DNA of 64,000 nt, taken from positions 248,001-312,000 of the forward strand of contig JAJZVX010000001.1 of assembly GCA_021846985.1 (NCBI GenBank), given 5' to 3'. The notes beneath the pieces were generated by a model. That model was not told the origin of the DNA. It did not search any database and saw only the letters and a list, made by a program, of their open reading frames with translations. Within the stretch, counting starts at the first letter, position 1. Every line of letters begins with the position of its first letter. Position numbers and translations under genes: made by a program. Shown here piece by piece: positions 1 through 64,000 of this stretch. This DNA comes from Acidobacteriota bacterium. Its GTDB lineage: Bacteria; Acidobacteriota; Terriglobia; Terriglobales; Acidobacteriaceae.

Positions 1-473
1 TCGACGAGCCTACATCGGGCGTCGATCCGATCTCCCGCCGCCAGTTCTGGGATCTGATTCACGAGATGGCGCAGGAGGGCGTGACGGTTTTCGTAACCAC
101 TCACTATATGGAAGAGGCTGAGTATTGCAATCGTCTTGCCCTCATCTTTCGCGGCAAGATGGTGACGCTTGGCACGCCCACCGAGCTCAAGCGCGATTCG
201 ATGAAGGGAGATCTGCTCCTTGTGGAGTGCGACTCGCTTGGTCGTGCCGTTGAAGCTCTCCAGTCCGCACCGGGCGTTCTCGATGCCGCTGTCTTCGGCA
301 GCGCGCTCCATCTCGTCGTCGCCGGCGCAGCCGAGGCCTCGCCGCGGATTCGTTCCTATCTTGCGGAGCGCGGCATTGCCGTTCGGCGCATCGAGCAGAT
401 CCGCCCCAGCCTGGAGGATGTCTTTGTCTCCCTCACCGCCGGGCACGGAGCCCGCCAGGAGGCCACAGCATGA
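1..473 (+). CDS. ABC transporter ATP-binding protein, C-terminal part (5' cut by window)
   Basis: The frame is open from the first bases. The first visible residues, DEPTSGVDP, are the Walker B/D-loop of an ABC ATPase, and TTHYMEEAEYCNRLALI follows with the switch-region His. The remaining roughly 110 residues form the accessory C-terminal domain of DrrA/CcmA-type exporter ATPases. The signature and Walker A motifs lie upstream of the window. The stop overlaps the next gene's start (ATGA), so it is translationally coupled to the two ABC-2 permeases that follow. It likely powers export of a hydrophobic or toxic compound from the cytoplasmic face. The substrate cannot be told from sequence. Confidence 0.9.
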   Translation, partial: DEPTSGVDPISRRQFWDLIHEMAQEGVTVFVTTHYMEEAEYCNRLALIFRGKMVTLGTPTELKRDSMKGDLLLVECDSLGRAVEALQSAPGVLDAAVFGSALHLVVAGAAEASPRIRSYLAERGIAVRRIEQIRPSLEDVFVSLTAGHGARQEATA

Positions 474-1603
474 GTCTCATCCGCCTGCTCGCCGTTGCCA
501 GAAAGGAGATCATCCACATCCGCCGCGATGTGCGCAGCCTCTTTATTGTCGTTATCATGCCGGTTACGCTTATGCTTCTCTTCGGCTACGGCGTCAGCCT
601 CGACCTCAAGCATCTTCCCATCTGCGTCTACGATCAAGACGGCAGCCAGCAAAGCCAGGATATGCTCAAGCGTTTCCAGGCCAGCGAATACTTCCACATT
701 GAACGCGCCGTCAACAGTTACTCCGCCGTTTCGCGTGCCCTCGACGACGGCAGCGCCAAGATGGCCCTCGTCATTCCCTGGGATTTCTCCCGCCGCCTGC
801 GCGATGGCGCTCCCGTTTCCGTGCAGGCGCTTGTGGACGCTACTGACGACAACACCGCCAACATCCTCATCGGCTACACGCAGGCCGTGCTACAGAGCTA
901 CTCGGCGCGGCTGCAGACGGACTGGCTTCAGCAGCGCGGTCAGCTTCTGCAGCCCGCCACGGTCAGCGTGGAAACACGTACCTGGTACAACGAAGACCTG
1001 GAAAGCAGCGACTTCATTGTTCCCGGCGTGCTGGCCCTGGTCATGTCTGTCATTGGTACGTTCCTTACCTCGCTCACCATTGCCCGCGAGTGGGAGCGCG
1101 GCTCGATGGAGCAGCTCATCTCCACCCCCGTCACCGCCATGGAGATCATGCTCGGAAAGCTCATCCCCTATTTCGTCCTGGGCATGTTCGATGTTGCCGT
1201 CTGCGCCGTCATTGCCATTGTCTGGTTCCAAGTTCCGTTCCGCGGCTCATTTCTCACGCTTGCTGTCAGCTCCGCGCTCTTTCTTACCGTCGTGCTCGCC
1301 CTGGGATTTTTCATCTCCGTGGCTGCAAAAAATCAGTTTGCCGCCAGCCAGATCGCGCTGCTGGTCACGTTTCTTCCCGCGTTTCTGCTCTCCGGCTTCC
1401 TGTTTTCTATTGAGCAGATGCCGGTTTTCCTGCAGTGGTTCACGTACATCATTCCCGCGCGCTACTTTGTTTCGGTGCTGAAGGATGTTTTCCTCAAGGA
1501 CACCCCCATGGCCATGCTTTCCGCTCAGTTGATTCCTCTGGCCGCTTTTGCCTGCGTGCTCGCTTTGGTTGCCGCTCGAACCTTCCACAAGAGGCTGGAA
1601 TAA
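470..1603 (+). CDS. ABC-2 type permease (first of a tandem pair)
   Basis: A 377-residue inner-membrane subunit of the YhhJ/DrrB type. One N-terminal membrane segment (about residues 22-42) is followed by an extracytoplasmic domain to about residue 175. A cluster of about five hydrophobic segments occupies the C-terminal half. The cytoplasmic coupling region EWERGSMEQLISTPVTAMEI is typical of ABC-2 permeases (Pfam ABC2_membrane_3). The start overlaps the upstream ATPase stop by 4 bases. It probably heterodimerises with the permease encoded 12 bases downstream to form the export channel. Substrate unknown; drug or lipid-linked compound export is the usual guess. Confidence 0.9.
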   Translation: MSLIRLLAVARKEIIHIRRDVRSLFIVVIMPVTLMLLFGYGVSLDLKHLPICVYDQDGSQQSQDMLKRFQASEYFHIERAVNSYSAVSRALDDGSAKMALVIPWDFSRRLRDGAPVSVQALVDATDDNTANILIGYTQAVLQSYSARLQTDWLQQRGQLLQPATVSVETRTWYNEDLESSDFIVPGVLALVMSVIGTFLTSLTIAREWERGSMEQLISTPVTAMEIMLGKLIPYFVLGMFDVAVCAVIAIVWFQVPFRGSFLTLAVSSALFLTVVLALGFFISVAAKNQFAASQIALLVTFLPAFLLSGFLFSIEQMPVFLQWFTYIIPARYFVSVLKDVFLKDTPMAMLSAQLIPLAAFACVLALVAARTFHKRLE

Positions 1604-1615
1604 AGGAGAATCCGC

Positions 1616-2749
1616 ATGTTTGCGCGCCTCAAACAGATGCTCATCAAAGAGTTCATTCAGGTTCTCCGCGACAAGCGCACGCGCTTTATTCTGATCATTC
1701 CTCCCATCGTTCAAATGCTGGTTTTCGGCTATGCCGCCAACTTCGAGGTCCACCTCGTCCCCACGGCGGTAGTCGATTTCGATCACAGTCAGCAAAGCCG
1801 CGACCTTATCTCCCGCTTCACGTCCAGTCCCTATTTCGACGTCCGGCGCCAACTCGACAACTCCCGCCAGCTTCGCGACGCGATCGACAGTGGCGATGCC
1901 GCCATAGGCCTTGAGATTGATGCCGGCTTTGCGCAGAAGCTCCTCAAAGGCCAGGCTGCGCCTCTCCAGGTCATCGTGGACGCCACTAACTCCAACACGG
2001 CCCTCATTACCTCCAGCTACGTCACGCAGATCGCCACCGGCTTTGCCCGCGACTACCAGCTGGACCGCATCGGCCGCATCGACCCGCAGGTGGTCGAGCA
2101 GCTTCCTTCCGTTCAACTCCGGCAGCGTCCGTGGTATAACCCCGATCTGCGCAGCCGCTGGTTCTTTGTCCCCGGCGTCATCGGCAGCCTCACTCTCGTT
2201 CTGGTGGTTGTCCTCACCGCATTTGCCGTGGTCCGCGAACGCGAAATCGGCACGCTCGAACAAATCATGGTCACGCCCATTGGCCGCGCCGAATTCATCC
2301 TCGGCAAAACCCTACCCTCTTTCCTCATCGGCCTCTTCGACGTTTCGCTCATTGCGCTGGTGGGCACGCTCTGGTTTCAGGTGCCCTTTCGCGGGCACAT
2401 TCTTGTACTGCTCGCCGGTTCGGTGCTCTTCCTCCTTTCCATGCTCGGCGTGGGCCTGCTCATCTCCACCATCTCCTCCACCCAGCAGCAGGCCATGGTC
2501 ACCTCCTTCTTCTTCATCATGCCGGCCATCACTTTCTCCGGCTTCGGATTTCCCATCAGTACCATGCCCCAGTGGCTGCAATACTGCACTTATCTCAGCC
2601 CTCTTCGATACTTCCTTGTCGTGTTGCGCTCCAGCTATCTGAAGGGCGTAGGCATGACCATTCTCTGGCCGCAGATGGCCGCTATGGCCGCACTCAGTTC
2701 CTTCTTCCTCGGCGTCGCCATCCTGCGCTTCCACAAGGCGCTCGACTAG
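1616..2749 (+). CDS. ABC-2 type permease (second of a tandem pair)
   Basis: Also 377 residues, with the same layout as the preceding permease: N-terminal membrane segment, large extracytoplasmic domain, then about five C-terminal membrane segments. The equivalent coupling motif is VREREIGTLEQIMVTPIGRA. The start has a strong ribosome site, AAAGGAG, overlapping the previous gene's stop. The pair arose by duplication and most likely forms a heterodimeric exporter channel with the upstream ATPase. An imperfect hairpin (CTTGCGC/GCGCAAG at 2763-2788, no T-run) lies just after it and may end the operon. Confidence 0.9.
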   Translation: MFARLKQMLIKEFIQVLRDKRTRFILIIPPIVQMLVFGYAANFEVHLVPTAVVDFDHSQQSRDLISRFTSSPYFDVRRQLDNSRQLRDAIDSGDAAIGLEIDAGFAQKLLKGQAAPLQVIVDATNSNTALITSSYVTQIATGFARDYQLDRIGRIDPQVVEQLPSVQLRQRPWYNPDLRSRWFFVPGVIGSLTLVLVVVLTAFAVVREREIGTLEQIMVTPIGRAEFILGKTLPSFLIGLFDVSLIALVGTLWFQVPFRGHILVLLAGSVLFLLSMLGVGLLISTISSTQQQAMVTSFFFIMPAITFSGFGFPISTMPQWLQYCTYLSPLRYFLVVLRSSYLKGVGMTILWPQMAAMAALSSFFLGVAILRFHKALD

Positions 2750-2996
2750 AGGGCTGCCAGCGCTTGCGCGTTTCCGGGTGAGCGCAAGACAGGCCATTGC
2801 CTGCTGGCGGCATGCGGCAACGTTCCTGCCCCCGTCTTTCGCTCCGCGTTTCCATCGCATCCACGTTACAATCAAAGCTTCCGGCACGGCGCGACGGCTT
2901 GATGTACCTTTGACTTTGCCGCACTTCCTGTATGCGGCGCGGATGGGCGGCCGTCTTTGCCAGATCGGCGGACGAACAGCGGGAGATCGGGTTTTT

Positions 2997-5900
2997 ATGA
3001 TGGAGTTCCACATTGCGCGAAGCGCGCGCGACCGCTACCGGTTTGCGGAGTGTCTCTTTTCGTACACCGGTAACGTCGTCTTCGCCAACATGGGCGCCTG
3101 CCGCGAGTTTGCCTACCGCATGAACGAGGTGCGCGATGCCCAGCGTTTTCCCGAGCGTACCGTCCATGCCGGCGCGTTGTTCGCCATGGGCCTTATTGAC
3201 GAGGCCAGCCATGTGCTCATCGCCCGATACCGCGAGCAGTACGATCCCGAGGTCATCACCAGCGCCCTGGACTGGTTTTCGGCCCGCGTGGGAAGCGAAC
3301 AGCTCGACGCGATGCTTCTCGCCTTCGTTGAGCACTTCCCCGGCTCCAGCGTGATGCGTGGCGAGGAGACACCCCGCCAGTGGCTTGCCGGCCAAACCGG
3401 CGGCATCCCCCACCGCGCCGCCGCCTTCGAAGAGCTGATGCTGCTCTATGCAGCAAACCGGAACCCCGCATTCCAGCCCTTCGGCGAGCTCTTTGAGGAT
3501 GCGCCGCTGGCCGAGAAAACCGTCTATAAGCAGGTCACGCAGCAGCTTCCCGACTATTTCGCTACTCGTCCGCTCATTCCTCTGCCCGGCGCCAAGCAGG
3601 TCAGTCTTCTCGATCTCTTGCGCGCCCCGGTCGATAGCTCATCTTCCTCGCTCAGCGATCAGCTTGCCCTCATTCGCAGCCTCTGGAGAGTTTTGCTGGG
3701 CGACAGCCTCGAACGCCTGCTCCAGCTCGCGGGCGAAATCCTCCACGAAGAAGAAGTTGCACTCTGGACGCTCTTTCACCCCCACGGCGAACTCGAGGCC
3801 CGGCGCCGCGAGCACGGACTCCATCATCCCGGCGGCCCAGTTGCCACTGCCCAGGTACCCGTCTTTGGCGATCCCGCTTACGAATACGAGAGATTTTCTC
3901 CGGATACTGCCTGGATGCCCCATGTGGTGCTCATGGCCAAGAGCACATACGTGTGGCTGGCGCAGCTCAGCCGGCGCTACGGCCGCCACATCGGCCGCCT
4001 CGACGAGATTCCCGACGAAGTCCTCGATACCCTTGCCCGCCGCGGTCTCAACGCTCTCTGGCTTATCGGCGTGTGGGAGCGAAGCCGCAGCTCCAAAACG
4101 ATCAAGCAGCTCTGCGGCAACCATGATGCCGTCGCCAGCGCCTACTCCCTCTACGATTACGTTATTGCTGAGGATCTTGGCGGTGAATCGGCCTACATCA
4201 ACCTCCGCGATCGTGCCCTTCGTTACGGCATCCGCCTGGCCAGCGACATGGTGCCCAACCACATGGGCATCGACTCGCCGTGGGTGGTCGAGCATCCCGA
4301 GTGGTTCATCTCCCGCTGGGATCTGCCCTATCCGGCCTACAGTTTCAACGGCCCCGATCTCTCCCAGGACGGCCGTGTGGAAATCAAGATCGAGGACCAC
4401 TACTTCGAGCAGTCAGACGCAGCCGTTGTCTTCCGCCGCCGTGATCGCGCCAGTGGCGAAACCCGCTACATCTACCATGGCAACGACGGCACCAGCTTTC
4501 CGTGGAACGACACTGCGCAGCTCGATTACCTGAACCCAGCCGTCCGCGAACAGGTCATCCAGACCATCCTGCACGTTGCCCGTCTCTTTCCCGTCATCCG
4601 TTTCGATGCTGCCATGACGCTGGCCAAGCGCCACTTCCGCCGCCTGTGGTTTCCCGGGCCAGGTTCCTCGGGCGCCATCCCTTCGCGCGCCGAGTACGGC
4701 ATGACCGACGAAGAGTTCAATCGCGCCATGCCCCAGGAATTCTGGCGCGAGGTCGTCGATCGCGTCGCTGCAGAGGTCCCGGGCACGCTCCTGCTTGCCG
4801 AGGCCTTCTGGCTTATGGAGGGCTACTTTGTCCGTACCCTCGGCATGCACCGCGTCTACAACTCAGCCTTTATGGTGATGCTGCGCGACGAGGACAACGC
4901 CAAGTACCGCTCGGTCATCAAGAACACCCTGGAGTTCGACCCCGACGTGCTCAAGCGTTACGTTAACTTTATGTCGAATCCCGATGAAAGGACGGCAATT
5001 GACCAGTTCGGCCGCGGCGACAAGTACTTTGGCGTAGCCGTGATGATGGCCACCTTGCCTGGTCTGCCCATGTTTGGCCACGGTCAGATCGAGGGCTTTA
5101 CGGAAAAGTACGGGATGGAATACCGGTGGCCCCGATACCAGGAAGACCCCGACCCGTGGCTGGTGGAGCGCCATGAGCGTGAAATCGCCCCGCTGCTCAA
5201 GCGGCGTTGGCTCTTTGCCGAGAGCGCCAATTTTCTCCTGTACGACTTCTTCGAGCCCTCGGGTTTGGTTAACGAGAACGTTTTTGCCTACTCCAACCGC
5301 AGCGGGGCGGAGCGGGCTCTCGTTGTGTACAACAACCGCTATGCCGACGCCCACGGGACCATCGATGTTTCCGCGGCTTACGCCGACAAGGGCAGCGCGC
5401 AGCTCCGCCAGCGGCGCCTGGGCGAAGGCCTCGATCTCACCGCCGATCCCGCAGCCATTGTCGCCTTTCAGGACTCGCTCACCGGCCTCCAATTTCTCCG
5501 CCGGGCCGCGCAGCTTGCCAACAGCGGCCTCACTCTCGACCTTCACGCTTACCAGTGCCACGTCTTCCTCAACTGGCACAGCCTCTCGCCCACGCCCAGC
5601 GAGCCCTGGGATCGCCTTTGCGACTGGCTCAACGGCCGTGGTGTGCCTAGTCTCGGTGATGCGCTTGTCAATCTCCAGCTTCGCCCGGTCCACGATGCGC
5701 TGTGCGCTCTGCTGGACCCTCGTATCGTAGGCCTCTTTGCCGACCTCGCCGGCCGCCCGCGCTCCACAGCCCCCGAAGAGAGCCAGCATGCGACCGCGTT
5801 TCACGACCTCGCCGATGCCGCCTGGTCCCGTTGCGAGCCGTTCCTGCGCGCCGCTCAGACGGCCTACGCCGCGCGTACCGAGGGTCCCGATCAGCCTGTG

Positions 5901-6821
5901 GGCGCCACCCATCCTGCCAATCCGGCCCTGCTTGCTCCGGCTTTCCGCGCCCGTCTTCGCGCCGCTCTGCGTATTGCCGCTCTGGAGAACTTCTTCCCGG
6001 CGCCGTGGCCCGTCGCGGCCCGCGGCGTGCTGCCCAGCTATAGTCCGCAGACCTCTGCCACGGCTGTCTGCGGCCCGGTTCTCGCTTGGTGTGTTCTGCA
6101 GTTGCTCGCCGAGTCGATAGATCTGGATCGTCCCGAGCAGGTGGCGCTCGATCTCTTCGATCGCCTGCGGCTGCGTGCGCCTCTTGCCCAGTCCTTTGAG
6201 GCGCTCGGTCTGGAAGGTGAGGAGTCCTGGCGCGCCGCCGCGCGGCTGAAGGTGGGACTGCTTTCCGCTGCCGGCGCGCGACGCTGCGAAGAGCCCGAGC
6301 CCGATGCGGCGTCGGAGACTGTCTCCGTGCCTGCCGCTTCAGTTCCCTCTGCGCCCGCTCCGGAGTCCGCCGATGCGCAACCTGCTGCCGAGGAAAGCGT
6401 GGTGCTTGCGCCCGCCCTGTGGCTTGATCCGGACGTGCGCTGGCTGACTGGCGTACATGAAGCCGGTGGCTTCTTCTACCTGGTTCGCGAGTCCTACGAA
6501 GAGCTGCTTTGGTGGCTCATCCTTCCTGTGCTGCTCCGATCCGCCCTGGCCGCGCCGGATCGTGACGTCATGGTCGAACTGAATCGGGAGATGGATGAGG
6601 CATTGGCCACCGCCGAGGCGGCGCGCTATCGTATCGACCTGCTTCTGGCCTCTGCCCGCGGGGTGAGCAGCGACACGGATTCTTCGGAGGCGAGCGCGGA
6701 GCCGGTGATGCAGCCTGCAGTGAGTGAACATGCGCCGTCCGTCGCGGATGCGCACGGCGCAGAGATCGCGCCGCCGTCTCCGCAAACAGAAAGCGTTGAT
6801 TCGCGCATCGTTCCGGGCTGA
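2997..6821 (+). CDS. Very large alpha-amylase-family (GH13-like) protein
   Basis: 1274 residues from ATG 2997, which has GGGAG upstream; the frame stays open further upstream but without a convincing start. The GH13 (beta/alpha)8 catalytic motifs are visible in order. Region I is DMVPNHMG (about residue 417). Region II is VIRFDAAM, with candidate nucleophile D537. Region III is LLAEAFW, with acid/base E602. Region IV is SNPDE, with D663. All three catalytic acids are present, so a glycosidase or transglycosylase acting on alpha-glucans is plausible. The N-terminal ~330 residues and the C-terminal ~450 match nothing I recognise. A Pro/Ala/Ser-rich linker sits near residues 1100-1140. No signal peptide is visible, so it is probably cytoplasmic. 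It stands alone, with no adjacent glycogen genes. Confidence 0.8.
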   Translation: MMEFHIARSARDRYRFAECLFSYTGNVVFANMGACREFAYRMNEVRDAQRFPERTVHAGALFAMGLIDEASHVLIARYREQYDPEVITSALDWFSARVGSEQLDAMLLAFVEHFPGSSVMRGEETPRQWLAGQTGGIPHRAAAFEELMLLYAANRNPAFQPFGELFEDAPLAEKTVYKQVTQQLPDYFATRPLIPLPGAKQVSLLDLLRAPVDSSSSSLSDQLALIRSLWRVLLGDSLERLLQLAGEILHEEEVALWTLFHPHGELEARRREHGLHHPGGPVATAQVPVFGDPAYEYERFSPDTAWMPHVVLMAKSTYVWLAQLSRRYGRHIGRLDEIPDEVLDTLARRGLNALWLIGVWERSRSSKTIKQLCGNHDAVASAYSLYDYVIAEDLGGESAYINLRDRALRYGIRLASDMVPNHMGIDSPWVVEHPEWFISRWDLPYPAYSFNGPDLSQDGRVEIKIEDHYFEQSDAAVVFRRRDRASGETRYIYHGNDGTSFPWNDTAQLDYLNPAVREQVIQTILHVARLFPVIRFDAAMTLAKRHFRRLWFPGPGSSGAIPSRAEYGMTDEEFNRAMPQEFWREVVDRVAAEVPGTLLLAEAFWLMEGYFVRTLGMHRVYNSAFMVMLRDEDNAKYRSVIKNTLEFDPDVLKRYVNFMSNPDERTAIDQFGRGDKYFGVAVMMATLPGLPMFGHGQIEGFTEKYGMEYRWPRYQEDPDPWLVERHEREIAPLLKRRWLFAESANFLLYDFFEPSGLVNENVFAYSNRSGAERALVVYNNRYADAHGTIDVSAAYADKGSAQLRQRRLGEGLDLTADPAAIVAFQDSLTGLQFLRRAAQLANSGLTLDLHAYQCHVFLNWHSLSPTPSEPWDRLCDWLNGRGVPSLGDALVNLQLRPVHDALCALLDPRIVGLFADLAGRPRSTAPEESQHATAFHDLADAAWSRCEPFLRAAQTAYAARTEGPDQPVGATHPANPALLAPAFRARLRAALRIAALENFFPAPWPVAARGVLPSYSPQTSATAVCGPVLAWCVLQLLAESIDLDRPEQVALDLFDRLRLRAPLAQSFEALGLEGEESWRAAARLKVGLLSAAGARRCEEPEPDAASETVSVPAASVPSAPAPESADAQPAAEESVVLAPALWLDPDVRWLTGVHEAGGFFYLVRESYEELLWWLILPVLLRSALAAPDRDVMVELNREMDEALATAEAARYRIDLLLASARGVSSDTDSSEASAEPVMQPAVSEHAPSVADAHGAEIAPPSPQTESVDSRIVPG

Positions 6822-7384
6822 AGCGTCGTTCTCAACCCTGTCACGCGCGCCTCTTGCTCTGCCGTTCCGTGTTTTCGCCTGCGTGCTTTTTGTCACAACG
6901 AAAATGGTCTCCTTCGTCGTGCCTGGATCGTCACAAGGCGTTGTGACGAAATGCACATCGAATGCCTTCTCAAAGGGTTCAATGTTCCTCGCAAATCCAC
7001 TGGGGAGAAGGATGCCGAGAAGGCCGCGCGGAGAAAAGCGCCGTCGATCTGCTGCCGGTTCTTCTCTTGTTCGTTGGGTTCACTTCTTTTCCTTTCCCGT
7101 CATGTGGTCCGGACGTGAGGAGTGTGGCTAATGCAGCCGCTTGCCGATCGCCGCAACTACGGGGGCCGTTCTTCCGCCGAAGACAGAGGAAATCCTCTCT
7201 TGCCGGCGCCTCTTTCCCTATTGCGGTTTGTTGCCTTGCCTGCATTCCTTCCGGCTTTGTCCGCGCGGCATGGATGGCCGCCTGCCTCAGCCGTGGGCAT
7301 GGCGCTCCGCCATCGCTCTTTGCGGGCTTTCAACCGTGCCTGGGCGCACTGCGGCCGCCGCGCCTCGCTTTGAGGAGAGAAATC
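6822..7384. other. 563-base intergenic region before the Hox remnant
   Basis: No convincing gene on either strand. The only reading frame running into the downstream gene has poor composition and no ribosome site. It holds a perfect 8-bp inverted repeat at 6929-6948 and a third copy of the half-site near 6892. I saw no clear sigma70 promoter. Confidence 0.6.
6929..6948. promoter_or_regulatory. Perfect inverted repeat, possible operator
   Basis: CGTCACAA, four bases (GGCG), then TTGTGACG: a perfect 8+8 palindrome. A related half-site GTCACAAC lies at 6892-6899, 38 bases upstream. The half-sites face the opposite way from a Rex or CRP/FNR site. Distance to the next start is about 440 bases, so which gene it controls is uncertain. 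It could also form a short RNA hairpin. Confidence 0.35.
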
Positions 7385-7924
7385 ATGCCGAGCGTCACCA
7401 ACAATCATTTCAGTTCCCAGGAAAAATCGGCTATCGACCGGGCGATTGCCCAGCATAGCGGCCATCCCGGCGAGCTGTTGAGCATCCTCGAGGTTGTTCA
7501 GTCCGCCAATCCCCACAAATATCTCTCTCTGGAAGCACTTCGCTATGTTGCCGAGCGCACCGGTATTCCGCCCGCCACGGTCTACAGCACAGCCACCTTC
7601 TATTCGCTCTTCAATCTTGAGCCGCAGGGCGACAACGTGATCTGCGTTTGCCGCGGCACGGCCTGCCATACCCGCGGGTCGCGCGCGCTGCTGGAAAGGC
7701 TCTGTCTCGATCTGGGCCTCAGTGAGCACGAAACCGGCGAAACCAGGGACTCCGAACGCATTGCGCTTACCACCCCGGACCACAGATTCACTATTCGCAC
7801 CGTGGCCTGCTTTGGCCAGTGCGCTCTGGCTCCCGTCGCCGAGGTAAACCACCACATCTTCAGCCATGTCAACGAGCGCATTCTGCAGCGCGAGGTCAAG
7901 GCCTTGACACAGGGGAGGAAGTAA
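7385..7924 (+). CDS. NuoE/HoxE-like [2Fe-2S] subunit (24-kDa type)
   Basis: 179 residues from ATG 7385, preceded by GAGGAG. This is the thioredoxin-like ferredoxin subunit of NADH-linked diaphorases and complex I. It carries the four [2Fe-2S] cysteines C89, C94, C142 and C146 (CRGTAC and CFGQC). The N-terminal helical domain includes IPPATVYSTATFYSLF, a family hallmark. It would pass electrons from an NADH/FMN subunit to partner Fe-S subunits. Its downstream partner is fused and out of frame, and no hydrogenase or complex I subunit follows. The gene itself looks intact but is likely an orphan left from a HoxEFU-type module. Its stop overlaps the next start (TAATG). Confidence 0.85.
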   Translation: MPSVTNNHFSSQEKSAIDRAIAQHSGHPGELLSILEVVQSANPHKYLSLEALRYVAERTGIPPATVYSTATFYSLFNLEPQGDNVICVCRGTACHTRGSRALLERLCLDLGLSEHETGETRDSERIALTTPDHRFTIRTVACFGQCALAPVAEVNHHIFSHVNERILQREVKALTQGRK

Positions 7925-8764
7925 TGCCGCGCATTCAAGATCTCGGTGTCTTCAGCGCCGTCCGCGAGGCCGGACTTGCCAAGCTCGTTCCGCCCACCAC
8001 GCCGCGCCTCACCGTGGGCATGGGCACCTGCGGCCAGGGCAATAACGCCGAGGAGATTTACGACGGCCTGGACGAGGCCATTGGCCGCAGCGGTCACCAC
8101 GTGATCCTGGCCGCGGTTGGCTGCTTCGGCGCCTGCTTTGAGGAGCCGCTCGTCGCTGTGCGCCTTCCCGGTTATCCGCTGGTGATGCTGCGTCGTGTCC
8201 AGATCAACGACATCACGCGCATTCTCGAGTCGGTTTTTACCGGTGTCATCCCAGGCGACCTCATCTATTGCAAGATTGAGGAGTGGGATCACATCACCGG
8301 TTCCGTTCGCTATGGCCAGGGCTATCCGGATATTGCCCTGTGGAACGCCATACCTTTTTTCAGCGCGCAGAAGAAGATCGTCCTGCGCAACTGCGGGCTG
8401 ATCAACCCTTCCGACATTGAGGAATACATCGGCGTTGGCGGTTATCAGGCTCTTTACAAAGTCCTCATCGACGGCCGCCCCGAGTCCATTGTCGAGTTGG
8501 TCAAGCTGGCTCGTCTGCGCCGAGGTGGAGGGCGCGCATGTGTGGGAGATTGCTTCACGCGGCATCCACTCCCGCCTGGTTTGCGACATGGCGGATGACT
8601 GGGGACACGCCAAAAACTGCACCAACTGCGGCAAGTGCGTTGAGGCCTGTCCCACCGGTGCTCTGGCTGAAAAAGGCTTTCCCGTGATGCAAATGGTCAA
8701 GGAAAGCGAAAAGATCAGCTATCTGGCCCAGCAGCGTACCTCCCACGCCCGCCGTGCCCACTAG
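7924..8764 (+). pseudogene. hoxF-hoxU deletion chimera (diaphorase remnant)
   Basis: From 7924 to about 8515 the sequence encodes the start of a HoxF/NuoF-type protein: an N-terminal thioredoxin-like domain (RLTVGMGTCGQGNNAEE, VGCFGACFEE), then the start of the FMN domain (NPSDIEEYIGVGGYQALYKVL). At about 8516-8537 the homology jumps, with a frame change, to the end of a HoxU-type subunit: CAEVEGAHVWEIASRGIHSR, then CTNCGKCVEACPTGAL, stop at 8764. The HoxF frame runs on to a stop at 8598. Missing are the rest of HoxF (FMN/NADH site, Fe-S) and the start of HoxU. The joint falls where the two genes should look alike (LRGRGGAG coding against CAEVEGA coding), suggesting a microhomology deletion. 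A mis-assembly is the alternative. Confidence 0.8.
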
Positions 8765-8917
8765 CATCGCGCGGCGGGATGCCGAAGCCGTCCACTGGGT
8801 GGCAGGGAGCCACTTCTTCCGGCCTTTGCATCCGATTCCATTTGTCGCAAACGCCCCAGGTCCGTAAAATCGACGTTGACGGTTAATTGTGCGTGACTCC
8901 AGCAGCATCAGGTGCCG

Positions 8918-9763
8918 ATGAGCGAACAGAAAGCAGGGAACACCACCGAAGCGGCGGCCACTTCGCCAGCTTGGGCAAGAATCGAGTTGGCGCGTCATGC
9001 CCAGCGCCCTTACCCCATGGACTTCATCGAGCGGATCTTCACCGATTTCAGCGAGATTCACGGGGATCGCGCCTTTGGCGACGATGAGGCCGTGGCCTGC
9101 GGTATGGCGCGGCTCGGCGGCGATGAGGTCATGGTCATTGGCAACCGCAAAGGCGGCACCACCAAGGAGCGCGTGCGCCGTAACTTCGGCATGCCCCATC
9201 CCGAGGGTTATCGCAAGGCGCTGCGCGCCATGCGCATCGCGGAAAAGTTCTCACGCCCGGTAATCAGCTTGATCGATCTGCCCGGCGCCTATCCCGGCCT
9301 GGGCGCGGAAGAGCGTGGCCAGGCGGAGGCTATTGCCCGCAACATTCTGGAAATGTCCCGTCTGCGCGTGCCCACTATCTCCGTCATTAGCGGCGAGGGA
9401 GGCTCCGGCGGTGCGCTGGCCCTGGCCGTCAGCGACCGCGTGCTCATCCTTGAAAACGCGCTCTACTTCGTCATTACCCCTGAGTCCTGCGCCGCCATCA
9501 TGTGGCGCGACGCCGCCAACAAACAGCTCGCCGCAGAGGCCATGCGCATCTCCGCTCCGGAAGTTGCTGCGGTCGGTTGCGTGGACGAGATTATCCCCGA
9601 GCCTTCCGGAGGCATTCATACCGACCACGAGACCGGGGCCGGACAGCTTGGCCTCGTACTCAAGCGTTGCCTGGCAGAGCTCAAGGCTGTTCCTACGGAT
9701 GCCCTTGTCGCCGCGCGCCAGAAGAAGTTCCGCAACATCGCGCAGTTTTATACGGAAAGTTGA
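8918..9763 (+). CDS. accA: Acetyl-CoA carboxylase carboxyltransferase subunit alpha
   Basis: 281 residues from ATG 8918; an in-frame GTG at 8912 is possible. It transfers carboxyl from carboxybiotin to acetyl-CoA, the first committed step of fatty-acid synthesis, as a cytoplasmic alpha2-beta2 complex with AccD. Family hallmarks are RPYPMDFIERIFTDFSEIHGDRAFGDD, GGTTKERVRRNFGMPHPEGYRKALR, LIDLPGAYPGLGAEERGQ, and the oxyanion-forming glycines in SGEGGSGGALAL. It is shorter than the roughly 319-residue E. coli protein because the N-terminal helical extension is reduced. accD is not nearby. The upstream Hox remnant appears unrelated. Confidence 0.95.
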   Translation: MSEQKAGNTTEAAATSPAWARIELARHAQRPYPMDFIERIFTDFSEIHGDRAFGDDEAVACGMARLGGDEVMVIGNRKGGTTKERVRRNFGMPHPEGYRKALRAMRIAEKFSRPVISLIDLPGAYPGLGAEERGQAEAIARNILEMSRLRVPTISVISGEGGSGGALALAVSDRVLILENALYFVITPESCAAIMWRDAANKQLAAEAMRISAPEVAAVGCVDEIIPEPSGGIHTDHETGAGQLGLVLKRCLAELKAVPTDALVAARQKKFRNIAQFYTES

Positions 9764-9859
9764 TAGCCGTGTTCCGCCGTACACTGTGAGTGACTTGGTT
9801 GCCATGACTGGTAAAGTCCCTGTAGCCTTTGGAATACGCGCCGTCGCAGGAGGACGCCC

Positions 9860-10957
9860 ATGAGCGCTTCCCCTCGCGGCATTCTTCGCTACCGTGCTTT
9901 TCTGGAGTTCCTCGCCGCCGTCTTCTACTTCTTTTTTGCCCGCTCCATCGCCCATCGCGCTGCCCTCGGACTCGTCCAGGATCCATGGGTACCGCTCATT
10001 GAGCAGCTCGCACTCGTTTTTCTATTGCTGGCGGGCTATGCGGCGATGGGTATGCTGCTCGACGGTCACATCGGCCCCCTTGCTGTACAGGGCTGGCCGC
10101 GTCGCGAGGGCTGGCGCGGAGAAGCCGGTCTGGGCATGGCCGTCGGCTGGTCCCTTGCCCTGGTTTGCGTTCTTGCCATGGTCTGCGACGGCGGCATTGC
10201 CATCGTCCTGATCCTTCAGTCCTATGCCGGGGGATGGCTTGTCGTCGATCTTGTCTTCTTCGCTCTCGCCGCCATGGTAGAAGAGGTTGCTTTTCGCGGC
10301 TATGGCTTCCAGCGTTTCGTTGAGGCGGTGGGTCCCGTCGGCGCCTCGCTCGGCTTTGCTGTCTATTACGCGATTGTGCAGGCGCTTCTGCCCGGCGCCA
10401 ATCACGCCTCCATCGCCGTCTCCATCGCCTTCAGCCTCGCGCTCTCGGTTGCGTACCTGCGCAGCCGCGCGCTCTGGGTAAGCTGGGGCCTCAACTTCGG
10501 CTGGAAAGCCAGCCGCGCTCTCATCTTCGGTCTCGCTGTCAGCGGGCTGGGGAGCTTCTCGCCTGTCGTCCAGGGCGATCCCATGGGGCCATTCTGGATC
10601 ACCGGCGGCGGCTTCGGCCTCGACGGAAGCTGGTTTGCTTTCTTCGTCTTCCTCGCCGCCATCCCGGTCGTCTTCCGCGTCACCCGCAATCTCGACTTCC
10701 GCTACAACGCGCCGGTGATTCTTCCCGGCGGCATGCCCGTGGATCTAGATGCCTCTGTCCGCGCCCGGCACGAGGCGTTTGCGGCTCCGGCAGCCGCATC
10801 CGCGCCGCCCCCGCTTGTTCAGATCGCCGGGCTTCCTTCGCAGTCGCCCGCTTCCGGAGCCAGTTCCTGCGGTCCCGGCCCGTCCACGGCGCCTCCGCAG
10901 GAGCCCGGAACGCCGCCCGCTGCGGACCCCGGTGGCGTGCCGTCCGGCCCTGCGTAG
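9860..10957 (+). CDS. CPBP-family intramembrane protein (CAAX protease-like)
   Basis: 365 residues; the start is set by CAGGAGG ahead of ATG 9860. About seven to eight hydrophobic segments are followed by a Pro/Ala-rich cytoplasmic tail (about residues 300-365). The Abi/CPBP motif EEVAFRGYGFQRF (EExxxR) is clear near residue 140. The second motif, normally FxxxH, is not clear: an NHASI stretch occupies its place. The third motif reads SWGLNFGW, without the usual leading His. It may therefore be a protease with altered metal ligands or a non-proteolytic member. Substrate unknown. Confidence 0.8.
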   Translation: MSASPRGILRYRAFLEFLAAVFYFFFARSIAHRAALGLVQDPWVPLIEQLALVFLLLAGYAAMGMLLDGHIGPLAVQGWPRREGWRGEAGLGMAVGWSLALVCVLAMVCDGGIAIVLILQSYAGGWLVVDLVFFALAAMVEEVAFRGYGFQRFVEAVGPVGASLGFAVYYAIVQALLPGANHASIAVSIAFSLALSVAYLRSRALWVSWGLNFGWKASRALIFGLAVSGLGSFSPVVQGDPMGPFWITGGGFGLDGSWFAFFVFLAAIPVVFRVTRNLDFRYNAPVILPGGMPVDLDASVRARHEAFAAPAAASAPPPLVQIAGLPSQSPASGASSCGPGPSTAPPQEPGTPPAADPGGVPSGPA

Positions 10958-11132
10958 ATGTGGTTCGACCCCGGCAATGCTTCGCCTGATATACACTGAA
11001 ACCAGCGAGTTCCGCATTCCCGGCGCTTCTTCCTAGCCTGCCGCCGATTGCGAGCAGCCGCGCCGTTGAAGCCGCGCCGGACATCTCCAGCGCGTGTGCA
11101 GAGACAACCCCTTAAGGAGAAATGCTGAATCG

Positions 11133-11312
11133 ATGGCCAAGATTGCCAAAACCGCTGATCGCAAGAAGATGATGGATACAACCAAGTCGACCGACTGCCC
11201 GAAGTGCGGCAAGCCAACGCGCATCGTCAAGCGCGTCAAAGATCGCGAGCGGGGCGTCCCGGGAGGCATGTATATCTCGTGCTCGGTGTGCGAGTTCTAC
11301 GAGAAACTTTAA
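11133..11312 (+). CDS. Small zinc-ribbon protein
   Basis: 59 residues from ATG 11133, with AAGGAG about 13 bases upstream. It contains CPKCGKPTRIVKRV and, 30 residues later, CSVCEFYEKL, giving a CxxC...CxxC zinc ribbon with a basic N-terminus (MAKIAKTADRKKMMD). The compact four-Cys design suggests nucleic-acid or protein binding. No specific function can be assigned. It is followed by a strong terminator. Confidence 0.75.
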   Translation: MAKIAKTADRKKMMDTTKSTDCPKCGKPTRIVKRVKDRERGVPGGMYISCSVCEFYEKL

Positions 11313-11342
11313 GCGCAGGAGTAGGCAATTTGCCCTGAAAAG

Positions 11343-11366
11343 GCCCGGCCTCGCGCCGGGCTTTTT
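11343..11366. terminator. Rho-independent terminator, probably used from both sides
   Basis: GCCCGGC stem, short loop, GCCGGGC, then TTTTT on the plus strand, about 30 bases after the zinc-ribbon gene stop. A short A-run precedes the stem, so it may also end the convergent minus-strand gene that stops at 11405. Confidence 0.85.
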
Positions 11367-11404
11367 CAGCTTTACGTTTCACCTGCTGCGCGCGCGCGGC
11401 TCAC

Positions 11405-13792
11405 TTAAAACCGGAACAGGCGGGTGATCTTTACATACAGAATGCGTTGGTCGTTCAGCGCCGGAGGTCCGGAGGTGGGAAGAATGGGGTCATTCGTATT
11501 GCAGGTGCCGTCCGGATTCCGCGTGCACAGATTGGGATCGATGTTGGCGAAGTCCGTGGTAAAGCCAAAGTAGAAGGCCGTGCCAGGGTGGGGAAGAAAC
11601 GTGAGCAGGAAATTGCCATACGCATCCTTGCTGTTGGTCAGGCTGGTGTAAGTGCTGTTGGGCAGAGTTGCCTGGTACAGGCCGATGAAGTTCAGCGACC
11701 ATGCCTTATTCATCTGGTAATTCCATCGCTCCACAATCTGGTGCGTGTCGTAGGCCGTTGTGCCCGTTGGCAGATCCGTGAAGTGGGTGTATTGATAGGA
11801 GCTGGACAGATCCAGCGGTTGCACCGGCCTCAGATCGAAAGTGAGTTGATCCGAGGCCACGTTCACTGGGTAAGGCCCCTGGTTGCTGGGAGGTGAGTAA
11901 TTGATGGTTCGCCCGGAGTATTCAGTAAACCCAACCGCAACGGAAGGCAGCGGAGCCGTGTAGAAGCTTACTCCGCCCACCGGCTCGTGATATTCCACGT
12001 TGTTTGTCAGAACCGGGTAATCGCTGGGCCGCAGGCGGTCCTGGCCCGCTTCAAAGAATAGCGAAAGATTGGTTTTGTGCTTGAAGTTGAAGTTGTAGGA
12101 AGGATCGATATAGAAATCCAGCGGCAGGCCGGTGTGGTCCCAGATGCGTTCGGAATAGACGCTGATGGAGTGAGAAAGCAAAGGCCCATGCGCGGGCCGG
12201 AACGTGTAGGAAAACCTTCCATTGGGTTCGCGCACATCGGGACGGGTAAAGAATCCGGTCTGGGTTGTATAGCCGGCGGCGATGTCGCTGTAGTTGGACC
12301 AGAAACTCTTGTGCAGGTCCGAGTAGCTCACCCCCTGCACCCAAGACTGCCCGCTCTGCCATGAGCCGTCGGTGTTCAGGGTCTCGCCCGTCACGCCTTG
12401 CCCGCTCAGTGTCCAGCGTCCTGCCAGCCGTACGCGGTAGTCGATGCCCCCGTTGCGGTTGAAGGTGCCCAGATACTCCCGGTCGGCGTAAATTACGCCC
12501 AGATTCGACTGGTTGCCGATGTCCCGGTTCACCCGCGCCACGTAAAAATGCGCGCGCGTGCCATAATCCGGAGTGCCCTGCGGCACGTTCAGGCCCGGAC
12601 TCCGATCGTCGACATTCAAGATGCCCAATGCATAATTGCCTATCTTTCCTGTCAAGCGCTGGCCAATCTGCGGCATCACGATGTTGGGCGTGTAGTAGAG
12701 ATTCAGCGGGGTCTCAAAGTAGCTGGAATTTTCAATGAAAAAGGGCCGCAACTCCGGGTAGTAGTACGGAAAACGCTGATTCGGAGGCGCTGGGTTGTTC
12801 ACTCCAATCTGGCTGAAATCCGGATTGAACGTCATGTCGAGGATCAGACTGTTGTGGAGGACAAACTTCGTATCCAGCCCCGCATAGCCCTGCAGCAGCT
12901 TGTCGTTGAAAAACGGATCGACCGAATTCACCGTGTTCAACTGCCGGTAGCTGTGAGCCAGGCCGTAGGGCTCGAACTGCCAGTTCTTGCCCCGCTCGAT
13001 GTCCTGAAAGCCCTGGGCCACCGCCTCCTGGGTCAGCACCCCGGCGACATTGTGCTTCACCTGCGGCCAGAACACGGATTCGCCCTTCCGCGAGATGCCG
13101 CGCTCCAGCACGATGCCCCAGGTGCGGAAAGCTCCTTCCGGCACGCGCTCAAAGCGCAGGCTGGCGAACGGAATCCTCATCAGGACCGTGTACCCGTCTT
13201 TGGTCCGGGTTCCCCATGTGTCCCAGACAGTATCGAAGGAGTAGTCGGAGCCGGTTTGCTCGGTATAAAGTGCATCGGCCTGTACGCCCAGGGGATTGGT
13301 CTTGAAGATGAAGGCGCGACGGCTGTCATGGAAGGTATCCAGCAGCACTTCAACCATGTCGTCGCCGCCGATCGAGTCGCGTGCCAGCATGTGCCCGCGC
13401 ACCGCGCCCGGCGTGTCGTCCTTGCACACAAAAGCGATAAAGAGGAATTCGTGCGTATAGCCCACGTAAGCTGTGGTTGGTTCCGTGGCAGGCGATCCGT
13501 CGTCAGGATAGCGTTGGATGAAATGGGAGATACGCAACATCGAGCGCACGATCTCAGAAGTGGGCGTGGCGGGAAGGAAGTCGGCCAGCTTTGGGGTTCC
13601 CGGAATGGCCGGAATCACGATGTGGGGCAAACTGCCCGGTTGCGGCGGAGGCGCATGTTCTTTTCCCTTTTGATCGGACGCCTCAGGCAGCCGCGTCGCG
13701 GGGTCGCTGCTCGCCGGAGGCTGCCCAGCCCGCGCCAGTGGAACCAGAAACGAGAACAGGAGGAGCAAAAGAAGCCAGCGCACCGGCAGCAC
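11405..13792 (-). CDS. DUF5916 outer-membrane protein with CBM9-like domain
   Basis: 795 residues with a signal peptide (LLLLLLFSFLVPLARAG). The N-terminal third resembles the carbohydrate-binding CBM9/DOMON fold (TTAYVGYTHEFLFIAFVCKD, GGDDMVEVLLDTFHDSRRAFIF). The rest is a DUF5916-type beta-rich region ending in aromatic LYVKITRLFRF, which fits a C-terminal beta-signal of an outer-membrane barrel. Such proteins are common in Acidobacteriota and Bacteroidota. Role unknown; glycan binding at the cell surface is the usual inference. It is a single-gene unit, with roughly 260 bases of non-coding sequence upstream to hold its promoter. Confidence 0.8.
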   Translation of the reverse strand: MLPVRWLLLLLLFSFLVPLARAGQPPASSDPATRLPEASDQKGKEHAPPPQPGSLPHIVIPAIPGTPKLADFLPATPTSEIVRSMLRISHFIQRYPDDGSPATEPTTAYVGYTHEFLFIAFVCKDDTPGAVRGHMLARDSIGGDDMVEVLLDTFHDSRRAFIFKTNPLGVQADALYTEQTGSDYSFDTVWDTWGTRTKDGYTVLMRIPFASLRFERVPEGAFRTWGIVLERGISRKGESVFWPQVKHNVAGVLTQEAVAQGFQDIERGKNWQFEPYGLAHSYRQLNTVNSVDPFFNDKLLQGYAGLDTKFVLHNSLILDMTFNPDFSQIGVNNPAPPNQRFPYYYPELRPFFIENSSYFETPLNLYYTPNIVMPQIGQRLTGKIGNYALGILNVDDRSPGLNVPQGTPDYGTRAHFYVARVNRDIGNQSNLGVIYADREYLGTFNRNGGIDYRVRLAGRWTLSGQGVTGETLNTDGSWQSGQSWVQGVSYSDLHKSFWSNYSDIAAGYTTQTGFFTRPDVREPNGRFSYTFRPAHGPLLSHSISVYSERIWDHTGLPLDFYIDPSYNFNFKHKTNLSLFFEAGQDRLRPSDYPVLTNNVEYHEPVGGVSFYTAPLPSVAVGFTEYSGRTINYSPPSNQGPYPVNVASDQLTFDLRPVQPLDLSSSYQYTHFTDLPTGTTAYDTHQIVERWNYQMNKAWSLNFIGLYQATLPNSTYTSLTNSKDAYGNFLLTFLPHPGTAFYFGFTTDFANIDPNLCTRNPDGTCNTNDPILPTSGPPALNDQRILYVKITRLFRF

Positions 13793-14050
13793 ACCGTGCC
13801 TGCCGATACGCGTGCCGCGTGGATTGGGGTATCCAAACTGCAGAATTTCCTCTTCGCGTATGGATCATAATGGCGTGGGCGCAGATCCTGCCTCTGCGCT
13901 CCGCTATGCTTCAATTTTACCCGCTGGCAGAGGCTCTGGAGCGGGCTGTACCCATGTCGGTAACGTTTACAGAAAACCCTTGCAAAACCTGTTGGTTAAC
14001 ACCACGCGGCGTTGCGCACAGAATTCGCGTCTCTGGCGCCGGAGTGCGTT

Positions 14051-14821
14051 TCAGAGCGCCTCCGCCATCTCCCGCACAATGGCTTCGGTGGCGCCTGCAG
14101 GGTCCATCGCTTGCGTTATAGGACGTCCCACCACCAGAAAGGTCGCGCCTTGGCGAAGCGCTTCGCCCGGTGTGGCAATACGCTTCTGGTCCCCGCTTGC
14201 CGTGCCCGCGGGCCGAATCCCGGGAATCACCAGCACGCTCTCCGGCCCTGTTAGAGATCGGAGCATGGCAGCCTCCTCGGGCGAACTGACAAATCCCCTG
14301 ATCCCCGCTTCCAGTCCCATCCGCGCCAGCAGTTCGACCTGCGCCGCCGGCGCACCATCCACGCCCACGGCCCGCAGTTGCGCCCGATCCATGCTGGTCA
14401 GCACCGTCACAGCCAGCAATTCGGGCGGGTTATCCAGTCCCTTCAGGGCCGTCCGGGCCGCCGACAGCATCGCCGGCCCCCCGGTCGCGTGCAGGGTCAT
14501 CATTTTCACTCCCAGCCTGGCGGCCGACCGCACTGCCCCCGCCACCGTATTGGGAATGTCGTGGAGCTTCAGGTCAAGGAATACCGAGTGACCGCGAGCC
14601 ATCAGCGGCTCCAGCACGGCCGGGCCAGCGGAGACAAAAAGCTCCAGTCCCACCTTGAACCAGCGGCAACTGTTTTCCAGCCGTTCCATAAGCGCATGTG
14701 CGCTGGAGGCATCCGGCACATCAAGCGCGACGATCAGCCGCTTGCGCGCCTCCTCTATGCGGTCCACGCGCGGCTCAGGTTCTTTTCTGAAGCTGGGTTT
14801 TAGTCTTTCCGGAATGGGCAT
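14051..14821 (-). CDS. pyrF: Orotidine 5'-phosphate decarboxylase
   Basis: 256 residues. It catalyses OMP to UMP, the last step of de novo pyrimidine synthesis, in the cytoplasm. LIVALDVPD is the first strand. FLDLKLHDIPNTV is the catalytic DxKxxD signature. LVIPGIRPAG and FLVVGRPIT form the phosphate-binding end of the barrel. The N-terminus is about 25 residues longer than in E. coli, ending in a basic stretch. The start has AGGA just upstream. It is divergent from the TPR gene across about 200 bases. Confidence 0.96.
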   Translation of the reverse strand: MPIPERLKPSFRKEPEPRVDRIEEARKRLIVALDVPDASSAHALMERLENSCRWFKVGLELFVSAGPAVLEPLMARGHSVFLDLKLHDIPNTVAGAVRSAARLGVKMMTLHATGGPAMLSAARTALKGLDNPPELLAVTVLTSMDRAQLRAVGVDGAPAAQVELLARMGLEAGIRGFVSSPEEAAMLRSLTGPESVLVIPGIRPAGTASGDQKRIATPGEALRQGATFLVVGRPITQAMDPAGATEAIVREMAEAL

Positions 14822-15022
14822 GATTGCATCCTAACCCATGCGCCTCCGGCCGCGGAAAGAGCGCCGGAGGCGCAGCCGGATCTGCTCGGAGCCGCTAAAC
14901 TGAAATAGATTTGGCAGCCGCGCAGCCTCTCGATTTTTCCAGCGGGTTCTTCGCGCCGTAATCGAGAAACAGGATCGCGGCTGGCCGTCGGGGGCTCAAC
15001 GCAGCGAAAGGAGGGATGGCCA

Positions 15023-16240
15023 TTGGTCAGGAGGATTCGGAAATTGCACATGGTGGTGTGGGCCGCTGTTCTGGCGGGAGCCGCCCTTCCGCTCGGAGCT
15101 TCCGGTGTGCATGCCAATCCTCTGGATCGTGATCCTCTCGTCCAGCAGGCCTATGAGCGCTTCTACAATCTGGATTATCCGGGCTCGATTAAGCTCTTCG
15201 AGCGCTTCCACGCCGAGCACCCCGGTGATCCGCAGGCGACCGCATTCCTGCTGGAAGCCGTCCTCTTGCAGGAACTCTACCGCCTCGATCTGCTCGATAC
15301 CACCTTTTACGCCAATGATGGCTTCCTCACCGGCCGCCACGCCACCGCAGAGGATCCAAAGGCCCGCGACCGGATCTTGTCTCTTGCCGATGAGGCCATC
15401 CGCGAGGCTGACTGGAGGCTCAACCGCAACCCCAACGACATCGACGCGCTCTACGCCCGCGGCTGGGCGCGCAGCCTCAAGTGCACCTATATCGCCATGG
15501 TGCAGCGCGGTTTTGGCGCCGGCTTCCGGCTGGCCATGAAGGCCAAGGACGACGAGAACCACGTCCTCGAGCTCGACTCCAATTACATCGACGCCAAGCT
15601 GGTAGCGGGCGTCTATGAGTACGTGGTTGGCGCTTTGCCGTGGCCCTTCAAGTTGCTCATCGGCTTCGCCGGCATCACGGGATCGAAGACGCGCGGCCTC
15701 GAGATGCTCCGCGACGACGCCCGCCGGGGCGCCGCCACCAGCGTCGAGGCGCGAACCGTCATCGCACTCTTCCTGCGCCGCGAGGCGCGATACAAAGAGG
15801 CCATCCAGGTCATTCAAGAGCTCAAGCGCGAATACCCGCACAACTTCCTGTTCTGGCTGGAAGAGGCTAACCTCCGCAAGGACGACGGCGAAGGCATGGC
15901 CGCCGTCGAGGCCTATCGCGAAGTGCTGGCGCGCAACTCCACGCCTGGATACTTTGCCGATGCGCGCCTGGAACTGGCCTACTTCGGCCTTGGCGATGCG
16001 TTGCGCGGACAACGGCATTACGATGAGGCTGCCCGGGCCTACGAACACGCAGCCTGGACCCAGAACGTCGGCCCAGAACTCAAGATCAGGTCGTTGCTCG
16101 CCGCTGGAGAGTGCCGTGATTTGAACGGGGAACGCCAGTTGGCGGTCAGAGACTACCAGGCCGCTATCGCCACCGGACCCAACACCTCCCGCGCCGACAC
16201 GGCTAGAAAACGCCTGCGCACACCTTACAGGGGAAACTGA
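15023..16240 (+). CDS. Exported TPR-repeat protein
   Basis: 405 residues. I choose TTG 15023 because AAAGGAGG lies 7-8 bases upstream and the start gives a basic n-region (RRIRK) ahead of a hydrophobic signal segment. A second ribosome-site-like AGGAGG (15029) could serve TTG 15044 or ATG 15050, which would lack that n-region. The mature part is helical with TPR-like units (DPLVQQAYERFYNLDYPGSIKLFERF, EAIQVIQELKREYPHNFLFW, YDEAARAYEHAAW). Probably a periplasmic protein-interaction scaffold; partner unknown. Confidence 0.8.
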   Translation: MVRRIRKLHMVVWAAVLAGAALPLGASGVHANPLDRDPLVQQAYERFYNLDYPGSIKLFERFHAEHPGDPQATAFLLEAVLLQELYRLDLLDTTFYANDGFLTGRHATAEDPKARDRILSLADEAIREADWRLNRNPNDIDALYARGWARSLKCTYIAMVQRGFGAGFRLAMKAKDDENHVLELDSNYIDAKLVAGVYEYVVGALPWPFKLLIGFAGITGSKTRGLEMLRDDARRGAATSVEARTVIALFLRREARYKEAIQVIQELKREYPHNFLFWLEEANLRKDDGEGMAAVEAYREVLARNSTPGYFADARLELAYFGLGDALRGQRHYDEAARAYEHAAWTQNVGPELKIRSLLAAGECRDLNGERQLAVRDYQAAIATGPNTSRADTARKRLRTPYRGN

Positions 16241-16344
16241 GCCTGCCCGGCGCGCCATGTGCCGCCCGCGGGCAAAAGGAACCTTCCTTCGGCTATCTTC
16301 GTATCAAGAGAAGGTTCCCGCCGGTTCCAAAGGAGGGGTCGATC

Positions 16345-16662
16345 ATGGCCGTGTTTTGCCATCAATGTGGTGCGGGGTTGCCACCCAGTGCGCGCTTCTG
16401 CTCCCGCTGCGGCGCCGTGATTCCCGTTACGCAATCCATGCCGGGACAGCCGCTGGTCCGGCCCATTGCGGGCCGCCAGATTGCCGGCGTCTGCCTGGCC
16501 CTGGCGCAGGCTAACGGCTGGGATGTTGCCGTTGTCCGCATTGTCACCGTCCTCGGCTTCTTCTTTTCCGGCGGATTTGTCGGCATCGCCTACCTGGCCG
16601 GCTGGATCGGCATCCCCGAGGAGAAACTTCCCCTGCCGGGAGAGTATCCTCCTAAGGTATGA
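16345..16662 (+). CDS. Zinc-ribbon/PspC-domain membrane protein
   Basis: 105 residues with AAAGGAGGGG ahead of ATG 16345. The N-terminal zinc ribbon (FCHQCGAGLPPSARFCSRCGA) is followed at about residues 40-95 by a PspC domain (RQIAGVCLALAQANGWDVAVVRI, then a hydrophobic segment and YLAGWIGIPEE). PspC proteins sit in the inner membrane and are linked to envelope stress in the phage-shock response. No pspA is nearby. Its stop overlaps the next start (ATGA). Confidence 0.85.
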   Translation: MAVFCHQCGAGLPPSARFCSRCGAVIPVTQSMPGQPLVRPIAGRQIAGVCLALAQANGWDVAVVRIVTVLGFFFSGGFVGIAYLAGWIGIPEEKLPLPGEYPPKV

Positions 16663-17492
16663 AGAGCTACCTCGCCCCCGATGGAGCCCGCCTCGCCTTT
16701 CATGACACAGGTTCCGGCCTGCCCGTTGTTTTTCTGCATCCCACGCCGCTCGACAGCGAATACTGGCATCCTCTTATCCAGAATCTGGCCGGCATCCGCG
16801 CCCTTGCTCCCGATCTTCGCGGCCACGGCGCATCGGAACTGGGCCGCGACCTGCCCGCCGGCGGCTTTTCCCTGGTCCCCGACGCGCCCGTGCTCACCAT
16901 GGCGCAGCTCGCTACCGACATCCTTGCTCTTCTCGACCATCTCCAGCTTGACGGCGCCGTCTTTGCTGGCTGCTCCATCGGCGGTTATCTCCTTTTCGAG
17001 CTTTGGCGTCAGGCTCCGGCGCGGATGCGCGGCTTAGCCATTGTCTGTTCCAAGCCGCAGCCTGATGCCGAGGCCAACCTTGCCCGGCGCGCCGCCAACA
17101 TCGCACAGATCCGCAACGGTAGTGTCACCGCCTTCCTGGACGGCATGACGCAAACGCTCATCGGCGCAACCGCCCGCGCCCGTCGTCCCGCCATCGTCTC
17201 CGAGTTGCGCGCCCGCATGACGATGACGCCCCAGGCGCTTGTCGCCGTGCAGGCGGGACTGGCCACCCGGCCAGACTCCGTGCCCACGGTCGCCACCATC
17301 CGTGTCCCCGTCCTGGCCATCGCCGGCGGCGAAGATCCCGGCGTCACTCCGGCCGAAATCGAAGTTCTCTGCGGCGCGCCCGGCGGTTGCGCTCTTCACC
17401 TTCTTCCCGATGCCGGCCACTTTGCCGCTTACGAACAGCCGAAAAACGTCGCCACACTCTTCCAGCCCTGGCTGCGATTGTTCGAATCCTGA
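16659..17492 (+). CDS. Alpha/beta hydrolase
   Basis: 277 residues, translationally coupled to the PspC gene by a 4-base overlap. Fold hallmarks: oxyanion region VVFLHPTPLDSEYW; nucleophile elbow GCSIGGY; acid in GGEDPGVTP; catalytic His in DAGHFAAYEQP. This gives a complete Ser-Asp-His triad with an inserted cap domain. Closest in style to haloperoxidase or esterase-like cytoplasmic hydrolases. Substrate not predictable. Confidence 0.88.
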   Translation: MKSYLAPDGARLAFHDTGSGLPVVFLHPTPLDSEYWHPLIQNLAGIRALAPDLRGHGASELGRDLPAGGFSLVPDAPVLTMAQLATDILALLDHLQLDGAVFAGCSIGGYLLFELWRQAPARMRGLAIVCSKPQPDAEANLARRAANIAQIRNGSVTAFLDGMTQTLIGATARARRPAIVSELRARMTMTPQALVAVQAGLATRPDSVPTVATIRVPVLAIAGGEDPGVTPAEIEVLCGAPGGCALHLLPDAGHFAAYEQPKNVATLFQPWLRLFES

Positions 17493-17503
17493 TGGATCCC
17501 GCT

Positions 17504-18181
17504 CTATTGTCCGCTTCGCAGGGCGATTACCGTGCGATAGAAGCCGTGGATGGAGTCCTCTGTGCCCTGGGTGATCTGTTTCATCGCCTTTGGCACTGGA
17601 AAGGCGCGCTCGGCTTCGTCGAAACGGACGTACCACTTCACGCTCGTTGCGCACCCACTGCCCGCCGCCGGCGGCCAACAGGGCTTCGCCCAGATATGCG
17701 CCGATGTTTCATGCCGCTGTCAGCCTATCCTCGTCGCTCGTCCACGCGGTCCGCATGCGCTCGATGTAGCCATTCAGCCACTTCACGGAGCGGCCGTCAT
17801 TGCCGAAGTCGAAATCCGTCATGCCCGGGCAGGTACGCGCTGCCAGGCGCGCATTCACCTTCATGCCCACGAACTGCTCCATATCCTCCGCGCTCATCTG
17901 CGGGTCCGCGGCGCGCCGAATCCACACCGGCAAACTGGCCGCGGTAGACCGCCTTGATGTGCTCCAGCCTTTTCGTCAGTTCCTCTGCCTTCTCCGCCAG
18001 GCCGAGCGCGCGCCAGTCCAATCGCCTCGCCGAAGAACTCCTTGGCGTCGCTGGAGTGTCCGCCGGCGTTAACGTGCGTTCGTGGCTCGCAGATCTGGTC
18101 ATAGGCATTCTCGCCCCATGCAATGTACTGCCGCATTCGCTCCAGCCCCTGCTCCCTGTTCGTCTCGTCTGTCTTGCTCAT
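17504..18181 (-). pseudogene. DUF3806-like gene broken by several frameshifts
   Basis: Reading the minus strand from ATG 18181, one protein family can be followed through successive frames. MSKTDETNREQGLERMRQYI through SSDAKEFFGEAIGL is in one frame. LGLAEKAEELTKRLEHIKAVYRG follows in a second (shift near 18005). VWIRRAADPQMSAEDMEQFVGM through DGRSVKWLNGYIERMRTAW is in a third (shift near 17930). GAYLGEALLAAGGGQWV and KWYVRFDEAERAFPVPKAM follow after further shifts (near 17710 and 17640), to a stop at 17504. At least four indels against intact neighbours point to a decayed gene rather than one sequencing error. The GAYLGEAL/GGxWV block suggests DUF3806. No function is known. Confidence 0.75.
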
Positions 18182-18322
18182 GGCGCATCCACGCGCAGTT
18201 GAACGGGTCGCCTGCAGATGATGGAGAGAATCGCCCCATTGTAATCCCGCGCCCATGCCGCTTCGAGAATCCTGCAAGAATGCGATACCCTCAAATGAGC
18301 AGCCTGTTTTTCGGAACCACTC

Positions 18323-19606
18323 TTGACCCCATCCGTCATTCCATCTCCGCGCCCGTTTCGTCGTCCGCAGCCGCAGAGTCCCCTTCATTGCGGTCCGGTT
18401 TCGATGGAGGCTCTCGTCCGCAAGTTCGGCACGCCGCTTTATGTCTACTCCGCCGATCAGATTCTCGAACGCCTCACACTCTTTCAGCAGGCGCTTGCTC
18501 ATCGCGCCCATCTGGTCTGCTATGCCGTCAAGGCCAACTCTGCGCTCGCCATTCTCCGGCTTCTCGCCGCTCGCGGTGCAGGCTTCGACATCGTCTCTGG
18601 AGGTGAACTGGAGCGCGTGCTGGCTGCCGCGCCTGATGCTGTAAGCCGTGTCGTCTACTCCGGCGTTGGCAAGACTGTCGCAGAGATCGACCTGGCTCTC
18701 CGCTCTGGCATTCTGGCCTTTAATGTGGAGAGCGAAGCCGAACTCGACCTGCTCGCCGCGCGCGCCGCAAAGCTCAGAACCCCGGCGCGCTTTGCCCTTC
18801 GCGTCAATCCCGATGTCTTTGCCGAAACCCATCCCTATATTTCCACCGGCCTCCGCCAGCACAAGTTCGGCATCGACATCCGCAAGGCGCTTGCTCTCTA
18901 TCGAGGCGCCGCTGGCAACCGCTGGTTGCAGGCTTACGGCGTCAGCTTCCACATCGGCTCGCAGATTCGTTCCGCGGAGCCGTTCGGCGCCGCCATGCAG
19001 CGCGTGGGCAAACTCCTCGCCCAGTTGCGCCGCTCCGGCATCGAGTTGCAGGCCATCGACGCCGGAGGCGGCTTGGGCATCGACTATCATTCCGAGCATT
19101 TCGACGCCCCTGCCAAGGTTGCTGAATACGCTGCAGCCCTCAATCAGGCGCTCGACGGCTTTGCGGGCCGCCTGCTCATCGAGCCCGGCCGCTTCCTCGT
19201 CGCCCAGGCCGGCGCGCTTGTGGCCCGCGTCCTCCAGGTCAAGCGCAGCGGCAGCAAAACCTTCCTCATTACCGACGCGGCCATGAACGACCTCATCCGT
19301 CCCGCTCTCTACCAGGCCCACCACGAAATCGTTCCCGTGCAGACCCGGGCAGGGAAGCCGCGTATCGTCGATGTCGTCGGTCCCGTCTGCGAAACCGGCG
19401 ACTTTTTTGCTCGCGACCGCAAGCTTCCCCCCATCGAGCCAGGAGATCTCCTCGCCCTTCTCGATGCCGGCGCTTATGGCATGGCTCAAAGCTCCAACTA
19501 CAACACCCGCCTGCGCCCCGCTGAGGTGCTTGTCGAAGGAGCCAGGGCCCGCCTCATCCGCCGCCGCGAAACCATGGCCGATCTCCTCGCCCCGGAGATC
19601 CTCTGA
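18323..19606 (+). CDS. lysA: Diaminopimelate decarboxylase
   Basis: 427 residues. A PLP enzyme of fold type III converting meso-diaminopimelate to lysine plus CO2. Seen: GTPLYVYS, PLP-lysine motif CYAVKANS, FDIVSGGELERVL, HKFGID, VSFHIGSQI, the phosphate-binding DAGGGLGIDY, IEPGRFLVAQ and active-site VCETGDFFARD. TTG 18323 is the first possible start in frame and ribosome-site support is weak. An in-frame ATG at 18404 is an alternative, but it would drop the usual residues before GTPLYVYS. It follows the pseudogene and has no lysine-pathway neighbour here. Confidence 0.95.
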   Translation: MTPSVIPSPRPFRRPQPQSPLHCGPVSMEALVRKFGTPLYVYSADQILERLTLFQQALAHRAHLVCYAVKANSALAILRLLAARGAGFDIVSGGELERVLAAAPDAVSRVVYSGVGKTVAEIDLALRSGILAFNVESEAELDLLAARAAKLRTPARFALRVNPDVFAETHPYISTGLRQHKFGIDIRKALALYRGAAGNRWLQAYGVSFHIGSQIRSAEPFGAAMQRVGKLLAQLRRSGIELQAIDAGGGLGIDYHSEHFDAPAKVAEYAAALNQALDGFAGRLLIEPGRFLVAQAGALVARVLQVKRSGSKTFLITDAAMNDLIRPALYQAHHEIVPVQTRAGKPRIVDVVGPVCETGDFFARDRKLPPIEPGDLLALLDAGAYGMAQSSNYNTRLRPAEVLVEGARARLIRRRETMADLLAPEIL

Positions 19607-19694
19607 CCGGCGGCCGTTCGCCATTATTCCGCACATTGAAACTCCCGCCCTCCGCGTCGCGTCCTGTTAATGTGTTGCGCGGAGGATTCTTCTC

Positions 19695-21254
19695 ATGCAG
19701 TTCGGTTTGAAAGCGGTTCTTGCTCTTGCCGTAGCGGGACTCACGCTGGCGTTTTGCGCCCCCATCTTTGCTGACTCGCTCACCATCAAGACCGTGCAGG
19801 GCAAAGTGCACGGCAAGACCATCAACGACGGTAAGGTGAAGGCCTTTCTTGGCTTGCCCTATGCTGCGCCGCCGGTCGGGAAGCTGCGTTGGAAGGCGCC
19901 CGAGTCGCCCGCCCGGTGGAAAGGTGTGCGCGATGCCACCCAATTCGGAGCGCATTGCGCGCAGGGGCACATGTTTGACGACATGATCTTTCAGGACTCC
20001 GGTCCCAGCGAGGACTGCCTCTTTCTGAACGTCTATGCTCCCGCCGACGCTAAGGCTTCGAGCAATCTGCCTGTCATGTTCTGGATTCACGGCGGCGGCT
20101 ACGTGGGCGGCGCCAGCTCCGAGCCGCGCCATAACGGCGATTTTCTGCCCATCAAAGGCGTGGTTCTGGTCACCATCAACTATCGCCTGGGCGTCTTCGG
20201 ATTCCTGGCCACCTCCGAACTGGCCAAGGAGGGTGATGGCGCGGCAGGGAACTACGGCCTGCTCGACATGGTCGCCGCCTTGCGCTGGGTCAATTCGAAT
20301 ATCAAAAACTTCGGCGGCAATCCTGACAATGTAACCATCTTCGGCGAGAGTGCCGGTTCCTTTGCCGTCAGCACCCTCATGGCGTCGCCCATGGCCCAGG
20401 GACTCTTCCAAAAGGCCATCGGCGAAAGCGGCGCGGCCTTTGGCGATCTGCTCGGCGGTGAGAGCCTGGCCAATCGCGAAAAGGCGGATGACGCATGGAT
20501 GGCTAAGATCGGCGCCAAGTCGCTTGCCGATCTGCGCGCCATGCCCACCGACAAAGTCCTGGAGGCCGCCAAAGAGAAGGGCCGATTGGGATTCTCGCCG
20601 GTGGTCGATGGACGGCTGCTTACCGAGCCGGTGCCTGAGGTGTATGCTGCCGGCAAACAGGCCCATGTGCCGCTGCTGGCCGGATGGAATCGCGACGAAG
20701 GTTCCTTTATGGCCAAGGACATGACCGCGGCCAAGTGGAAGTCCATGGCCGGCCAGCTCTTCAAAGACCGCGCCGCGGAGTTCCTCAAGCTCTATCCCGG
20801 CGACAGCGATGAGCAGGCCACCGACTCGGCCATCGCGTTCGGCGGCGATTCTTTCATCGCCTTCGGCACCTGGAAGTGGATCGAGGCGCAGCGTAAAACC
20901 GGCGACGCGCCTGTCTATCGCTACCATTTCGAGTTGCGCGCTCTGCCCAGCAAGTATCATCCGGGCGAGTTTGCCTTCCATTCCGACGACATTGAGTACG
21001 TCTTCGGCACGCTCGATACGCGCCCCGGCGAAACCGTCCGGCCCGAGGACCGCAAGCTGAGCGAAGAGATGATGGGCTACTGGACCAACTTTGCCAAAAC
21101 CGGCGATCCCAACGGTTCAGGCATGCCCGAGTGGCCAAAGTACGGCAAAGGCGATGAGCTGATTCACCTCAACAACCCCATCAGCTCCGGCCCCGACACG
21201 CTTCGCCCGCGCTATGAATTTCTGCTTCAGGGGATGCCCGCCTTCCACCTTTGA
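19695..21254 (+). CDS. Secreted type-B carboxylesterase (copy 1)
   Basis: 519 residues with signal peptide (about residues 1-26, ending FCAPIFA). Fold hallmarks of COesterase: FLGLPYAAPPVGKLRWKAPE, SEDCLFLNVYAP, oxyanion HGGGYVGG, nucleophile GESAGS, candidate acid in NRDEGS, and catalytic His in FHSDDIEYVFG. It would hydrolyse carboxylic esters in the periplasm or outside the cell. The ribosome site GGAGG lies in a leader (GCGCGGAGGA) shared with the second copy at 22697. A hairpin follows it. Confidence 0.92.
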   Translation: MQFGLKAVLALAVAGLTLAFCAPIFADSLTIKTVQGKVHGKTINDGKVKAFLGLPYAAPPVGKLRWKAPESPARWKGVRDATQFGAHCAQGHMFDDMIFQDSGPSEDCLFLNVYAPADAKASSNLPVMFWIHGGGYVGGASSEPRHNGDFLPIKGVVLVTINYRLGVFGFLATSELAKEGDGAAGNYGLLDMVAALRWVNSNIKNFGGNPDNVTIFGESAGSFAVSTLMASPMAQGLFQKAIGESGAAFGDLLGGESLANREKADDAWMAKIGAKSLADLRAMPTDKVLEAAKEKGRLGFSPVVDGRLLTEPVPEVYAAGKQAHVPLLAGWNRDEGSFMAKDMTAAKWKSMAGQLFKDRAAEFLKLYPGDSDEQATDSAIAFGGDSFIAFGTWKWIEAQRKTGDAPVYRYHFELRALPSKYHPGEFAFHSDDIEYVFGTLDTRPGETVRPEDRKLSEEMMGYWTNFAKTGDPNGSGMPEWPKYGKGDELIHLNNPISSGPDTLRPRYEFLLQGMPAFHL

Positions 21255-21276
21255 TTGCACTCGTCCTCAATAACCT

Positions 21277-21304
21277 CGAATGGCCGCCTTTGCGCGGCCA
21301 TTCG
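21277..21304 (+). terminator. Hairpin after esterase copy 1
   Basis: CGAATGGCCGC, six-base loop, GCGGCCATTCG: a perfect 11-bp stem with only a weak T-run after it. It lies 22 bases after the stop. A potential start codon at 21280 for the next gene falls inside the stem, which argues against that start. The same GAATGGCCG stem recurs after esterase copy 2. Confidence 0.7.
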
Positions 21305-21318
21305 TCTACACTGCATCC

Positions 21319-22590
21319 ATGATCTTTCCCGAGATTCTGCGGGTCGTGGCGCCGCCCTTGCCCGGGCACCTTGCGCAGTGGCAAATCGCGGCGGCCTACG
21401 CCGTCTTTGCCGTCAGTTACGTGGTATTTGCGCTGGGCAAGCTGCCGGGAATGAAGATTGACCGCCCTGGCATGGCCATCGTCGGCGCCGTCATGATGGT
21501 CGCCTTCGGCGTGGTCCCCGCCGGCCAGGCGCTGCGGTTTGTTGACTTCGGCACGTTGGTGCTGCTCTTTTCCATGATGCTTGTGGTGGGCTGCCTCCAC
21601 CTGTCCGGTTTCTTCGACTGGATTGCGTCTCTGGCGGTCGAGCGCCTGCACCCTCGTTCTTTGCTGCCGGCAGTCGTCTTTCTCACCGGCGCGCTCTCGG
21701 CCTTCTTCGTCAACGATATTGTGTGCCTCGCCATGGTGCCGCTCACCCTGCGGGCCGCGCGGCGCATGGGACTCAAACCGCTTCCGTATCTGCTCGCCGT
21801 GGCCACTGCCTCCAACATCGGCAGCGTGGCCACCATCACGGGCAATCCGCAAAACATGATGATCGGCTCCTTCTCCGGCATCGGCTACCGGGCCTTTCTG
21901 GCGCATCTTGGCCCCGTGGCGCTCATCGGGCTGGCGCTGGACTGGATGATCGTCCGGTGGATCTTTGGCCCCGCCGTGCTGGAGAGCGTTCCGGCCGCCG
22001 CCGAAGCCATGCCGCCCATCCGGGCGCGCGATCTCCGCAAGCCCGTGATTGTGATCGCGCTCGTGCTGGGCGGATTCCTCGCGGGCTTCCCGCCGGCCAT
22101 GACCGCGGCGGTGGGCGCAGCGCTCATGCTTATCACTCGTACGCGCGAGCCGCGGCTGGTCTACGACGAGGTGGATTGGGGCGTACTGGTGTTCTTCATC
22201 GGGCTCTTCCTGATTGTGGGCGGAGCCGAGGAGGCCGGGTTGACGCAGCAGCTCTTTGACGTTGCCGGGCGACTGAATCTTGCCCATGCAGGTGTGTTTA
22301 CGCTGGTCACGGCCGCGCTTTCCAACCTGGTCAGCAACGTTCCTGCCGTCATGCTGCTCAAGCCGCTGGCTGCCGGCCTCCGCGGCGCGCACAATGGCTG
22401 GCTGCTGTTGGCCATGGCCAGCACGCTGGCGGGAAACCTCACCATCACGGGTTCGGTGGCGAACCTGATTGTGGTGGAGCGCGCCCGCGGCGAGGTGCAC
22501 ATCGGCTTCTGGGAGTACTCCCGCGTAGGAATTCCGGTCACCCTGGCGACGCTGACCGTGGGCTGGGCGTGGCTCGTCTGGGTGCGGTGA
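21319..22590 (+). CDS. ArsB/NhaD-superfamily ion transporter
   Basis: 423 residues from ATG 21319 (MIFPEILRVV), chosen because the earlier ATG at 21280 lies in the terminator stem. About eleven to twelve membrane segments. The family features are FFVNDIVCLAMVPLTL and ATASNIGSVATITGNPQNMMIG in the first half, with the matching ALSNLVSNVPAVMLL and LTITGSVANLIVVE in the second. This is the twofold inverted layout of the ion-transporter superfamily. It is probably a sodium/proton-coupled anion or dicarboxylate carrier; an arsenite pump is less likely, as there are no ars genes. It is inserted between two esterase paralogues, so it may import the acids they release. Confidence 0.85.
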   Translation: MIFPEILRVVAPPLPGHLAQWQIAAAYAVFAVSYVVFALGKLPGMKIDRPGMAIVGAVMMVAFGVVPAGQALRFVDFGTLVLLFSMMLVVGCLHLSGFFDWIASLAVERLHPRSLLPAVVFLTGALSAFFVNDIVCLAMVPLTLRAARRMGLKPLPYLLAVATASNIGSVATITGNPQNMMIGSFSGIGYRAFLAHLGPVALIGLALDWMIVRWIFGPAVLESVPAAAEAMPPIRARDLRKPVIVIALVLGGFLAGFPPAMTAAVGAALMLITRTREPRLVYDEVDWGVLVFFIGLFLIVGGAEEAGLTQQLFDVAGRLNLAHAGVFTLVTAALSNLVSNVPAVMLLKPLAAGLRGAHNGWLLLAMASTLAGNLTITGSVANLIVVERARGEVHIGFWEYSRVGIPVTLATLTVGWAWLVWVR

Positions 22591-22696
22591 CGCGCGGCTC
22601 GGAAGATCTTCTCGTATGCAGAAGGTTCAACCCGTTTCATCGCAGCCGCATGGCCGCGCCCCGGCATGATAACGTGATGCGCGGAGGAATCTCGCC

Positions 22697-24262
22697 ATGC
22701 GGACGGCATCCAAAGTTCTCTCGTTCATGGCTCTCGTGGGCCTGGTCCTGGCGCTCACAGCAACGGCCAGGGCCGATCCCCTCACGGTGAAAACGGAGCA
22801 GGGCAGGGTTCACGGCAAGTGGATGGCCCATGGAAAAGTCCGGGGCTTTCTCGGCATTCCGTATGCGGCGCCGCCGGTGGGCGAACTGCGCTGGAAGGCG
22901 CCGGAGCCACCGCCCGGGTGGAAGGGCGTGCGCAACGCGCTGAGCTACGGCGCGCGCTGTATCCCCGGCCAGCCCTCGCCGGATATGGTCTTTCTCGACA
23001 AGACCGGCCCGAGCGAGGACTGCCTCTACATCAACCTCTATGCCCCGGCGGATGCGACTGCGGCGAGCAAGCTTCCCGTGATGTTCTGGATTCACGGCGG
23101 AGGCTTTTTTTCCGGCGCGGGCGGCGAGCCGCGCCACAATCCCGATTTTCTGGTTCCCAAAGGCGTCGTTCTAATCACGTTCAATTACCGGCTGGACGTT
23201 TTCGGTTTTCTGGCCACGGCAGACCTTGCCAAAGAGGCGGGCGGAACCGCCGGCAACTACGGCTTCATGGATATGATCGCCGCGCTTCGCTGGGTCAAGG
23301 CCAACATCCGGAACTTCGGCGGCGATCCAGGCAACATCACCATCTTCGGCGAGAGCGCCGGCTCCTTTGCCGTCAGCACGCTCATCGCTTCCCCCATGGC
23401 CCAGGGACTGTTTCAGAAGGCCATCGGCGAAAGCGGAGCGGCCTTCGGCAGTTCACTTCATTACGCGCCGCTTGCGGAGCGCGAAAAGACCGGCGGCGCA
23501 TGGGTCGCCTCGCTGGGCGTGCATTCGCTCAAGGAGCTTCGCTCCTTGCCTGCCGCGACCATTCGAGCAGCCTCGCTCAAGAAGGGGATCATGGCGTTTC
23601 CTCCTGACATTGACGGCAAAGTGCTCACCGAACCGGTTTCCGCAACCTACGCCGCCGGGCGCCAGGCCCACATCCCGCTGCTTGCCGGCTGGAACGCCGA
23701 CGAAGGTATCGCCTTTGGCAAGCACGACGTCACCGCCGCGCAGTGGAAAGAGGAGGCCGAAAAACTCTTCAAAGGCCGCGCCGCGGAATTCCTCCAGTTC
23801 TATCCCGCCGATTCCGACGCTCAGGCCACGCGCTCGTCCACCGAGTACGCCGGCGACGCCGTCATTGCTTTCGGCACCTGGAAGTGGATTGAAGCGCAGG
23901 TCAAGACCGGTGAGGCGCCCGTCTACCGCTACCATTTTGAGCTGCCTGCTCCCGATAGCACTTACTTCAAAGGCGGCCATACGGCTCACGCTGACGACAT
24001 TGAATATGTCTTTGGCACGCTCGACACGCGGCCCGGCGCGGTCTGGCGCCCCGAAGACCGCAAGCTCAGCGAGCAGATGATGGACTACTGGACCAACTTC
24101 GCCAAAACCGACGATCCCAACGGCCCCGGCCTGCCCCTCTGGCCACGTTTCGACAAGACCGGCGCCCTCCTTCACCTCAATAACCCCATCACCTCCGGCC
24201 CCGACACCGCCCGCCCGCGGTATGAGTTCCTGCTCCAGGGCATGCCGCCGTTTCATCTTTAA
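22697..24262 (+). CDS. Secreted type-B carboxylesterase (copy 2)
   Basis: 521 residues, clearly a paralogue of the gene at 19695. It has the same signal-peptide design and long near-identical stretches around GESAGSFAVSTL and GLFQKAIGESGAAFG. Triad candidates are Ser in GESAGS, acid in NADEGI, and His in HADDIEYVFG. Divergence is concentrated in the mid-region loops that line the substrate gorge, so the two enzymes may prefer different esters. The leader GCGCGGAGGA is shared with copy 1. Confidence 0.92.
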   Translation: MRTASKVLSFMALVGLVLALTATARADPLTVKTEQGRVHGKWMAHGKVRGFLGIPYAAPPVGELRWKAPEPPPGWKGVRNALSYGARCIPGQPSPDMVFLDKTGPSEDCLYINLYAPADATAASKLPVMFWIHGGGFFSGAGGEPRHNPDFLVPKGVVLITFNYRLDVFGFLATADLAKEAGGTAGNYGFMDMIAALRWVKANIRNFGGDPGNITIFGESAGSFAVSTLIASPMAQGLFQKAIGESGAAFGSSLHYAPLAEREKTGGAWVASLGVHSLKELRSLPAATIRAASLKKGIMAFPPDIDGKVLTEPVSATYAAGRQAHIPLLAGWNADEGIAFGKHDVTAAQWKEEAEKLFKGRAAEFLQFYPADSDAQATRSSTEYAGDAVIAFGTWKWIEAQVKTGEAPVYRYHFELPAPDSTYFKGGHTAHADDIEYVFGTLDTRPGAVWRPEDRKLSEQMMDYWTNFAKTDDPNGPGLPLWPRFDKTGALLHLNNPITSGPDTARPRYEFLLQGMPPFHL

Positions 24263-24281
24263 CGCAGGGCTCTCTTCATGC

Positions 24282-24307
24282 GAATGGCCGTCCGTGGGCG
24301 GCCATTC
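24282..24307. terminator. Hairpin after esterase copy 2
   Basis: GAATGGCCG, eight-base loop, CGGCCATTC, followed by CTATTTATAG. The stem is the same sequence as the hairpin after copy 1. It lies between convergent genes, so it can serve the minus-strand glycosidase ending at 24339 as well. Confidence 0.7.
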
Positions 24308-24338
24308 CTATTTATAGGCAGAAGTGGGATTGATCGGT

Positions 24339-25859
24339 CTATTCGGCGATGATGCCCGGGTCCGCGTTCATCAGCTTATAGGTGGTGTACACCGTGATGC
24401 TCTCGCCCGGCACGGTGTCCGTGGTTGCCGCGCTGCCCGGCACAATTTCGTAGTGCGCCAGGGGATTCATCGCAAAGTGCGGATTGTTCACCACGCCTCC
24501 CGTCACCTGGTACTTGTAGAGCGTTTCGCCCGCCTTCAGATGCGCGAGGTTCAGCTCGACCCTCTCGTCGGCTTCCGATTTGTTCAGCACGTAGATGGTC
24601 AGGTTTCCCTTGGGGCTGCGCAGCGCCGCCACCGCCACCTCCGGGCTGGAACACTCACTCTTCAGCACCGACGAGTGCTTGGCCATGAAGCGCGTGATGA
24701 TCCCGTAGGTGTAGTAGGGAACCGGTTCGGGCTCAACCCTCTTGGTGTAATCCCACGTGTTCCTGTCAAAGGTGCGCACAAGCTGCCACTGCCCGTCCAG
24801 GTCGCCGCGGTTGGTAAAGCTCCAGCGGTTGAACCCGTCCGTACCCACGTTCATCCCGTCGATCAGCTTTTCGGCGTTCATCAGCTGGTTTGGGTAGCTC
24901 TTGGGCGAAGGGTCGTCGCGCACGGTAAAGACGCTGCCGCCCGCAGAATCGCCAAACTCCGAAAGAAAAAACGGAATCCCCCGGGCATGCGCCTTTTCCG
25001 CCCACAGTTTTTGCAGCGTGGCGTTCGGGTCGTTCGAGTAGTTGTGCGAGTCCCAGGCTCCCACGGCCTTGTCGTTGAAATCGAAATCCGGCGACTTCAG
25101 GCTCATGGCCCAATCCGGTCCCGATAGGCCGATCTCGCTCAATCCTCGCTTGTCCAGTGCGGTCCGCAGCGCGTGAATCGCCGGCATCAGACTTATCGAC
25201 TTGCCATCCGGCCCCAGCCACCAGCCCCAGCTTCCGCCCGGCTCGTTCACCATACACAGCCAGCGGATGCAGGTGTACCCCTTCTGCTTCACCAGGTGCT
25301 CCATCAGCGTGGCCATCCCCTGAGCAAAGTCATCCACCGACTTCGGCGCGCTCTGCAGCCGCCCAACACCTTCGTACTGGTTCCATTCCACGTCTGCCCA
25401 CATCTGCGTAAAAAATACGTCCACATGGTTTGCCTGGCACCAGTCGAGAATCCGGTAGAGCGTCTTCATCTGGTCGTTGTTCCAGTCGAATTTGCCCCGC
25501 TCCGGCTCGTACATCCGCATGTCGATCTCCACGCGGACAAAATCCAACCCCAGCCAGCTCGCTTCCCGCTCCAGATCCTTCCACGCATCCGTGTAGCTCA
25601 GCGGAGGATTCCCGCCCCACCCGCTGCCGCGCGAGTTGCGATTCTCCCTGTCCGTCAGATCCGGATACCAGTACGCCTCCGGCCCTATCGCGTGCCAAGA
25701 GGCCCCCGCGCCGCTGGCCATGGTGTGCGTCACCGCGGCCGTATCGATGTGAATCGCCACAGGCGCCATCTTCGCCGCGGGTTCGCTCTGCGCACTTGCC
25801 GCGCGCGCCATCGGGCACAAAGAAAGAAGCAGCAGAACCGCTTTGAATCCGTGCATCAT
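24339..25859 (-). CDS. Secreted clan GH-A glycoside hydrolase
   Basis: 506 residues from ATG 25859, which has GAGGG seven bases upstream; the frame is open for 23 codons more. A signal peptide (AVLLLLSLCPMARAASAQ) is followed by a (beta/alpha)8 domain. WLCMVNEPGGSW carries the acid/base Glu (NEP motif) and FFLSEFGDS the nucleophile Glu, both standard for clan GH-A. A C-terminal beta domain (about residues 400-500) follows. Resembles GH5/GH30/GH39-type enzymes, but I cannot assign the family. The start is 14 bases after the stop of the upstream GH116 gene, so they form an operon and probably act on the same plant-type polysaccharide. Confidence 0.85.
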   Translation of the reverse strand: MMHGFKAVLLLLSLCPMARAASAQSEPAAKMAPVAIHIDTAAVTHTMASGAGASWHAIGPEAYWYPDLTDRENRNSRGSGWGGNPPLSYTDAWKDLEREASWLGLDFVRVEIDMRMYEPERGKFDWNNDQMKTLYRILDWCQANHVDVFFTQMWADVEWNQYEGVGRLQSAPKSVDDFAQGMATLMEHLVKQKGYTCIRWLCMVNEPGGSWGWWLGPDGKSISLMPAIHALRTALDKRGLSEIGLSGPDWAMSLKSPDFDFNDKAVGAWDSHNYSNDPNATLQKLWAEKAHARGIPFFLSEFGDSAGGSVFTVRDDPSPKSYPNQLMNAEKLIDGMNVGTDGFNRWSFTNRGDLDGQWQLVRTFDRNTWDYTKRVEPEPVPYYTYGIITRFMAKHSSVLKSECSSPEVAVAALRSPKGNLTIYVLNKSEADERVELNLAHLKAGETLYKYQVTGGVVNNPHFAMNPLAHYEIVPGSAATTDTVPGESITVYTTYKLMNADPGIIAE

Positions 25860-25872
25860 GCGTATCCCTCGC

Positions 25873-28395
25873 TTAACACTTGCTCGCTGGAGTTTTTGGC
25901 GCAAACGGGTCGTGTACCTCCATGGCAAACTCCCATATTCCCCGCGCCCTCTGGTACATCAGCGCCCGGAACGTCTTCGGGTCGTTGATCCGCCACGCCT
26001 CCGGCGTGGAAAACCAGTAGGCTGTCTCTTCATTCATCCACGTCTGGCAGTACACGCCCCACGCCGCCAGCATCGCGTTGGCCTGCAGAGCGCCGTCGTC
26101 GCGCGCCTTTCCGCAGTGGTAGATATTCGCTGCGGCGCAGTAGGAAACCCCCGTCCACACTTCAAACTGGTGCGTATACTCGCTATCGCCCACGCCGGGC
26201 AGGGAATCGGGATGCACCGCATTCGCCACCCCCACGTCGCCAATGCCATCGCCGTTGCAGTCCTTCAGCGCCATCACCCCGCGCCGGAAGAGTTGCCGGT
26301 AATGCGACGTCATGCGGTCCGGGTTCAACACCGGCTCCATTCCCGCCACATCCACATAGCGCTGCCCCACCATGCCGTCACCCATCATGTCGTCGTTGTG
26401 CTGGTTGTACTGGTAGTAGCCGTACTGCGCGTTCCAGAACTCCCGTTCCGTGCTGGCCCGCGCCTTGTCGAGCATGGCGCGCACCTCCTGCAGAAACGCA
26501 TCTTCCCCGCGCGTTTGTGCGGCCGCCTCCAGCATCTCCAGAGCCCCTAGCCACAGCACCGCGTTGAACATCTTGTTTTCCAGGTACTCTGAGCTTTTCA
26601 TTTCGCTCAGCCCGTCGCCGTCGGTGTCCGTGGTTACCTGGTAGCGATAGCTGCGCACCATCGCCGGCCACACCTCGTCCAGAAATTTCTCGTCCCTGGT
26701 TTTGTGATAGTAGGCGTAACACTGCTGGATGAACTTCGGCGAAAGCTCCGACCACGGCGTGGTGATGCGCCCCTTGATGCCCAGTGGACCCTTGTTGTAG
26801 CCGCGCCCGTAGCCGTCGTAGAGAAACAATGGATCGCCCTCGATAGACCCTGCGTCGTGCGGGCAGCTGCCGTCCACCGTATCCATCACGAAATCCCGGA
26901 ACAGCAGCAGCGTGGCCCGTTCCTGCTCCGGCCATAGATCGCGGTTGCTGCGTGCTGGATGGTGGCGCACGTCGAACGACTCGGCAAACGGGTACTCCTG
27001 GCACTCCATCACAAACGAGATATGCTGTCCCGGCCGGTTGCCGAACTTTTTCGGTTTCGTAATGCAGCCGTTCTCCCAGAACGACCCGCCAAAGGTGGCG
27101 TAATACAGCTCGTTCAGCATTGCCTGCTTCAGCCATTCCGGATGCGCCTTGCTCCGCAGGATGGGCGCCTGCCATCCGTCCACCGCCTCCAGCCACCTCT
27201 CGTGATTCGCAAGCGCCTCCTCGCAGAGGTGAAAGGCCTGATCGCTCCCCGACGCCGGAAACCACTCGGTAAACCGCCTCCACCAGCGCGTTCCCATCCC
27301 AAACTCGATCTGCGGAAAATACCAGCCCAGGGCAAACGGCACCGTGGCGCTGGCTCCCGGCTCCAGATTCACCGTGACGCAAAGCGCGCCGCTCGGCATC
27401 GCGCTCCGCTCCGCAAGGCTTGCGTTCTCGAGCCTGCCCTCCGCCGCAAAAGCCTTCCAGATGTCGTCGCCGTCGCCGTCTCCATCCCACGCCGGCACAT
27501 AGGTCGCCGCCTGATTGGTGGCAATGCACCACTGCGTTCCTTCGGTCTCCGGCGGGTTCTTTGCATCGTGCGCCTCCATCGCGATCGCCGTCACGCCGTT
27601 CCTCGCGTCCTGCACCAGGCGATTGCTCAGCCCGCCCCGCTCCCGGAACGTCTTCTTTGACTCTTTGCTGTCGGGCTTGCCCATGGGCGTGTTCTGCGGG
27701 CCCGTGTAGGGTGCATTGGGAAAAGTGAACATCACCGACACCTTGGCGCGTGACTTGCCCGGATTGTGCAGCTTGAAGAGAAACACGGCCGCCGGGTATG
27801 AGGTCTCGCGGTAGTTCTCCTTGATTACCGGACTGAAGAATTGCAGCGCAACATCCGCCGCGAATCCCTTGTACTCGCACCAGCCCTTGGGAAAAAGCGC
27901 ATGATAGACGCCCTCGCCCGGTTTCAGCCGCGGCCACGCCCGCAACACGTCCTCGCTGGCCAGCGTCCGCGCCGTCACCGCGCCCCCCACCTCTTCGCGC
28001 ACGTGGAACGCAGCCTGCGGCAGAAACCGCTCTTCGTAGCGGCCGGTCTTCATCTGCCACGGGCCGAACGTTCCGCACAGGTTATACATGAAGTTGCCCG
28101 CGCCAATTCCGCCCAGCGGTATCCCTTTCCGGGTACGGGTCAGCGTGTTCAACCCGATAAAGTCGCCGGGCTTCTCCGGCGCCAGCCCGATCTTCGGCAG
28201 CGCGCCGAACGGCCGGCTCCATGCGCACGCGGGAATCCGCCATACGCCTCCCTCCGCGCTGGCGTCGTTCGTCGCGGCTGTTGCCTCGGTGGCGGCGCTG
28301 GACTTCGCCAGGGCGAGCGGACCCGCGGCCGCCATCAGTCCGGCAGCCGACGAAGCGCGCAGAAAAGTTCGGCGGCTCAGTTCATTTTTTTTCAT
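25873..28395 (-). CDS. Tat-exported GH116 family glycosidase
   Basis: 840 residues. The N-terminus KNELSRRTFLRASSAAGLM is a twin-arginine signal. The N-terminal beta domain begins with GIPLGGIGAGNFMYNLCGTFGPW, and the C-terminal (alpha/alpha)6 domain holds NELYYATFGGSFWENGC and TTDTDGDGLSEMKSS. This is the layout of bacterial GH116 (beta-glucosidase, beta-xylosidase or glucosylceramidase-like; DUF608 plus GBA2 N-terminal domain). It is folded in the cytoplasm and exported to the periplasm. First gene of a pair with the GH-A enzyme. Sugar specificity is not readable from sequence. Confidence 0.92.
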   Translation of the reverse strand: MKKNELSRRTFLRASSAAGLMAAAGPLALAKSSAATEATAATNDASAEGGVWRIPACAWSRPFGALPKIGLAPEKPGDFIGLNTLTRTRKGIPLGGIGAGNFMYNLCGTFGPWQMKTGRYEERFLPQAAFHVREEVGGAVTARTLASEDVLRAWPRLKPGEGVYHALFPKGWCEYKGFAADVALQFFSPVIKENYRETSYPAAVFLFKLHNPGKSRAKVSVMFTFPNAPYTGPQNTPMGKPDSKESKKTFRERGGLSNRLVQDARNGVTAIAMEAHDAKNPPETEGTQWCIATNQAATYVPAWDGDGDGDDIWKAFAAEGRLENASLAERSAMPSGALCVTVNLEPGASATVPFALGWYFPQIEFGMGTRWWRRFTEWFPASGSDQAFHLCEEALANHERWLEAVDGWQAPILRSKAHPEWLKQAMLNELYYATFGGSFWENGCITKPKKFGNRPGQHISFVMECQEYPFAESFDVRHHPARSNRDLWPEQERATLLLFRDFVMDTVDGSCPHDAGSIEGDPLFLYDGYGRGYNKGPLGIKGRITTPWSELSPKFIQQCYAYYHKTRDEKFLDEVWPAMVRSYRYQVTTDTDGDGLSEMKSSEYLENKMFNAVLWLGALEMLEAAAQTRGEDAFLQEVRAMLDKARASTEREFWNAQYGYYQYNQHNDDMMGDGMVGQRYVDVAGMEPVLNPDRMTSHYRQLFRRGVMALKDCNGDGIGDVGVANAVHPDSLPGVGDSEYTHQFEVWTGVSYCAAANIYHCGKARDDGALQANAMLAAWGVYCQTWMNEETAYWFSTPEAWRINDPKTFRALMYQRARGIWEFAMEVHDPFAPKTPASKC

Positions 28396-28444
28396 GGATT
28401 CCTCGGCAGAGCCATCCTATCACTCTGCCTCGGACAGGGTAGAA

Positions 28445-28954
28445 CTATCGATTCACGCCTGCCGCCGCGGCAAATCCATCCGCCTGGGTTGGCGGTATCG
28501 TGCTGATGGGCGGCGGATCATTGAAGGTCGCGGTCTTGGCATTGATGGCGTCGGAGTAATCCGCGCCCAGCCCCAGCTTCTTCAAAGCCCTCGAGTCCGG
28601 CATTAACCGGGTTTGCCAGCCGTTGTCGGCCTGGAACTTCTGCATGGCCGCGATCGTGGTCGCATCCCACTTGCCACTGGCATCACCGGACAGATAATGC
28701 TGACGGATCAGGGCCTGCTGAATCTCCATCACGCGATCCGGCTCAATGGCCTGCTGGCCGCGCGCCCGGTGCAGCCTGGAATGTCTGCGATGGTGCGAGG
28801 AAACGCGATGGGTGGACGCCCGGTGCGCCGATGTCCGATGAATCGACGCGTGATGGCTCCGTGCCGCTGTCTTGTGAACCGGTGCGGCCAGAACTGGCAT
28901 CCCGGCCAGGCCGGCAAACAGAATGAAAAAAAAGCCTGCTCGCAAAAAACACAC
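28445..28954 (-). CDS. Secreted peptidoglycan-binding-like protein
   Basis: 169 residues from GTG 28954 with GAGGGA upstream. A signal peptide (FFFILFAGLAGMPVLA) is followed by a basic His/Ser/Arg-rich stretch with short repeats (HRTSAHRASTHRVSSHHRR, about residues 33-60). A PG_binding_1-type domain follows (VMEIQQALIRQHYLSG, WDATTIAAMQKFQADNGW). The His-rich segment could bind metal or anionic polymers. It lies 49 bases before the GH116 gene on the same strand. Cell-wall association is inferred from the domain only. Confidence 0.75.
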   Translation of the reverse strand: MCFLRAGFFFILFAGLAGMPVLAAPVHKTAARSHHASIHRTSAHRASTHRVSSHHRRHSRLHRARGQQAIEPDRVMEIQQALIRQHYLSGDASGKWDATTIAAMQKFQADNGWQTRLMPDSRALKKLGLGADYSDAINAKTATFNDPPPISTIPPTQADGFAAAAGVNR

Positions 28955-29119
28955 GCTGCCATTCCCTCGCGAAAAAAATGTCTTGCCCGAGGCGATAGGT
29001 AAAGTCTAGCCGGTGTCTTCCCGCAGGGCAACCAAAAAAAACTGCGCTGGAATTCTGCCCGCCAACAGAATCCCGCGGTGGCGCCGGCCGCATGGTTCGG
29101 CTGCCGGCGCCGTTCCGTG

Positions 29120-30760
29120 TTATTCCAGCGTTCCGCCCAGGTAATTGATGCCGCTGTCGGGGCTGCGCGGATCGATAACCTCGAAGACCACGTCGTCCCC
29201 ATTCTTCAGCTTGCTCACCACGGCGTCAAACTGATCCTTGGTCCCGGTCGCCTGCTTGTTGATGCGGACAATCACCATGCCAGGCGCGAGTCCCTGCAAA
29301 TCCGCAAAGGAGCCGGTCCGCACCGACTGCACCATCACGCCCGGGCTGTGAATCTTGGCTGCCGTCGCCGCCGAGATTTCGCGCACCACGATGCCCAGTT
29401 TGGCCTCGCCCACGTCGCTCTTTTCCTGCGGCTGGGTTCCCGTGCCCTGGCCCGTCAGCGCGGCGAAGATCTTGTCACGGTCGCCAATCGTCACTGTGGT
29501 GTCGGCCTGCTTGCCATCCCGAAGATAACCCAGCCTGATGGTCGATCCAGGCCTGCGGCTCGCAATATCGTTCACAAGATCGTCGCCGTCCTTGATCGTT
29601 CGCCCGTCGATGCTCACGATGATGTCGCCCACCTTCAGGCCGGCCTTGTCTGCCGGTCCGTCCGGTGACACTCGCTGCACCAGAACCCCATTCTTGAATC
29701 CATACACCCGGTTCACGGCCGCCGAGAGCCCCTCACGGAATTCGATGCCGATCGAGCCGCGCGTCACCTTGTGACTCGGGCTGATCAGATCGTTGTAAAT
29801 CTGCACCACGGTGTTCGACGGCATGGCAAAACCGATTCCCTGGTAGCCTGCCGACTGCGTGTAGATCGCCGTATTCACGCCGATCACTTCACCGTTCATG
29901 TTCAGCAGCGGACCGCCGGAGTTACCCGGGTTGATGGCCGCATCCGTCTGGATGAAGTGCTGGAACTGTCCCGAGGCGCCCGGCTCGATGGTGCGGTTCT
30001 TGGCGCTGATGATGCCCGCCGTCACCGTCTGCGAGAGCGCAAACGGACTGCCGATCGCCTCCACCCAGTCGCCCACCTGTGCAATGTCGGAGTTGCCCAT
30101 CTTCACTGTCGGCAGGGGCTTGTTGGTGTCGATTTTGATCACGGCCAGATCGGTCGCCTTGTCCGTACCAATCACCCGCGCCGGCCGGCCCATGTCCTGC
30201 GTGTCCGGGTCGGAGGCCAGTTTCACGTAGATCTTGTCAGCCTTCTCCACCACGTGGTAGTTCGTGATGATGTAGCCCTTCGGATCGACAATAAAGCCCG
30301 ATCCCAGCGACTCGCGCACGCCGCTCCCGGCATCGTCCCCGCCGTCCGGCATGGGATTCTGGCCTCCGAAGAACCGGTTGAAGAAGTCCTGGAAGTTGTC
30401 CTGTCCCTGCTGCGAGTCGTCGCCCTGGTCGCCGCTGTCCGGATTCTGAGGATTCGGCTGCAAATGAAAAGCATGAGGATTGCGGTGGCCCCGGTTCTCG
30501 CTCTGCTTGGGAAGCGTCTCCGTGTTGATGTTCACCACCGCCGGCCCCACCATTTTGGCAATCTTCACAAACTCGTTCGGAGCCACAGGCGTGTTCACCA
30601 CCTTCAGCGGCGTGGCGTCCGCGCTGTCGTTCTGCCTCTCCTGGCCGCGCACTCCATGCGCGGCAAAAGAGCCGACTACAATCGCTGCCGATAACGTGGC
30701 AAGCAACACAAAGACTGAAGCAAGACGGCGAGACCGCAGCCGTTCAAAAAGCGATTTCAT
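29120..30760 (-). CDS. HtrA/DegP-family periplasmic serine protease
   Basis: 546 residues. An N-terminal membrane anchor or signal (about 13-35) is followed by a trypsin-like domain. The triad is His in TNYHVVEKADK, Asp in KATDLAVIKID and Ser in PGNSGGPLL. Two PDZ domains follow (VQRVSPDGPADKAGLKVGDIIVSI and VQSVRTGSFADLQGLAPGMVIVRI). A Gln/Asp/Asn-rich insert precedes the catalytic His. The role is protein quality control in the envelope. A 6-bp hairpin (CCAGCC/GGCTGG, 30785-30800) lies in its leader. Confidence 0.95.
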   Translation of the reverse strand: MKSLFERLRSRRLASVFVLLATLSAAIVVGSFAAHGVRGQERQNDSADATPLKVVNTPVAPNEFVKIAKMVGPAVVNINTETLPKQSENRGHRNPHAFHLQPNPQNPDSGDQGDDSQQGQDNFQDFFNRFFGGQNPMPDGGDDAGSGVRESLGSGFIVDPKGYIITNYHVVEKADKIYVKLASDPDTQDMGRPARVIGTDKATDLAVIKIDTNKPLPTVKMGNSDIAQVGDWVEAIGSPFALSQTVTAGIISAKNRTIEPGASGQFQHFIQTDAAINPGNSGGPLLNMNGEVIGVNTAIYTQSAGYQGIGFAMPSNTVVQIYNDLISPSHKVTRGSIGIEFREGLSAAVNRVYGFKNGVLVQRVSPDGPADKAGLKVGDIIVSIDGRTIKDGDDLVNDIASRRPGSTIRLGYLRDGKQADTTVTIGDRDKIFAALTGQGTGTQPQEKSDVGEAKLGIVVREISAATAAKIHSPGVMVQSVRTGSFADLQGLAPGMVIVRINKQATGTKDQFDAVVSKLKNGDDVVFEVIDPRSPDSGINYLGGTLE

Positions 30761-31332
30761 GGGAATGTTGACCTCGTTGGGTTACCAGCCATCCGGCTGG
30801 GTTATTGGTTGCTTCATCCACCAGTATAGTCAGCCGCAAATCAAACCCGTTCAACAAAGGCTTCCAGCGTCGTCCGAAGGGGCTCGGCGGGCCTGACTTT
30901 GTTCCTCGCACGCGGGCACACAACAACCTCCAGACACAAACTGTTCTGTTTTCTTAGACGTGGCTTCCGCCCGACGGTCGCAGCCCTTTCCGCTGACTAT
31001 TTTCAGTTCTGCGCCCTTGCCACATCCTCTCCGCCAATTCATGCTTCCTCGGATTCTGCGGTTCGGCCTGCCGCAAGTTTGACATTGGGCATTTCTCTCA
31101 CTAGACACTACTACGATTGCACCGGAGATTCACGATACGCACAGGCGTTTCAGGTAATTCGATCATAATCAATTGCTTGCGGCGGAATTTTCCGAGAGCC
31201 ACGGCGACCATTTCTGCGCCAAATGCCAGGGATCGTCTCTCCTGCCAGCGCAGTTTTGCGCATGGCGGCAAGTCTCTTGGTGATTTGGATCACTGTATAC
31301 TGCTGAGTAACACCGCTAAGGTGAAATTCGAT
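30761..31332. other. 572-base divergent intergenic region (protease / heme operon)
   Basis: No gene on either strand that I would support. On the plus strand a candidate promoter lies at 31079-31107. On the minus strand a TATACT-like -10 lies near 30823 for the protease gene, with no clear -35. The remainder shows no structure I recognise. Confidence 0.55.
31079..31107 (+). promoter_or_regulatory. Candidate sigma70 promoter for the hem operon
   Basis: TTGACA (31079-31084), a 17-base spacer, then TAGACA (31102-31107): a perfect -35 and a moderate -10. Transcription would start near 31114, leaving a leader of about 220 bases before hemX. A second weaker -10 (TATACT, 31296) without a good -35 lies closer to the gene. 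Confidence 0.45.
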
Positions 31333-32169
31333 ATGGATCTCCTCTGGCTCCGGGTGGCGGCCGCTCTTTACGCCGCGGCAAGCATCGCCGTTTTCCCCGC
31401 CGTCTTGTACGGCCTGGAGCGGTGGCGCAAGATCTGCGTCCACGTGGCGGGCATGGCGCTGTTTTTCCACTTCGTCTCGGTGGTGGAAATGCTGGTGCAG
31501 GCCCACCACTGGATGCCCGTTGGCGTCCGCGAGGTGGAGTCGCTGCTCGGCCTGGTCGTGGCCTCCCTGTTCTTTCTTGTCTGGTGGCTCTACGACGCCG
31601 TCTCCCTCGGCATCTTTGCCCTGCCGGCCACATTCTTCCTGGTGTTTGTGCCCTCCCTGGGGCCGGGCGGCTACACCTTCCCGTCGGAAGGCATTCGCAT
31701 CAGTTGGCTCGTGGCCCATATTGTCGCCCTCATGCTGGCCTACGCCGCGCTGGGCTTCAGCCTTCTGGCCTCCATCCTCTATCTCCTCCTGGAGCGCCGC
31801 CTGAAGAGAAAACGGACGACCGCCAGCGAAAGCCGCTGGTTTGCCCTCGATTGGCTCCCCTCGCTGGACTCCCTTGAGCGCCTGGCCCATGCCACCCTCG
31901 AGTTTGGCTTTCCCTGCATGACCATCGGCCTGGTCATCGGCTCGGTCCTGGCCCAGGAGACGGTGTTGGGCGCGGCCTACTTCCGCGATCCCAAGGTCAT
32001 TGCCTCCTTTGCTATGTGGCTGGTTTATGTCGGCCTCCTTCTGGTGCGTCGCGGCGCAGGACTGCGCGGCCGCAAGGCAGCCTATCTCTCCGGCGCGGTC
32101 TTCCTCGTCATGCTCGTGGTGATGGCGGCGAACGTGATCAGCCGGGTCCACAGGTTCGGTCCCCAATGA
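31333..32169 (+). CDS. hemX: HemX/CcsA-type cytochrome c assembly-like membrane protein
   Basis: 278 residues from ATG 31333 with AAGG 8 bases upstream; GTG 31321 is also in frame. Eight predicted membrane segments. The region GGYTFPSEGIRISWLVAHIVALMLAYAALGFSL has the His and aromatic pattern of CcmC/CcsA/HemX heme-handling proteins. HemX in other bacteria tunes the level of glutamyl-tRNA reductase. Its stop overlaps the hemA start (ATGA), which supports that role here over cytochrome c maturation. No ccm genes are nearby. Confidence 0.85.
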   Translation: MDLLWLRVAAALYAAASIAVFPAVLYGLERWRKICVHVAGMALFFHFVSVVEMLVQAHHWMPVGVREVESLLGLVVASLFFLVWWLYDAVSLGIFALPATFFLVFVPSLGPGGYTFPSEGIRISWLVAHIVALMLAYAALGFSLLASILYLLLERRLKRKRTTASESRWFALDWLPSLDSLERLAHATLEFGFPCMTIGLVIGSVLAQETVLGAAYFRDPKVIASFAMWLVYVGLLLVRRGAGLRGRKAAYLSGAVFLVMLVVMAANVISRVHRFGPQ

Positions 32170-33533
32170 GCTTGGCGATCGTCGGCGTCAACCACAAAAC
32201 CGCGCCCATCCAGGTGCGGGAACGGATCGCCATCTCCCGCGACCAACTGCCCGATGTCACGCGCGCTCTGGCGGCTTGGCCCGGCGTCACCGAGTGCATC
32301 ATTGTCTCCACCTGCAATCGCGTGGAATTCCTGGCCGCGCTCGATTCGCCTGATATCGACCTGCCGTCTTTTCTCTATAACCATTTCGCCATCGACCCCG
32401 CATCGCTCCAGCCGCACCTCTACCAGCGGTTCGACCACGATGCCGTGCGCCATCTCTTCCGCGTGGCGGCCAGCCTCGATTCCATGGTCGTGGGCGAACC
32501 GCAGATCCTCGGCCAGGTCAAGGAAGCCTATGCCGTGGCGCGTGCCAACGGAGCCGTCGCCGGCCAGCTCGAGCATCTGCTCCAGAGCGCTTTTTCCGCC
32601 GCCAAGCGCGTGCGCACTGAAACCAGCATCGGTTCCAACTCCGTCTCTATCGCCTCCGTGGCCGTCGAGCTGGCGCGCAAAATATTCGGCTCGCTCCAGG
32701 GCCGGACGATCTTCCTTGTCGGCGCCGGCAAAATGAGCGAGCTTGCCGCCCGCCATCTGGTGCAGCAGGGCGCTGGCTCCATTCTGGTCGCCAACCGCAC
32801 GATCGAGCGCGCCCGGCGCATGGCGGAGCCCTTCGATGGGCGTGTGATTCCCTTTGAAGATCTCTACGGCGTTGCCAGCCAGGCCGACATTGTCATCAGC
32901 TCCACCGGCGCGCCGCACCCCATCTTCCGCCGCGAGCACGGGCAGGCTTTCATGCACCGGCGCCGCAACCGGCCCATGTTCTTCATTGATATCGCCGTGC
33001 CCCGTGATGTCGATCCGGAGATGAACCGCCTCGACGGCATCTTCGTCTACGACATCGATGACCTGCAGCAGGTGGCCGCCGCCCACATGGCCGAGCGCAG
33101 CCGCGAGGCCAGCGATGCCGAAGCCCTCATCGAAGGCGAAGTCGAGCGCTTCCGTCAGCGTCAGCGCGCCGTCAACGTGGCGCCCGCCATCGTGGCCCTC
33201 CAGCGCAAGGCCGAGGAGATGCGCCAGGGCGAGCTGCGCCGCCTTCATGCGCGTCTGGCCTCGCTCTCCCCGGAGCAGTCCGAGGCGCTGGATGCGCTCA
33301 CCCGCGGCCTCGTCAACAAGTTTCTCCATCCGCCCATGAAAGCCCTCAAACAGGCCGCCCGCGAAAACGACTCCCTGCGGCTCGACGCTCTCTGCGATGT
33401 CTGGTCCTTGCCCGCCGTCGCCGATCCGGAGTCCGGTGCGGAAGACGCGCATGAGCAGGCCGATCGGGCCATCCTCGAAGCAGAAAAAGCGGGTGATACG
33501 TCGCGCGCGAAGGAACAGGCGGGTAAACCATGA
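32166..33533 (+). CDS. hemA: Glutamyl-tRNA reductase
   Basis: 455 residues. NADPH-dependent reduction of glutamyl-tRNA to glutamate-1-semialdehyde, the first step of C5-pathway tetrapyrrole synthesis. Seen: GVNHKTAPIQVRE, catalytic Cys in VSTCNRVEF, EPQILGQVKEAY, the Rossmann motif LVGAGKMSELAARHL, and the C-terminal dimerisation helices (LTRGLVNKFLHPPMKALK). Second gene of hemX-hemA-hemC-hemD; all junctions overlap by 4 bases or fewer. Confidence 0.97.
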   Translation: MSLAIVGVNHKTAPIQVRERIAISRDQLPDVTRALAAWPGVTECIIVSTCNRVEFLAALDSPDIDLPSFLYNHFAIDPASLQPHLYQRFDHDAVRHLFRVAASLDSMVVGEPQILGQVKEAYAVARANGAVAGQLEHLLQSAFSAAKRVRTETSIGSNSVSIASVAVELARKIFGSLQGRTIFLVGAGKMSELAARHLVQQGAGSILVANRTIERARRMAEPFDGRVIPFEDLYGVASQADIVISSTGAPHPIFRREHGQAFMHRRRNRPMFFIDIAVPRDVDPEMNRLDGIFVYDIDDLQQVAAAHMAERSREASDAEALIEGEVERFRQRQRAVNVAPAIVALQRKAEEMRQGELRRLHARLASLSPEQSEALDALTRGLVNKFLHPPMKALKQAARENDSLRLDALCDVWSLPAVADPESGAEDAHEQADRAILEAEKAGDTSRAKEQAGKP

Positions 33534-34468
33534 ATCTGCGCATTGGAAGCCGCGGCTCGCAGTTGGCGCTTTGGCAGGCCCATCACATTGCCGGCCTCTT
33601 GCGTGGCCGGGGACATACGGTCGAGGTCGAAATCATCAAGACCACCGGCGACCGTCTCCAGGAAGTGACCTTCGCCCAGGTAGGTTCCAAGGGCATGTTC
33701 ACCAGGGAAATTGAAGAAGCGCTGGCCGCGGGCCGCGTCGATCTGGCTGTCCACTCGCTCAAGGATCTACCCACGGAACTGCCCGGGCCGTTTGCTCTGG
33801 CGGCAACGCCGGCGCGCGTCGATCCCCGCGATGTCCTCGTCTCCGTGCGCCATGCCAGTCTGGCCGCCCTGCCCCAGGGAGCCAAGGTGGGCACCAGCAG
33901 CCAGCGGCGGCGCGCGCAGTTGAAGGCGGTGCGGCCCGATCTGCAAGCTGTCGAGTTCCGTGGCAACGTGGACACCCGGCTGCGCAAGCTGGCTGAGGGG
34001 GAGGTGGAGGCCATCCTTCTGGCGGCGGCCGGCCTCGACCGTCTGGAAAAGACCGATTGGGTCCGCGAGCGCCTGGAACCGGAGGATTTTTGTCCTGCCG
34101 CGGGCCAGGGTTCGCTGGGCATCGAAACACGCAAGCAGGATGCCGCAACCATGGCGGCAGTGGCGTTTCTCGACGATCCGATGACCCGCTTCGCGGTCAC
34201 GGCGGAGCGCGCAGCGTTGGCCGCTCTGGGCGGCGGCTGTCAGGTGCCTATCGGTATTCACTGCCGCGCGGCCGGCGATCAAGACGTCGAGATCTTCGGC
34301 GTCGTTGCCGCTCCGGAGAGCGGCGCGGCCGTGCGCGTGCACCATGCCGTGCCGCGAGCGGGTGCGGATGCGGCGTCGCTGGGCCGTTTGACCGCGGCCA
34401 GTCTGATCGAGGCCGGCGCGGGGCCGCTACTGCAAGCCGGTCAGGCCACCGGCGGAGCTGCCCGGTGA
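33530..34468 (+). CDS. hemC: Porphobilinogen deaminase (hydroxymethylbilane synthase)
   Basis: 312 residues. Polymerises four porphobilinogens into hydroxymethylbilane. Seen: LRIGSRGSQLALWQA; SLKDLPTELP with the catalytic Asp; GTSSQRRRAQL; RGNVDTRLRKL; and GGGCQVPIGIHC, whose first Cys carries the dipyrromethane cofactor. Starts within the hemA stop (ATGA). hemB, which makes its substrate, is not in the window. Confidence 0.97.
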   Translation: MNLRIGSRGSQLALWQAHHIAGLLRGRGHTVEVEIIKTTGDRLQEVTFAQVGSKGMFTREIEEALAAGRVDLAVHSLKDLPTELPGPFALAATPARVDPRDVLVSVRHASLAALPQGAKVGTSSQRRRAQLKAVRPDLQAVEFRGNVDTRLRKLAEGEVEAILLAAAGLDRLEKTDWVRERLEPEDFCPAAGQGSLGIETRKQDAATMAAVAFLDDPMTRFAVTAERAALAALGGGCQVPIGIHCRAAGDQDVEIFGVVAAPESGAAVRVHHAVPRAGADAASLGRLTAASLIEAGAGPLLQAGQATGGAAR

Positions 34469-35262
34469 GCCAGCTTGCCTTGCGCGGACGCCGTGTGCTG
34501 GTCACGCGCGCGGCGCATCAGGCCGGCAAGCTCAGCGATGGATTGCGGGCGCTAGGCGCCGAGCCGGTCGAGGTTCCCGTGCTGGAAATCGGCCCGCCTG
34601 CAAGCTTTGCGCCGCTCGACGCGGCTTTGCGCCAGTTGAGCTCCTACCACTGGCTCATTCTCACCAGCGCCAACACGGTGCGCGCGGTCATGGACCGCGT
34701 CAGGTTGCTCGCTGTTCCCGTTGGCGGCGCGCGCGTGGCGGCAGTGGGCGCGGCCACGGCCAGGGCAGCGGCCGATGCGGGGCTGCGCGTGGCTCTGGTA
34801 CCGGAAGCTTATGTGGCTGAGAGCCTTGTGGAGAGCTTGGCGGCGCAGGTCAGCGGCCATCGGCTTCTGCTGGCGCGAGCAGAGGTGGCGCGCGACGTGA
34901 TTCCCGATGCGCTGCGGACGGCGGGGGCGATAGTGGACGTGGTGGACGCTTACCGCAACGCCATGCCGGCCGGCGCTCCGGAGCAGCTCCAGCGCGTGCT
35001 GGCAGAGGGGATCGACGCAGCCACGTTCACCAGCTCGTCGAGCGTAACCCACCTTGCCGATGCCGCGCAGGCCGCCGGTCTGCTGTGGCCCTTCACGGGC
35101 GTAAAGGCGGTTTCCATTGGGCCCATCACCAGCGCAACGCTGCGGGAGCAGGGATGGGAGCCAGCGGCCGAAGCCAAACCTTATGATATTGCCGGTCTGG
35201 TCGCGGCGGTGGCGCGCGTGCTGGCGCAACCGGGCGTTTCCCGGTCCGGCTCCGTGCAATAA
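34465..35262 (+). CDS. hemD: Uroporphyrinogen-III synthase
   Basis: 265 residues from GTG 34465, which overlaps the hemC stop (GTGA). Closes and inverts ring D of hydroxymethylbilane. The family is weakly conserved; seen are LRGRRVLVTRAAHQAGKLSDGL, HWLILTSANTVRAVMDR, VAAVGAATARAA, and ATFTSSSSVTHLADA with AVSIGPITSATLREQGW. Last gene of the operon. Confidence 0.93.
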   Translation: MSQLALRGRRVLVTRAAHQAGKLSDGLRALGAEPVEVPVLEIGPPASFAPLDAALRQLSSYHWLILTSANTVRAVMDRVRLLAVPVGGARVAAVGAATARAAADAGLRVALVPEAYVAESLVESLAAQVSGHRLLLARAEVARDVIPDALRTAGAIVDVVDAYRNAMPAGAPEQLQRVLAEGIDAATFTSSSSVTHLADAAQAAGLLWPFTGVKAVSIGPITSATLREQGWEPAAEAKPYDIAGLVAAVARVLAQPGVSRSGSVQ

Positions 35263-35292
35263 AAGCTGCGCCGGTCCAGTCCCAGTTCACAT

Positions 35293-36018
35293 TCACGATT
35301 GCCAGGTCTTGTCCTTGGAGTGGCAGAGTTGCTCCAGATTGCAACGGTTGCACTTGGGCTTGCGCGCCTCGCACACTTGCCGGCCGTGATGGATGATCTG
35401 ATGCGAAAAGCCGATCCAGCGGTCGCGGGGCAGAATGGACATCAGTTCCTGCTCCACTTTTTCAACGGTTTCGGTTTTGGCCAGTCCCAGCCGGCGCGCG
35501 ATGCGGAAGACGTGTGTGTCCACCACCACCCCCTCGGCCTTGCCAAAGCAGACGCCCAGAACCACATTGGCGGTCTTGCGGGCGGCGCCGGGAAGGGTGA
35601 CAAGCTCGGCCAATGTTTGCGGCACCCGGCCGCCGAATTCTGCGAGGATCGTGCGCGCCGCGCCTTGGATGGATTTGGCCTTATTGCGGAAAAAGCCCGT
35701 GGTGCGGATCAGTTCCTCCAGCTCGGGAAGACTGGCCTTGGCCATGGCCGCCGGAGTAGGGAAGCGCTTGAAGAGCGCCGGCGTGACCATGTTCACACGA
35801 ACGTCCGTGCACTGGGCGGAGAGGATGGTCGCCACCAGAAGCTCCCACGGGCTGCGGTGGTCGAGAGCGCAGTGGGCTTGAGGATACGCTTCGTCGAGAG
35901 CGGCCAGGATCGCGGCCATGCGCTCCGGAGCCAGGCCGGCGCCGGCAGCGCGTCCCGTTCTTCTGGCCGCGGCTGGGCGGGTGGGCGCGGGCATTGTTCT
36001 GGATCGGGTGGCTTTCAT
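35293..36018 (-). CDS. nth: Endonuclease III (DNA glycosylase/AP lyase)
   Basis: 241 residues. Removes oxidised pyrimidines and nicks AP sites. Seen: LSAQCTDVRVN; helix-hairpin-helix LPGAARKTANVVL with the catalytic Lys; Asp in VDTHVFR; and the [4Fe-4S] loop C-x6-C-x2-C-x5-C near the C-terminus. The HhH turn reads GAAR where most members have GVGR, a small oddity. About 25 basic, Ala-rich residues extend the N-terminus. Convergent with hemD. Confidence 0.95.
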   Translation of the reverse strand: MKATRSRTMPAPTRPAAARRTGRAAGAGLAPERMAAILAALDEAYPQAHCALDHRSPWELLVATILSAQCTDVRVNMVTPALFKRFPTPAAMAKASLPELEELIRTTGFFRNKAKSIQGAARTILAEFGGRVPQTLAELVTLPGAARKTANVVLGVCFGKAEGVVVDTHVFRIARRLGLAKTETVEKVEQELMSILPRDRWIGFSHQIIHHGRQVCEARKPKCNRCNLEQLCHSKDKTWQS

Positions 36019-36139
36019 GTGGATGCGGCAAGGCTGCCGCTCCTATGGTGGCATGGCGCGCCAAGGAAGACAAAGGCCCGGGCAGGCTGCGGCAAACCCC
36101 GCGCCGGTGTGGACCGGCGGTTGCACGAATCCCGGTTGT

Positions 36140-37522
36140 CTATGTGCCGGATTCGTGCAGCCGCTGGTCGCCCGATGCCGAGGCGTCTCCTGAGATCGCG
36201 TACGCAACCGCCGTGCCGATGAGGCTGGGAATAATGAAGGCGTGTCCGCCGGTAGCTTCGGCGACAAACACCACGGCGGCCAGTGGAGTCTTGTAGCCCG
36301 CGGCAATAAAGGAGGCCATGCCCACCGCCGCATAGAGCGCCGGCGACGAGCTGTGCGCGATCGACTGCGCAAATGCCACGCCAAACGAACCGCCCGTCAA
36401 AAACAGCGGCACAAACATGGCGCTTACGCCGCCGGCCCCCAGTGTGAAGATGGTTGCCGCCAGCTTGAAAATGCCAAAGAGAACCAGCTCCGCCGAGCTG
36501 TGTGGATGCTGCAGAATCAGGCCCACCGCCTCGTAATTCGGTCCCAGCGGCGTCAGCGGCCCGTTGTAGAGGTGCACGAAAGCCTCTCCGCACAAGGCCG
36601 TGAGCCCGCCGCCCAGCGCCAGCTTCAGCCAGTGCGGCGCCCGCCAGTGGATAAAAAGGCCGCGCACCCGCCGGAAGATCGTGACAAAAACCATCCCCGC
36701 CAGGCCAATCGCCAACCCCAGCAGCGCGCACCACAGCAGATCGCGCCGGGTGAACGAGGGCGCGGCGGAAAAGTCGAAGAGCGGCGCGCTGCCCAGGAAC
36801 GAGCTGAGCGTCATGAACGACACCACCGACGCAAGCAGCGACGGCAAAAGCGCCTCGTGCGCCAGGTCGTCCTTGTACGGCATCTCCAGCGAAAAGACGA
36901 TGCCCGTCAACGGCGCCCGGAAAACCGCCGACATACCCGCCGCGGCCCCGCAAATCAGCATGATCCGGCGGTCGCGCGCATTCAGCCGCAACCTCCGCAT
37001 CGTGCGTAGCCGCTGCCACAGCCAGGAGCCAATGGCTCCGCCGCCGTAGATACTGGGCCCCTCCAGCGCCGCGCTGCCGCCGGAACCCACCGTCGCAATG
37101 GCCGCCAGCAGCTTGGGCCAGTACGGCTTCATGTCCACCGCCCCCTCGCGTTCGTGGTAGCTCCGTATGATCTCTTCGGTCGAGTGCTCGTTGGGATCGG
37201 GCGTGAGATATTGCATGATGAGACCGGCCGCCGCGCATCCCAGCACCAGCCCAGGCGCCATCGCCCAGGGATGGCGCAAGTAGAAGTGCAGAATGGGCGG
37301 CCACATGCGATCCAGGATGATCGCTACCAGGGCAGTAATGATCAGCCCGGTCATCGCGCCGATGATGGGCGCAATCACCAGCCATTTGCGCAGATCGCGC
37401 GCATACGCCGCCGTCACGTCCCGGCGGAACCGGAGCGAATACTTGCGCAGCAATGGGTGGCGGAGCAAGGGGGGCCGGCGCCGTGCTCTTGTATTTGTTG
37501 CCTTCACCGGGCTTTTTATCAC
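36140..37522 (-). CDS. ClC-family chloride channel/transporter
   Basis: 460 residues, with about ten or more membrane segments starting after a basic N-terminus. Ion-path motifs: GSGGSAALEGPSIYGGGAIG (the GREGP-type selectivity loop; the gating Glu is kept), GAGGVSAMFVPLFLTGG (the GxFxP-type loop) and AAGYKTPLAAVVFVAEATGG. No CBS domains at the C-terminus. The retained gating Glu allows either channel or Cl-/H+ exchange. It starts 1 base after the MarR-type regulator gene ends, so it is likely under that regulator. Confidence 0.93.
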   Translation of the reverse strand: MIKSPVKATNTRARRRPPLLRHPLLRKYSLRFRRDVTAAYARDLRKWLVIAPIIGAMTGLIITALVAIILDRMWPPILHFYLRHPWAMAPGLVLGCAAAGLIMQYLTPDPNEHSTEEIIRSYHEREGAVDMKPYWPKLLAAIATVGSGGSAALEGPSIYGGGAIGSWLWQRLRTMRRLRLNARDRRIMLICGAAAGMSAVFRAPLTGIVFSLEMPYKDDLAHEALLPSLLASVVSFMTLSSFLGSAPLFDFSAAPSFTRRDLLWCALLGLAIGLAGMVFVTIFRRVRGLFIHWRAPHWLKLALGGGLTALCGEAFVHLYNGPLTPLGPNYEAVGLILQHPHSSAELVLFGIFKLAATIFTLGAGGVSAMFVPLFLTGGSFGVAFAQSIAHSSSPALYAAVGMASFIAAGYKTPLAAVVFVAEATGGHAFIIPSLIGTAVAYAISGDASASGDQRLHESGT

Positions 37523-37523
37523 C

Positions 37524-38021
37524 TCATCGTGTGGAGTGTTGTGTGTCGCGTACCGGCTTCTTCCTCTGCCCGGCCGGCAGTCCTCGTTTTGGCGCGTTCT
37601 CCGCTCCCAGAAAGTCCCGTCGCAGGCGCTGCAACTCTTCGTGATGCAGCAGCGAGAGCGCCTTCAGAATCTTTTCTCCGCGCGCCGTCAACGAAACCAC
37701 AACCACGCGCCGGTCCTCCGGATCCTCCGCGCGCCGCACCAGGCCGCTCTGCGCCGCGCGGTCCACCAGCCCCACCACGGAGTTGTGCCGCTCTTGCAGA
37801 AACGCGGCGATCTCTGAAATGTTGACCTTGCCTGTGCCCGTAAACCCGGCTATGCCCAGCATCAACTGGTGCTGCTGCGGCGTAATCCCCGCGGCGCGCG
37901 CAGCCCGTTCGCTGAAGCGTAGAAACGTCCGCAATTTATGACGAAACAGCGCCAGCTCCCGAAACAATTCTCTTGGCGGTTTTTCTTTCATTTCTGCCGG
38001 CCGTCTGGCGCGCTGGCGCAC
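37524..38021 (-). CDS. MarR-family transcriptional regulator
   Basis: 165 residues from GTG 38021, chosen for GAGGA five bases upstream; ATG 37991 is an alternative. Winged-helix features: ITPQQHQLMLGIAGF, recognition region VNISEIAAFLQERHNSVVGLVDRA, and wing DPEDRRVVVVSLTARGEKI. MarR proteins usually repress their own operon until a ligand binds. Two operator-like palindromes sit directly upstream, and the ClC gene follows with no gap. Confidence 0.92.
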   Translation of the reverse strand: MRQRARRPAEMKEKPPRELFRELALFRHKLRTFLRFSERAARAAGITPQQHQLMLGIAGFTGTGKVNISEIAAFLQERHNSVVGLVDRAAQSGLVRRAEDPEDRRVVVVSLTARGEKILKALSLLHHEELQRLRRDFLGAENAPKRGLPAGQRKKPVRDTQHSTR

Positions 38022-38046
38022 GGCTTCCTCTCTTGGTTTTAAGTGT

Positions 38047-38075
38047 ATCGTGATACGATCCTATCGTAAAGCGAT
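38047..38075. promoter_or_regulatory. Tandem palindromic operator, likely MarR autorepression site
   Basis: ATCGT-GAT-ACGAT (38047-38059) is a perfect 5+5 palindrome. ATCGT-AAA-GCGAT (38063-38075) is the same with one mismatch. Their centres are 16 bases apart, and the first begins 26 bases before the regulator's start codon. Winged-helix dimers bind such short palindromes, so binding would block transcription of the marR-clc operon. Confidence 0.55.
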
Positions 38076-38232
38076 ATATCTTGTTTGAATGTATGATCCA
38101 GGTTTCGCATCCGTCGTTTCACCCTTGCCTTCCGAGGCAGAGAGGTCTTGTCCACGGCCGAGGGCTATTTTCACACTCTCTCATCCAAATCCTTGTGCTG
38201 GATCACCACTCTGCCGGGATCTTCAAAGGTCG

Positions 38233-38260
38233 TTGAAGATTTGCGGTACTTTGGTAATTA
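38233..38260 (+). promoter_or_regulatory. Candidate promoter for the EAL gene
   Basis: TTGAAG (38233-38238), 16-base spacer, TAATTA (38255-38260), in an AT-rich patch unusual for this window. Start of transcription would be near 38267, about 65 bases ahead of ATG 38333. Confidence 0.35.
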
Positions 38261-38332
38261 ATAACTGCTGCACCTTCGTAATATATGATCGCCAGCGTAT
38301 CTCTCTCTTTTGAGAGATTCTCGGGGTTGAAG

Positions 38333-39994
38333 ATGAGATGGTTGCGGAAGGAGATTGTGCACATCCTCAAGCGCGCAACTTCCAAACGCAGGCGTTTGAC
38401 CGTACTGATCAGTACGCTTCTCGCAGCCTTCTGCGGAGCGGCGGCAGGCTACGTGCTCAGCGGCCTGGTCATGCAACAGCGCGTCGAGATGATCGCGGAC
38501 CAGTTCGTCCAGCGCATTCAGAGAGCGCAAGCGCTCACCACGGAGGACGGCCGGTCGATTCTAGCCGCCCTGCGGAATTCTCCTTATCCCCCTTGCTCCG
38601 GCGCGGAAATTGCCTGGATGCGTCATCTCGTTTTCCAGTCCAACTTCGTCAGCGAGGCCGGGCGCATGCGCGATGGCAGGATTGTATGCTCGGCGACCCT
38701 GGGACGCGTTAACGCGTCAAATGGCCCTTACACGCCGGATCTCATCTGGCCGAAGAATTCCAGGGTTTATCTGAATCTGGCCCCCTATCGTCTTCCCCGC
38801 TGGAATACGGTCGCCATTCAGGAGGGCAACGCCTTCATTGTGATTCGGCCCAGCTTGCAAGAGTTCTTCAGCGAAGCGCCGCTTCTCTTTGCGGTTACGG
38901 GACTGGAGCCCGGTCGCCGTTCCCCGCTCTACATACAAGGCAATCTGGTCGGTGTGCTGCCATCGATCCTGACCAAAACCGGCCGGGAACGTGTCGGCGG
39001 CAATCTCTATGCCACGCGGTGCGACCCGAATCGTCTGATCTGTGTTACGGCCAGCATGTCCACTGCGAGTGCCATGCGCTACGCGCAGCCTATCGTTGCC
39101 TGCTCAACGGCTGCCGGCGCGCTCATCGCATCGCTGCTGTCTCTGGCCTTCTCGCTGTTGTATCTTCGCGGCCACGATCTGGAGCGGCAGCTCAAGGAGG
39201 CCATTCGCGAGGAAAGGCTCAATGTGGTCTATATGCCCATCGTCGAGCTTGCTAGCCGCAGGCTCGTGGGCGCGGAAGCCTTGGTGCGATGGAACGATGA
39301 CGAAGGCCGTGCGATTTCTCCGGAGACCTTTGTCGGCATTGCAGAGGATCGCGGCTTTATCGGCAAGATCACGGAGATGGTCGTGCGCCGTGTCTTGCTC
39401 GAATTCGGCAGCCTTCTGCGCGCGCATCCCGGCTTCAGCATCAGCGTGAACGTGACTGCGGCTGACTTTGCGGATTCCGCATTCCTTCCCATGCTCGATC
39501 ACGCGCTGCAGCAAGCCGGAGTAGCGCCGCAAAGCCTGAGCATTGAGATTACCGAGTCTTCGACCGCGCGCCGCGATGTCATTCGCAGCACCATCGCCGA
39601 ACTGCGCCGCCGGGGACATCGCGTCCACATCGACGACTTTGGTACCGGATATTCAAGCCTCGCTTATCTCCACGAACTCAGGATCGATGCCATCAAGATT
39701 GACAAGTCCTTCACCATGGCGATCGGCACGGAAGCCGTAATGGAAACCGTGCTGCCGCAGATCATCGCCATGGCCAATGCTCTGCGTCTCGACGTGATTG
39801 TCGAAGGCATCGAAACCGAGGAGCAGGCTGCCTATTTCATGAATTTGCGTGTACCCAGATACGGGCAGGGATGGCTCTTCGGCACTCCGGGGCCGGCGGA
39901 AGATCTGGCTGCCGCCATCGCACTCCTCGATGCCGAAGCTGGAGAGGCGGAAATCTTCGGCACATCGCCCGCGGCCTGCTCTGAAGATGATTGA
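38333..39994 (+). CDS. Membrane-bound EAL cyclic-di-GMP phosphodiesterase with CSS-like sensor
   Basis: 553 residues from ATG 38333 (GGGG upstream); ATG 38285 would add 16 residues. TM1 is about residues 25-45. A periplasmic domain follows with CSS-type cysteines (PPCSGAEIAWMRH and GRIVCSATLG), then TM2 near 265-285 and an EAL domain. The catalytic set is complete: EALVRW, SVNVTAADF, IEITESS, IDDFGTGYSSL, AIKIDKSF and VEGIETEEQA. It should hydrolyse c-di-GMP to pGpG. In CSS-EAL proteins a periplasmic disulfide controls activity, so redox or DsbA-type input is likely. No GGDEF domain is present. Confidence 0.92.
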   Translation: MRWLRKEIVHILKRATSKRRRLTVLISTLLAAFCGAAAGYVLSGLVMQQRVEMIADQFVQRIQRAQALTTEDGRSILAALRNSPYPPCSGAEIAWMRHLVFQSNFVSEAGRMRDGRIVCSATLGRVNASNGPYTPDLIWPKNSRVYLNLAPYRLPRWNTVAIQEGNAFIVIRPSLQEFFSEAPLLFAVTGLEPGRRSPLYIQGNLVGVLPSILTKTGRERVGGNLYATRCDPNRLICVTASMSTASAMRYAQPIVACSTAAGALIASLLSLAFSLLYLRGHDLERQLKEAIREERLNVVYMPIVELASRRLVGAEALVRWNDDEGRAISPETFVGIAEDRGFIGKITEMVVRRVLLEFGSLLRAHPGFSISVNVTAADFADSAFLPMLDHALQQAGVAPQSLSIEITESSTARRDVIRSTIAELRRRGHRVHIDDFGTGYSSLAYLHELRIDAIKIDKSFTMAIGTEAVMETVLPQIIAMANALRLDVIVEGIETEEQAAYFMNLRVPRYGQGWLFGTPGPAEDLAAAIALLDAEAGEAEIFGTSPAACSEDD

Positions 39995-40025
39995 ATGTCC
40001 AACGCCTTTGCGGTTGCCGCGCGGT

Positions 40026-40886
40026 TCAGCGGGCAGCCACGGCCGATTCGGCCAGAGCCAGCGCGCCGTAGAGCACGCTGTCGTCGCCCAGCGCCGCGGG
40101 CCGCACGTCGATGCGGGCGCGCGACCAACCGGTGACCTGCCGCCGCAGTTCCGCGTTCAAGGGAACAAAAAGCGCGTCGCCGGCCTTGCTCAGGCCGCCG
40201 CCAATCACGATGCGCGCGGGGTTCAGCAGCAGGATAACGGACTTCAGGCCTAGCGCCAGATCCACCACATAGCTGCGCACAAAGGCCGCATCGGCCAGCA
40301 ATTCTTTGGCCGGCTTGCCGTGGTCGGCCTCAATGCTCATCCCGCTGCAGAGGCGTTCCAGGCAGCCCTCCGCGCCGCACACGCAGCGCGGGCCGCCGGG
40401 CCGCACGGGGATGTGGCCCATCTCGCCGGCAAAGGAATCGGCCCCGCGGTAGATCTTCCCGCCCACCACGATCCCGGCGCCGATGCCGGTGGAGAGAGTC
40501 ATGTAAAAGAGCGGATCGCAACCGACAGCGGCACCGTATACGGCCTCGCCCAGCGCGCCCGCGTTGGCATCATTGTCAATCGTGGCGGGAACTCCCAGCT
40601 CGGCGCTCAGTGCAGCGCCGAGAGGAAAATTCTGCCAGCCGGGAACCACGTTCGAAGCGGTTACGCGTTGCGAGGGAAAATCCACCGGTCCGCCGAATCC
40701 AATGCCGCAGCAGGTGATTTCCGCGTTCCGGCGCCACGTGTGGGCTATCGAGGCAATCTGCTCCATCATCCAGGCTCGGCCGCCTTCGCGCTGCGTGGCG
40801 CGCGTCTCGCGCATGGTCATGCGGCCATTCTGGAAGAGAGCCATCGAGAATTTGGTGCCGCCAATATCCACTGCCAATACATTCAT
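40026..40886 (-). CDS. ROK-family sugar kinase (glucokinase-like)
   Basis: 286 residues from ATG 40886 (VLAVDIGGTKFSMALF follows), with GGA upstream; earlier in-frame ATGs at 40895 and 40922 are possible. ATP-binding DIGGTK, catalytic Asp region IDNDANAGALGEA, TLSTGIGAGIVVGGKIYRG, GHIPVRPGGPRCVCGAEGCLERLCSG (ROK zinc-binding Cys cluster) and IGGGLSKAG are all seen. Without an HTH domain it is an enzyme, not a repressor. It probably phosphorylates glucose or a related hexose in the cytoplasm. Confidence 0.93.
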   Translation of the reverse strand: MNVLAVDIGGTKFSMALFQNGRMTMRETRATQREGGRAWMMEQIASIAHTWRRNAEITCCGIGFGGPVDFPSQRVTASNVVPGWQNFPLGAALSAELGVPATIDNDANAGALGEAVYGAAVGCDPLFYMTLSTGIGAGIVVGGKIYRGADSFAGEMGHIPVRPGGPRCVCGAEGCLERLCSGMSIEADHGKPAKELLADAAFVRSYVVDLALGLKSVILLLNPARIVIGGGLSKAGDALFVPLNAELRRQVTGWSRARIDVRPAALGDDSVLYGALALAESAVAAR

Positions 40887-40956
40887 TGCTTCCATCCGTG
40901 CTTGTGGTTTCGTGATTCCCACCCTATTCTAGTTTCTGGACTGGAAACGGAGTGCC

Positions 40957-41529
40957 ATGAGTTTTTGCAAGCAATACCGCGCCGACTTGCTGAAGGTCAT
41001 CGAAAGCCTGGACATCGGCAAGGTGGAGGCAGCCATCGCCTGGTTCCGGCAGGCTCGCGACGAGAACCGTCAGATCTTCACATGCGGCAACGGAGGCAGC
41101 GCTTCCACGGCCTCGCACTTTGTCACCGATCTGCTCAAGGGAGCCAGTTACGGGCGCGCACGCCGCTTTCGCATCCAGGCGCTTACCGATTCTCTTTCCA
41201 CCATTACTGCCTATGCTAACGATGTGAGTTACGAGTGCGTCTTTGCCGAGCAACTCAGGAACTTTGCCGTGCCCGGTGACCTGGCGATGTGTATCAGCGG
41301 CTCGGGCAACTCGCCGAACGTGCTGGCGGCGGCTCGCTGCGCCCGGGAGTTGGGCTGCCGGATCATCACACTTACGGGCCGCGACGGCGGTAAGCTGGGT
41401 TCCATGGCCGATCTGAATATCTGCGTCGGCCATCCGCACATGGGACGTATCGAGGATGCGCATTTCGCGATTTGCCACATGATCGGCTATGCGTTCATGG
41501 AGGGCGAGTGCGTCCCCGCGGCAGAGTGA
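40957..41529 (+). CDS. SIS-domain sugar isomerase, GmhA-like
   Basis: 190 residues. FTCGNGGSASTASHFVTDL and CISGSGNSPNVLAAARCARELG are the two phosphosugar-binding loops of SIS proteins, and TGRDGGKLGSMADLNICV completes the fold. The overall length fits sedoheptulose-7-phosphate isomerase (GmhA), first step of ADP-heptose synthesis. The other heptose genes are absent, so another ketose/aldose phosphate is possible. Divergent from the ROK kinase across about 70 bases. Confidence 0.85.
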   Translation: MSFCKQYRADLLKVIESLDIGKVEAAIAWFRQARDENRQIFTCGNGGSASTASHFVTDLLKGASYGRARRFRIQALTDSLSTITAYANDVSYECVFAEQLRNFAVPGDLAMCISGSGNSPNVLAAARCARELGCRIITLTGRDGGKLGSMADLNICVGHPHMGRIEDAHFAICHMIGYAFMEGECVPAAE

Positions 41530-41581
41530 GACGTTCATTGCGGTCCTATTGACGGGGCCGAGGTTGACGCTAAGAGGGTTG

Positions 41582-41698
41582 ATGGATGTATATTACACCT
41601 ATCTGGTCGCCGTTTTCTCTATCGTGTGTGCCCTGAGCGATTGTGCTGAGCCGCGGCTGAAGCAGACGCCGTTCTTTATGCGCGTGCTGCGCAAGTAG
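41582..41698 (+). CDS. Possible 38-residue membrane peptide
   Basis: ATG 41582 is preceded by AAGAGGG. The product, MDVYYTYLVAVFSIVCALSD followed by a basic tail, has one hydrophobic segment. It lies between gmhA-like and VKOR genes on the same strand. Short length means it could be chance. Confidence 0.3.
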   Translation: MDVYYTYLVAVFSIVCALSDCAEPRLKQTPFFMRVLRK

Positions 41699-41809
41699 CC
41701 GGTGGCCCAATAGAATACGGGCAGAGGGGTTGATTTTTGGAAGATGGGCCGTTGTTCCCGCAGTTTCGCCGGGCAAGGCGGTAGGGCGCGGCCGGCAAAG
41801 GAGATTCCG

Positions 41810-42238
41810 TTGAAACCGATGCGATATGTGATAGCGCTGTTAGCCCTTGCTGGAGTGGTGGTTTCCGTGCTGGCGTTGCAAGTGCATTACTCCACGGCCG
41901 TCCAACCCTGCTCCATCAATGAGCACTGGGACTGCGGCGTGGTGAACCACAGCCCCTTCGCGGAGATTGAGCACATCCCGGTAGCCATCATCGGGATTGC
42001 CGGCTATCTGGCGTTGGCCTTGCTGGCCATGACGCGGCAAAAGTACCTGTTGTTCCTGGCCACGCTCGTGGGCCTCGGATTCGCATTGCGTCTTACCTTT
42101 GTCGAGGAGTTCGCTTTGCAGGTCTGGTGCCTCTATTGCGTTATCTCGCAGTTCATCATCGGGCTCATCACGTTGCTGAGCTTGGGCTGGTTCACGGTCG
42201 AGTATCTGTCCCTCAAACGTGGCGCGCGCCAGGGATGA
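41810..42238 (+). CDS. Vitamin K epoxide reductase (VKOR) family protein
   Basis: 142 residues from TTG 41810, chosen because AAAGGAG lies six bases upstream; ATG 41819 is the next start. Four membrane segments. The redox cysteines are all present: C34 and C42 in the first periplasmic loop (PCSINEHWDCGVVNHSPF) and the active-site CLYC in the last helix. Bacterial VKORs reoxidise a DsbA-type partner and pass electrons to quinone. No fused or adjacent thioredoxin-domain protein is seen. It may supply disulfides sensed by the nearby CSS-EAL protein, but that link is only inference. Confidence 0.9.
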   Translation: MKPMRYVIALLALAGVVVSVLALQVHYSTAVQPCSINEHWDCGVVNHSPFAEIEHIPVAIIGIAGYLALALLAMTRQKYLLFLATLVGLGFALRLTFVEEFALQVWCLYCVISQFIIGLITLLSLGWFTVEYLSLKRGARQG

Positions 42239-42260
42239 CTCCTCGCTCCGCCGGCCGATC

Positions 42261-42443
42261 TCACAGGTGAATCCGGCCGCTGCGAATCAGCGTTAGCGAT
42301 CCGGCGGCCACCACCATCCAGAGCCGCACCCCCTGCAACAGCGGGCGCATGTCCACCTCGCGCGCGTGGCGCAAAAGCGCCTCTCCGGCATCGGTCAGCG
42401 TGTTGTGCGCGCCGGTGCGGGGGAAGAGCCCCGCGCCGCGCGG
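42261..42443 (-). pseudogene. LysR-regulator fragment (remnant)
   Basis: Just downstream of the sigma-factor stop on the same strand, a frame reads GAGLFPRTGAHNTLTDAGEALLRHAREV. This matches the end of a LysR winged-HTH (LF-R-G...LT-AGE-LL-HAR). It then runs into an unrelated hydrophobic tail (LWMVVAAGSLTLIRSG) and stops at 42261. No start, recognition helix or effector domain. Most likely a leftover of a deleted gene. Confidence 0.35.
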
Positions 42444-42444
42444 A

Positions 42445-43344
42445 CTACCGTGCGGCGGGCTTCGGCAGCATGCGCAGGTATTCTTGCGTCAGAAGGGCGC
42501 GCAGCCGCTGTGCGACGGCAGGATTGCAGCCAGTCTCCAGCGCCCGGCAACGGTCGATGGCGCGACGCAGATCGCGCAGAAAGGCTACACACGAAGGACA
42601 TGCCTCGATGTGCTTGCGCATCTTGTCGCAGGTGAGCGCCTCCACGCGGCCGTCCAGATACTCCGACAGATTGGCAAAGATCTCGCGGCATTCCAGGGAA
42701 TCTCCACCGTTCTTCACACCGCGCTTGCGCGGCTGTTTGGGCGTGGATTTGGCCGGTGAGGCGGCGGGGCCGTCGAGCAGGCGGCTCATCTGCCGGCGCA
42801 CGCTCAGCCGCGCCCGGTGCAGCCGGATGCGCACCGTCCCCGGTTTCAGATTGAGAATCTGCGCCACCTGCTCCGTGCTCAGCTCTTCCATGTCGTGCAG
42901 CACCAGCACAATACGCAGATTGGCGGGAATCTCCAGAATCGACTGGTGCAGTAGATGGTGCTGCTCGGCGTGAAGCGCGCGGTGCTCGGGGCTTTTGCCC
43001 GTATCCTGCAACAGGCGGCCCAGTTCTTCCCCGGTGGGCATCAGTTCGTCCAGCGAGTCGGCATGCCGCGATGCGTCCGCGCTCTTGCGCCGCATCCGCC
43101 AGCAGCGGTTGCGGGTCACCGTGTAAAGCCACACCGCCAGTTCCTGCGGATCTTTGATCTTGATCAGGTAGCCGAGCGACCGGTAGAGCACCTCCTGCAT
43201 GGTGTCTTCGGCATCCTCGGGATGCCCGCAGAACTTCATGCTGAAGGAATACACCGTGTTTTGCAGCAGCGCCAGAGCCTCTTCGACGGCCTCGGGCGTG
43301 TTGCGCTGCAATAGGTCGGTTGCCTGGATGAGTTCGGGGCGCAT
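42445..43344 (-). CDS. ECF sigma factor with a C-terminal zinc-finger (anti-sigma-like) domain
   Basis: 299 residues. Region 2 (MKFCGHPEDAEDTMQEVLYRSLGYL, VWLYTVTRNRCWRMRRK) and region 4 (LHDMEELSTEQVAQILNLKPGTVRIRLHRARLSVRRQM) are clear. A basic linker then leads to a zf-HC2-type domain (ECREIFANLSEYLDGRV, CDKMRKHIEACPSCVAFLRDLRRAI) with the HxxxCxxC zinc ligands. In most bacteria that domain starts a separate anti-sigma protein. Here it is fused, so the factor may self-inhibit or sense thiol/zinc state. It lies at the end of the efflux operon strand. Confidence 0.9.
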   Translation of the reverse strand: MRPELIQATDLLQRNTPEAVEEALALLQNTVYSFSMKFCGHPEDAEDTMQEVLYRSLGYLIKIKDPQELAVWLYTVTRNRCWRMRRKSADASRHADSLDELMPTGEELGRLLQDTGKSPEHRALHAEQHHLLHQSILEIPANLRIVLVLHDMEELSTEQVAQILNLKPGTVRIRLHRARLSVRRQMSRLLDGPAASPAKSTPKQPRKRGVKNGGDSLECREIFANLSEYLDGRVEALTCDKMRKHIEACPSCVAFLRDLRRAIDRCRALETGCNPAVAQRLRALLTQEYLRMLPKPAAR

Positions 43345-43417
43345 GGGCGAAAGGGAACACGTCCAGTATAAGCCGTCATGCGCGAGGTTGCCGAAGGGGA
43401 GTGGACGCCGTGGCGCG

Positions 43418-43699
43418 CTACTGCGAGGATCCCTCCTGGGTGCCCTGGGTCTGCATCGAGCCTTCGATCATCTCCAGGCAGAGAGACGAAATCTTTCTCA
43501 GCCAGGCCTGCTCCTCGCTCGCGGCCGGTGTGGAGCCGGCCGCGAGCCAGGCGCGCAGCAGCGCCGCGGCCAGAGCGGTCTCGGCCCCTGCGCGGCCTTC
43601 TTCCAGAAAGAACATCTGACGATAGACCTCGTCCTTGATCCGCTCGCCGCGCAGATGCGCGGAGCAGCCCGCCCGATGTGTCGTCTTGCGCGTGGTCAT
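43418..43699 (-). CDS. Small hypothetical protein
   Basis: 93 residues from ATG 43699, overlapping the methyltransferase stop. The basic N-terminus (MTTRKTTHRAGCSAHLRGER) is followed by Ala-rich predicted helices (AETALAAALLRAWLAAGS, QAWLRKISSLCLEMIEG). No recognised domain. Its position between the methyltransferase and the sigma factor on one strand suggests co-transcription. Confidence 0.5.
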   Translation of the reverse strand: MTTRKTTHRAGCSAHLRGERIKDEVYRQMFFLEEGRAGAETALAAALLRAWLAAGSTPAASEEQAWLRKISSLCLEMIEGSMQTQGTQEGSSQ

Positions 43700-44280
43700 G
43701 GTTGCTTCTCGCCCTGGACCAGCCATGAGTAACGCCACAGCCGCGCGGAGCCGTGCGGCGCAAATCCAGCCTCGCGCAGTTCGTGCTCGGCGTGGGCTGC
43801 GGCAATGCGATGATCAAGCGGCGGCCCGGCCGCGGGCTCCACGTCCGTACGCCAATCGAGAATGGCCACGCGGCCGCCGGGCTGCAAGATGCGTATGGCC
43901 TCGTGCAGTACCGCCTTGCGATCGTCGAACTCGTGCCAGATATTGGCCAGGAAGACCAGCGCGCACGATCCGGCTTGCAGGCTGGTTTCATGCGCCTCCG
44001 CCTGCACAAGCTCGACATGGGCCAGTTCCGGCGCGTTGAGTTTCTTTTCCAGCAGTGCCAGCATCTCCTGCTGCGCGTCCACCGCCACAATCTTGCCCGC
44101 GGGGCCGACGGCGCGGGCCAACGGCAAAGCGAAATAACCTGTGCCTGCGCCCACATCGGCCACCACTGTGCCGGGCTGAATCCGGAGCGCCTCAACAATC
44201 TCGTTGGGCGGCAGCCAGCGCAGCCGTTCCGGATCTTCGAGGCGGTTAGCATGGGCGGGATTGAACCGGCGCTCGTGCAT
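43696..44280 (-). CDS. SAM-dependent methyltransferase
   Basis: 194 residues. Class I Rossmann fold: motif I VVADVGAGTGYFALPLARAVG, acidic loop IVAVDAQQEML, motif II CALVFLANIWHEFDD, motif III ILQPGGRVAILDWR. Resembles the UbiE/ArsM-like branch. It starts with no gap after the DUF2892 gene, so it belongs to the efflux operon. Substrate unknown; methylation of a metalloid or of the exported compound is possible, though no ArsM cysteine triad is visible. Confidence 0.85.
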   Translation of the reverse strand: MHERRFNPAHANRLEDPERLRWLPPNEIVEALRIQPGTVVADVGAGTGYFALPLARAVGPAGKIVAVDAQQEMLALLEKKLNAPELAHVELVQAEAHETSLQAGSCALVFLANIWHEFDDRKAVLHEAIRILQPGGRVAILDWRTDVEPAAGPPLDHRIAAAHAEHELREAGFAPHGSARLWRYSWLVQGEKQP

Positions 44281-44490
44281 TCAGTTGGCCCTCGTGCAGC
44301 TTGCATCCTTCAGGCCAGCGGCGCGCAGAATCATCATCGCCGGGCACCAGTTGGTAAAGGCCGACTGCAGCAGGTTGAGGCCCACAAGAGCGGTTAGCCA
44401 GAGCCAGTTGGGCGAAACAAAATGCGCCATCCCCAGCGAAATCAGAATCACAACGGCGGCCATCAGCCGCAGTCCACGTTCAACGGTCAT
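44281..44490 (-). CDS. DUF2892 (YgaP-like) small membrane protein
   Basis: 69 residues from ATG 44490 with GGAG upstream. MTVERGLRLMAAVVILISLGMA, then LWLTALVGLNLLQSAFTNWCPAMMILRAAGL: two membrane segments and the NWCP motif typical of the inner-membrane domain fused to rhodaneses in YgaP. Overlaps the end of the RND gene by 4 bases. Function not established. Standalone copies often travel with rhodanese or metal/sulfur-handling genes. Confidence 0.85.
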   Translation of the reverse strand: MTVERGLRLMAAVVILISLGMAHFVSPNWLWLTALVGLNLLQSAFTNWCPAMMILRAAGLKDASCTRAN

Positions 44491-47400
44491 AGCGTTTCTC
44501 CTTCTTCGGATTTGGGTTCGAGGGCGGGCCCGGTCTTGTGGCCGCCATGAACCATGTAGTAAAGAACCGGGATGGTGGGCCACGACAGAAAAGTCGAAGC
44601 CACCGCGCCCGCCATCAGCGAAACGGCGAGTCCCTGGAAGATCGGGTCGGTGAGAATCACGCTCGCGCCCACCACCACTGCGGCTGCCGTCAGCAGCATG
44701 GGGCGGAAGCGCGTTGCGCCCGCGTCGATCACCGCGTCTTCCAGCGGCATACCCTGGCGGATGCGCAACTCAATGAAGTCCACTAGGATGATCGAATTGC
44801 GCACGATGATCCCGGCGCCCGCAATGAACCCGATCATCGAGGTCGCGGTAAAGAACGCGCCGATCATCGCGTGCGCGGGCATAATGCCCACCAGCGTCAG
44901 AGGAATGGGCGCCATGATGATCAGAGGCACAATGAAGGAGCGGAACCAGCCCACCACCAGCACGTAGATCAGCACCAGCACCGCGGCAAAGGCGATGCCC
45001 ATGTCGCGGAAAACTTCGATGGTGATCTGCCACTCGCCGTCCCACTTCATCGAGTAGTGGTCAGTCGACTCGGGCATGGTCGCGTTGTAGCGCTTCAGCG
45101 TGTACCCCGCGGGCAGTTTCAGATGATCCAGTTGCTTGTTCATCTTCAGAATCGCGTACACCGGGCTCTCTTCCGCGCCGGCCACGTCGCCGGTCACATA
45201 AACCACGCGCTTCAGATTCTTGTGATAGATGCTTTGCTCAATGGTGCCGTGCTCTATCTTTACCAGTTCGCGCAGTGAAACCATGGTTCCGTCGGCGCCG
45301 GGCAAATGGATATTCTCCAGTCCCTGCTCCGAAGAGCGGTCGGCGCGATCAATCTCGACGATTGCAGGCACCGGCTCGCGCGCCGTCCCGTCGTGGATCA
45401 GTCCCACCTGCATCCCCGAGGAGGCCAGCGCCAGCGCGTGGGCCACATCGGAAACGGCGATGCCGTGTTGCGCCGCCTTCACCTCATCCACGGTGATCTT
45501 CAGTTGGGGCTGCGGATCTTCGACATACCAGTCGATATCCACCACCCCCGGCGTGTGCAGGAAGATCTGCTTGATCTGCCCCGCCACCTCCGTCTGGCCG
45601 GCCAGATTCGGACCGTAAACCTCCGCCACCAGCGTCTGAATCACGGGCGGTCCCGGCGGCACTTCGCTCACCTGAATGCGCGCTCCATACGCCTTGCCGA
45701 TCTCGTCCAGAATCGGCCTCAGCCGTTTGGCGATCTCGTGGCTCTGTAGTTTGCGCTCCTTGGCCGGAAGCAGGTTCGCCTGGATATCGGCCTGGTTGGA
45801 CTGATGCCGCAGGTAATAGTGCCGTACCAGGCCGTTGAAGTTGTAGGGCCCTGAGGTGCCGGCGTAGTACTGATAGTTGGCCACATCCGGCTGCCGCGCG
45901 ATGGCGTCTCCCAGCGCCTGCGCCACGCGCGCCGTCTGCTCCAGCGGCGTTCCGTCGGGCATGTTGATCACCACTTGGAACTCGCTCTTGTTGTCGAAGG
46001 GCAGCATCTTCACGCGTACCAGTCCCAGCGGAACCAGTGCCACCGACGCCAGCAGCAACACCACCACCCCGGCAAAGAAAATGGTGCGGTTCCGTTCCGA
46101 CTCGATCAGCGGCGTCATGATGCGCCGATAGATCCGAGTGCGCCAGTTATCTGTTTCTGACTTTAAAGTGTGGGCGTTCCCGAGGTGTTTGCCCAGCAGG
46201 CGCAGGGCGGCCCATGGAGAGACCACGAAGGCCACCATCAGCGAAAAAAGCATGGCCGCCGAAGAGCCTACCGGAATGGGCCGCATGTAGGGGCCCATCA
46301 GGCCGCGCACAAACGCCATCGGAAGCACCGCCGCTATCACCGTGAAGGTGGCCAGAATGGTGGGGTTGCCCACCTCGGCCACGGCCTCCACAGCCACATC
46401 GCTGATGGGGCGGCCCTGGTTTTCCGGCAGCCGGAAGTGGCGCACCATGTTTTCCACCACCACAATCGCGTCGTCCACCAGAATGCCGATGCTGAAGATC
46501 AGCGCAAACAGCGTCACGCGGTTGATGGTGTAACCCATCAGGTAGAACACCAGCATGGTGAGCGCCAGCGTGACCGGAATGGCCAGCAGCACCACCCCCG
46601 ACTCGCGCCAGCCTAGGAACAAGGCAACCAGAAAGGTGACCGAAAGCGTCGCTAGCAGCAGGTGCTCGAGCAGTTCGTCGGATTTGTCCTTTGCCGTTTC
46701 GCCGTAGTTGCGCGTGATGGTCACGTTTACGTCGCGGGGAACACTGACGCCTTGCATCTCATGGACGCGCTTCATCACGGCGTTGGCAATGTCGGTAGCG
46801 TTGGTGCCCTTGCGTTTGGCAACCGTCAGAGTCACCGCGGGGAACTGGCCGGTAGCGGCGCTGCTCATGTGCCCGGTGCCAAAGACCACATAATTGGCGG
46901 GCTCGCCGGCGCCATCCACAATCTTATCGGCCACGTCGCGCAGATAGATGGGGCGCCCGTGTGCCATGCCTACCACAACAGCTTCCAGGTCTTCACGGCG
47001 CGTGAACAGGTTGCCGGCCTCCACGCGGATTTCCTGGTTGTTCTCTGCAAAGCTGCCCGTTTGCAGGCGCGCGTTGGCGGCCTGCAGATGCCCGGCGATG
47101 GCCAGCGGCGACAGTCCGTAGGCGTTCAGTTTAGCCGTGCTCAACACCACCCGCATGGTGCGTGGCAGGCCTCCGATGACGCTCGTCTCGGAGACATCCG
47201 GTATCTGCGCAACGCTATGCCGCACTTCGTCGGCAATGGCGCGCAGTTGATAGCCGTTGTAATGCGGACCCCACAGTGTCAGCGACAGAATCGGCACGTC
47301 GTCAATGGAGCGCGCCCGGATCAGCGGCTGCGTAACCCCGGGTGGCATCTGGTCGAAGTTTGAGTAGAGCTTGCTGTAGACCTTGATCAGCGCGTCTTCC

Positions 47401-47723
47401 TGCGGCGTGCCCACCAGGAAGCGAACGATCACCAGGCTCTGCCCCGGCGCTGAGGTCGAGTAGACATACTCCACCCCCGGAATCTGGTGCACCAGGGTCT
47501 CGATCGGCAGCGTCACGCGCTCTTCCACCTCGGCCGCCGAGGCGCCCGGCATGGCCGTGGCCACATCCAGCATCGGCACCATGATCTGTGGATCTTCCTC
47601 GCGCGGAATAATGGCCACCGAGAAGATACCCAGGGCGAGCGCCGCTGCGATGAACAGTGGTGTCAGCTTCGAGTTCAGAAAGCTGTGCGCAATGTGTCCG
47701 GCAATTCCCAGTTCCTGCTTCAT
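44487..47723 (-). CDS. RND-family efflux pump (AcrB/MMPL-type trimer subunit)
   Basis: 1078 residues, twelve membrane segments, two large periplasmic loops. Seen: N-terminal SKLTPLFIAAALALGIFSVAIIPREEDPQI; MPGASAAEVEERVTLPIE; proton-relay acidic pair GILVDDAIVVVENMVRH; and the C-terminal repeat FIAGAGIIVRNSIILVDFIE. The N-terminal REEDPQI and the methionine-poor porter domain fit a general or anion/hydrophobic efflux subgroup better than CusA. It forms the inner-membrane proton-driven part of a tripartite pump with the two upstream genes. Confidence 0.93.
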   Translation of the reverse strand: MKQELGIAGHIAHSFLNSKLTPLFIAAALALGIFSVAIIPREEDPQIMVPMLDVATAMPGASAAEVEERVTLPIETLVHQIPGVEYVYSTSAPGQSLVIVRFLVGTPQEDALIKVYSKLYSNFDQMPPGVTQPLIRARSIDDVPILSLTLWGPHYNGYQLRAIADEVRHSVAQIPDVSETSVIGGLPRTMRVVLSTAKLNAYGLSPLAIAGHLQAANARLQTGSFAENNQEIRVEAGNLFTRREDLEAVVVGMAHGRPIYLRDVADKIVDGAGEPANYVVFGTGHMSSAATGQFPAVTLTVAKRKGTNATDIANAVMKRVHEMQGVSVPRDVNVTITRNYGETAKDKSDELLEHLLLATLSVTFLVALFLGWRESGVVLLAIPVTLALTMLVFYLMGYTINRVTLFALIFSIGILVDDAIVVVENMVRHFRLPENQGRPISDVAVEAVAEVGNPTILATFTVIAAVLPMAFVRGLMGPYMRPIPVGSSAAMLFSLMVAFVVSPWAALRLLGKHLGNAHTLKSETDNWRTRIYRRIMTPLIESERNRTIFFAGVVVLLLASVALVPLGLVRVKMLPFDNKSEFQVVINMPDGTPLEQTARVAQALGDAIARQPDVANYQYYAGTSGPYNFNGLVRHYYLRHQSNQADIQANLLPAKERKLQSHEIAKRLRPILDEIGKAYGARIQVSEVPPGPPVIQTLVAEVYGPNLAGQTEVAGQIKQIFLHTPGVVDIDWYVEDPQPQLKITVDEVKAAQHGIAVSDVAHALALASSGMQVGLIHDGTAREPVPAIVEIDRADRSSEQGLENIHLPGADGTMVSLRELVKIEHGTIEQSIYHKNLKRVVYVTGDVAGAEESPVYAILKMNKQLDHLKLPAGYTLKRYNATMPESTDHYSMKWDGEWQITIEVFRDMGIAFAAVLVLIYVLVVGWFRSFIVPLIIMAPIPLTLVGIMPAHAMIGAFFTATSMIGFIAGAGIIVRNSIILVDFIELRIRQGMPLEDAVIDAGATRFRPMLLTAAAVVVGASVILTDPIFQGLAVSLMAGAVASTFLSWPTIPVLYYMVHGGHKTGPALEPKSEEGETL

Positions 47724-48829
47724 GGCTGAGCCTCGATGCGCTTGCCGGCCAAATCCCGGTCGGAGGGCGCGTCCACCAGCTTCTCGCCTGCCGATACTCC
47801 AGAAAGCACCTCAACGCGGTCTCCGTGGGGATTGCCCAGCGTGAGATAACGAAGCTGTGCAATGCCCTGGCTGTCCAGAACGTAGGCGCAGGGAAGGGAA
47901 CCGCGCATCACCACGGCAGAGCGCGGAATGAGAATGGCCTGTTTTTCACCGTTGTCGAAATTCGCGGTTCCGTACATGCCCGCCCTCAACGGGCTTGAAG
48001 AAGGAAGATTGATCTTCACCAGAAAACTGTGGCTTGCAGGATCGGCGGCAGGCACAATCTCGGCCACTACCCCCGGCAAGGCAGCCGATCCGGCGCCGTC
48101 GATCGTCACCGGCACCTTCATGCCGTTGTGCACAATGCCGATGACCGATTCGTCCACCGTGGTCTGCAGTTGCAGCGTGCCAGCCCGATCCACCTGGAGC
48201 AGCGGCTGACCCGGTGTGGCCATGGTTCCAGGATCGGCCATTCGCGCCGTGACCACGCCGGAGAAGGACGCGACCAGCCGCGTATACCCCAACATGGTGC
48301 GCGCGGCGCTCTCCTGCGCCCGCGCCGCCTCAGCTTGGGCGCGCATGGCCTCCAATTGCGCATCTGCTGCCTGGGCCTGCCGCGTCACCACGTCCATCTC
48401 TTGCGGGCTTACGCTCTTCTGCGTCTCAAGCTGCTTGTAGCGCGCCAGCGTGCTCTCCGCCAGCTTGGCCTGGGTCTCCGCCGCAGTTTCCTGATCATGG
48501 GCCGCCTTCACGCCGGCCTTGGCTTGCATGGCCGAAGCGCGCAATGCCGCATCGTCAAGCACTGCCAGTGTCTGTCCTGCGCGCACCGTGTCGCCTTCGC
48601 GCACCAGCACCTGCTGGATGCGCCCCATCACCTGCGCCGATACCATCGCGGTCTCGCGCGCATGCACCGTCCCCGTGGTCTTCAGCGTAACGGGCACTTG
48701 CTGCTGCTGGCTTTCTACCAGTTTCGCTTGTGCTGTCTGAATGGCTGGTGAGGCAGGCTCGCCGTCATGACAGCCGCCCAGCAGCGCCGCGGCTACGGCT
48801 AAAACTCCGGCTCCGAAGAGAGTTCTCAT
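47720..48829 (-). CDS. RND efflux periplasmic adaptor (membrane fusion lipoprotein)
   Basis: 369 residues. Lipobox LLGGC at about residues 17-21. Seen: biotinyl-lipoyl halves (MGRIQQVLVREGDTVRAGQTLAVLD and YTRLVASFSGVVTARMADPGTM), a long Ala/Gln/Glu coiled-coil hairpin between them (about 100-175), then beta-barrel and membrane-proximal domains. Links the RND pump to TolC. Overlaps both neighbours by 4 bases. Confidence 0.94.
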   Translation of the reverse strand: MRTLFGAGVLAVAAALLGGCHDGEPASPAIQTAQAKLVESQQQQVPVTLKTTGTVHARETAMVSAQVMGRIQQVLVREGDTVRAGQTLAVLDDAALRASAMQAKAGVKAAHDQETAAETQAKLAESTLARYKQLETQKSVSPQEMDVVTRQAQAADAQLEAMRAQAEAARAQESAARTMLGYTRLVASFSGVVTARMADPGTMATPGQPLLQVDRAGTLQLQTTVDESVIGIVHNGMKVPVTIDGAGSAALPGVVAEIVPAADPASHSFLVKINLPSSSPLRAGMYGTANFDNGEKQAILIPRSAVVMRGSLPCAYVLDSQGIAQLRYLTLGNPHGDRVEVLSGVSAGEKLVDAPSDRDLAGKRIEAQP

Positions 48830-50181
48830 TGCAATTCCTCCGCCGCATCGGGAGTCAGTTTCCCTGTCGCGTATAAAACTTCCGTATAAGCCATGGCATT
48901 GCCGTAAACGGCATGCCAGTAGCTGGTTTGGCTCTGGCGCTCCGCGTCTTCGGCGCGCAGCAAATCGGTGATGGTCGCCAGCCCTGCGCTATAGCGGTTC
49001 TTCAGGATGCGCAGACTTTCCGCTGACTGGGCCAGGGCCGCGCGCGCCGTCGCCACGGAAAGCGCTGCCGTCTGCAAGTGAATATGCGCTTGGCTTACCT
49101 GTAACCGCACCTGCTGTTGATACGAGGCCACCTGCGCGTCGATGCGCTGCTTGGAGGCGCGCTCGCTGGCCAGTTGCGCGCGCTTGCCGAAGGGCAGAAT
49201 GTCCATGTTGATCTGCACCCCGGCCACCCAGTTGTTGCCGCCGGCCGTGTTCAGTGAGCCGCGGTCTTCTTCCCAGTTGCCATAGGCGCTGACGCGCGGG
49301 CCAAAGTCCGACCGCGCCGCAGCCACCGCTGAAGCCTGCGCGGATTGTACCTGGCCCAGTGCGGTCAGGTCGGGCCGCGCCTTTTCCGCCTCGGCAATCT
49401 CCTGTTCCAACTCCCCCTGCGGAAACTCGTGCGCGTCGATGGCCTTTAGATCGCAGCGCTTCAGCTCCGGCGTGCCCATGGCTTCGCGCAGTTGCGCCCA
49501 AGCCAGTTCCAGGTCGCCCTGGGCCGCGATCAGCTCCTGCTTGCGCGCTGCCACATTCACCTCTGCGGACATGCGATCCGACTCCACCGCCAGTCCCGCT
49601 TTCACGTGCTGGTCTATTGAAGCCAGCAGCGCCGCGGCCGTATCCTGCTCGTGTTGCGCTACGGATATCTCGCGCTGCGCGTAGAGCACGGACTGATAGG
49701 CATTCACCACGCGGAAGACGATGCGCTGATCCACGGCCTTGGCCGACGAAGCCGCGCTGGCCTTGAACAAGTCCGCGCGATGAATCTCCCGCTGCGTCTT
49801 GAACGAGTTGAACGCCATCCACGAGCCTGAGAACCGCGAACTGAAATTCCCGATCGGCTGCGGACGATTCAGTGAATCCAGACTGAAGTTGGCTTGCGTA
49901 AACTGCCGCTGCCGCAGCAACTCCCCAAAGACATAAACCGGATCGTCGCCCCGCGAGATGTCTTCAATAAAGTTGAGCTGAGGCAGCAGCGCGGTACGCG
50001 CCAGGCTGGCGGCCGATGAGGCCTCCTGGGTGCCGGCGTGTGCCATCGCTGCGTCTGGGTTCGAGCCCAGCGCCCGATCAATGGCTTGCCGCAACGTCAG
50101 GCTGTCCTGTGCGGCGGCGCTCCACGCCCCTAGACACATCAGGAGCGCTACGCTCATGAAGCGAGAAACACGGGAATTCAT
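48826..50181 (-). CDS. TolC-family outer-membrane efflux protein
   Basis: 451 residues from ATG 50181 (MNSRVSRFMSVALLMCLGAWSAAAQ, a good signal peptide, with GAGGT upstream); ATG 50211 would add ten residues. Two repeats of the outer-membrane-factor domain: SLTLRQAIDRALGSNPD...LARTALLPQLNF and the second half ending with LKNRYSAGLATITDLLRAEDAERQSQTSYWHAVYGNAMAYTEVLYATG. First gene of the tolC-mfp-rnd operon, which continues into DUF2892, methyltransferase and further genes. Confidence 0.93.
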   Translation of the reverse strand: MNSRVSRFMSVALLMCLGAWSAAAQDSLTLRQAIDRALGSNPDAAMAHAGTQEASSAASLARTALLPQLNFIEDISRGDDPVYVFGELLRQRQFTQANFSLDSLNRPQPIGNFSSRFSGSWMAFNSFKTQREIHRADLFKASAASSAKAVDQRIVFRVVNAYQSVLYAQREISVAQHEQDTAAALLASIDQHVKAGLAVESDRMSAEVNVAARKQELIAAQGDLELAWAQLREAMGTPELKRCDLKAIDAHEFPQGELEQEIAEAEKARPDLTALGQVQSAQASAVAAARSDFGPRVSAYGNWEEDRGSLNTAGGNNWVAGVQINMDILPFGKRAQLASERASKQRIDAQVASYQQQVRLQVSQAHIHLQTAALSVATARAALAQSAESLRILKNRYSAGLATITDLLRAEDAERQSQTSYWHAVYGNAMAYTEVLYATGKLTPDAAEELQ

Positions 50182-50448
50182 GGATTGAATTGACCTCGGT
50201 AGTGCTTTCATACAATTAAAGTCCCGGAATCCCGGTTCCGTTACAAATTTGTGCGGGATAAATTCTTCATCGGCACAGACCCCGGCGCAGGGGAGGGGTT
50301 TGCGGTTTCAAAAGGCAGGTGGAGATCTCTCTAATATATTCATCAACAATGATTTAAGAGAATGAGGCGCCGGGAAGATCAGCCCGCGGACGTTAGGCAA
50401 GGACGCTCTTGTCATGGGAATCTTTTTGCAGTGAAGCTGGCGGTGCGC

Positions 50449-52233
50449 TTACAAAACCTCCGACCAGGTGGGGGAGGCGGCAAAGGCGGCGTGAATAAGC
50501 CCCACGTGGGAGTAGGTCTGCGGAAAGTTGCCCCACATGCGCGGTTCCACCGGATCGTGATCCTCTGAGAGCAGCCCCAGAGGCGACAGCGCGCGATGAA
50601 TGCGGTCGAAGACTGCCGATGCCTGCTCGCGATGGCCCGCGGCGGCCAGGGCTTCAATCAGCCAGAAGGTGCAGATCACAAACGCCACGGCGGGCTTGCC
50701 GAAGCCGTCATTCAGGCTGTAGCGCTGCAGCCAGTCGCCCATCGAGAGATCCCGGTGAATGGCCTCTACGGTACTTATCAGCATGGGGTCGCCGGGCGGG
50801 AGAAAGCGCAGACTTACCATCTGCAGCAGAGAAGCATCCAGGTCTTCGCCGCCATAATGGCCCACAAAGCTCTTCTTCGCGGGGTTCCACGAGTTGGCCA
50901 TTACCTCGGCGTGGATGCGCGCGGCCGCGGTTTGGTACCCGGCTGCGCGCTCCGGCGCGTGCTGATCGGCAATCCGCGCCATGCGGTCGGCCGCGGCCCA
51001 GCACATCAGGCTCGAGAAGGTCTGCGGTTGCCACTCGGTGCGATACTCCCAGATACCCGCGTCGGGAATGCCGGTCATGGAGATAGCCTTTTGCGCCAGC
51101 CCTTCGATGAGCCGCAGCGCGGCGGGTGAACGCTCCGCGCTCAGCCGTTCGTCCATGAAAATGGGCGCCAGGGCAAGCACCATTTCTCCGAAGATGTCGT
51201 TCTGCGAGTGCAGCGCGGCGCCGTTGCCAATACGCACGGGTTGTTCGCCGTTGTACCCCGGCCAGTTTTCCAACACTGTCTCTTCCAGGTTCTGTGAGCC
51301 GTCCACGCGATAGAGCGGCGCCAGGTTCAATCCCGGCGCGCCTCCGGCCACGTTCAGCAGATACTGCACAAACTGCTCGCGCTCTTCGAACTGCCCCAGC
51401 AGGCCGAAGGCATTTAGCACGTAGTAGGAATCGCGCAGCCAGCAGTAGCGGTAGTCCCAGGTGCGGCCGCTTCCCGGTGACTCAGGGATCGACGTGGTCA
51501 TGGACGCGATGATCGCTCCCGTATCTTCAAAACAGTGCAGTTTCAGCGTCAGCGCGGAGCGGATCGTTTCCTGCTGGAAGAGCGGAGGAATGTCGCACTG
51601 CTTCACCCAGCGCTGCCAGTAGCGCGTGGTCTCGTTCAGAAAGCGCTCGCAGAGCGGCGCCAGCGGCTCTTCCACGGGAGCGCCCCAGGTCAGCACCAGA
51701 TGCTGGCGGCCAGTTAGCGTGAAGGGCTGACCGCCCAGATAGGACAGCGGAATGTCCGTCGTAAGGCGCAACTGGCTTGAGAAGCCCTCGAAACGCACGT
51801 GATGCGAGCCCTGCATGCGCGCGGGCCGCCCTTTGGACCATCCCAGCCGCGGCTCGCACGACACCGCGATGCGCGGCGTCCCTTCGATCAGGTCCACGAT
51901 GCGCATCAACTGGGTAGGGCGGAACGCGCGATCATAGTGAATGAAACGCGGCGCAAAATCAATCACCCGGAACGAGCCAGTCGCTGTGTGAAACGTGGTC
52001 TCAAGGATGTTGGTGTTGGGAATGTAGCGCTGCGTGCCGGCTTCGCCCCCGGCCGGCCCAATGCGAAAGCAGCCGCCCTCCCCGTCGTCGAGCAGCGTGG
52101 AGAAGACCGGCTCCGAGTCGAAGCGCGGAAGGCAGCACCATACCACTTCGCCGCTGTTGTGAACCAGCGCGGAGAACTGGCAATTGCCAATCAGCCCCAG
52201 GTCTTCCAGCCGGATATTGTCGCCTTGGCCCAT
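50449..52233 (-). CDS. GH15-family protein (glucoamylase/trehalase-like), general base apparently lost
   Basis: 594 residues, cytoplasmic. An N-terminal beta-sandwich precedes the (alpha/alpha)6 barrel, with GSGRTWDYRYCWLRDSYYVL and the general acid in GIWEYRTEWQPQTFSSLMCW. The second conserved site, normally DDFGxPExAFxxCTFW in this OtsA-linked subgroup, reads NDGFGKPAVAFVICTFW: the Glu expected to be the base is Ala. Hydrolysis may be weak or absent unless another residue substitutes. Divergent from the OtsA gene with only 23 bases between starts. Linked to trehalose/glucan metabolism by context. Confidence 0.88.
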   Translation of the reverse strand: MGQGDNIRLEDLGLIGNCQFSALVHNSGEVVWCCLPRFDSEPVFSTLLDDGEGGCFRIGPAGGEAGTQRYIPNTNILETTFHTATGSFRVIDFAPRFIHYDRAFRPTQLMRIVDLIEGTPRIAVSCEPRLGWSKGRPARMQGSHHVRFEGFSSQLRLTTDIPLSYLGGQPFTLTGRQHLVLTWGAPVEEPLAPLCERFLNETTRYWQRWVKQCDIPPLFQQETIRSALTLKLHCFEDTGAIIASMTTSIPESPGSGRTWDYRYCWLRDSYYVLNAFGLLGQFEEREQFVQYLLNVAGGAPGLNLAPLYRVDGSQNLEETVLENWPGYNGEQPVRIGNGAALHSQNDIFGEMVLALAPIFMDERLSAERSPAALRLIEGLAQKAISMTGIPDAGIWEYRTEWQPQTFSSLMCWAAADRMARIADQHAPERAAGYQTAAARIHAEVMANSWNPAKKSFVGHYGGEDLDASLLQMVSLRFLPPGDPMLISTVEAIHRDLSMGDWLQRYSLNDGFGKPAVAFVICTFWLIEALAAAGHREQASAVFDRIHRALSPLGLLSEDHDPVEPRMWGNFPQTYSHVGLIHAAFAASPTWSEVL

Positions 52234-52256
52234 AACGTTTGTGCTTCAATAAGAGT

Positions 52257-54509
52257 ATGACACGCATGGCGCGATTCATTCTCACTCTGATTGTGGGGTT
52301 GGCGTTGCTCACGTGGGCAGTGTCGGGTGTGGTGCAAACCACAACTCGTGAATGGTTCGAGCGCGACGTTACCTCGCGAGCGCAGCTGGTCATGACCAGC
52401 GCCAGGCAGTCGATTGCCGATGCCTGGTATGCGCCCACTGACCTGCAAAGGCAGTTGGCCGCCATTGCACGTGACGAGCGCGTCATCGGCGTCGCGGCTT
52501 GCAGCGCGGACTTGACCACGCGCTCCAGCACGCCAGGGTTTCCCGACGAGTTCAGTTGTTCCGCGGTGGGATCGCGCGTGCGTGCCGCGGAAGTGGCCGC
52601 CGGCGGTAGCTCGCAGACTTTTCGTGGATGGAGCGCCACAGCCGCGTTGCCCACTGGCCGCGTCTACGTTACCGCCATGCCCGTCTCCGCCCAGGGGCAG
52701 GTGCTCGGCTTTGCCATCATGGTCCATGACCTGAGTTACATTGAGCGGCGCGAGGAGGCGGCACAAACCTTCTTGATCATCATCTCCGCGGTGTTGGCGG
52801 TGCTGGCCTTCGGTGTGCCGCTGCTGGCCGCCAAGAGCGCGCGCTCCGACTGGAGCCGCGAGTTGCGCCGTCTGCTGCACGGCGGAGGCAAGCAGAAAAG
52901 CGAGTTCCAGCCCATCCTGAGCGACATGCGCGAACTGCTGGGCCGCATGGCCAGTGAACGCGAAGACGCTCCCGGGCGATGGACGGCGGTGCGCCTGAAG
53001 CAAACCCTCAATCGCTATCTGCACGGCGAAAAGGTTGTGATCCTGGCCAACCGTGAGCCTTACGTCCACCAATACACCGCGGATGGAAAAATCGAAGTGC
53101 AGCATCCGGCCAGCGGTCTCGTCACCGCTCTGGAACCTATCATGCGCGCTTGCTCGGGCGTCTGGGTAGCGCACGGCAGCGGCTCCGCCGACCGCGACAC
53201 GGTGGACGGCAACGATCGTGTGCGCGTCCCGCCTGAAGAAGAGTCGTATCATATTCGCCGCGTTTGGCTCTCCGACGAAGAGCAGCAGGGTTACTACTAC
53301 GGCTTCGCCAACGAAGGCCTGTGGCCTCTTTGTCACACCGCGCACGCACGGCCCGTCTTCCGCGCCGGCGACTGGCGCCAATACCGCGCTGTCAATCAGC
53401 GTTTTGCCGACGTGGTGTGCCGTGAGGTGGATTCCAAAGACCCCATCGTCCTGGTTCAGGACTATCACTTCGCCTTGGCTCCGGAGATGATTCGCGAGCG
53501 CCTGCCGCAGGCCACGGTCATCGCCTTCTTCCACATTCCCTGGCCCAACTCCGAGCGCATGGGTATCTGTCCCTGGCGCAACGAACTGCTCGAGGGCCTG
53601 CTTGGCAGCAGCATCCTCGGCTTCCATACTCAGCTCCACTGCAACAACTTTCTCGATTCCGTTGACCGATTTCTCGAGACACGCCGCGACCGCGAGCAGA
53701 ATGCCGTTATTATGCAGGGCCATCGCACCCTGGTCCGTCCCTATCCCATCTCGCTGGAGTGGCCCGTGCACTGGGTCCAGTCCGCGCCGAGCGTCGAAGA
53801 GTGCCGCGCGCAGGTGTGGCGCGATCTGGGCCTCAAGCCTGGCGCCCTCCTGGGCATCGGCGTCGATCGCCTGGACTACACCAAAGGCGTGGAAGAACGC
53901 TTTCAGGCCGTCGAACTTCTTCTCGAACGCCATCCCGAGTTTCGCGGCCGCTTCAGCTTTGTGCAGCTCGCCGAGCCCAGCCGCACCAAGATCGAGCGCT
54001 ACCAGATGCTCAATGACACCGTCGAGCGTCTGGCCGAGCGCATCAACCTGCGCTTCGGCGCCCCGGATTACAAGCCCATCATCCTGCTGCGCTCGCATCA
54101 CGAGCCGCCTGAGGTCTTTCGCTTTTACCGCGCGGCCGATCTTTGCTATGTCAGCAGCCTGCACGACGGCATGAACCTGGTAGCCAAGGAATTTGTCGCG
54201 GCGCGCACCGATATGCGCGGCGTTCTGGTCCTCAGTGAGTTCACCGGCGCCGCCCGCGAACTTACCGAAGCTCTAATCGTCAATCCCTACGATCTGGAAG
54301 GCAGCAGCGACGCCCTCGCCGCCGCGCTCATGATGCCGGCTGACGAACAGCAGGATCGCTTGCGTTCCATGCGCTCTCTGCTGGTGCAGTTCAATGTCTA
54401 TCGTTGGGCCGGGAAAATGCTGGTGGATGCGGCGCGCCTGCGCAATCAAGAGCGGCTGGCGGGACGTCTGGCCGAACGCGCTAACCTGGGACCGGCTCTG
54501 TATTCATGA
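52257..54509 (+). CDS. otsA: Membrane-tethered trehalose-6-phosphate synthase with N-terminal sensor-like domain
   Basis: 750 residues from ATG 52257; TTG 52239 is an alternative. TM1 (about 4-25), a periplasmic domain (about 26-165, two cysteines), TM2 (about 170-190), a juxtamembrane helix, then GT20 from about 255. GT20 hallmarks: [74 protein letters not shown] and [15 protein letters not shown]. Makes trehalose-6-phosphate from an NDP-glucose and glucose-6-phosphate. Usual OtsA proteins are about 460-480 soluble residues, so the two-TM periplasmic input module is unusual. Overlaps otsB by 4 bases. Confidence 0.92.
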
Positions 54510-55291
54510 AGCATCTTCTTTCCAAAGCCTCCTCCGCGATCCTCGAACGCCTGGCCCGTCAAAGAACCCTCTGCGCCTTCGACTTCGACGGCACGCTCTC
54601 GTCCATCGTCGATCATCCCGATCAGGCGGGTCTGCGCAGCCGGACAGAATGCCTGCTGCAGGAGCTGGCCGCTCTCTACCCCTGCATCGTGGTCTCGGGC
54701 CGCGCCCGCACTGATGTCATGGCCAGGTTGCGCGGTATCCCTCTGGCCCGCGTCATCGGCAATCACGGCGCGGAGACTGGCGTGACCCGCCGTTCCCTTG
54801 CCCACATCGAGCAATGGAAAGAGATTCTCGCCGCTGAGCTCGCCCCGCTCGATGGCCTGTGGATCGAAGACAAGGGCTTCTCCCTCGCCGTTCACTACCG
54901 CCAGTCTCCCAACAAACCCCAGAGCCGCCGCCTGATTCTGAAAGCTGCTGAAAAGCTGCACCATGTCCGCGTTGTGGGCGGCAAGCTGGTGGTGAATCTG
55001 GTGGAGGACCACGCACCCCACAAAGGCGATGCCGTAGCTGCGGAACGCCTGCGTCTTGGCTGCAACTGGATCCTCTATGCCGGCGACGACGACAATGACG
55101 AAGACGCCTTTGCCCTCGATGGTAACGTCGTCTCCGTCCGCATCGGCAAAAATCGGCACACCCGCGCCCAGTATTACCTGCGCACGCAGTCTGAGATCGA
55201 CGCATTGCTGGAAAGGCTGGTTCTGTTGCGTGCTTCCAAGAGCCGCTGCACCTCGGCGCCCAAAACGCGCAAGGCACAGCCCGTATCCTGA
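54506..55291 (+). CDS. otsB: Trehalose-6-phosphate phosphatase
   Basis: 261 residues. HAD-superfamily enzyme: nucleophile motif FDFDGTLSSIVDHP, VVSGRARTDVMARL, IGNHGAE, then GDAVAAERLRLG and the metal-binding YAGDDDNDEDAFAL. Converts trehalose-6-phosphate to trehalose in the cytoplasm. Coupled to otsA by ATGA. Confidence 0.95.
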   Translation: MKHLLSKASSAILERLARQRTLCAFDFDGTLSSIVDHPDQAGLRSRTECLLQELAALYPCIVVSGRARTDVMARLRGIPLARVIGNHGAETGVTRRSLAHIEQWKEILAAELAPLDGLWIEDKGFSLAVHYRQSPNKPQSRRLILKAAEKLHHVRVVGGKLVVNLVEDHAPHKGDAVAAERLRLGCNWILYAGDDDNDEDAFALDGNVVSVRIGKNRHTRAQYYLRTQSEIDALLERLVLLRASKSRCTSAPKTRKAQPVS

Positions 55292-55343
55292 CCCATCTGC
55301 CGGCCCCTTTGTCTCGTCTGCCAGGGGGCGAGCATGCACTTCT

Positions 55344-56687
55344 TCAATTGAAGAGCGCACGGTTGAGATAGATGTGTGCTCCGATCCCAACTGCATAGCC
55401 AAGCAGGATAGCCCAACTCCATTTTAGATGTGAGACAAACGTGTAACACTCTCTGCTGACGCCCATAAGAGCAACGCCGGCAGCCGAACCGATGGAAAGC
55501 AGGGAACCGCCAATCCCCGCCGCCAGAGTCACCAATAACCACTGGCCCAGATCCATGTGCGGCATCATGGTAAGAACGGCGTAAGTCAGCGGGATGTTGT
55601 CAATCACTGCCGAGAGCAGGCCGATCAATATATTTGCGGTTGTATTGCCCAATCCGCCATAAAGAAATCTGGAAAGTCCGCCCAGATAGCCAATCGCCGC
55701 CAAGCCGCCCACGCACAGCATGATTCCATAAAAAAACAGGAACGTGTCCCATTCGACCTGACGCAGAATATTGAAGATGCTGAAGGGCTCGCTCGCTCTG
55801 CCGTTCCTTTCGAATTCGTCTGTCGTGTCCGGCACGCTTTGCGCCAGTACCCGTGATTCGTACCGGTGCAGAAAATACGAGTAGAGATTGAGCAGGCCAA
55901 GCCCCATCATCATCCCCAGAAACGGCGGAAGATGAAGAAACTGATGCAGCAGAACCGTAACCAGAATGGTACCCAGAAAAAGAAAGGCGATGAAATAGCC
56001 CCCCTTCCGCACCGCGGCATGGGTCGCCCGCGCTTGAATCTCTGTGCCGCCAATCGTAAAGGAGATGATGCAGGCCGGCGCCAGCCAGCTCAGCAGAGAA
56101 GGCACAAACAAGACAAAGAACTGCCCAAAGGAGGCGACGCCTTTTTGCCAAACCATGAGCGTCGTAATGTCACCGAACGGCGAAAACGCGCCTCCTGCGT
56201 TGGCGGCAACGACAATACTCACCAGCGTGCCTACAATCGCCTTGCGATCCTTTCCCAGCGCGGCCACGGCTACGGTTCCCATCACCAGCGCCGTGGTCAG
56301 GTTGTCGGCAACGGGAGACAGAAAGAAGGCGATCGTGCCGGTGAGCCAGAATACTCCGCGCTGCGAAAGTCGTAGCGCCACCAAACGCGCTTGCAGGGCC
56401 TCGAATAGATTGCGCTCCACCAGCGCATTCACAAAGCTCGTTGCGGAGAGCAGAAAGAAGAACAACTCGGCATACTCAACCAGAATCTGCCGCAGCCGTT
56501 CGCTTACGGACGCGTCGAGACCCTTCAGGTGAAAGTCCAGCGCCACCAGGATCCAGATCAGAGCGGCGGCAATCATCACCGGCTTCGATTTGCGCAGGTG
56601 CAGATATTCCTCCGCAAACACGAGGGCGTAAGCCATGGCCAGGATAACGACGATGGCCGGTCCCAACAGCAAACGCAGTAGATGCAT
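55344..56687 (-). CDS. nhaD: NhaD-type Na+/H+ antiporter
   Basis: 447 residues from ATG 56687, chosen because AGGAG lies nine bases upstream; ATG 56696 sits directly against that site. About twelve membrane segments. NhaD features: SATSFVNALVERNLFEAL, SPVADNLTTALVMGTVAVA, VVAANAGGAFSPFGDITTLMVW, and in the second half ALGSD-equivalent LSAVIDNIPLTYAVLTMM and GGSLLSIGSAAGVALMG. Exchanges cytoplasmic Na+ for H+. A long, structured leader precedes it. Confidence 0.9.
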   Translation of the reverse strand: MHLLRLLLGPAIVVILAMAYALVFAEEYLHLRKSKPVMIAAALIWILVALDFHLKGLDASVSERLRQILVEYAELFFFLLSATSFVNALVERNLFEALQARLVALRLSQRGVFWLTGTIAFFLSPVADNLTTALVMGTVAVAALGKDRKAIVGTLVSIVVAANAGGAFSPFGDITTLMVWQKGVASFGQFFVLFVPSLLSWLAPACIISFTIGGTEIQARATHAAVRKGGYFIAFLFLGTILVTVLLHQFLHLPPFLGMMMGLGLLNLYSYFLHRYESRVLAQSVPDTTDEFERNGRASEPFSIFNILRQVEWDTFLFFYGIMLCVGGLAAIGYLGGLSRFLYGGLGNTTANILIGLLSAVIDNIPLTYAVLTMMPHMDLGQWLLVTLAAGIGGSLLSIGSAAGVALMGVSRECYTFVSHLKWSWAILLGYAVGIGAHIYLNRALFN

Positions 56688-56880
56688 TGCCTCCATCTCC
56701 TGTCAACCGGCGAACCTGTGTATGTGGCGCGCCTGAATAGCGCGGTTTCAAATCCGCTCAATGGCGGGCTGATCCGCATTATGCGCCTTCTTCGGCAGCG
56801 TCGTCTGCTTCATGCTCTGCGCCGGCGGCGCGGCTCTGCATCGGCCCTGGGTCTCTGACCGTTTGATTTTGTGCCATTCC

Positions 56881-56926
56881 GGGATGCCCCGGTCTCGATT
56901 TGTTTTGAGACCTGGGATAGCACCCC
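56881..56926 (-). promoter_or_regulatory. Structured RNA leader upstream of nhaD
   Basis: On the minus strand an outer stem GGGGTGC/GCATCCC encloses an inner stem with GGTCTC/GAGACC (plus two GC pairs), around an A-rich loop. The outer stem needs a G-U pair that exists only in the minus-strand transcript; the plus-strand copy would have an A-C mismatch. No T-run follows, so it is not a standard terminator of the BMC genes. It ends about 193 bases ahead of the antiporter start. Confidence 0.4.
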
Positions 56927-56957
56927 GCCAAAGAAACAAATTTATGTGGTCAGTGAC

Positions 56958-57518
56958 CTAGATGTAATCGCGGAACAGCTCCGGCGAAGGCGCGGGAATC
57001 ACGTTGCGGCCCACCAGCATGCCTTCTTCGGCGGCGGCTTTGCAGCCTGCGGCCACGGCCGCCTGCACGCTGGAGATGTCGCCCGCCATCAGCACAAATC
57101 CCTTGCCGCCCAGCGCCATGGCCAGATGGATGCGCAGCAGGGTTACGTTGGCTGACTTCACGGCCGCGTCGGCTGCATCGACGATGCTGGCCGCGGAGAA
57201 AGTCTCAATCACGCCAATGGATCGGAGTTGGGCCGCGTCGATCTCCACGGCGTTGGAGATGGCGGCCAGCACTGCAGGGTGGATGCGCGCAATCTGGCGC
57301 TTTTCAATCAGCGCGGGGCCCGCCACGGCGGCGCCCGCCTCCACCGCCGCCGCCACCGACGCCACGTCGCCGGCAATGGCGATCAGAAACTTCCCCGAGC
57401 AAATGCTGCGGGCCAGCAGAAGCTGCACCGCCGCGGCCTTGAGCATGGCGTCTTCCACTCCATAGCCGGTGGCTACGCTGGAAACTTCGATAAGTCCGAT
57501 GGACCCGATCTCAGGCAC
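56958..57518 (-). CDS. pduT: BMC-T trimer shell protein, PduT-like
   Basis: 186 residues from GTG 57518, chosen because AAGGGA lies upstream and the length fits PduT. A TTG at 57557 overlapping the previous stop is the longer alternative. Two BMC domains in tandem: IGSIGLIEVSSVATGYGVEDAMLKAA and IGVIETFSAASIVDAADAAVKSANV. The first domain has Cys in SICSGKFL (about residue 40), the place where PduT binds a [4Fe-4S] cluster at the pore of the trimer. It likely carries electrons through the shell. Directly follows the PduS-like gene. Confidence 0.92.
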   Translation of the reverse strand: MPEIGSIGLIEVSSVATGYGVEDAMLKAAAVQLLLARSICSGKFLIAIAGDVASVAAAVEAGAAVAGPALIEKRQIARIHPAVLAAISNAVEIDAAQLRSIGVIETFSAASIVDAADAAVKSANVTLLRIHLAMALGGKGFVLMAGDISSVQAAVAAGCKAAAEEGMLVGRNVIPAPSPELFRDYI

Positions 57519-57553
57519 TGCCTTGATCCCTTCTCCTGCCGCGCGGGCAGCGT

Positions 57554-58888
57554 TCAAGCTTCAATCCAGACGGCGTCGTCCGTCACCCTGGCCGTTCCGT
57601 CGATGCTGGCGTGGATGCGCGCCCCGAGCTTGCCTCGTTCCGGCGCGGCCACCAGATCGCCTGTCTTCACGTGGTCGCCGGTGTGAACCACGGGCGTTGC
57701 CGGCGCGCCGGCATGTTGCTTCAGCAGCAGTTGCACTCTGCGCGGCGAAAAAGCATGCGCGCTCAGCGGACCGGTATTGTTGAACTCCGTCAGCCCCAGA
57801 CGCGCCATCAGCCGGTGCATGGGCACGCGGCGGAACTCGGCCAGCGGATGCGGCGTGATCGTGGCCGGGTCGCCCTTGAACACCAGCCCACGCTCGCGTG
57901 CCAGCGGTTTGTTCTGCACGCACACGCTTTTCGGGTCCAGATCTTCGGGGCAGGCGTACATGGTGCACAGGTTGCACTCGCAGCAGTAAAGCGTGGAAAC
58001 CATGGCGTCGGCCCCGGTCGCAAATCCCAGCGACTGCATGGCGCGATGCGGCTGGATGGGGTGGCCGAGCAGATAGCGCGGGCAAAACTCCGTGCAAAAA
58101 CGGCACTGATCGCAGGCCGAGCGGCCGATGCGCTGCACGTGCAGCCAGGGGGCATTGTGCCTGCGGATGAGGCTGTGCGTGGCCGGCAACACCACAATGC
58201 CGCCCGTCGTCTTCGTCACCGGAACCTCCAGGCTGGCCGCCGGCTTGGCCATCATCACGCCGCCCAGCAGCACGCCAAAATCGTTCACGGTGGCCCCGCC
58301 CGCGGCCTCAATTGCTTCGCCAATCGTGATGCCCACCGGCGCCCGCAGCGTTACCGGCGTGGCCACCGCGCCCGCTACAGTCAGGTATTTGTGGGTCACC
58401 GGACGGTCCAGGCCGATGTTCATCAGCGTCTCCACGTTGGCGACTACGGCGTCCACATCCCTGGGCAGGCCGCCCGGAGGAATCACGCGTCCCGTCACCA
58501 TGTGCACCAGGATGAACTCGTCACCGGCAGGGTAAACGTCGGGCAGCGGAACCACGCGGATCGAGGCGGGAGCCAGCCGCTCCAGTTCCGCGATGATCTC
58601 GTGGTACTTCTCCTTGATCCCAATCGCGCCTTCCTCCGCTCCCGCCAGCTCCATCGCCGTCTGCATGCCGCGCAGGAACGGCTCGGCAAAGTGATGCAGC
58701 AACTCCTTGTCCTTGTGCAGCAACGGCTCGCACTCGGCGGCATTGGCAATCACCAGCGATACCCGGCTCTTGAGCTTGGCGGCCGTCGGAAAGCCGCCGC
58801 CGCCTGCGCCCACAATCCCCAGATCCTCAATCCGGTCGATTGAGCTTCGCCCAGCCGCTGCCGCCCGGGACTGCCCCGCATTTGCCAT
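57554..58888 (-). CDS. pduS: PduS-like flavin/iron-sulfur protein (RnfC-related)
   Basis: 444 residues. Glycine-rich flavin/NADH site GIVGAGGGGFPTAAKL with AECEPLLHKDKEL, an SLBB domain (about 185-235), then two [4Fe-4S] sites, SACDQCRFCTEFCPRYL and YCCECNLCTMYACPEDL, and a C-terminal barrel-sandwich segment (HTGDHVKTGDLVA). Family role: NADH oxidation with electrons passed to cobalamin or, through PduT, to the outside of a BMC. No B12 enzyme is visible here. First gene of the minus-strand arm of the BMC locus. Confidence 0.92.
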   Translation of the reverse strand: MANAGQSRAAAAGRSSIDRIEDLGIVGAGGGGFPTAAKLKSRVSLVIANAAECEPLLHKDKELLHHFAEPFLRGMQTAMELAGAEEGAIGIKEKYHEIIAELERLAPASIRVVPLPDVYPAGDEFILVHMVTGRVIPPGGLPRDVDAVVANVETLMNIGLDRPVTHKYLTVAGAVATPVTLRAPVGITIGEAIEAAGGATVNDFGVLLGGVMMAKPAASLEVPVTKTTGGIVVLPATHSLIRRHNAPWLHVQRIGRSACDQCRFCTEFCPRYLLGHPIQPHRAMQSLGFATGADAMVSTLYCCECNLCTMYACPEDLDPKSVCVQNKPLARERGLVFKGDPATITPHPLAEFRRVPMHRLMARLGLTEFNNTGPLSAHAFSPRRVQLLLKQHAGAPATPVVHTGDHVKTGDLVAAPERGKLGARIHASIDGTARVTDDAVWIEA

Positions 58889-58938
58889 CTTCAGGCTATA
58901 CCTCGAAATCTTTCGTCAAAATCGTGATTGACTCTGAC

Positions 58939-58990
58939 TTGAACTGTACTGTATGTTGTAGAATAATTCAAGACTGTTCATAACTGTTCA
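58939..58990. promoter_or_regulatory. BMC divergent control region with repeated CTGTTCA sites
   Basis: The 105-base gap between the divergent BMC arms is AT-richer than its surroundings. Two direct ACTGTTCA repeats lie 10 bases apart (58973-58980, 58983-58990), immediately before the plus-arm start. An inverted near-copy, TGAACTG, lies at 58940-58946. The 10-base phasing puts the two repeats on one face of the helix. Likely the operator of the BMC regulator, whose gene is not in the window. Confidence 0.45.
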
Positions 58991-58993
58991 CCG

Positions 58994-60169
58994 ATGAAAT
59001 GTCTGATTCCCAATATCGGTAGCACCTCCTTCAAGTACCGCCTCCTTGAGATGCCCGGGGAAACCCTCCTCGCCCAGGGACGCGTCGAGCGCATCGGCCA
59101 GCCGGGCGGCGAGTGCCCCGACTATGCCTCGGCTATCCGCAAATGCCTTGCCGCCATCGCCGGAGAAGGCAAGCCCCTCAAGAGCCTGGCTGAATTGGAC
59201 GCTCTCGGCTTTAAAGTGGTCCACACCGGCCCTCTGAACGAATCTCAGTTGATCGGCGACGAGCTGCTGGCGGCCATGGAAGAGTTTTCCTTCCTCGCGC
59301 CCGCCCACAACCCGCCCTACATCGCCGCCATTCGCGCCTTTCGCAACGAGCTTCCCGGCGTGCCGCTGGTAGCGGTCATCGAGACCAGCCCCTACCGTTT
59401 CATGGCCGAAGCCGCCACCACCTATTCGGTCCCATATGAGTGGCGCACCGGGTACGGCATCCGCCGCTACGGCTTCCACGGCGCCAGCCATCGCTCCGCC
59501 AGCGAGCGCGCGCAGGCGCTGCTGGGCCGCGCCGATCTGCGCCACATCTCCTGCCATCTGGGCGGCAGTTCCAGCCTGGCGGCCTTCCGCAACGGTGTAG
59601 CGGTCGAGGCCAGCATGGGCGCTTCGCCGCAATCGGGCTTGCCCCAAAACAACCGCGTGGGCGATATAGACGTCTTCGCTGTGCTGTACATGATGAAAAA
59701 GCTCAGCCTCGATCCCGGCCAGATGGCCGCATTACTGGGCAGCCAGTCGGGCCTGGCCGGCATCGGCGGCACGGGCGGCGACCTGCGCGACTTAACCGGG
59801 GCCGCGGCCGCGGGCAACAGCCGCGCGCAGCTCGCGCTCGATGTCTTTGTACGTTCCATCCGTCATTATCTGGGCGCCTACCTGCTCTCGCTGGGCGGCG
59901 TCGACGCGATCACCTTCTCCGGCGGCATCGGCGAGAACAGCGCGGAGATGCGCGCCGCGGTTCTGGCCAATCTCTCCGCGTTCGGCATCGTGCTCGACGC
60001 CGGGAGGAACGCCAGCCTGCGGGGCGAGGGCGCAATTTCGACGGCGCAATCGCAGGTCAAGGTCTTGGTGGTGCCAGCCAATGAAGAAGCTATCGTGGCG
60101 CGCGAAACCGCGGAGGTTGTGAACCGCGCCCGAGCGGAGCAGCAAGCATTGGTGGAGCAGGCAACTTAA
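58994..60169 (+). CDS. Divergent acetate/propionate kinase of the BMC locus
   Basis: 391 residues, same length and fold as AckA. Conserved: N7 with GSTS, LAPAHNPP, RRYGFHGASH, HLGG, Arg in NNRVGDID, FSGGIGEN and NEEAIVARE. Changed: VHGG is VHTG with the preceding Arg replaced by Lys (FKVVHTG), and FDTAFH is IETSPY, turning the catalytic Asp into Glu. STSMG-type DTSMG is EASMG. It should still bind ATP, but acyl-phosphate geometry is altered. Its first-in-arm position before PduL suggests acyl-phosphate to acid plus ATP, perhaps for a longer or hydroxylated acid. Confidence 0.85.
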   Translation: MKCLIPNIGSTSFKYRLLEMPGETLLAQGRVERIGQPGGECPDYASAIRKCLAAIAGEGKPLKSLAELDALGFKVVHTGPLNESQLIGDELLAAMEEFSFLAPAHNPPYIAAIRAFRNELPGVPLVAVIETSPYRFMAEAATTYSVPYEWRTGYGIRRYGFHGASHRSASERAQALLGRADLRHISCHLGGSSSLAAFRNGVAVEASMGASPQSGLPQNNRVGDIDVFAVLYMMKKLSLDPGQMAALLGSQSGLAGIGGTGGDLRDLTGAAAAGNSRAQLALDVFVRSIRHYLGAYLLSLGGVDAITFSGGIGENSAEMRAAVLANLSAFGIVLDAGRNASLRGEGAISTAQSQVKVLVVPANEEAIVARETAEVVNRARAEQQALVEQAT

Positions 60170-60193
60170 CAGAGAAGTGGGTCGGGATTTCGT

Positions 60194-60880
60194 ATGGGAA
60201 GCGGAAGCGGTTCGAACTCGATAGCGGCGATCGACCGAAGTATGGTCGAGCAGATCGTCCGCCAGGTGGCTCTCGAATATCTTGGCAAGGGCAAGCCGGA
60301 CGCGGCGCCCGCACTCGCCGTGCAGGCCTCCTCGCGCCACATGCACGTGTGCCGCGCAGACATGGATGTCCTCTTCGGCCCCGGCTCCGAACTGACCCTT
60401 GACCGCCCGCTCTATCAGGAAGGCAACTTCGCGGCCAAAGAAACCGTGACCATCGTCGGTCCGCGCAACCGCCTCATCTCCAACCTCCGCATTCTCGGCC
60501 CCCTGCGCAAGGAGTCGCAGATCGAGCTGGCCTATACCGACGCCATCATGCTCGGCTTCAAGGACATCCCCGTCCGTCTCTCCGGCGACATCGAGGGCAC
60601 GCCCGGTGCCATCGTGATCGGGCCCAGGGGTGTGGTCGAGCTCAAGCGCGGACTCATTCGCGCCGCCATCCACGTGCACATGAATCCCCAGGAAGCAGCC
60701 TACTTTGGCGTGGCCAAAGGCGACAAAATGAAGCTTCGCATCGGCGGCCCGGCTGGTCTCACCTTCAACAACGTCCACGTCCGCATCGATCCCGCCTCCC
60801 GTCTCAACGTCCACATGGACACCGACGAGGCGAACGCCTGCGGCCTGCACCTGACCGATGACATCGAGTTGTTCAAGTAA
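60194..60880 (+). CDS. pduL: PduL-type phosphotransacylase
   Basis: 228 residues. Converts acyl-CoA plus phosphate to acyl-phosphate, recycling CoA inside the BMC. Zinc-ligand His motifs SSRHMHVC and AAIHVHMNP, and the conserved NVHMDTDEANAC, are all present in two beta-barrel halves. The first 30 residues hold an amphipathic helix (SMVEQIVRQVALEYLG) joined by a short linker, the pattern of an encapsulation peptide. Follows the kinase gene by 24 bases. Confidence 0.95.
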   Translation: MGSGSGSNSIAAIDRSMVEQIVRQVALEYLGKGKPDAAPALAVQASSRHMHVCRADMDVLFGPGSELTLDRPLYQEGNFAAKETVTIVGPRNRLISNLRILGPLRKESQIELAYTDAIMLGFKDIPVRLSGDIEGTPGAIVIGPRGVVELKRGLIRAAIHVHMNPQEAAYFGVAKGDKMKLRIGGPAGLTFNNVHVRIDPASRLNVHMDTDEANACGLHLTDDIELFK

Positions 60881-60902
60881 TGCCTGAAGAAGAGAGGAAG
60901 CG

Positions 60903-61205
60903 ATGAAGCAAGCGCTTGGAATGATTGAGACGAAGGGCCTGGTTGCTCTGTTTGAAGCCACAGACGCCATGCTCAAGTCCGCAAATGTGTCGTTCACCGG
61001 CTGGCAGACCGTGGGTTCCGGCCTGGTGACCGCCTTCGTCGAGGGCGATGTGGCTGCCGTCAAGGCCGCCACCGACGCGGGCGCGGAAGCCGCATCCAGG
61101 GTCGGCGAGGTGGTTAGCGTTCAAGTGATCTCCCGCCCCCACGACGATTTACCGTCTTTTGTCCAGCCGGACAGAAAGGCCGCGCCCCGCAAGGCCGCGC
61201 AGTAG
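60903..61205 (+). CDS. BMC-H hexamer shell protein 1
   Basis: 100 residues, with a ribosome site GAGAGGAAG ahead of ATG 60903. One BMC domain: [21 protein letters not shown], pore loop [21 protein letters not shown]. The GSG pore resembles PduA-type metabolite pores. It has a basic C-terminal tail ([12 protein letters not shown]) about ten residues longer than its two neighbours. Forms facets of the shell. Confidence 0.94.
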
Positions 61206-61218
61206 GCAAGGAGAAAAA

Positions 61219-61488
61219 ATGAGTCAGGCAATCGGATTGATTGAAACCAAGGGCCTCGTCGGGCTGGTCGAGGCATGCGATGCCATGGTCAAAGCCGCCA
61301 GCGTGGAACTGGTCAAGACCGTGCAGATTGGCGGCGGATTCGTCACCGCCATTGTGCGCGGAGATGTCGGCAGCGTGCGCGCCGCGGTGGATGCTGGCGC
61401 CGCCGCCGCCAAGGCCGTCGGAGAACTGGTGTCGTCGCATCTCATCGCCCGCCCCCACGACGCCCTCGTTGACAGCATGTTGAAGTAG
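61219..61488 (+). CDS. BMC-H hexamer shell protein 2
   Basis: 89 residues from ATG 61219 with AAGGAG upstream. [24 protein letters not shown]; the pore loop reads IGGGFV, that is GGG rather than GSG, so the pore lacks the serine hydroxyls. [14 protein letters not shown] is followed by a short tail. Paralogue of the genes on both sides. Confidence 0.94.
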
Positions 61489-61513
61489 CAGGCGATTCAG
61501 GAGAGAGTTCGCA

Positions 61514-61786
61514 ATGGCCAATGAAGCAATCGGAATGATCGAAACCAAGGGTCTGGTCGCGCTTGTCCAGGCTACCGACGCCATGCTCAAGGCTGCCAGC
61601 GTGGAATTTGTCGGCTGGAACAAGATCGGCAGCGGCCTGTGCTCGGTTTTTGTGCAGGGCGATGTCGGCAGCGTGCGCGCGGCCGTGGATGCCGGCGCCG
61701 CCGCTGCCCGTGGCGTGGGAGAAGTGCAGAGCGTGCACGTCATCCCGCGTCCCCACAGCTCGCTCGCCACCGTGCTGCCCAAATAA
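61514..61786 (+). CDS. BMC-H hexamer shell protein 3
   Basis: 90 residues, ribosome site [28 protein letters not shown], pore loop [20 protein letters not shown]. The GSG pore is followed by a Cys (GSGLCSVF). Third of three tandem BMC-H paralogues; the trio probably mixes in one shell. Confidence 0.94.
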
Positions 61787-61836
61787 CCGCATGCGGCGGT
61801 CCTCCGGGTTCGCCGCGCGTCACGAGGGAAAGCCGC

Positions 61837-62133
61837 ATGTTTATCGCCAAAGTCATCGGCAATGTAGTCGCCACCCAGAAGAACGACAAGTTCCTGGGCA
61901 TGAAGCTCCTGCTCATTCAGCCTTACGTCGGCAGGGGCGGCAGGCTCGAGGTCTCGGGCAGTTCCGTGGTGGCCGTGGATAGCGTGGGCGCCGGTGTGGG
62001 CGAGTGCGTCTTGTTCACGCAGGGCAGTTCGGCCCGCCTCACGCCCGTCACCAAAGACGCACCCGTCGACGCCGTCATTGTCGGCATCGTCGATTCTGTC
62101 GAAGTCGAGGGCAAACTCCTGGAGAAGCCATAA
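61837..62133 (+). CDS. BMC-P pentamer vertex protein 1 (EutN/CcmL family)
   Basis: 98 residues from ATG 61837 with GAGGGAAAG upstream. FIAKVIGNVVATQKNDKFLGMKLLLIQPY, VVAVDSVGAGVGECVLFTQGSSAR and DAVIVGIVDSVEV are the family pattern. Pentamers cap the 12 vertices of the shell. The ALDH gene begins directly after its stop. Confidence 0.95.
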   Translation: MFIAKVIGNVVATQKNDKFLGMKLLLIQPYVGRGGRLEVSGSSVVAVDSVGAGVGECVLFTQGSSARLTPVTKDAPVDAVIVGIVDSVEVEGKLLEKP

Positions 62134-63579
62134 ATGCCAATCGAGGCGCAGGTAGTGGAAGAGATCGCGCGGGAAGTCATTGCCCGCCTTCGTATGCAGT
62201 TGCAGCCCTCCGGCTCGTTCCAGGCCTCCGCGCCCGCCGCCGCCTCCGGGCGCGACGGCGTCTTCGCCACCGTGGACGAGGCCGTGCTCGCGGCCTGGCA
62301 GGCGCAGAAGAAGGTCGAGGCCATGACGCTCGAAGAGCGCGCCCGCATGACCGGCATCATCGTGCGCATCTGCCATGACCGCCGCGAAGAGCTGGGCTGC
62401 ATGGAGCTGGAGGAAACCGGGGTGGGCCGCCTCGATCACAAGATCCTCAAGCTTACCAATATGCGCTTTGTGCAGAGCGTCGAAGTCTTGCGCACTGAGG
62501 CGCGCACGCGCAGCACCGGGCTCTGCCTCGTCGAACACGCGCCCTGGGGCGTCATCGGCATGATGTTGCCGGTCACTCATTCCGTGCCCACCATGGCCTC
62601 GAACGCCATCAATATCCTCGCCGCCGGCAATACGGCGGTCTTCGGACCGCATCCGTCCGGCCAGAAGGTCGCCCGTTACGCGCTTCAGCTCTGGAATCGC
62701 GAAATCGAACGCGAACTGGGTGTGGCCAACGTGCTCACCACCACCGGAGAAGCCAGCATCGAAGCCGCCGGGCAAATCTTCAACCATCCCAAGGTGGCCC
62801 TGCTCTGCGTCACCGGCGGCACGGCTGTGGCCCGCGCCGCGGCCAAGTCCGGCAAGCGCGTCATCGCCGGCGGGCCCGGCAACCCGCCTGTCGTCGTGGA
62901 TGAAACCGCTGATCTCGATCGCGCCGCCCGCTGCGTCGTCGAAGGAGCCGCCTTTGACAACAATCTGCTCTGCATCGGCGAAAAAGAAATCTTCGTTGTC
63001 GCCTCCGTTGCCAGTGCTTTCATCCAGGCCATGCGCCGCGCCGGCGCCTTTCAACTCGATGCGGCCGCCATTGAACGCCTCAGCAAAGCAGCCTTCACCT
63101 ACGACGGCACGGGCGGCGGCTGCGCCCGCGCGCACCTCAAAAAGGATCTGGTCGGCAAAGACGTTGCGGTGCTCGCTGCGGCGGCGGGCGTGCGCGTTCC
63201 GCCCGGTGTCGATCTGCTCTTTGGAGAAACCGATGAAAATCATCCCTTCGTGGTGGAAGAACAGATGATGCCTTTCATCCCCGTGGTCCGCGTGCCGGAT
63301 GTGGATGCCGCCATTGCCGCGGCGGTCCGCGCCGAGCACGGCTACGGACACACGGCCATCATTCACACGCAGAACGTCGAAACCGCCACGCGCATGGCGC
63401 GGGCCATCAATACCACGCTCTTTATTCAGAACGCCGCCTCGCCTGCCTCGCTGGGCGTCGGCGGCCCGGGCTACTTCAGCCACACCATCGCCACTCCCAC
63501 CGGGGAAGGCGTCACCACGCCCCTCACCTTCACCCGCGAACGGCAAATCGTGGTGGGCAACGCCTTGCGGATCGTCTAG
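62134..63579 (+). CDS. pduP: CoA-acylating aldehyde dehydrogenase, PduP-like
   Basis: 481 residues. Oxidises an aldehyde with NAD+ and CoA to acyl-CoA plus NADH in the BMC lumen. The N-terminal helix (VVEEIAREVIARLRMQL), a Ser/Ala/Gly linker (about 25-42), then the ALDH fold: MLPVTHSVPTMASNAINILAAGNT, VTGGTAVARAA and the catalytic Cys in FDNNLLCIGEKE. The N-terminal helix resembles the one on PduL, as expected for an encapsulation peptide. It determines the BMC as an aldehyde-oxidising metabolosome. Confidence 0.95.
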   Translation: MPIEAQVVEEIAREVIARLRMQLQPSGSFQASAPAAASGRDGVFATVDEAVLAAWQAQKKVEAMTLEERARMTGIIVRICHDRREELGCMELEETGVGRLDHKILKLTNMRFVQSVEVLRTEARTRSTGLCLVEHAPWGVIGMMLPVTHSVPTMASNAINILAAGNTAVFGPHPSGQKVARYALQLWNREIERELGVANVLTTTGEASIEAAGQIFNHPKVALLCVTGGTAVARAAAKSGKRVIAGGPGNPPVVVDETADLDRAARCVVEGAAFDNNLLCIGEKEIFVVASVASAFIQAMRRAGAFQLDAAAIERLSKAAFTYDGTGGGCARAHLKKDLVGKDVAVLAAAAGVRVPPGVDLLFGETDENHPFVVEEQMMPFIPVVRVPDVDAAIAAAVRAEHGYGHTAIIHTQNVETATRMARAINTTLFIQNAASPASLGVGGPGYFSHTIATPTGEGVTTPLTFTRERQIVVGNALRIV

Positions 63580-63581
63580 CC

Positions 63582-63866
63582 ATGTTTCTTGCACGCATTG
63601 TAGGCACGGTGGTTGCGGCCGCCAAACACGCTACGCTGGGCGGCTGCCGGTTGCTGCTCGCGCAGCGGCTTGAGGCCGGCGGCAGCCTGGCCGCGGAGCC
63701 CATCGTGGTGGTGGATTGGATGGGAGCGGCTAGCGGCGCCACCGTGCTGGTCTCCACCGATGGCGACATCGCGCGGGCGCGGCTGGGCAACACAACCCCT
63801 GTCCGCATGGTGGTTGCCGCCCTTGTGGACCATGTGCATGCGCCCGCGGGCGCTGCCGGGAGTTAA
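63582..63866 (+). CDS. BMC-P pentamer vertex protein 2
   Basis: 94 residues, starting 2 bases after the ALDH stop. FLARIVGTVVAAAKHATLGGCRLLLAQ, then IVVVDWMGAASGATVLVSTDG and VVAALVDHVHA. It has an unusual tryptophan in the second motif and diverges from the first pentamer protein. Confidence 0.92.
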   Translation: MFLARIVGTVVAAAKHATLGGCRLLLAQRLEAGGSLAAEPIVVVDWMGAASGATVLVSTDGDIARARLGNTTPVRMVVAALVDHVHAPAGAAGS

Positions 63867-63869
63867 CGT

Positions 63870-64000
63870 ATGCGCTTGGGCTTTGTTCGCGGGCATCTCA
63901 CGCTCAACCAGGCCGTCGAGTCCCTGCACGGCAAAACCCTGCTCGTCGTGGAGCCGGTGACCATGGAGAACCTTCGCGCCCGCAGCGGCATGGGCGGTGG
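63870..64000 (+). CDS. BMC-P pentamer vertex protein 3 (3' cut by window)
   Basis: Starts 3 bases after the previous stop. The visible 43 residues, MRLGFVRGHLTLNQAVESLH then KTLLVVEPVTMENLRARSGM, align with the first strands of EutN/CcmL proteins. It lacks the usual VxGxVVATxK, reading VRGHLTLNQ instead. Continues beyond the window. Confidence 0.8.
   Translation, partial: MRLGFVRGHLTLNQAVESLHGKTLLVVEPVTMENLRARSGMGG

Follow-up and report, generated by a model that had tools for sequence, protein, structure and literature searches.

The described systems closest to the locus reported here are two electron-bifurcating transhydrogenases, Stn, the Sporomusa-type Nfn complex (StnABC), and Nfn-Bfu of Thermococcus sibiricus, both of which combine NuoE-like, HoxF/NuoF-like and ferredoxin-rich subunits with a GltD (FAD/NADPH) domain and lack a hydrogenase. 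The respective studies place the GltD domain on the NuoG-like subunit in Stn and on BfuA in Nfn-Bfu (PMC10482914, PMC7483475, PMC9304861) and propose a GxGxxA pattern for NADP(H) in Stn (PMC7483475). The B2 ligands of the Bfu family of electron-bifurcating enzymes are given as C438, C476 or Thr, H525, C531 and C536 (PMC9304861). For acidobacteria, the literature mentions an ordinary Nfn homolog in Koribacter versatilis (PMC6405883) and, for a cultured isolate, a HoxEFUYH hydrogenase of group 3d (PMC6252331). A literature search of partial coverage returned no description of a HoxF::GltD fusion, with or without a hydrogenase; none appears in the available portions of PMC7325909, PMC6349859, PMC6405883 and PMC6252331, and PMC11406978, screened by search terms, likewise yielded none.

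Our analysis suggests that precisely such a fusion once occupied the locus investigated here. Very likely, a young, microhomology-type deletion of ~3.1 kb inactivated a hydrogenase-free, Stn/Nfn-like complex encoded by an operon of the order hoxE - hoxF::GltD - hoxU. The window, i.e., the entire 64,000-nucleotide stretch of DNA that was analyzed, belongs to a 3.79-Mb assembly on 48 contigs, which scored 100% complete and 0.18% contaminated. The genes and remnants described below for this region lie on the forward strand. The left-hand neighbor of the operon is a long alpha-amylase-type gene (2847..6821; PF00128, 4.3e-5), identified by eye as trehalose-synthase-like (TreS), whose frame is open from 2778 and whose start at 2847 is provisional. 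It is followed by hoxE (7385..7924), an open frame of 179 aa for a NuoE-like, thioredoxin-type [2Fe-2S] subunit, whose product matches Pfam 2Fe-2S_thioredx (6e-37) and reaches 104.6 bits against HoxE NF005747, below the cut-off of 224. To the right of the operon and outside the complex lie accA (8912..9763; NF004344, 386.5 bits, above the cut-off of 357) and, as second neighbor, a CAAX-protease-type gene (9860..10957; PF02517, 3.6e-8).

Between hoxE and accA, only the two ends of the remaining operon are left. The 5' remnant of hoxF::GltD (7924..8520) comprises approximately codons 1-199 of a ~1055-codon gene. Its frame starts with the ATG at 7924 and encodes a HoxF-type N-terminus up to ...ELVKLARLR; past 8520, it runs out of frame through hoxU DNA (RGGGRACVGDC...) to a stop at 8596-8598. 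The HoxF piece had no Pfam or NCBIfam match at E 0.01; in the full HoxF of a relative, the first Pfam match, Complex1_51K, starts only at residue 192. Nevertheless, where matches span residues 1-191, the remnant and the N-terminal regions of its homologs in the genus share 65-77% identity. The 3' remnant of hoxU (8512..8764) begins at about codon 159 of ~236, so that the start and the first ~158 codons are gone, and retains the last CxxCxxCxxxC [4Fe-4S] motif. Its HoxU sequence (CAEVEGAHVWEIASRGIHSR...CTNCGKCVEACPTGALAEKG...) is read from 8516 to 8764 in a frame different from that of HoxF, covers positions 157-235 of 238 in NCBIfam HoxU NF005745 (4e-29; 101.7 bits, below the cut-off of 333) and is 58-76% identical to the hoxU ends found in the genus. 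A direct reading of the frames thus bears out the original prediction that a HoxF-type N-terminus starting at 7924 is joined, with a frame change, to a HoxU-type C-terminus ending at 8764. The joint is a real feature of the assembled sequence, but its site is the sequence CGTCTGCGC at 8512..8520, a few bases before the interval 8516-8537 initially proposed. As anticipated, this sequence can be read both ways, since it fits the R-L-R of LRGRGG in hoxF as well as the R-V-C-A of RVCAEVEGA in hoxU.

The missing part was reconstructed from related genomes. Many genomes of the same genus have syntenic loci of the order TreS - hoxE - hoxF::GltD - hoxU - accA - CAAX, with the TreS homolog upstream of hoxE, accA after hoxU and the CAAX gene likewise in synteny, and in other genomes of the genus the operon sits elsewhere. 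Comparison with the operon of these relatives, in which hox matches below 50% and ABC matches below 55% identity were hidden, gave hoxE - hoxF::GltD - hoxU as the form of the operon in the genus. In the ~1055-codon HoxF of the relatives, the HoxF part (Complex1_51K, NADH_4Fe-4S) forms one protein with a module of the GltD type (Fer4_20, Pyr_redox_2). The homologous cut points lie 2814-3208 bp apart in all 26 measurable same-genus genomes (matches of at least 55% at loci holding both ends; L050 of genome G017 was left out, its HoxF match ending at residue 142), and between these points the relatives show matches to the FMN, GltD and HoxU N-terminal parts. The loss of ~3.1 kb is about twice the 1.4-1.5 kb originally estimated, a figure that was too small because the HoxF protein of this operon carries a fused GltD domain.

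The sequences at the cut sites also speak for a deletion that fused hoxF with hoxU, probably at a microhomology. The number of bases common to both homologous points ranges from 0 to 12 nt in the 26 relatives (mean 4.6) and is at least 6 in ten of them, whereas among 48,000 random point pairs of similar distance, drawn from loci no shorter than 9 kb, common stretches of at least 6 nt occur with P = 0.002 and of at least 9 nt with P = 0.00008. By codon chance, the two sites are prone to share a short sequence. Given that the parental bases of the species itself are gone and that the relatives span 0-12 nt, the 9-nt microhomology at the joint is a putative feature of the ancestral sequence. Cuts would have occurred near hoxF codon 199 and hoxU codon 159, leaving CGTCTGCGC at the joint, presumably by end joining or by replication slippage at the microhomology. 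With this event, the FMN/NADH site and the B1 and B2 iron-sulfur sites would have disappeared together with the GltD (FAD/NADPH) domain and roughly two thirds of HoxU, leaving a complex that cannot work. A deletion between longer repeats was considered and rejected: a search for repeats of at least 14 nt in the region 7300-9800 gave five imperfect inverted pairs and a sole direct pair, 8507-8520 with 9354-9367 (86%), the latter within accA. Plasmid records yielded one match only, which covered 7% of the query.

Could the joint be an artifact of assembly or binning, with an operon that is in fact intact and an assembler that skipped ~3.1 kb or merged two alleles or strains? The joint is known from the assembly, and one of the other loci examined (L217) looks misjoined, so that misjoined contigs probably occur in such data. 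However, the repeat at the joint measures just 9 nt, and assembler misjoins normally need repeats far longer than that. In addition, the joint is free of Ns, its surrounding region is present only once in the assembly, within a contig of 394 kb, and none of the contigs of this complete and barely contaminated genome carries the missing piece as a leftover. When intact hoxFU was sought in the same assembly, the missing part was found only in the form of paralogs, with the best matches to an 862-aa HoxF query from a relative and to HoxU (59% and 62%, respectively) falling into a separate hydrogenase operon on contig C18 and all others being more distant; a translocation of the missing piece was therefore rejected as well. 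An assembly error, raised at the outset as the alternative to young decay, is accordingly improbable. Even less credence can be given to the idea that HoxE together with the truncated HoxF, or the out-of-frame product of the joint, constitutes a working reduced protein, for which the chances appear very small. Although hoxE and the N-terminal part of HoxF are open and conserved, the young age of the deletion accounts equally well for their clean reading; moreover, the remnant is devoid of the sites for FMN, NADH and the main Fe-S clusters, the start of hoxU is gone, and such a form was seen in none of the 26 measured relatives.

The original prediction had interpreted the locus as the recent loss of an NAD-linked diaphorase/hydrogenase whose catalytic subunits would be expected after hoxU. 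It is true that no hydrogenase subunits follow: genes for the small and large subunits are absent from beside hoxEFU at the window locus, where accA comes next. However, the same holds for the 27 genus loci that include the hoxU end, none of which has hydrogenase genes beside the hoxF::GltD operon (three of them, L052, L150 and L156, have less than 0.9 kb of DNA beyond hoxU). Hydrogenase subunit genes do follow hoxF in 48 of the 56 scanned loci from outside the genus, and six of the eight exceptions break off ahead of hoxU, a pattern that would speak for a hydrogenase loss. Yet, the window genome still possesses a separate operon (G000 contig C18:6559-12024, L038) with hoxE, a hoxF gene without GltD, hoxU, the hydrogenase small- and large-subunit genes and a gene that by eye encodes a maturation protease; HoxF and the hydrogenase subunits were assigned by family profiles, HoxE and HoxU by similarity. 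The closest solved chain to its large subunit is 7t2r_D, and homologs of this subunit (E 1e-30) are present in 70 of 80 genomes of the genus and in 41 of the 42 better ones. In L153, a separate operon of the C18 type lies ~9 kb from the hoxF::GltD operon. Near the C18 operon, we also noted, by eye, a long pyruvate:ferredoxin oxidoreductase-like gene and a HypF-like gene. With a genus operon that is free of hydrogenase genes and a hydrogenase retained on C18, the loss of a hydrogenase in the deletion event was rejected, leaving the proposed recent loss of an NAD-linked hydrogenase as a highly unlikely explanation. The reading we favor, a young deletion within a hydrogenase-free operon, shifts the loss of the hydrogenase genes to an earlier time.

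This earlier history emerges from a scan of named genomes, of whose 125 loci the best 80 were kept. Most of these records are from Acidobacteriaceae and metagenome-assembled genomes of other Acidobacteriota, many of them with bog, fen or palsa in their isolate names, and they suggest that the window, too, comes from a member of the Acidobacteria group. FMN and GltD domains are combined in one ORF in 72 of the 80 loci, while three loci end too early and five show the FMN domain only. By an exact 200-base test, 24 of the 80 match loci fetched for the genus, and hydrogenase genes are absent from all 24; the remaining loci are the 56 mentioned above, of which L170 and L217 have hoxU without a hydrogenase gene. 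In L184-L244, hoxE - hoxF::GltD - hoxU is followed by genes for the [NiFe] hydrogenase small and large subunits in many Acidobacteriota, and the same hydrogenase-linked architecture was observed in some Chloroflexi and in two alphaproteobacterial records. In L217, unknown bases occur in hoxU at ~9700-9790; its hoxF side groups with hydrogenase-linked loci, and accA follows hoxU as in the window genus. A tree of HoxF and HoxU, rooted with the C18 paralog and built from 79 HoxF and 85 HoxU sequences of 94 loci (71 distinct pairs, C18 included), unites the 24 hydrogenase-free genus sequences in one clade with a support of 0.67. Supports of 1.0 and 0.98 are reached at the nodes directly below, where the hydrogenase-linked L204, L226 and L230 join, but the one that follows has a support of 0.0. 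The 26 tips scored as having no hydrogenase comprise this clade as well as L231, which ends soon after the small-subunit gene, and the seemingly misjoined L217. Because 48 of the 56 outside loci carry hydrogenase genes, their removal probably dates to the base of the genus and preceded the deletion in the window, and the ancestral complex probably worked together with [NiFe] hydrogenase subunits. The simplest reading is a single event at the genus base that took away the hydrogenase genes but spared the rest of the operon, which was then itself lost repeatedly.

Within the genus, a close hoxE was detected in 32 of 80 genomes, the window genome included; it forms one frame in 30 relatives, in which it is 64-77% identical to the window copy, and is split in two pieces in genome G064. 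In G064 (L143 / L197), hoxE, the GltD part of hoxF and TreS are each matched in two pieces, which may reflect either several errors in sequencing or another copy of the operon in decay. On a tree of TreS, accA and CAAX, shown without branch supports (41 tips after G095, with 385 aligned positions, was skipped), genomes with the operon are interleaved with genomes in which it was not found. TreS lies directly beside accA in three genomes without the operon (G102, G013 and G098). Five further loci without it (L125, L126, L128, L130 and L131) have 3.2-3.8 kb of other DNA between TreS and accA. The window thus looks like one further, young loss among several absences of the operon in the genus, although some of these absences may stem from incomplete drafts, and horizontal transfer could have contributed to the pattern. 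The presence of both full and empty states of the locus within a single genus makes a gene loss seen at such an early stage useful. A replacement of the complex by the membrane transhydrogenase was rejected: a search of the window genome for PntB was negative, and the distribution of PntB in the genus (12 of 80 genomes, four with and eight without the operon's hoxE) does not track the operon.

The notion of a young decay, put forward from the clean reading of the flanks, is upheld by the absence of stops and indels from the remnants and by invariant positions, whose conservation is similar to that in relatives possessing the complete operon. Changes at otherwise invariant positions amount to 2/54 in hoxE, 2/61 in hoxF and 0/25 in hoxU (31, 32 and 27 sequences, respectively, with L143 of G064 and HoxF positions after 188 dropped), which is within the range of the other genomes, whose maxima are 3, 4 and 2. 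When neutral drift was simulated with an indel rate of 5% of substitutions, clean remnants were obtained with P = 0.51, 0.04 and 0.002 at 0.01, 0.05 and 0.1 substitutions per site, respectively, compared with P = 0.73, 0.30 and 0.09 when stops alone were considered, so that the age bound for the deletion depends on the assumed indel rate. After dropping pairs with a control distance below 0.1, the ratio of hoxF/hoxU to control divergence in the window (1.05) was the highest of 14 genomes (others 0.77-1.00), and for the three genes together, window pairs averaged 1.07 versus 0.87 (sd 0.16) for other pairs. These raised ratios may be taken as a sign of some relaxation in the window and would count against extreme youth. 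Dating by rate is weak because no close relative exists. As 0.54 substitutions per site separate the window genome from its nearest relative on the tree, the deletion probably is a young event that happened late on a long branch.

What enzyme was lost can be judged from the domains and ligands of the relatives. In their HoxF::GltD and HoxU proteins, all 15 conserved cysteines and one histidine of HoxU as well as the B1, B2 and GltD cysteines of HoxF are retained throughout, both in the 26 sequences that lack an adjacent hydrogenase (26 of 26) and in the 44 that have one (44 of 44). The B2 ligand set H-x5-C-x4-C occurs in 70 of 70 HoxF::GltD proteins, and alignment of a relative's protein to 7t2r_B places C, T, H, C and C (counted by eye) at the B2 positions. 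A ferredoxin-type CxxCxxCxxxC motif is found in none of the 70, GltD following directly, and an SLBB domain gave no match in a relative's HoxF::GltD at E 0.001. The GxGxxA pattern is likewise present in 70 of 70, the strict G.GPTGL motif in 48. HoxU of the relatives is a plain protein of ~236 aa without a GltD domain and, in one relative, reaches 348.1 bits, above the HoxU cut-off of 333. Among solved structures, the HoxF part of a relative's protein is best matched by 9n5u_B ('NfnB'; 8.7e-186), then by 7t2r_B and by others including 9bov_B and 8oh5_B, which we take to be Stn-type chains. Judged by sequence, the lost complex probably was a hydrogenase-free, NAD(P)H-handling enzyme similar to Stn and Nfn-Bfu, which may have exchanged electrons between NAD(H) at the FMN and NADP(H) at the FAD, with HoxU as a putative port for a third partner. 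Other GltD-like domains are present elsewhere in the window genome. On its contig C4 (L246, 1124-5691), two adjacent genes encode large flavin/Fe-S proteins, one of them HdrA/GltD-type by eye, which might constitute an electron-bifurcating system.

The deletion scar itself represents an ordinary gene loss. The wider point is the lost enzyme, as the HoxF::GltD fusion occurs in many Acidobacteriota, both with and without a hydrogenase, and in genomes could easily be mistaken for a normal subunit of Hox or Nuo. Its architecture is more interesting than the scar and deserves biochemical work. More speculatively, and with considerable doubt on our part, the relatives may exhibit an undescribed bifurcating design, in which a Bfu-type core has the ferredoxin-binding end of HoxF swapped for GltD and directs its low-potential branch to NADP+. 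If so, the complexes with hydrogenase subunits, which make up the majority outside the genus, would use H2 to reduce NAD+ and NADP+ jointly, and those without, as in the window genus, would act as transhydrogenases with HoxU as the port for a third partner. The species of the window would then have lost such a design only recently. Bifurcation to NADP+ would extend the Bfu scheme and change the genome-based reading of H2 use by these bacteria.

Compared with known systems, the joint in the window is nothing special: in microhomology-mediated deletions of bacterial genomes, two cut sites have a few bases in common, a single copy of these is retained and the interval is gone, as may be the case here, where the parental sequences are modeled on relatives only. 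The HoxEFU diaphorase of bidirectional [NiFe] hydrogenases has the same gene order, hoxE-hoxF-hoxU, and the HoxU score of the relative fits this family, whereas the operon of the genus differs by its GltD fusion, the lack of adjoining hydrogenase subunits and a HoxE that stays under the family cut-off in both the window and a relative. With the Bfu family, HoxF of the relatives has the B2 ligands (Cys, Cys/Thr, His, Cys, Cys) in common, which are lost from the window copy, but the C-terminal ferredoxin-type domain of BfuB (IPR017896; clusters B3/B4) is absent from HoxF::GltD. Stn and Nfn-Bfu resemble the lost complex most closely in their subunits and in the lack of a hydrogenase; in the hoxF::GltD loci, however, GltD is not joined to the NuoG/HoxU-like subunit, and the genus, whose copy in the window is broken, instead carries it fused to the end of HoxF, at the place of the ferredoxin-like domain.
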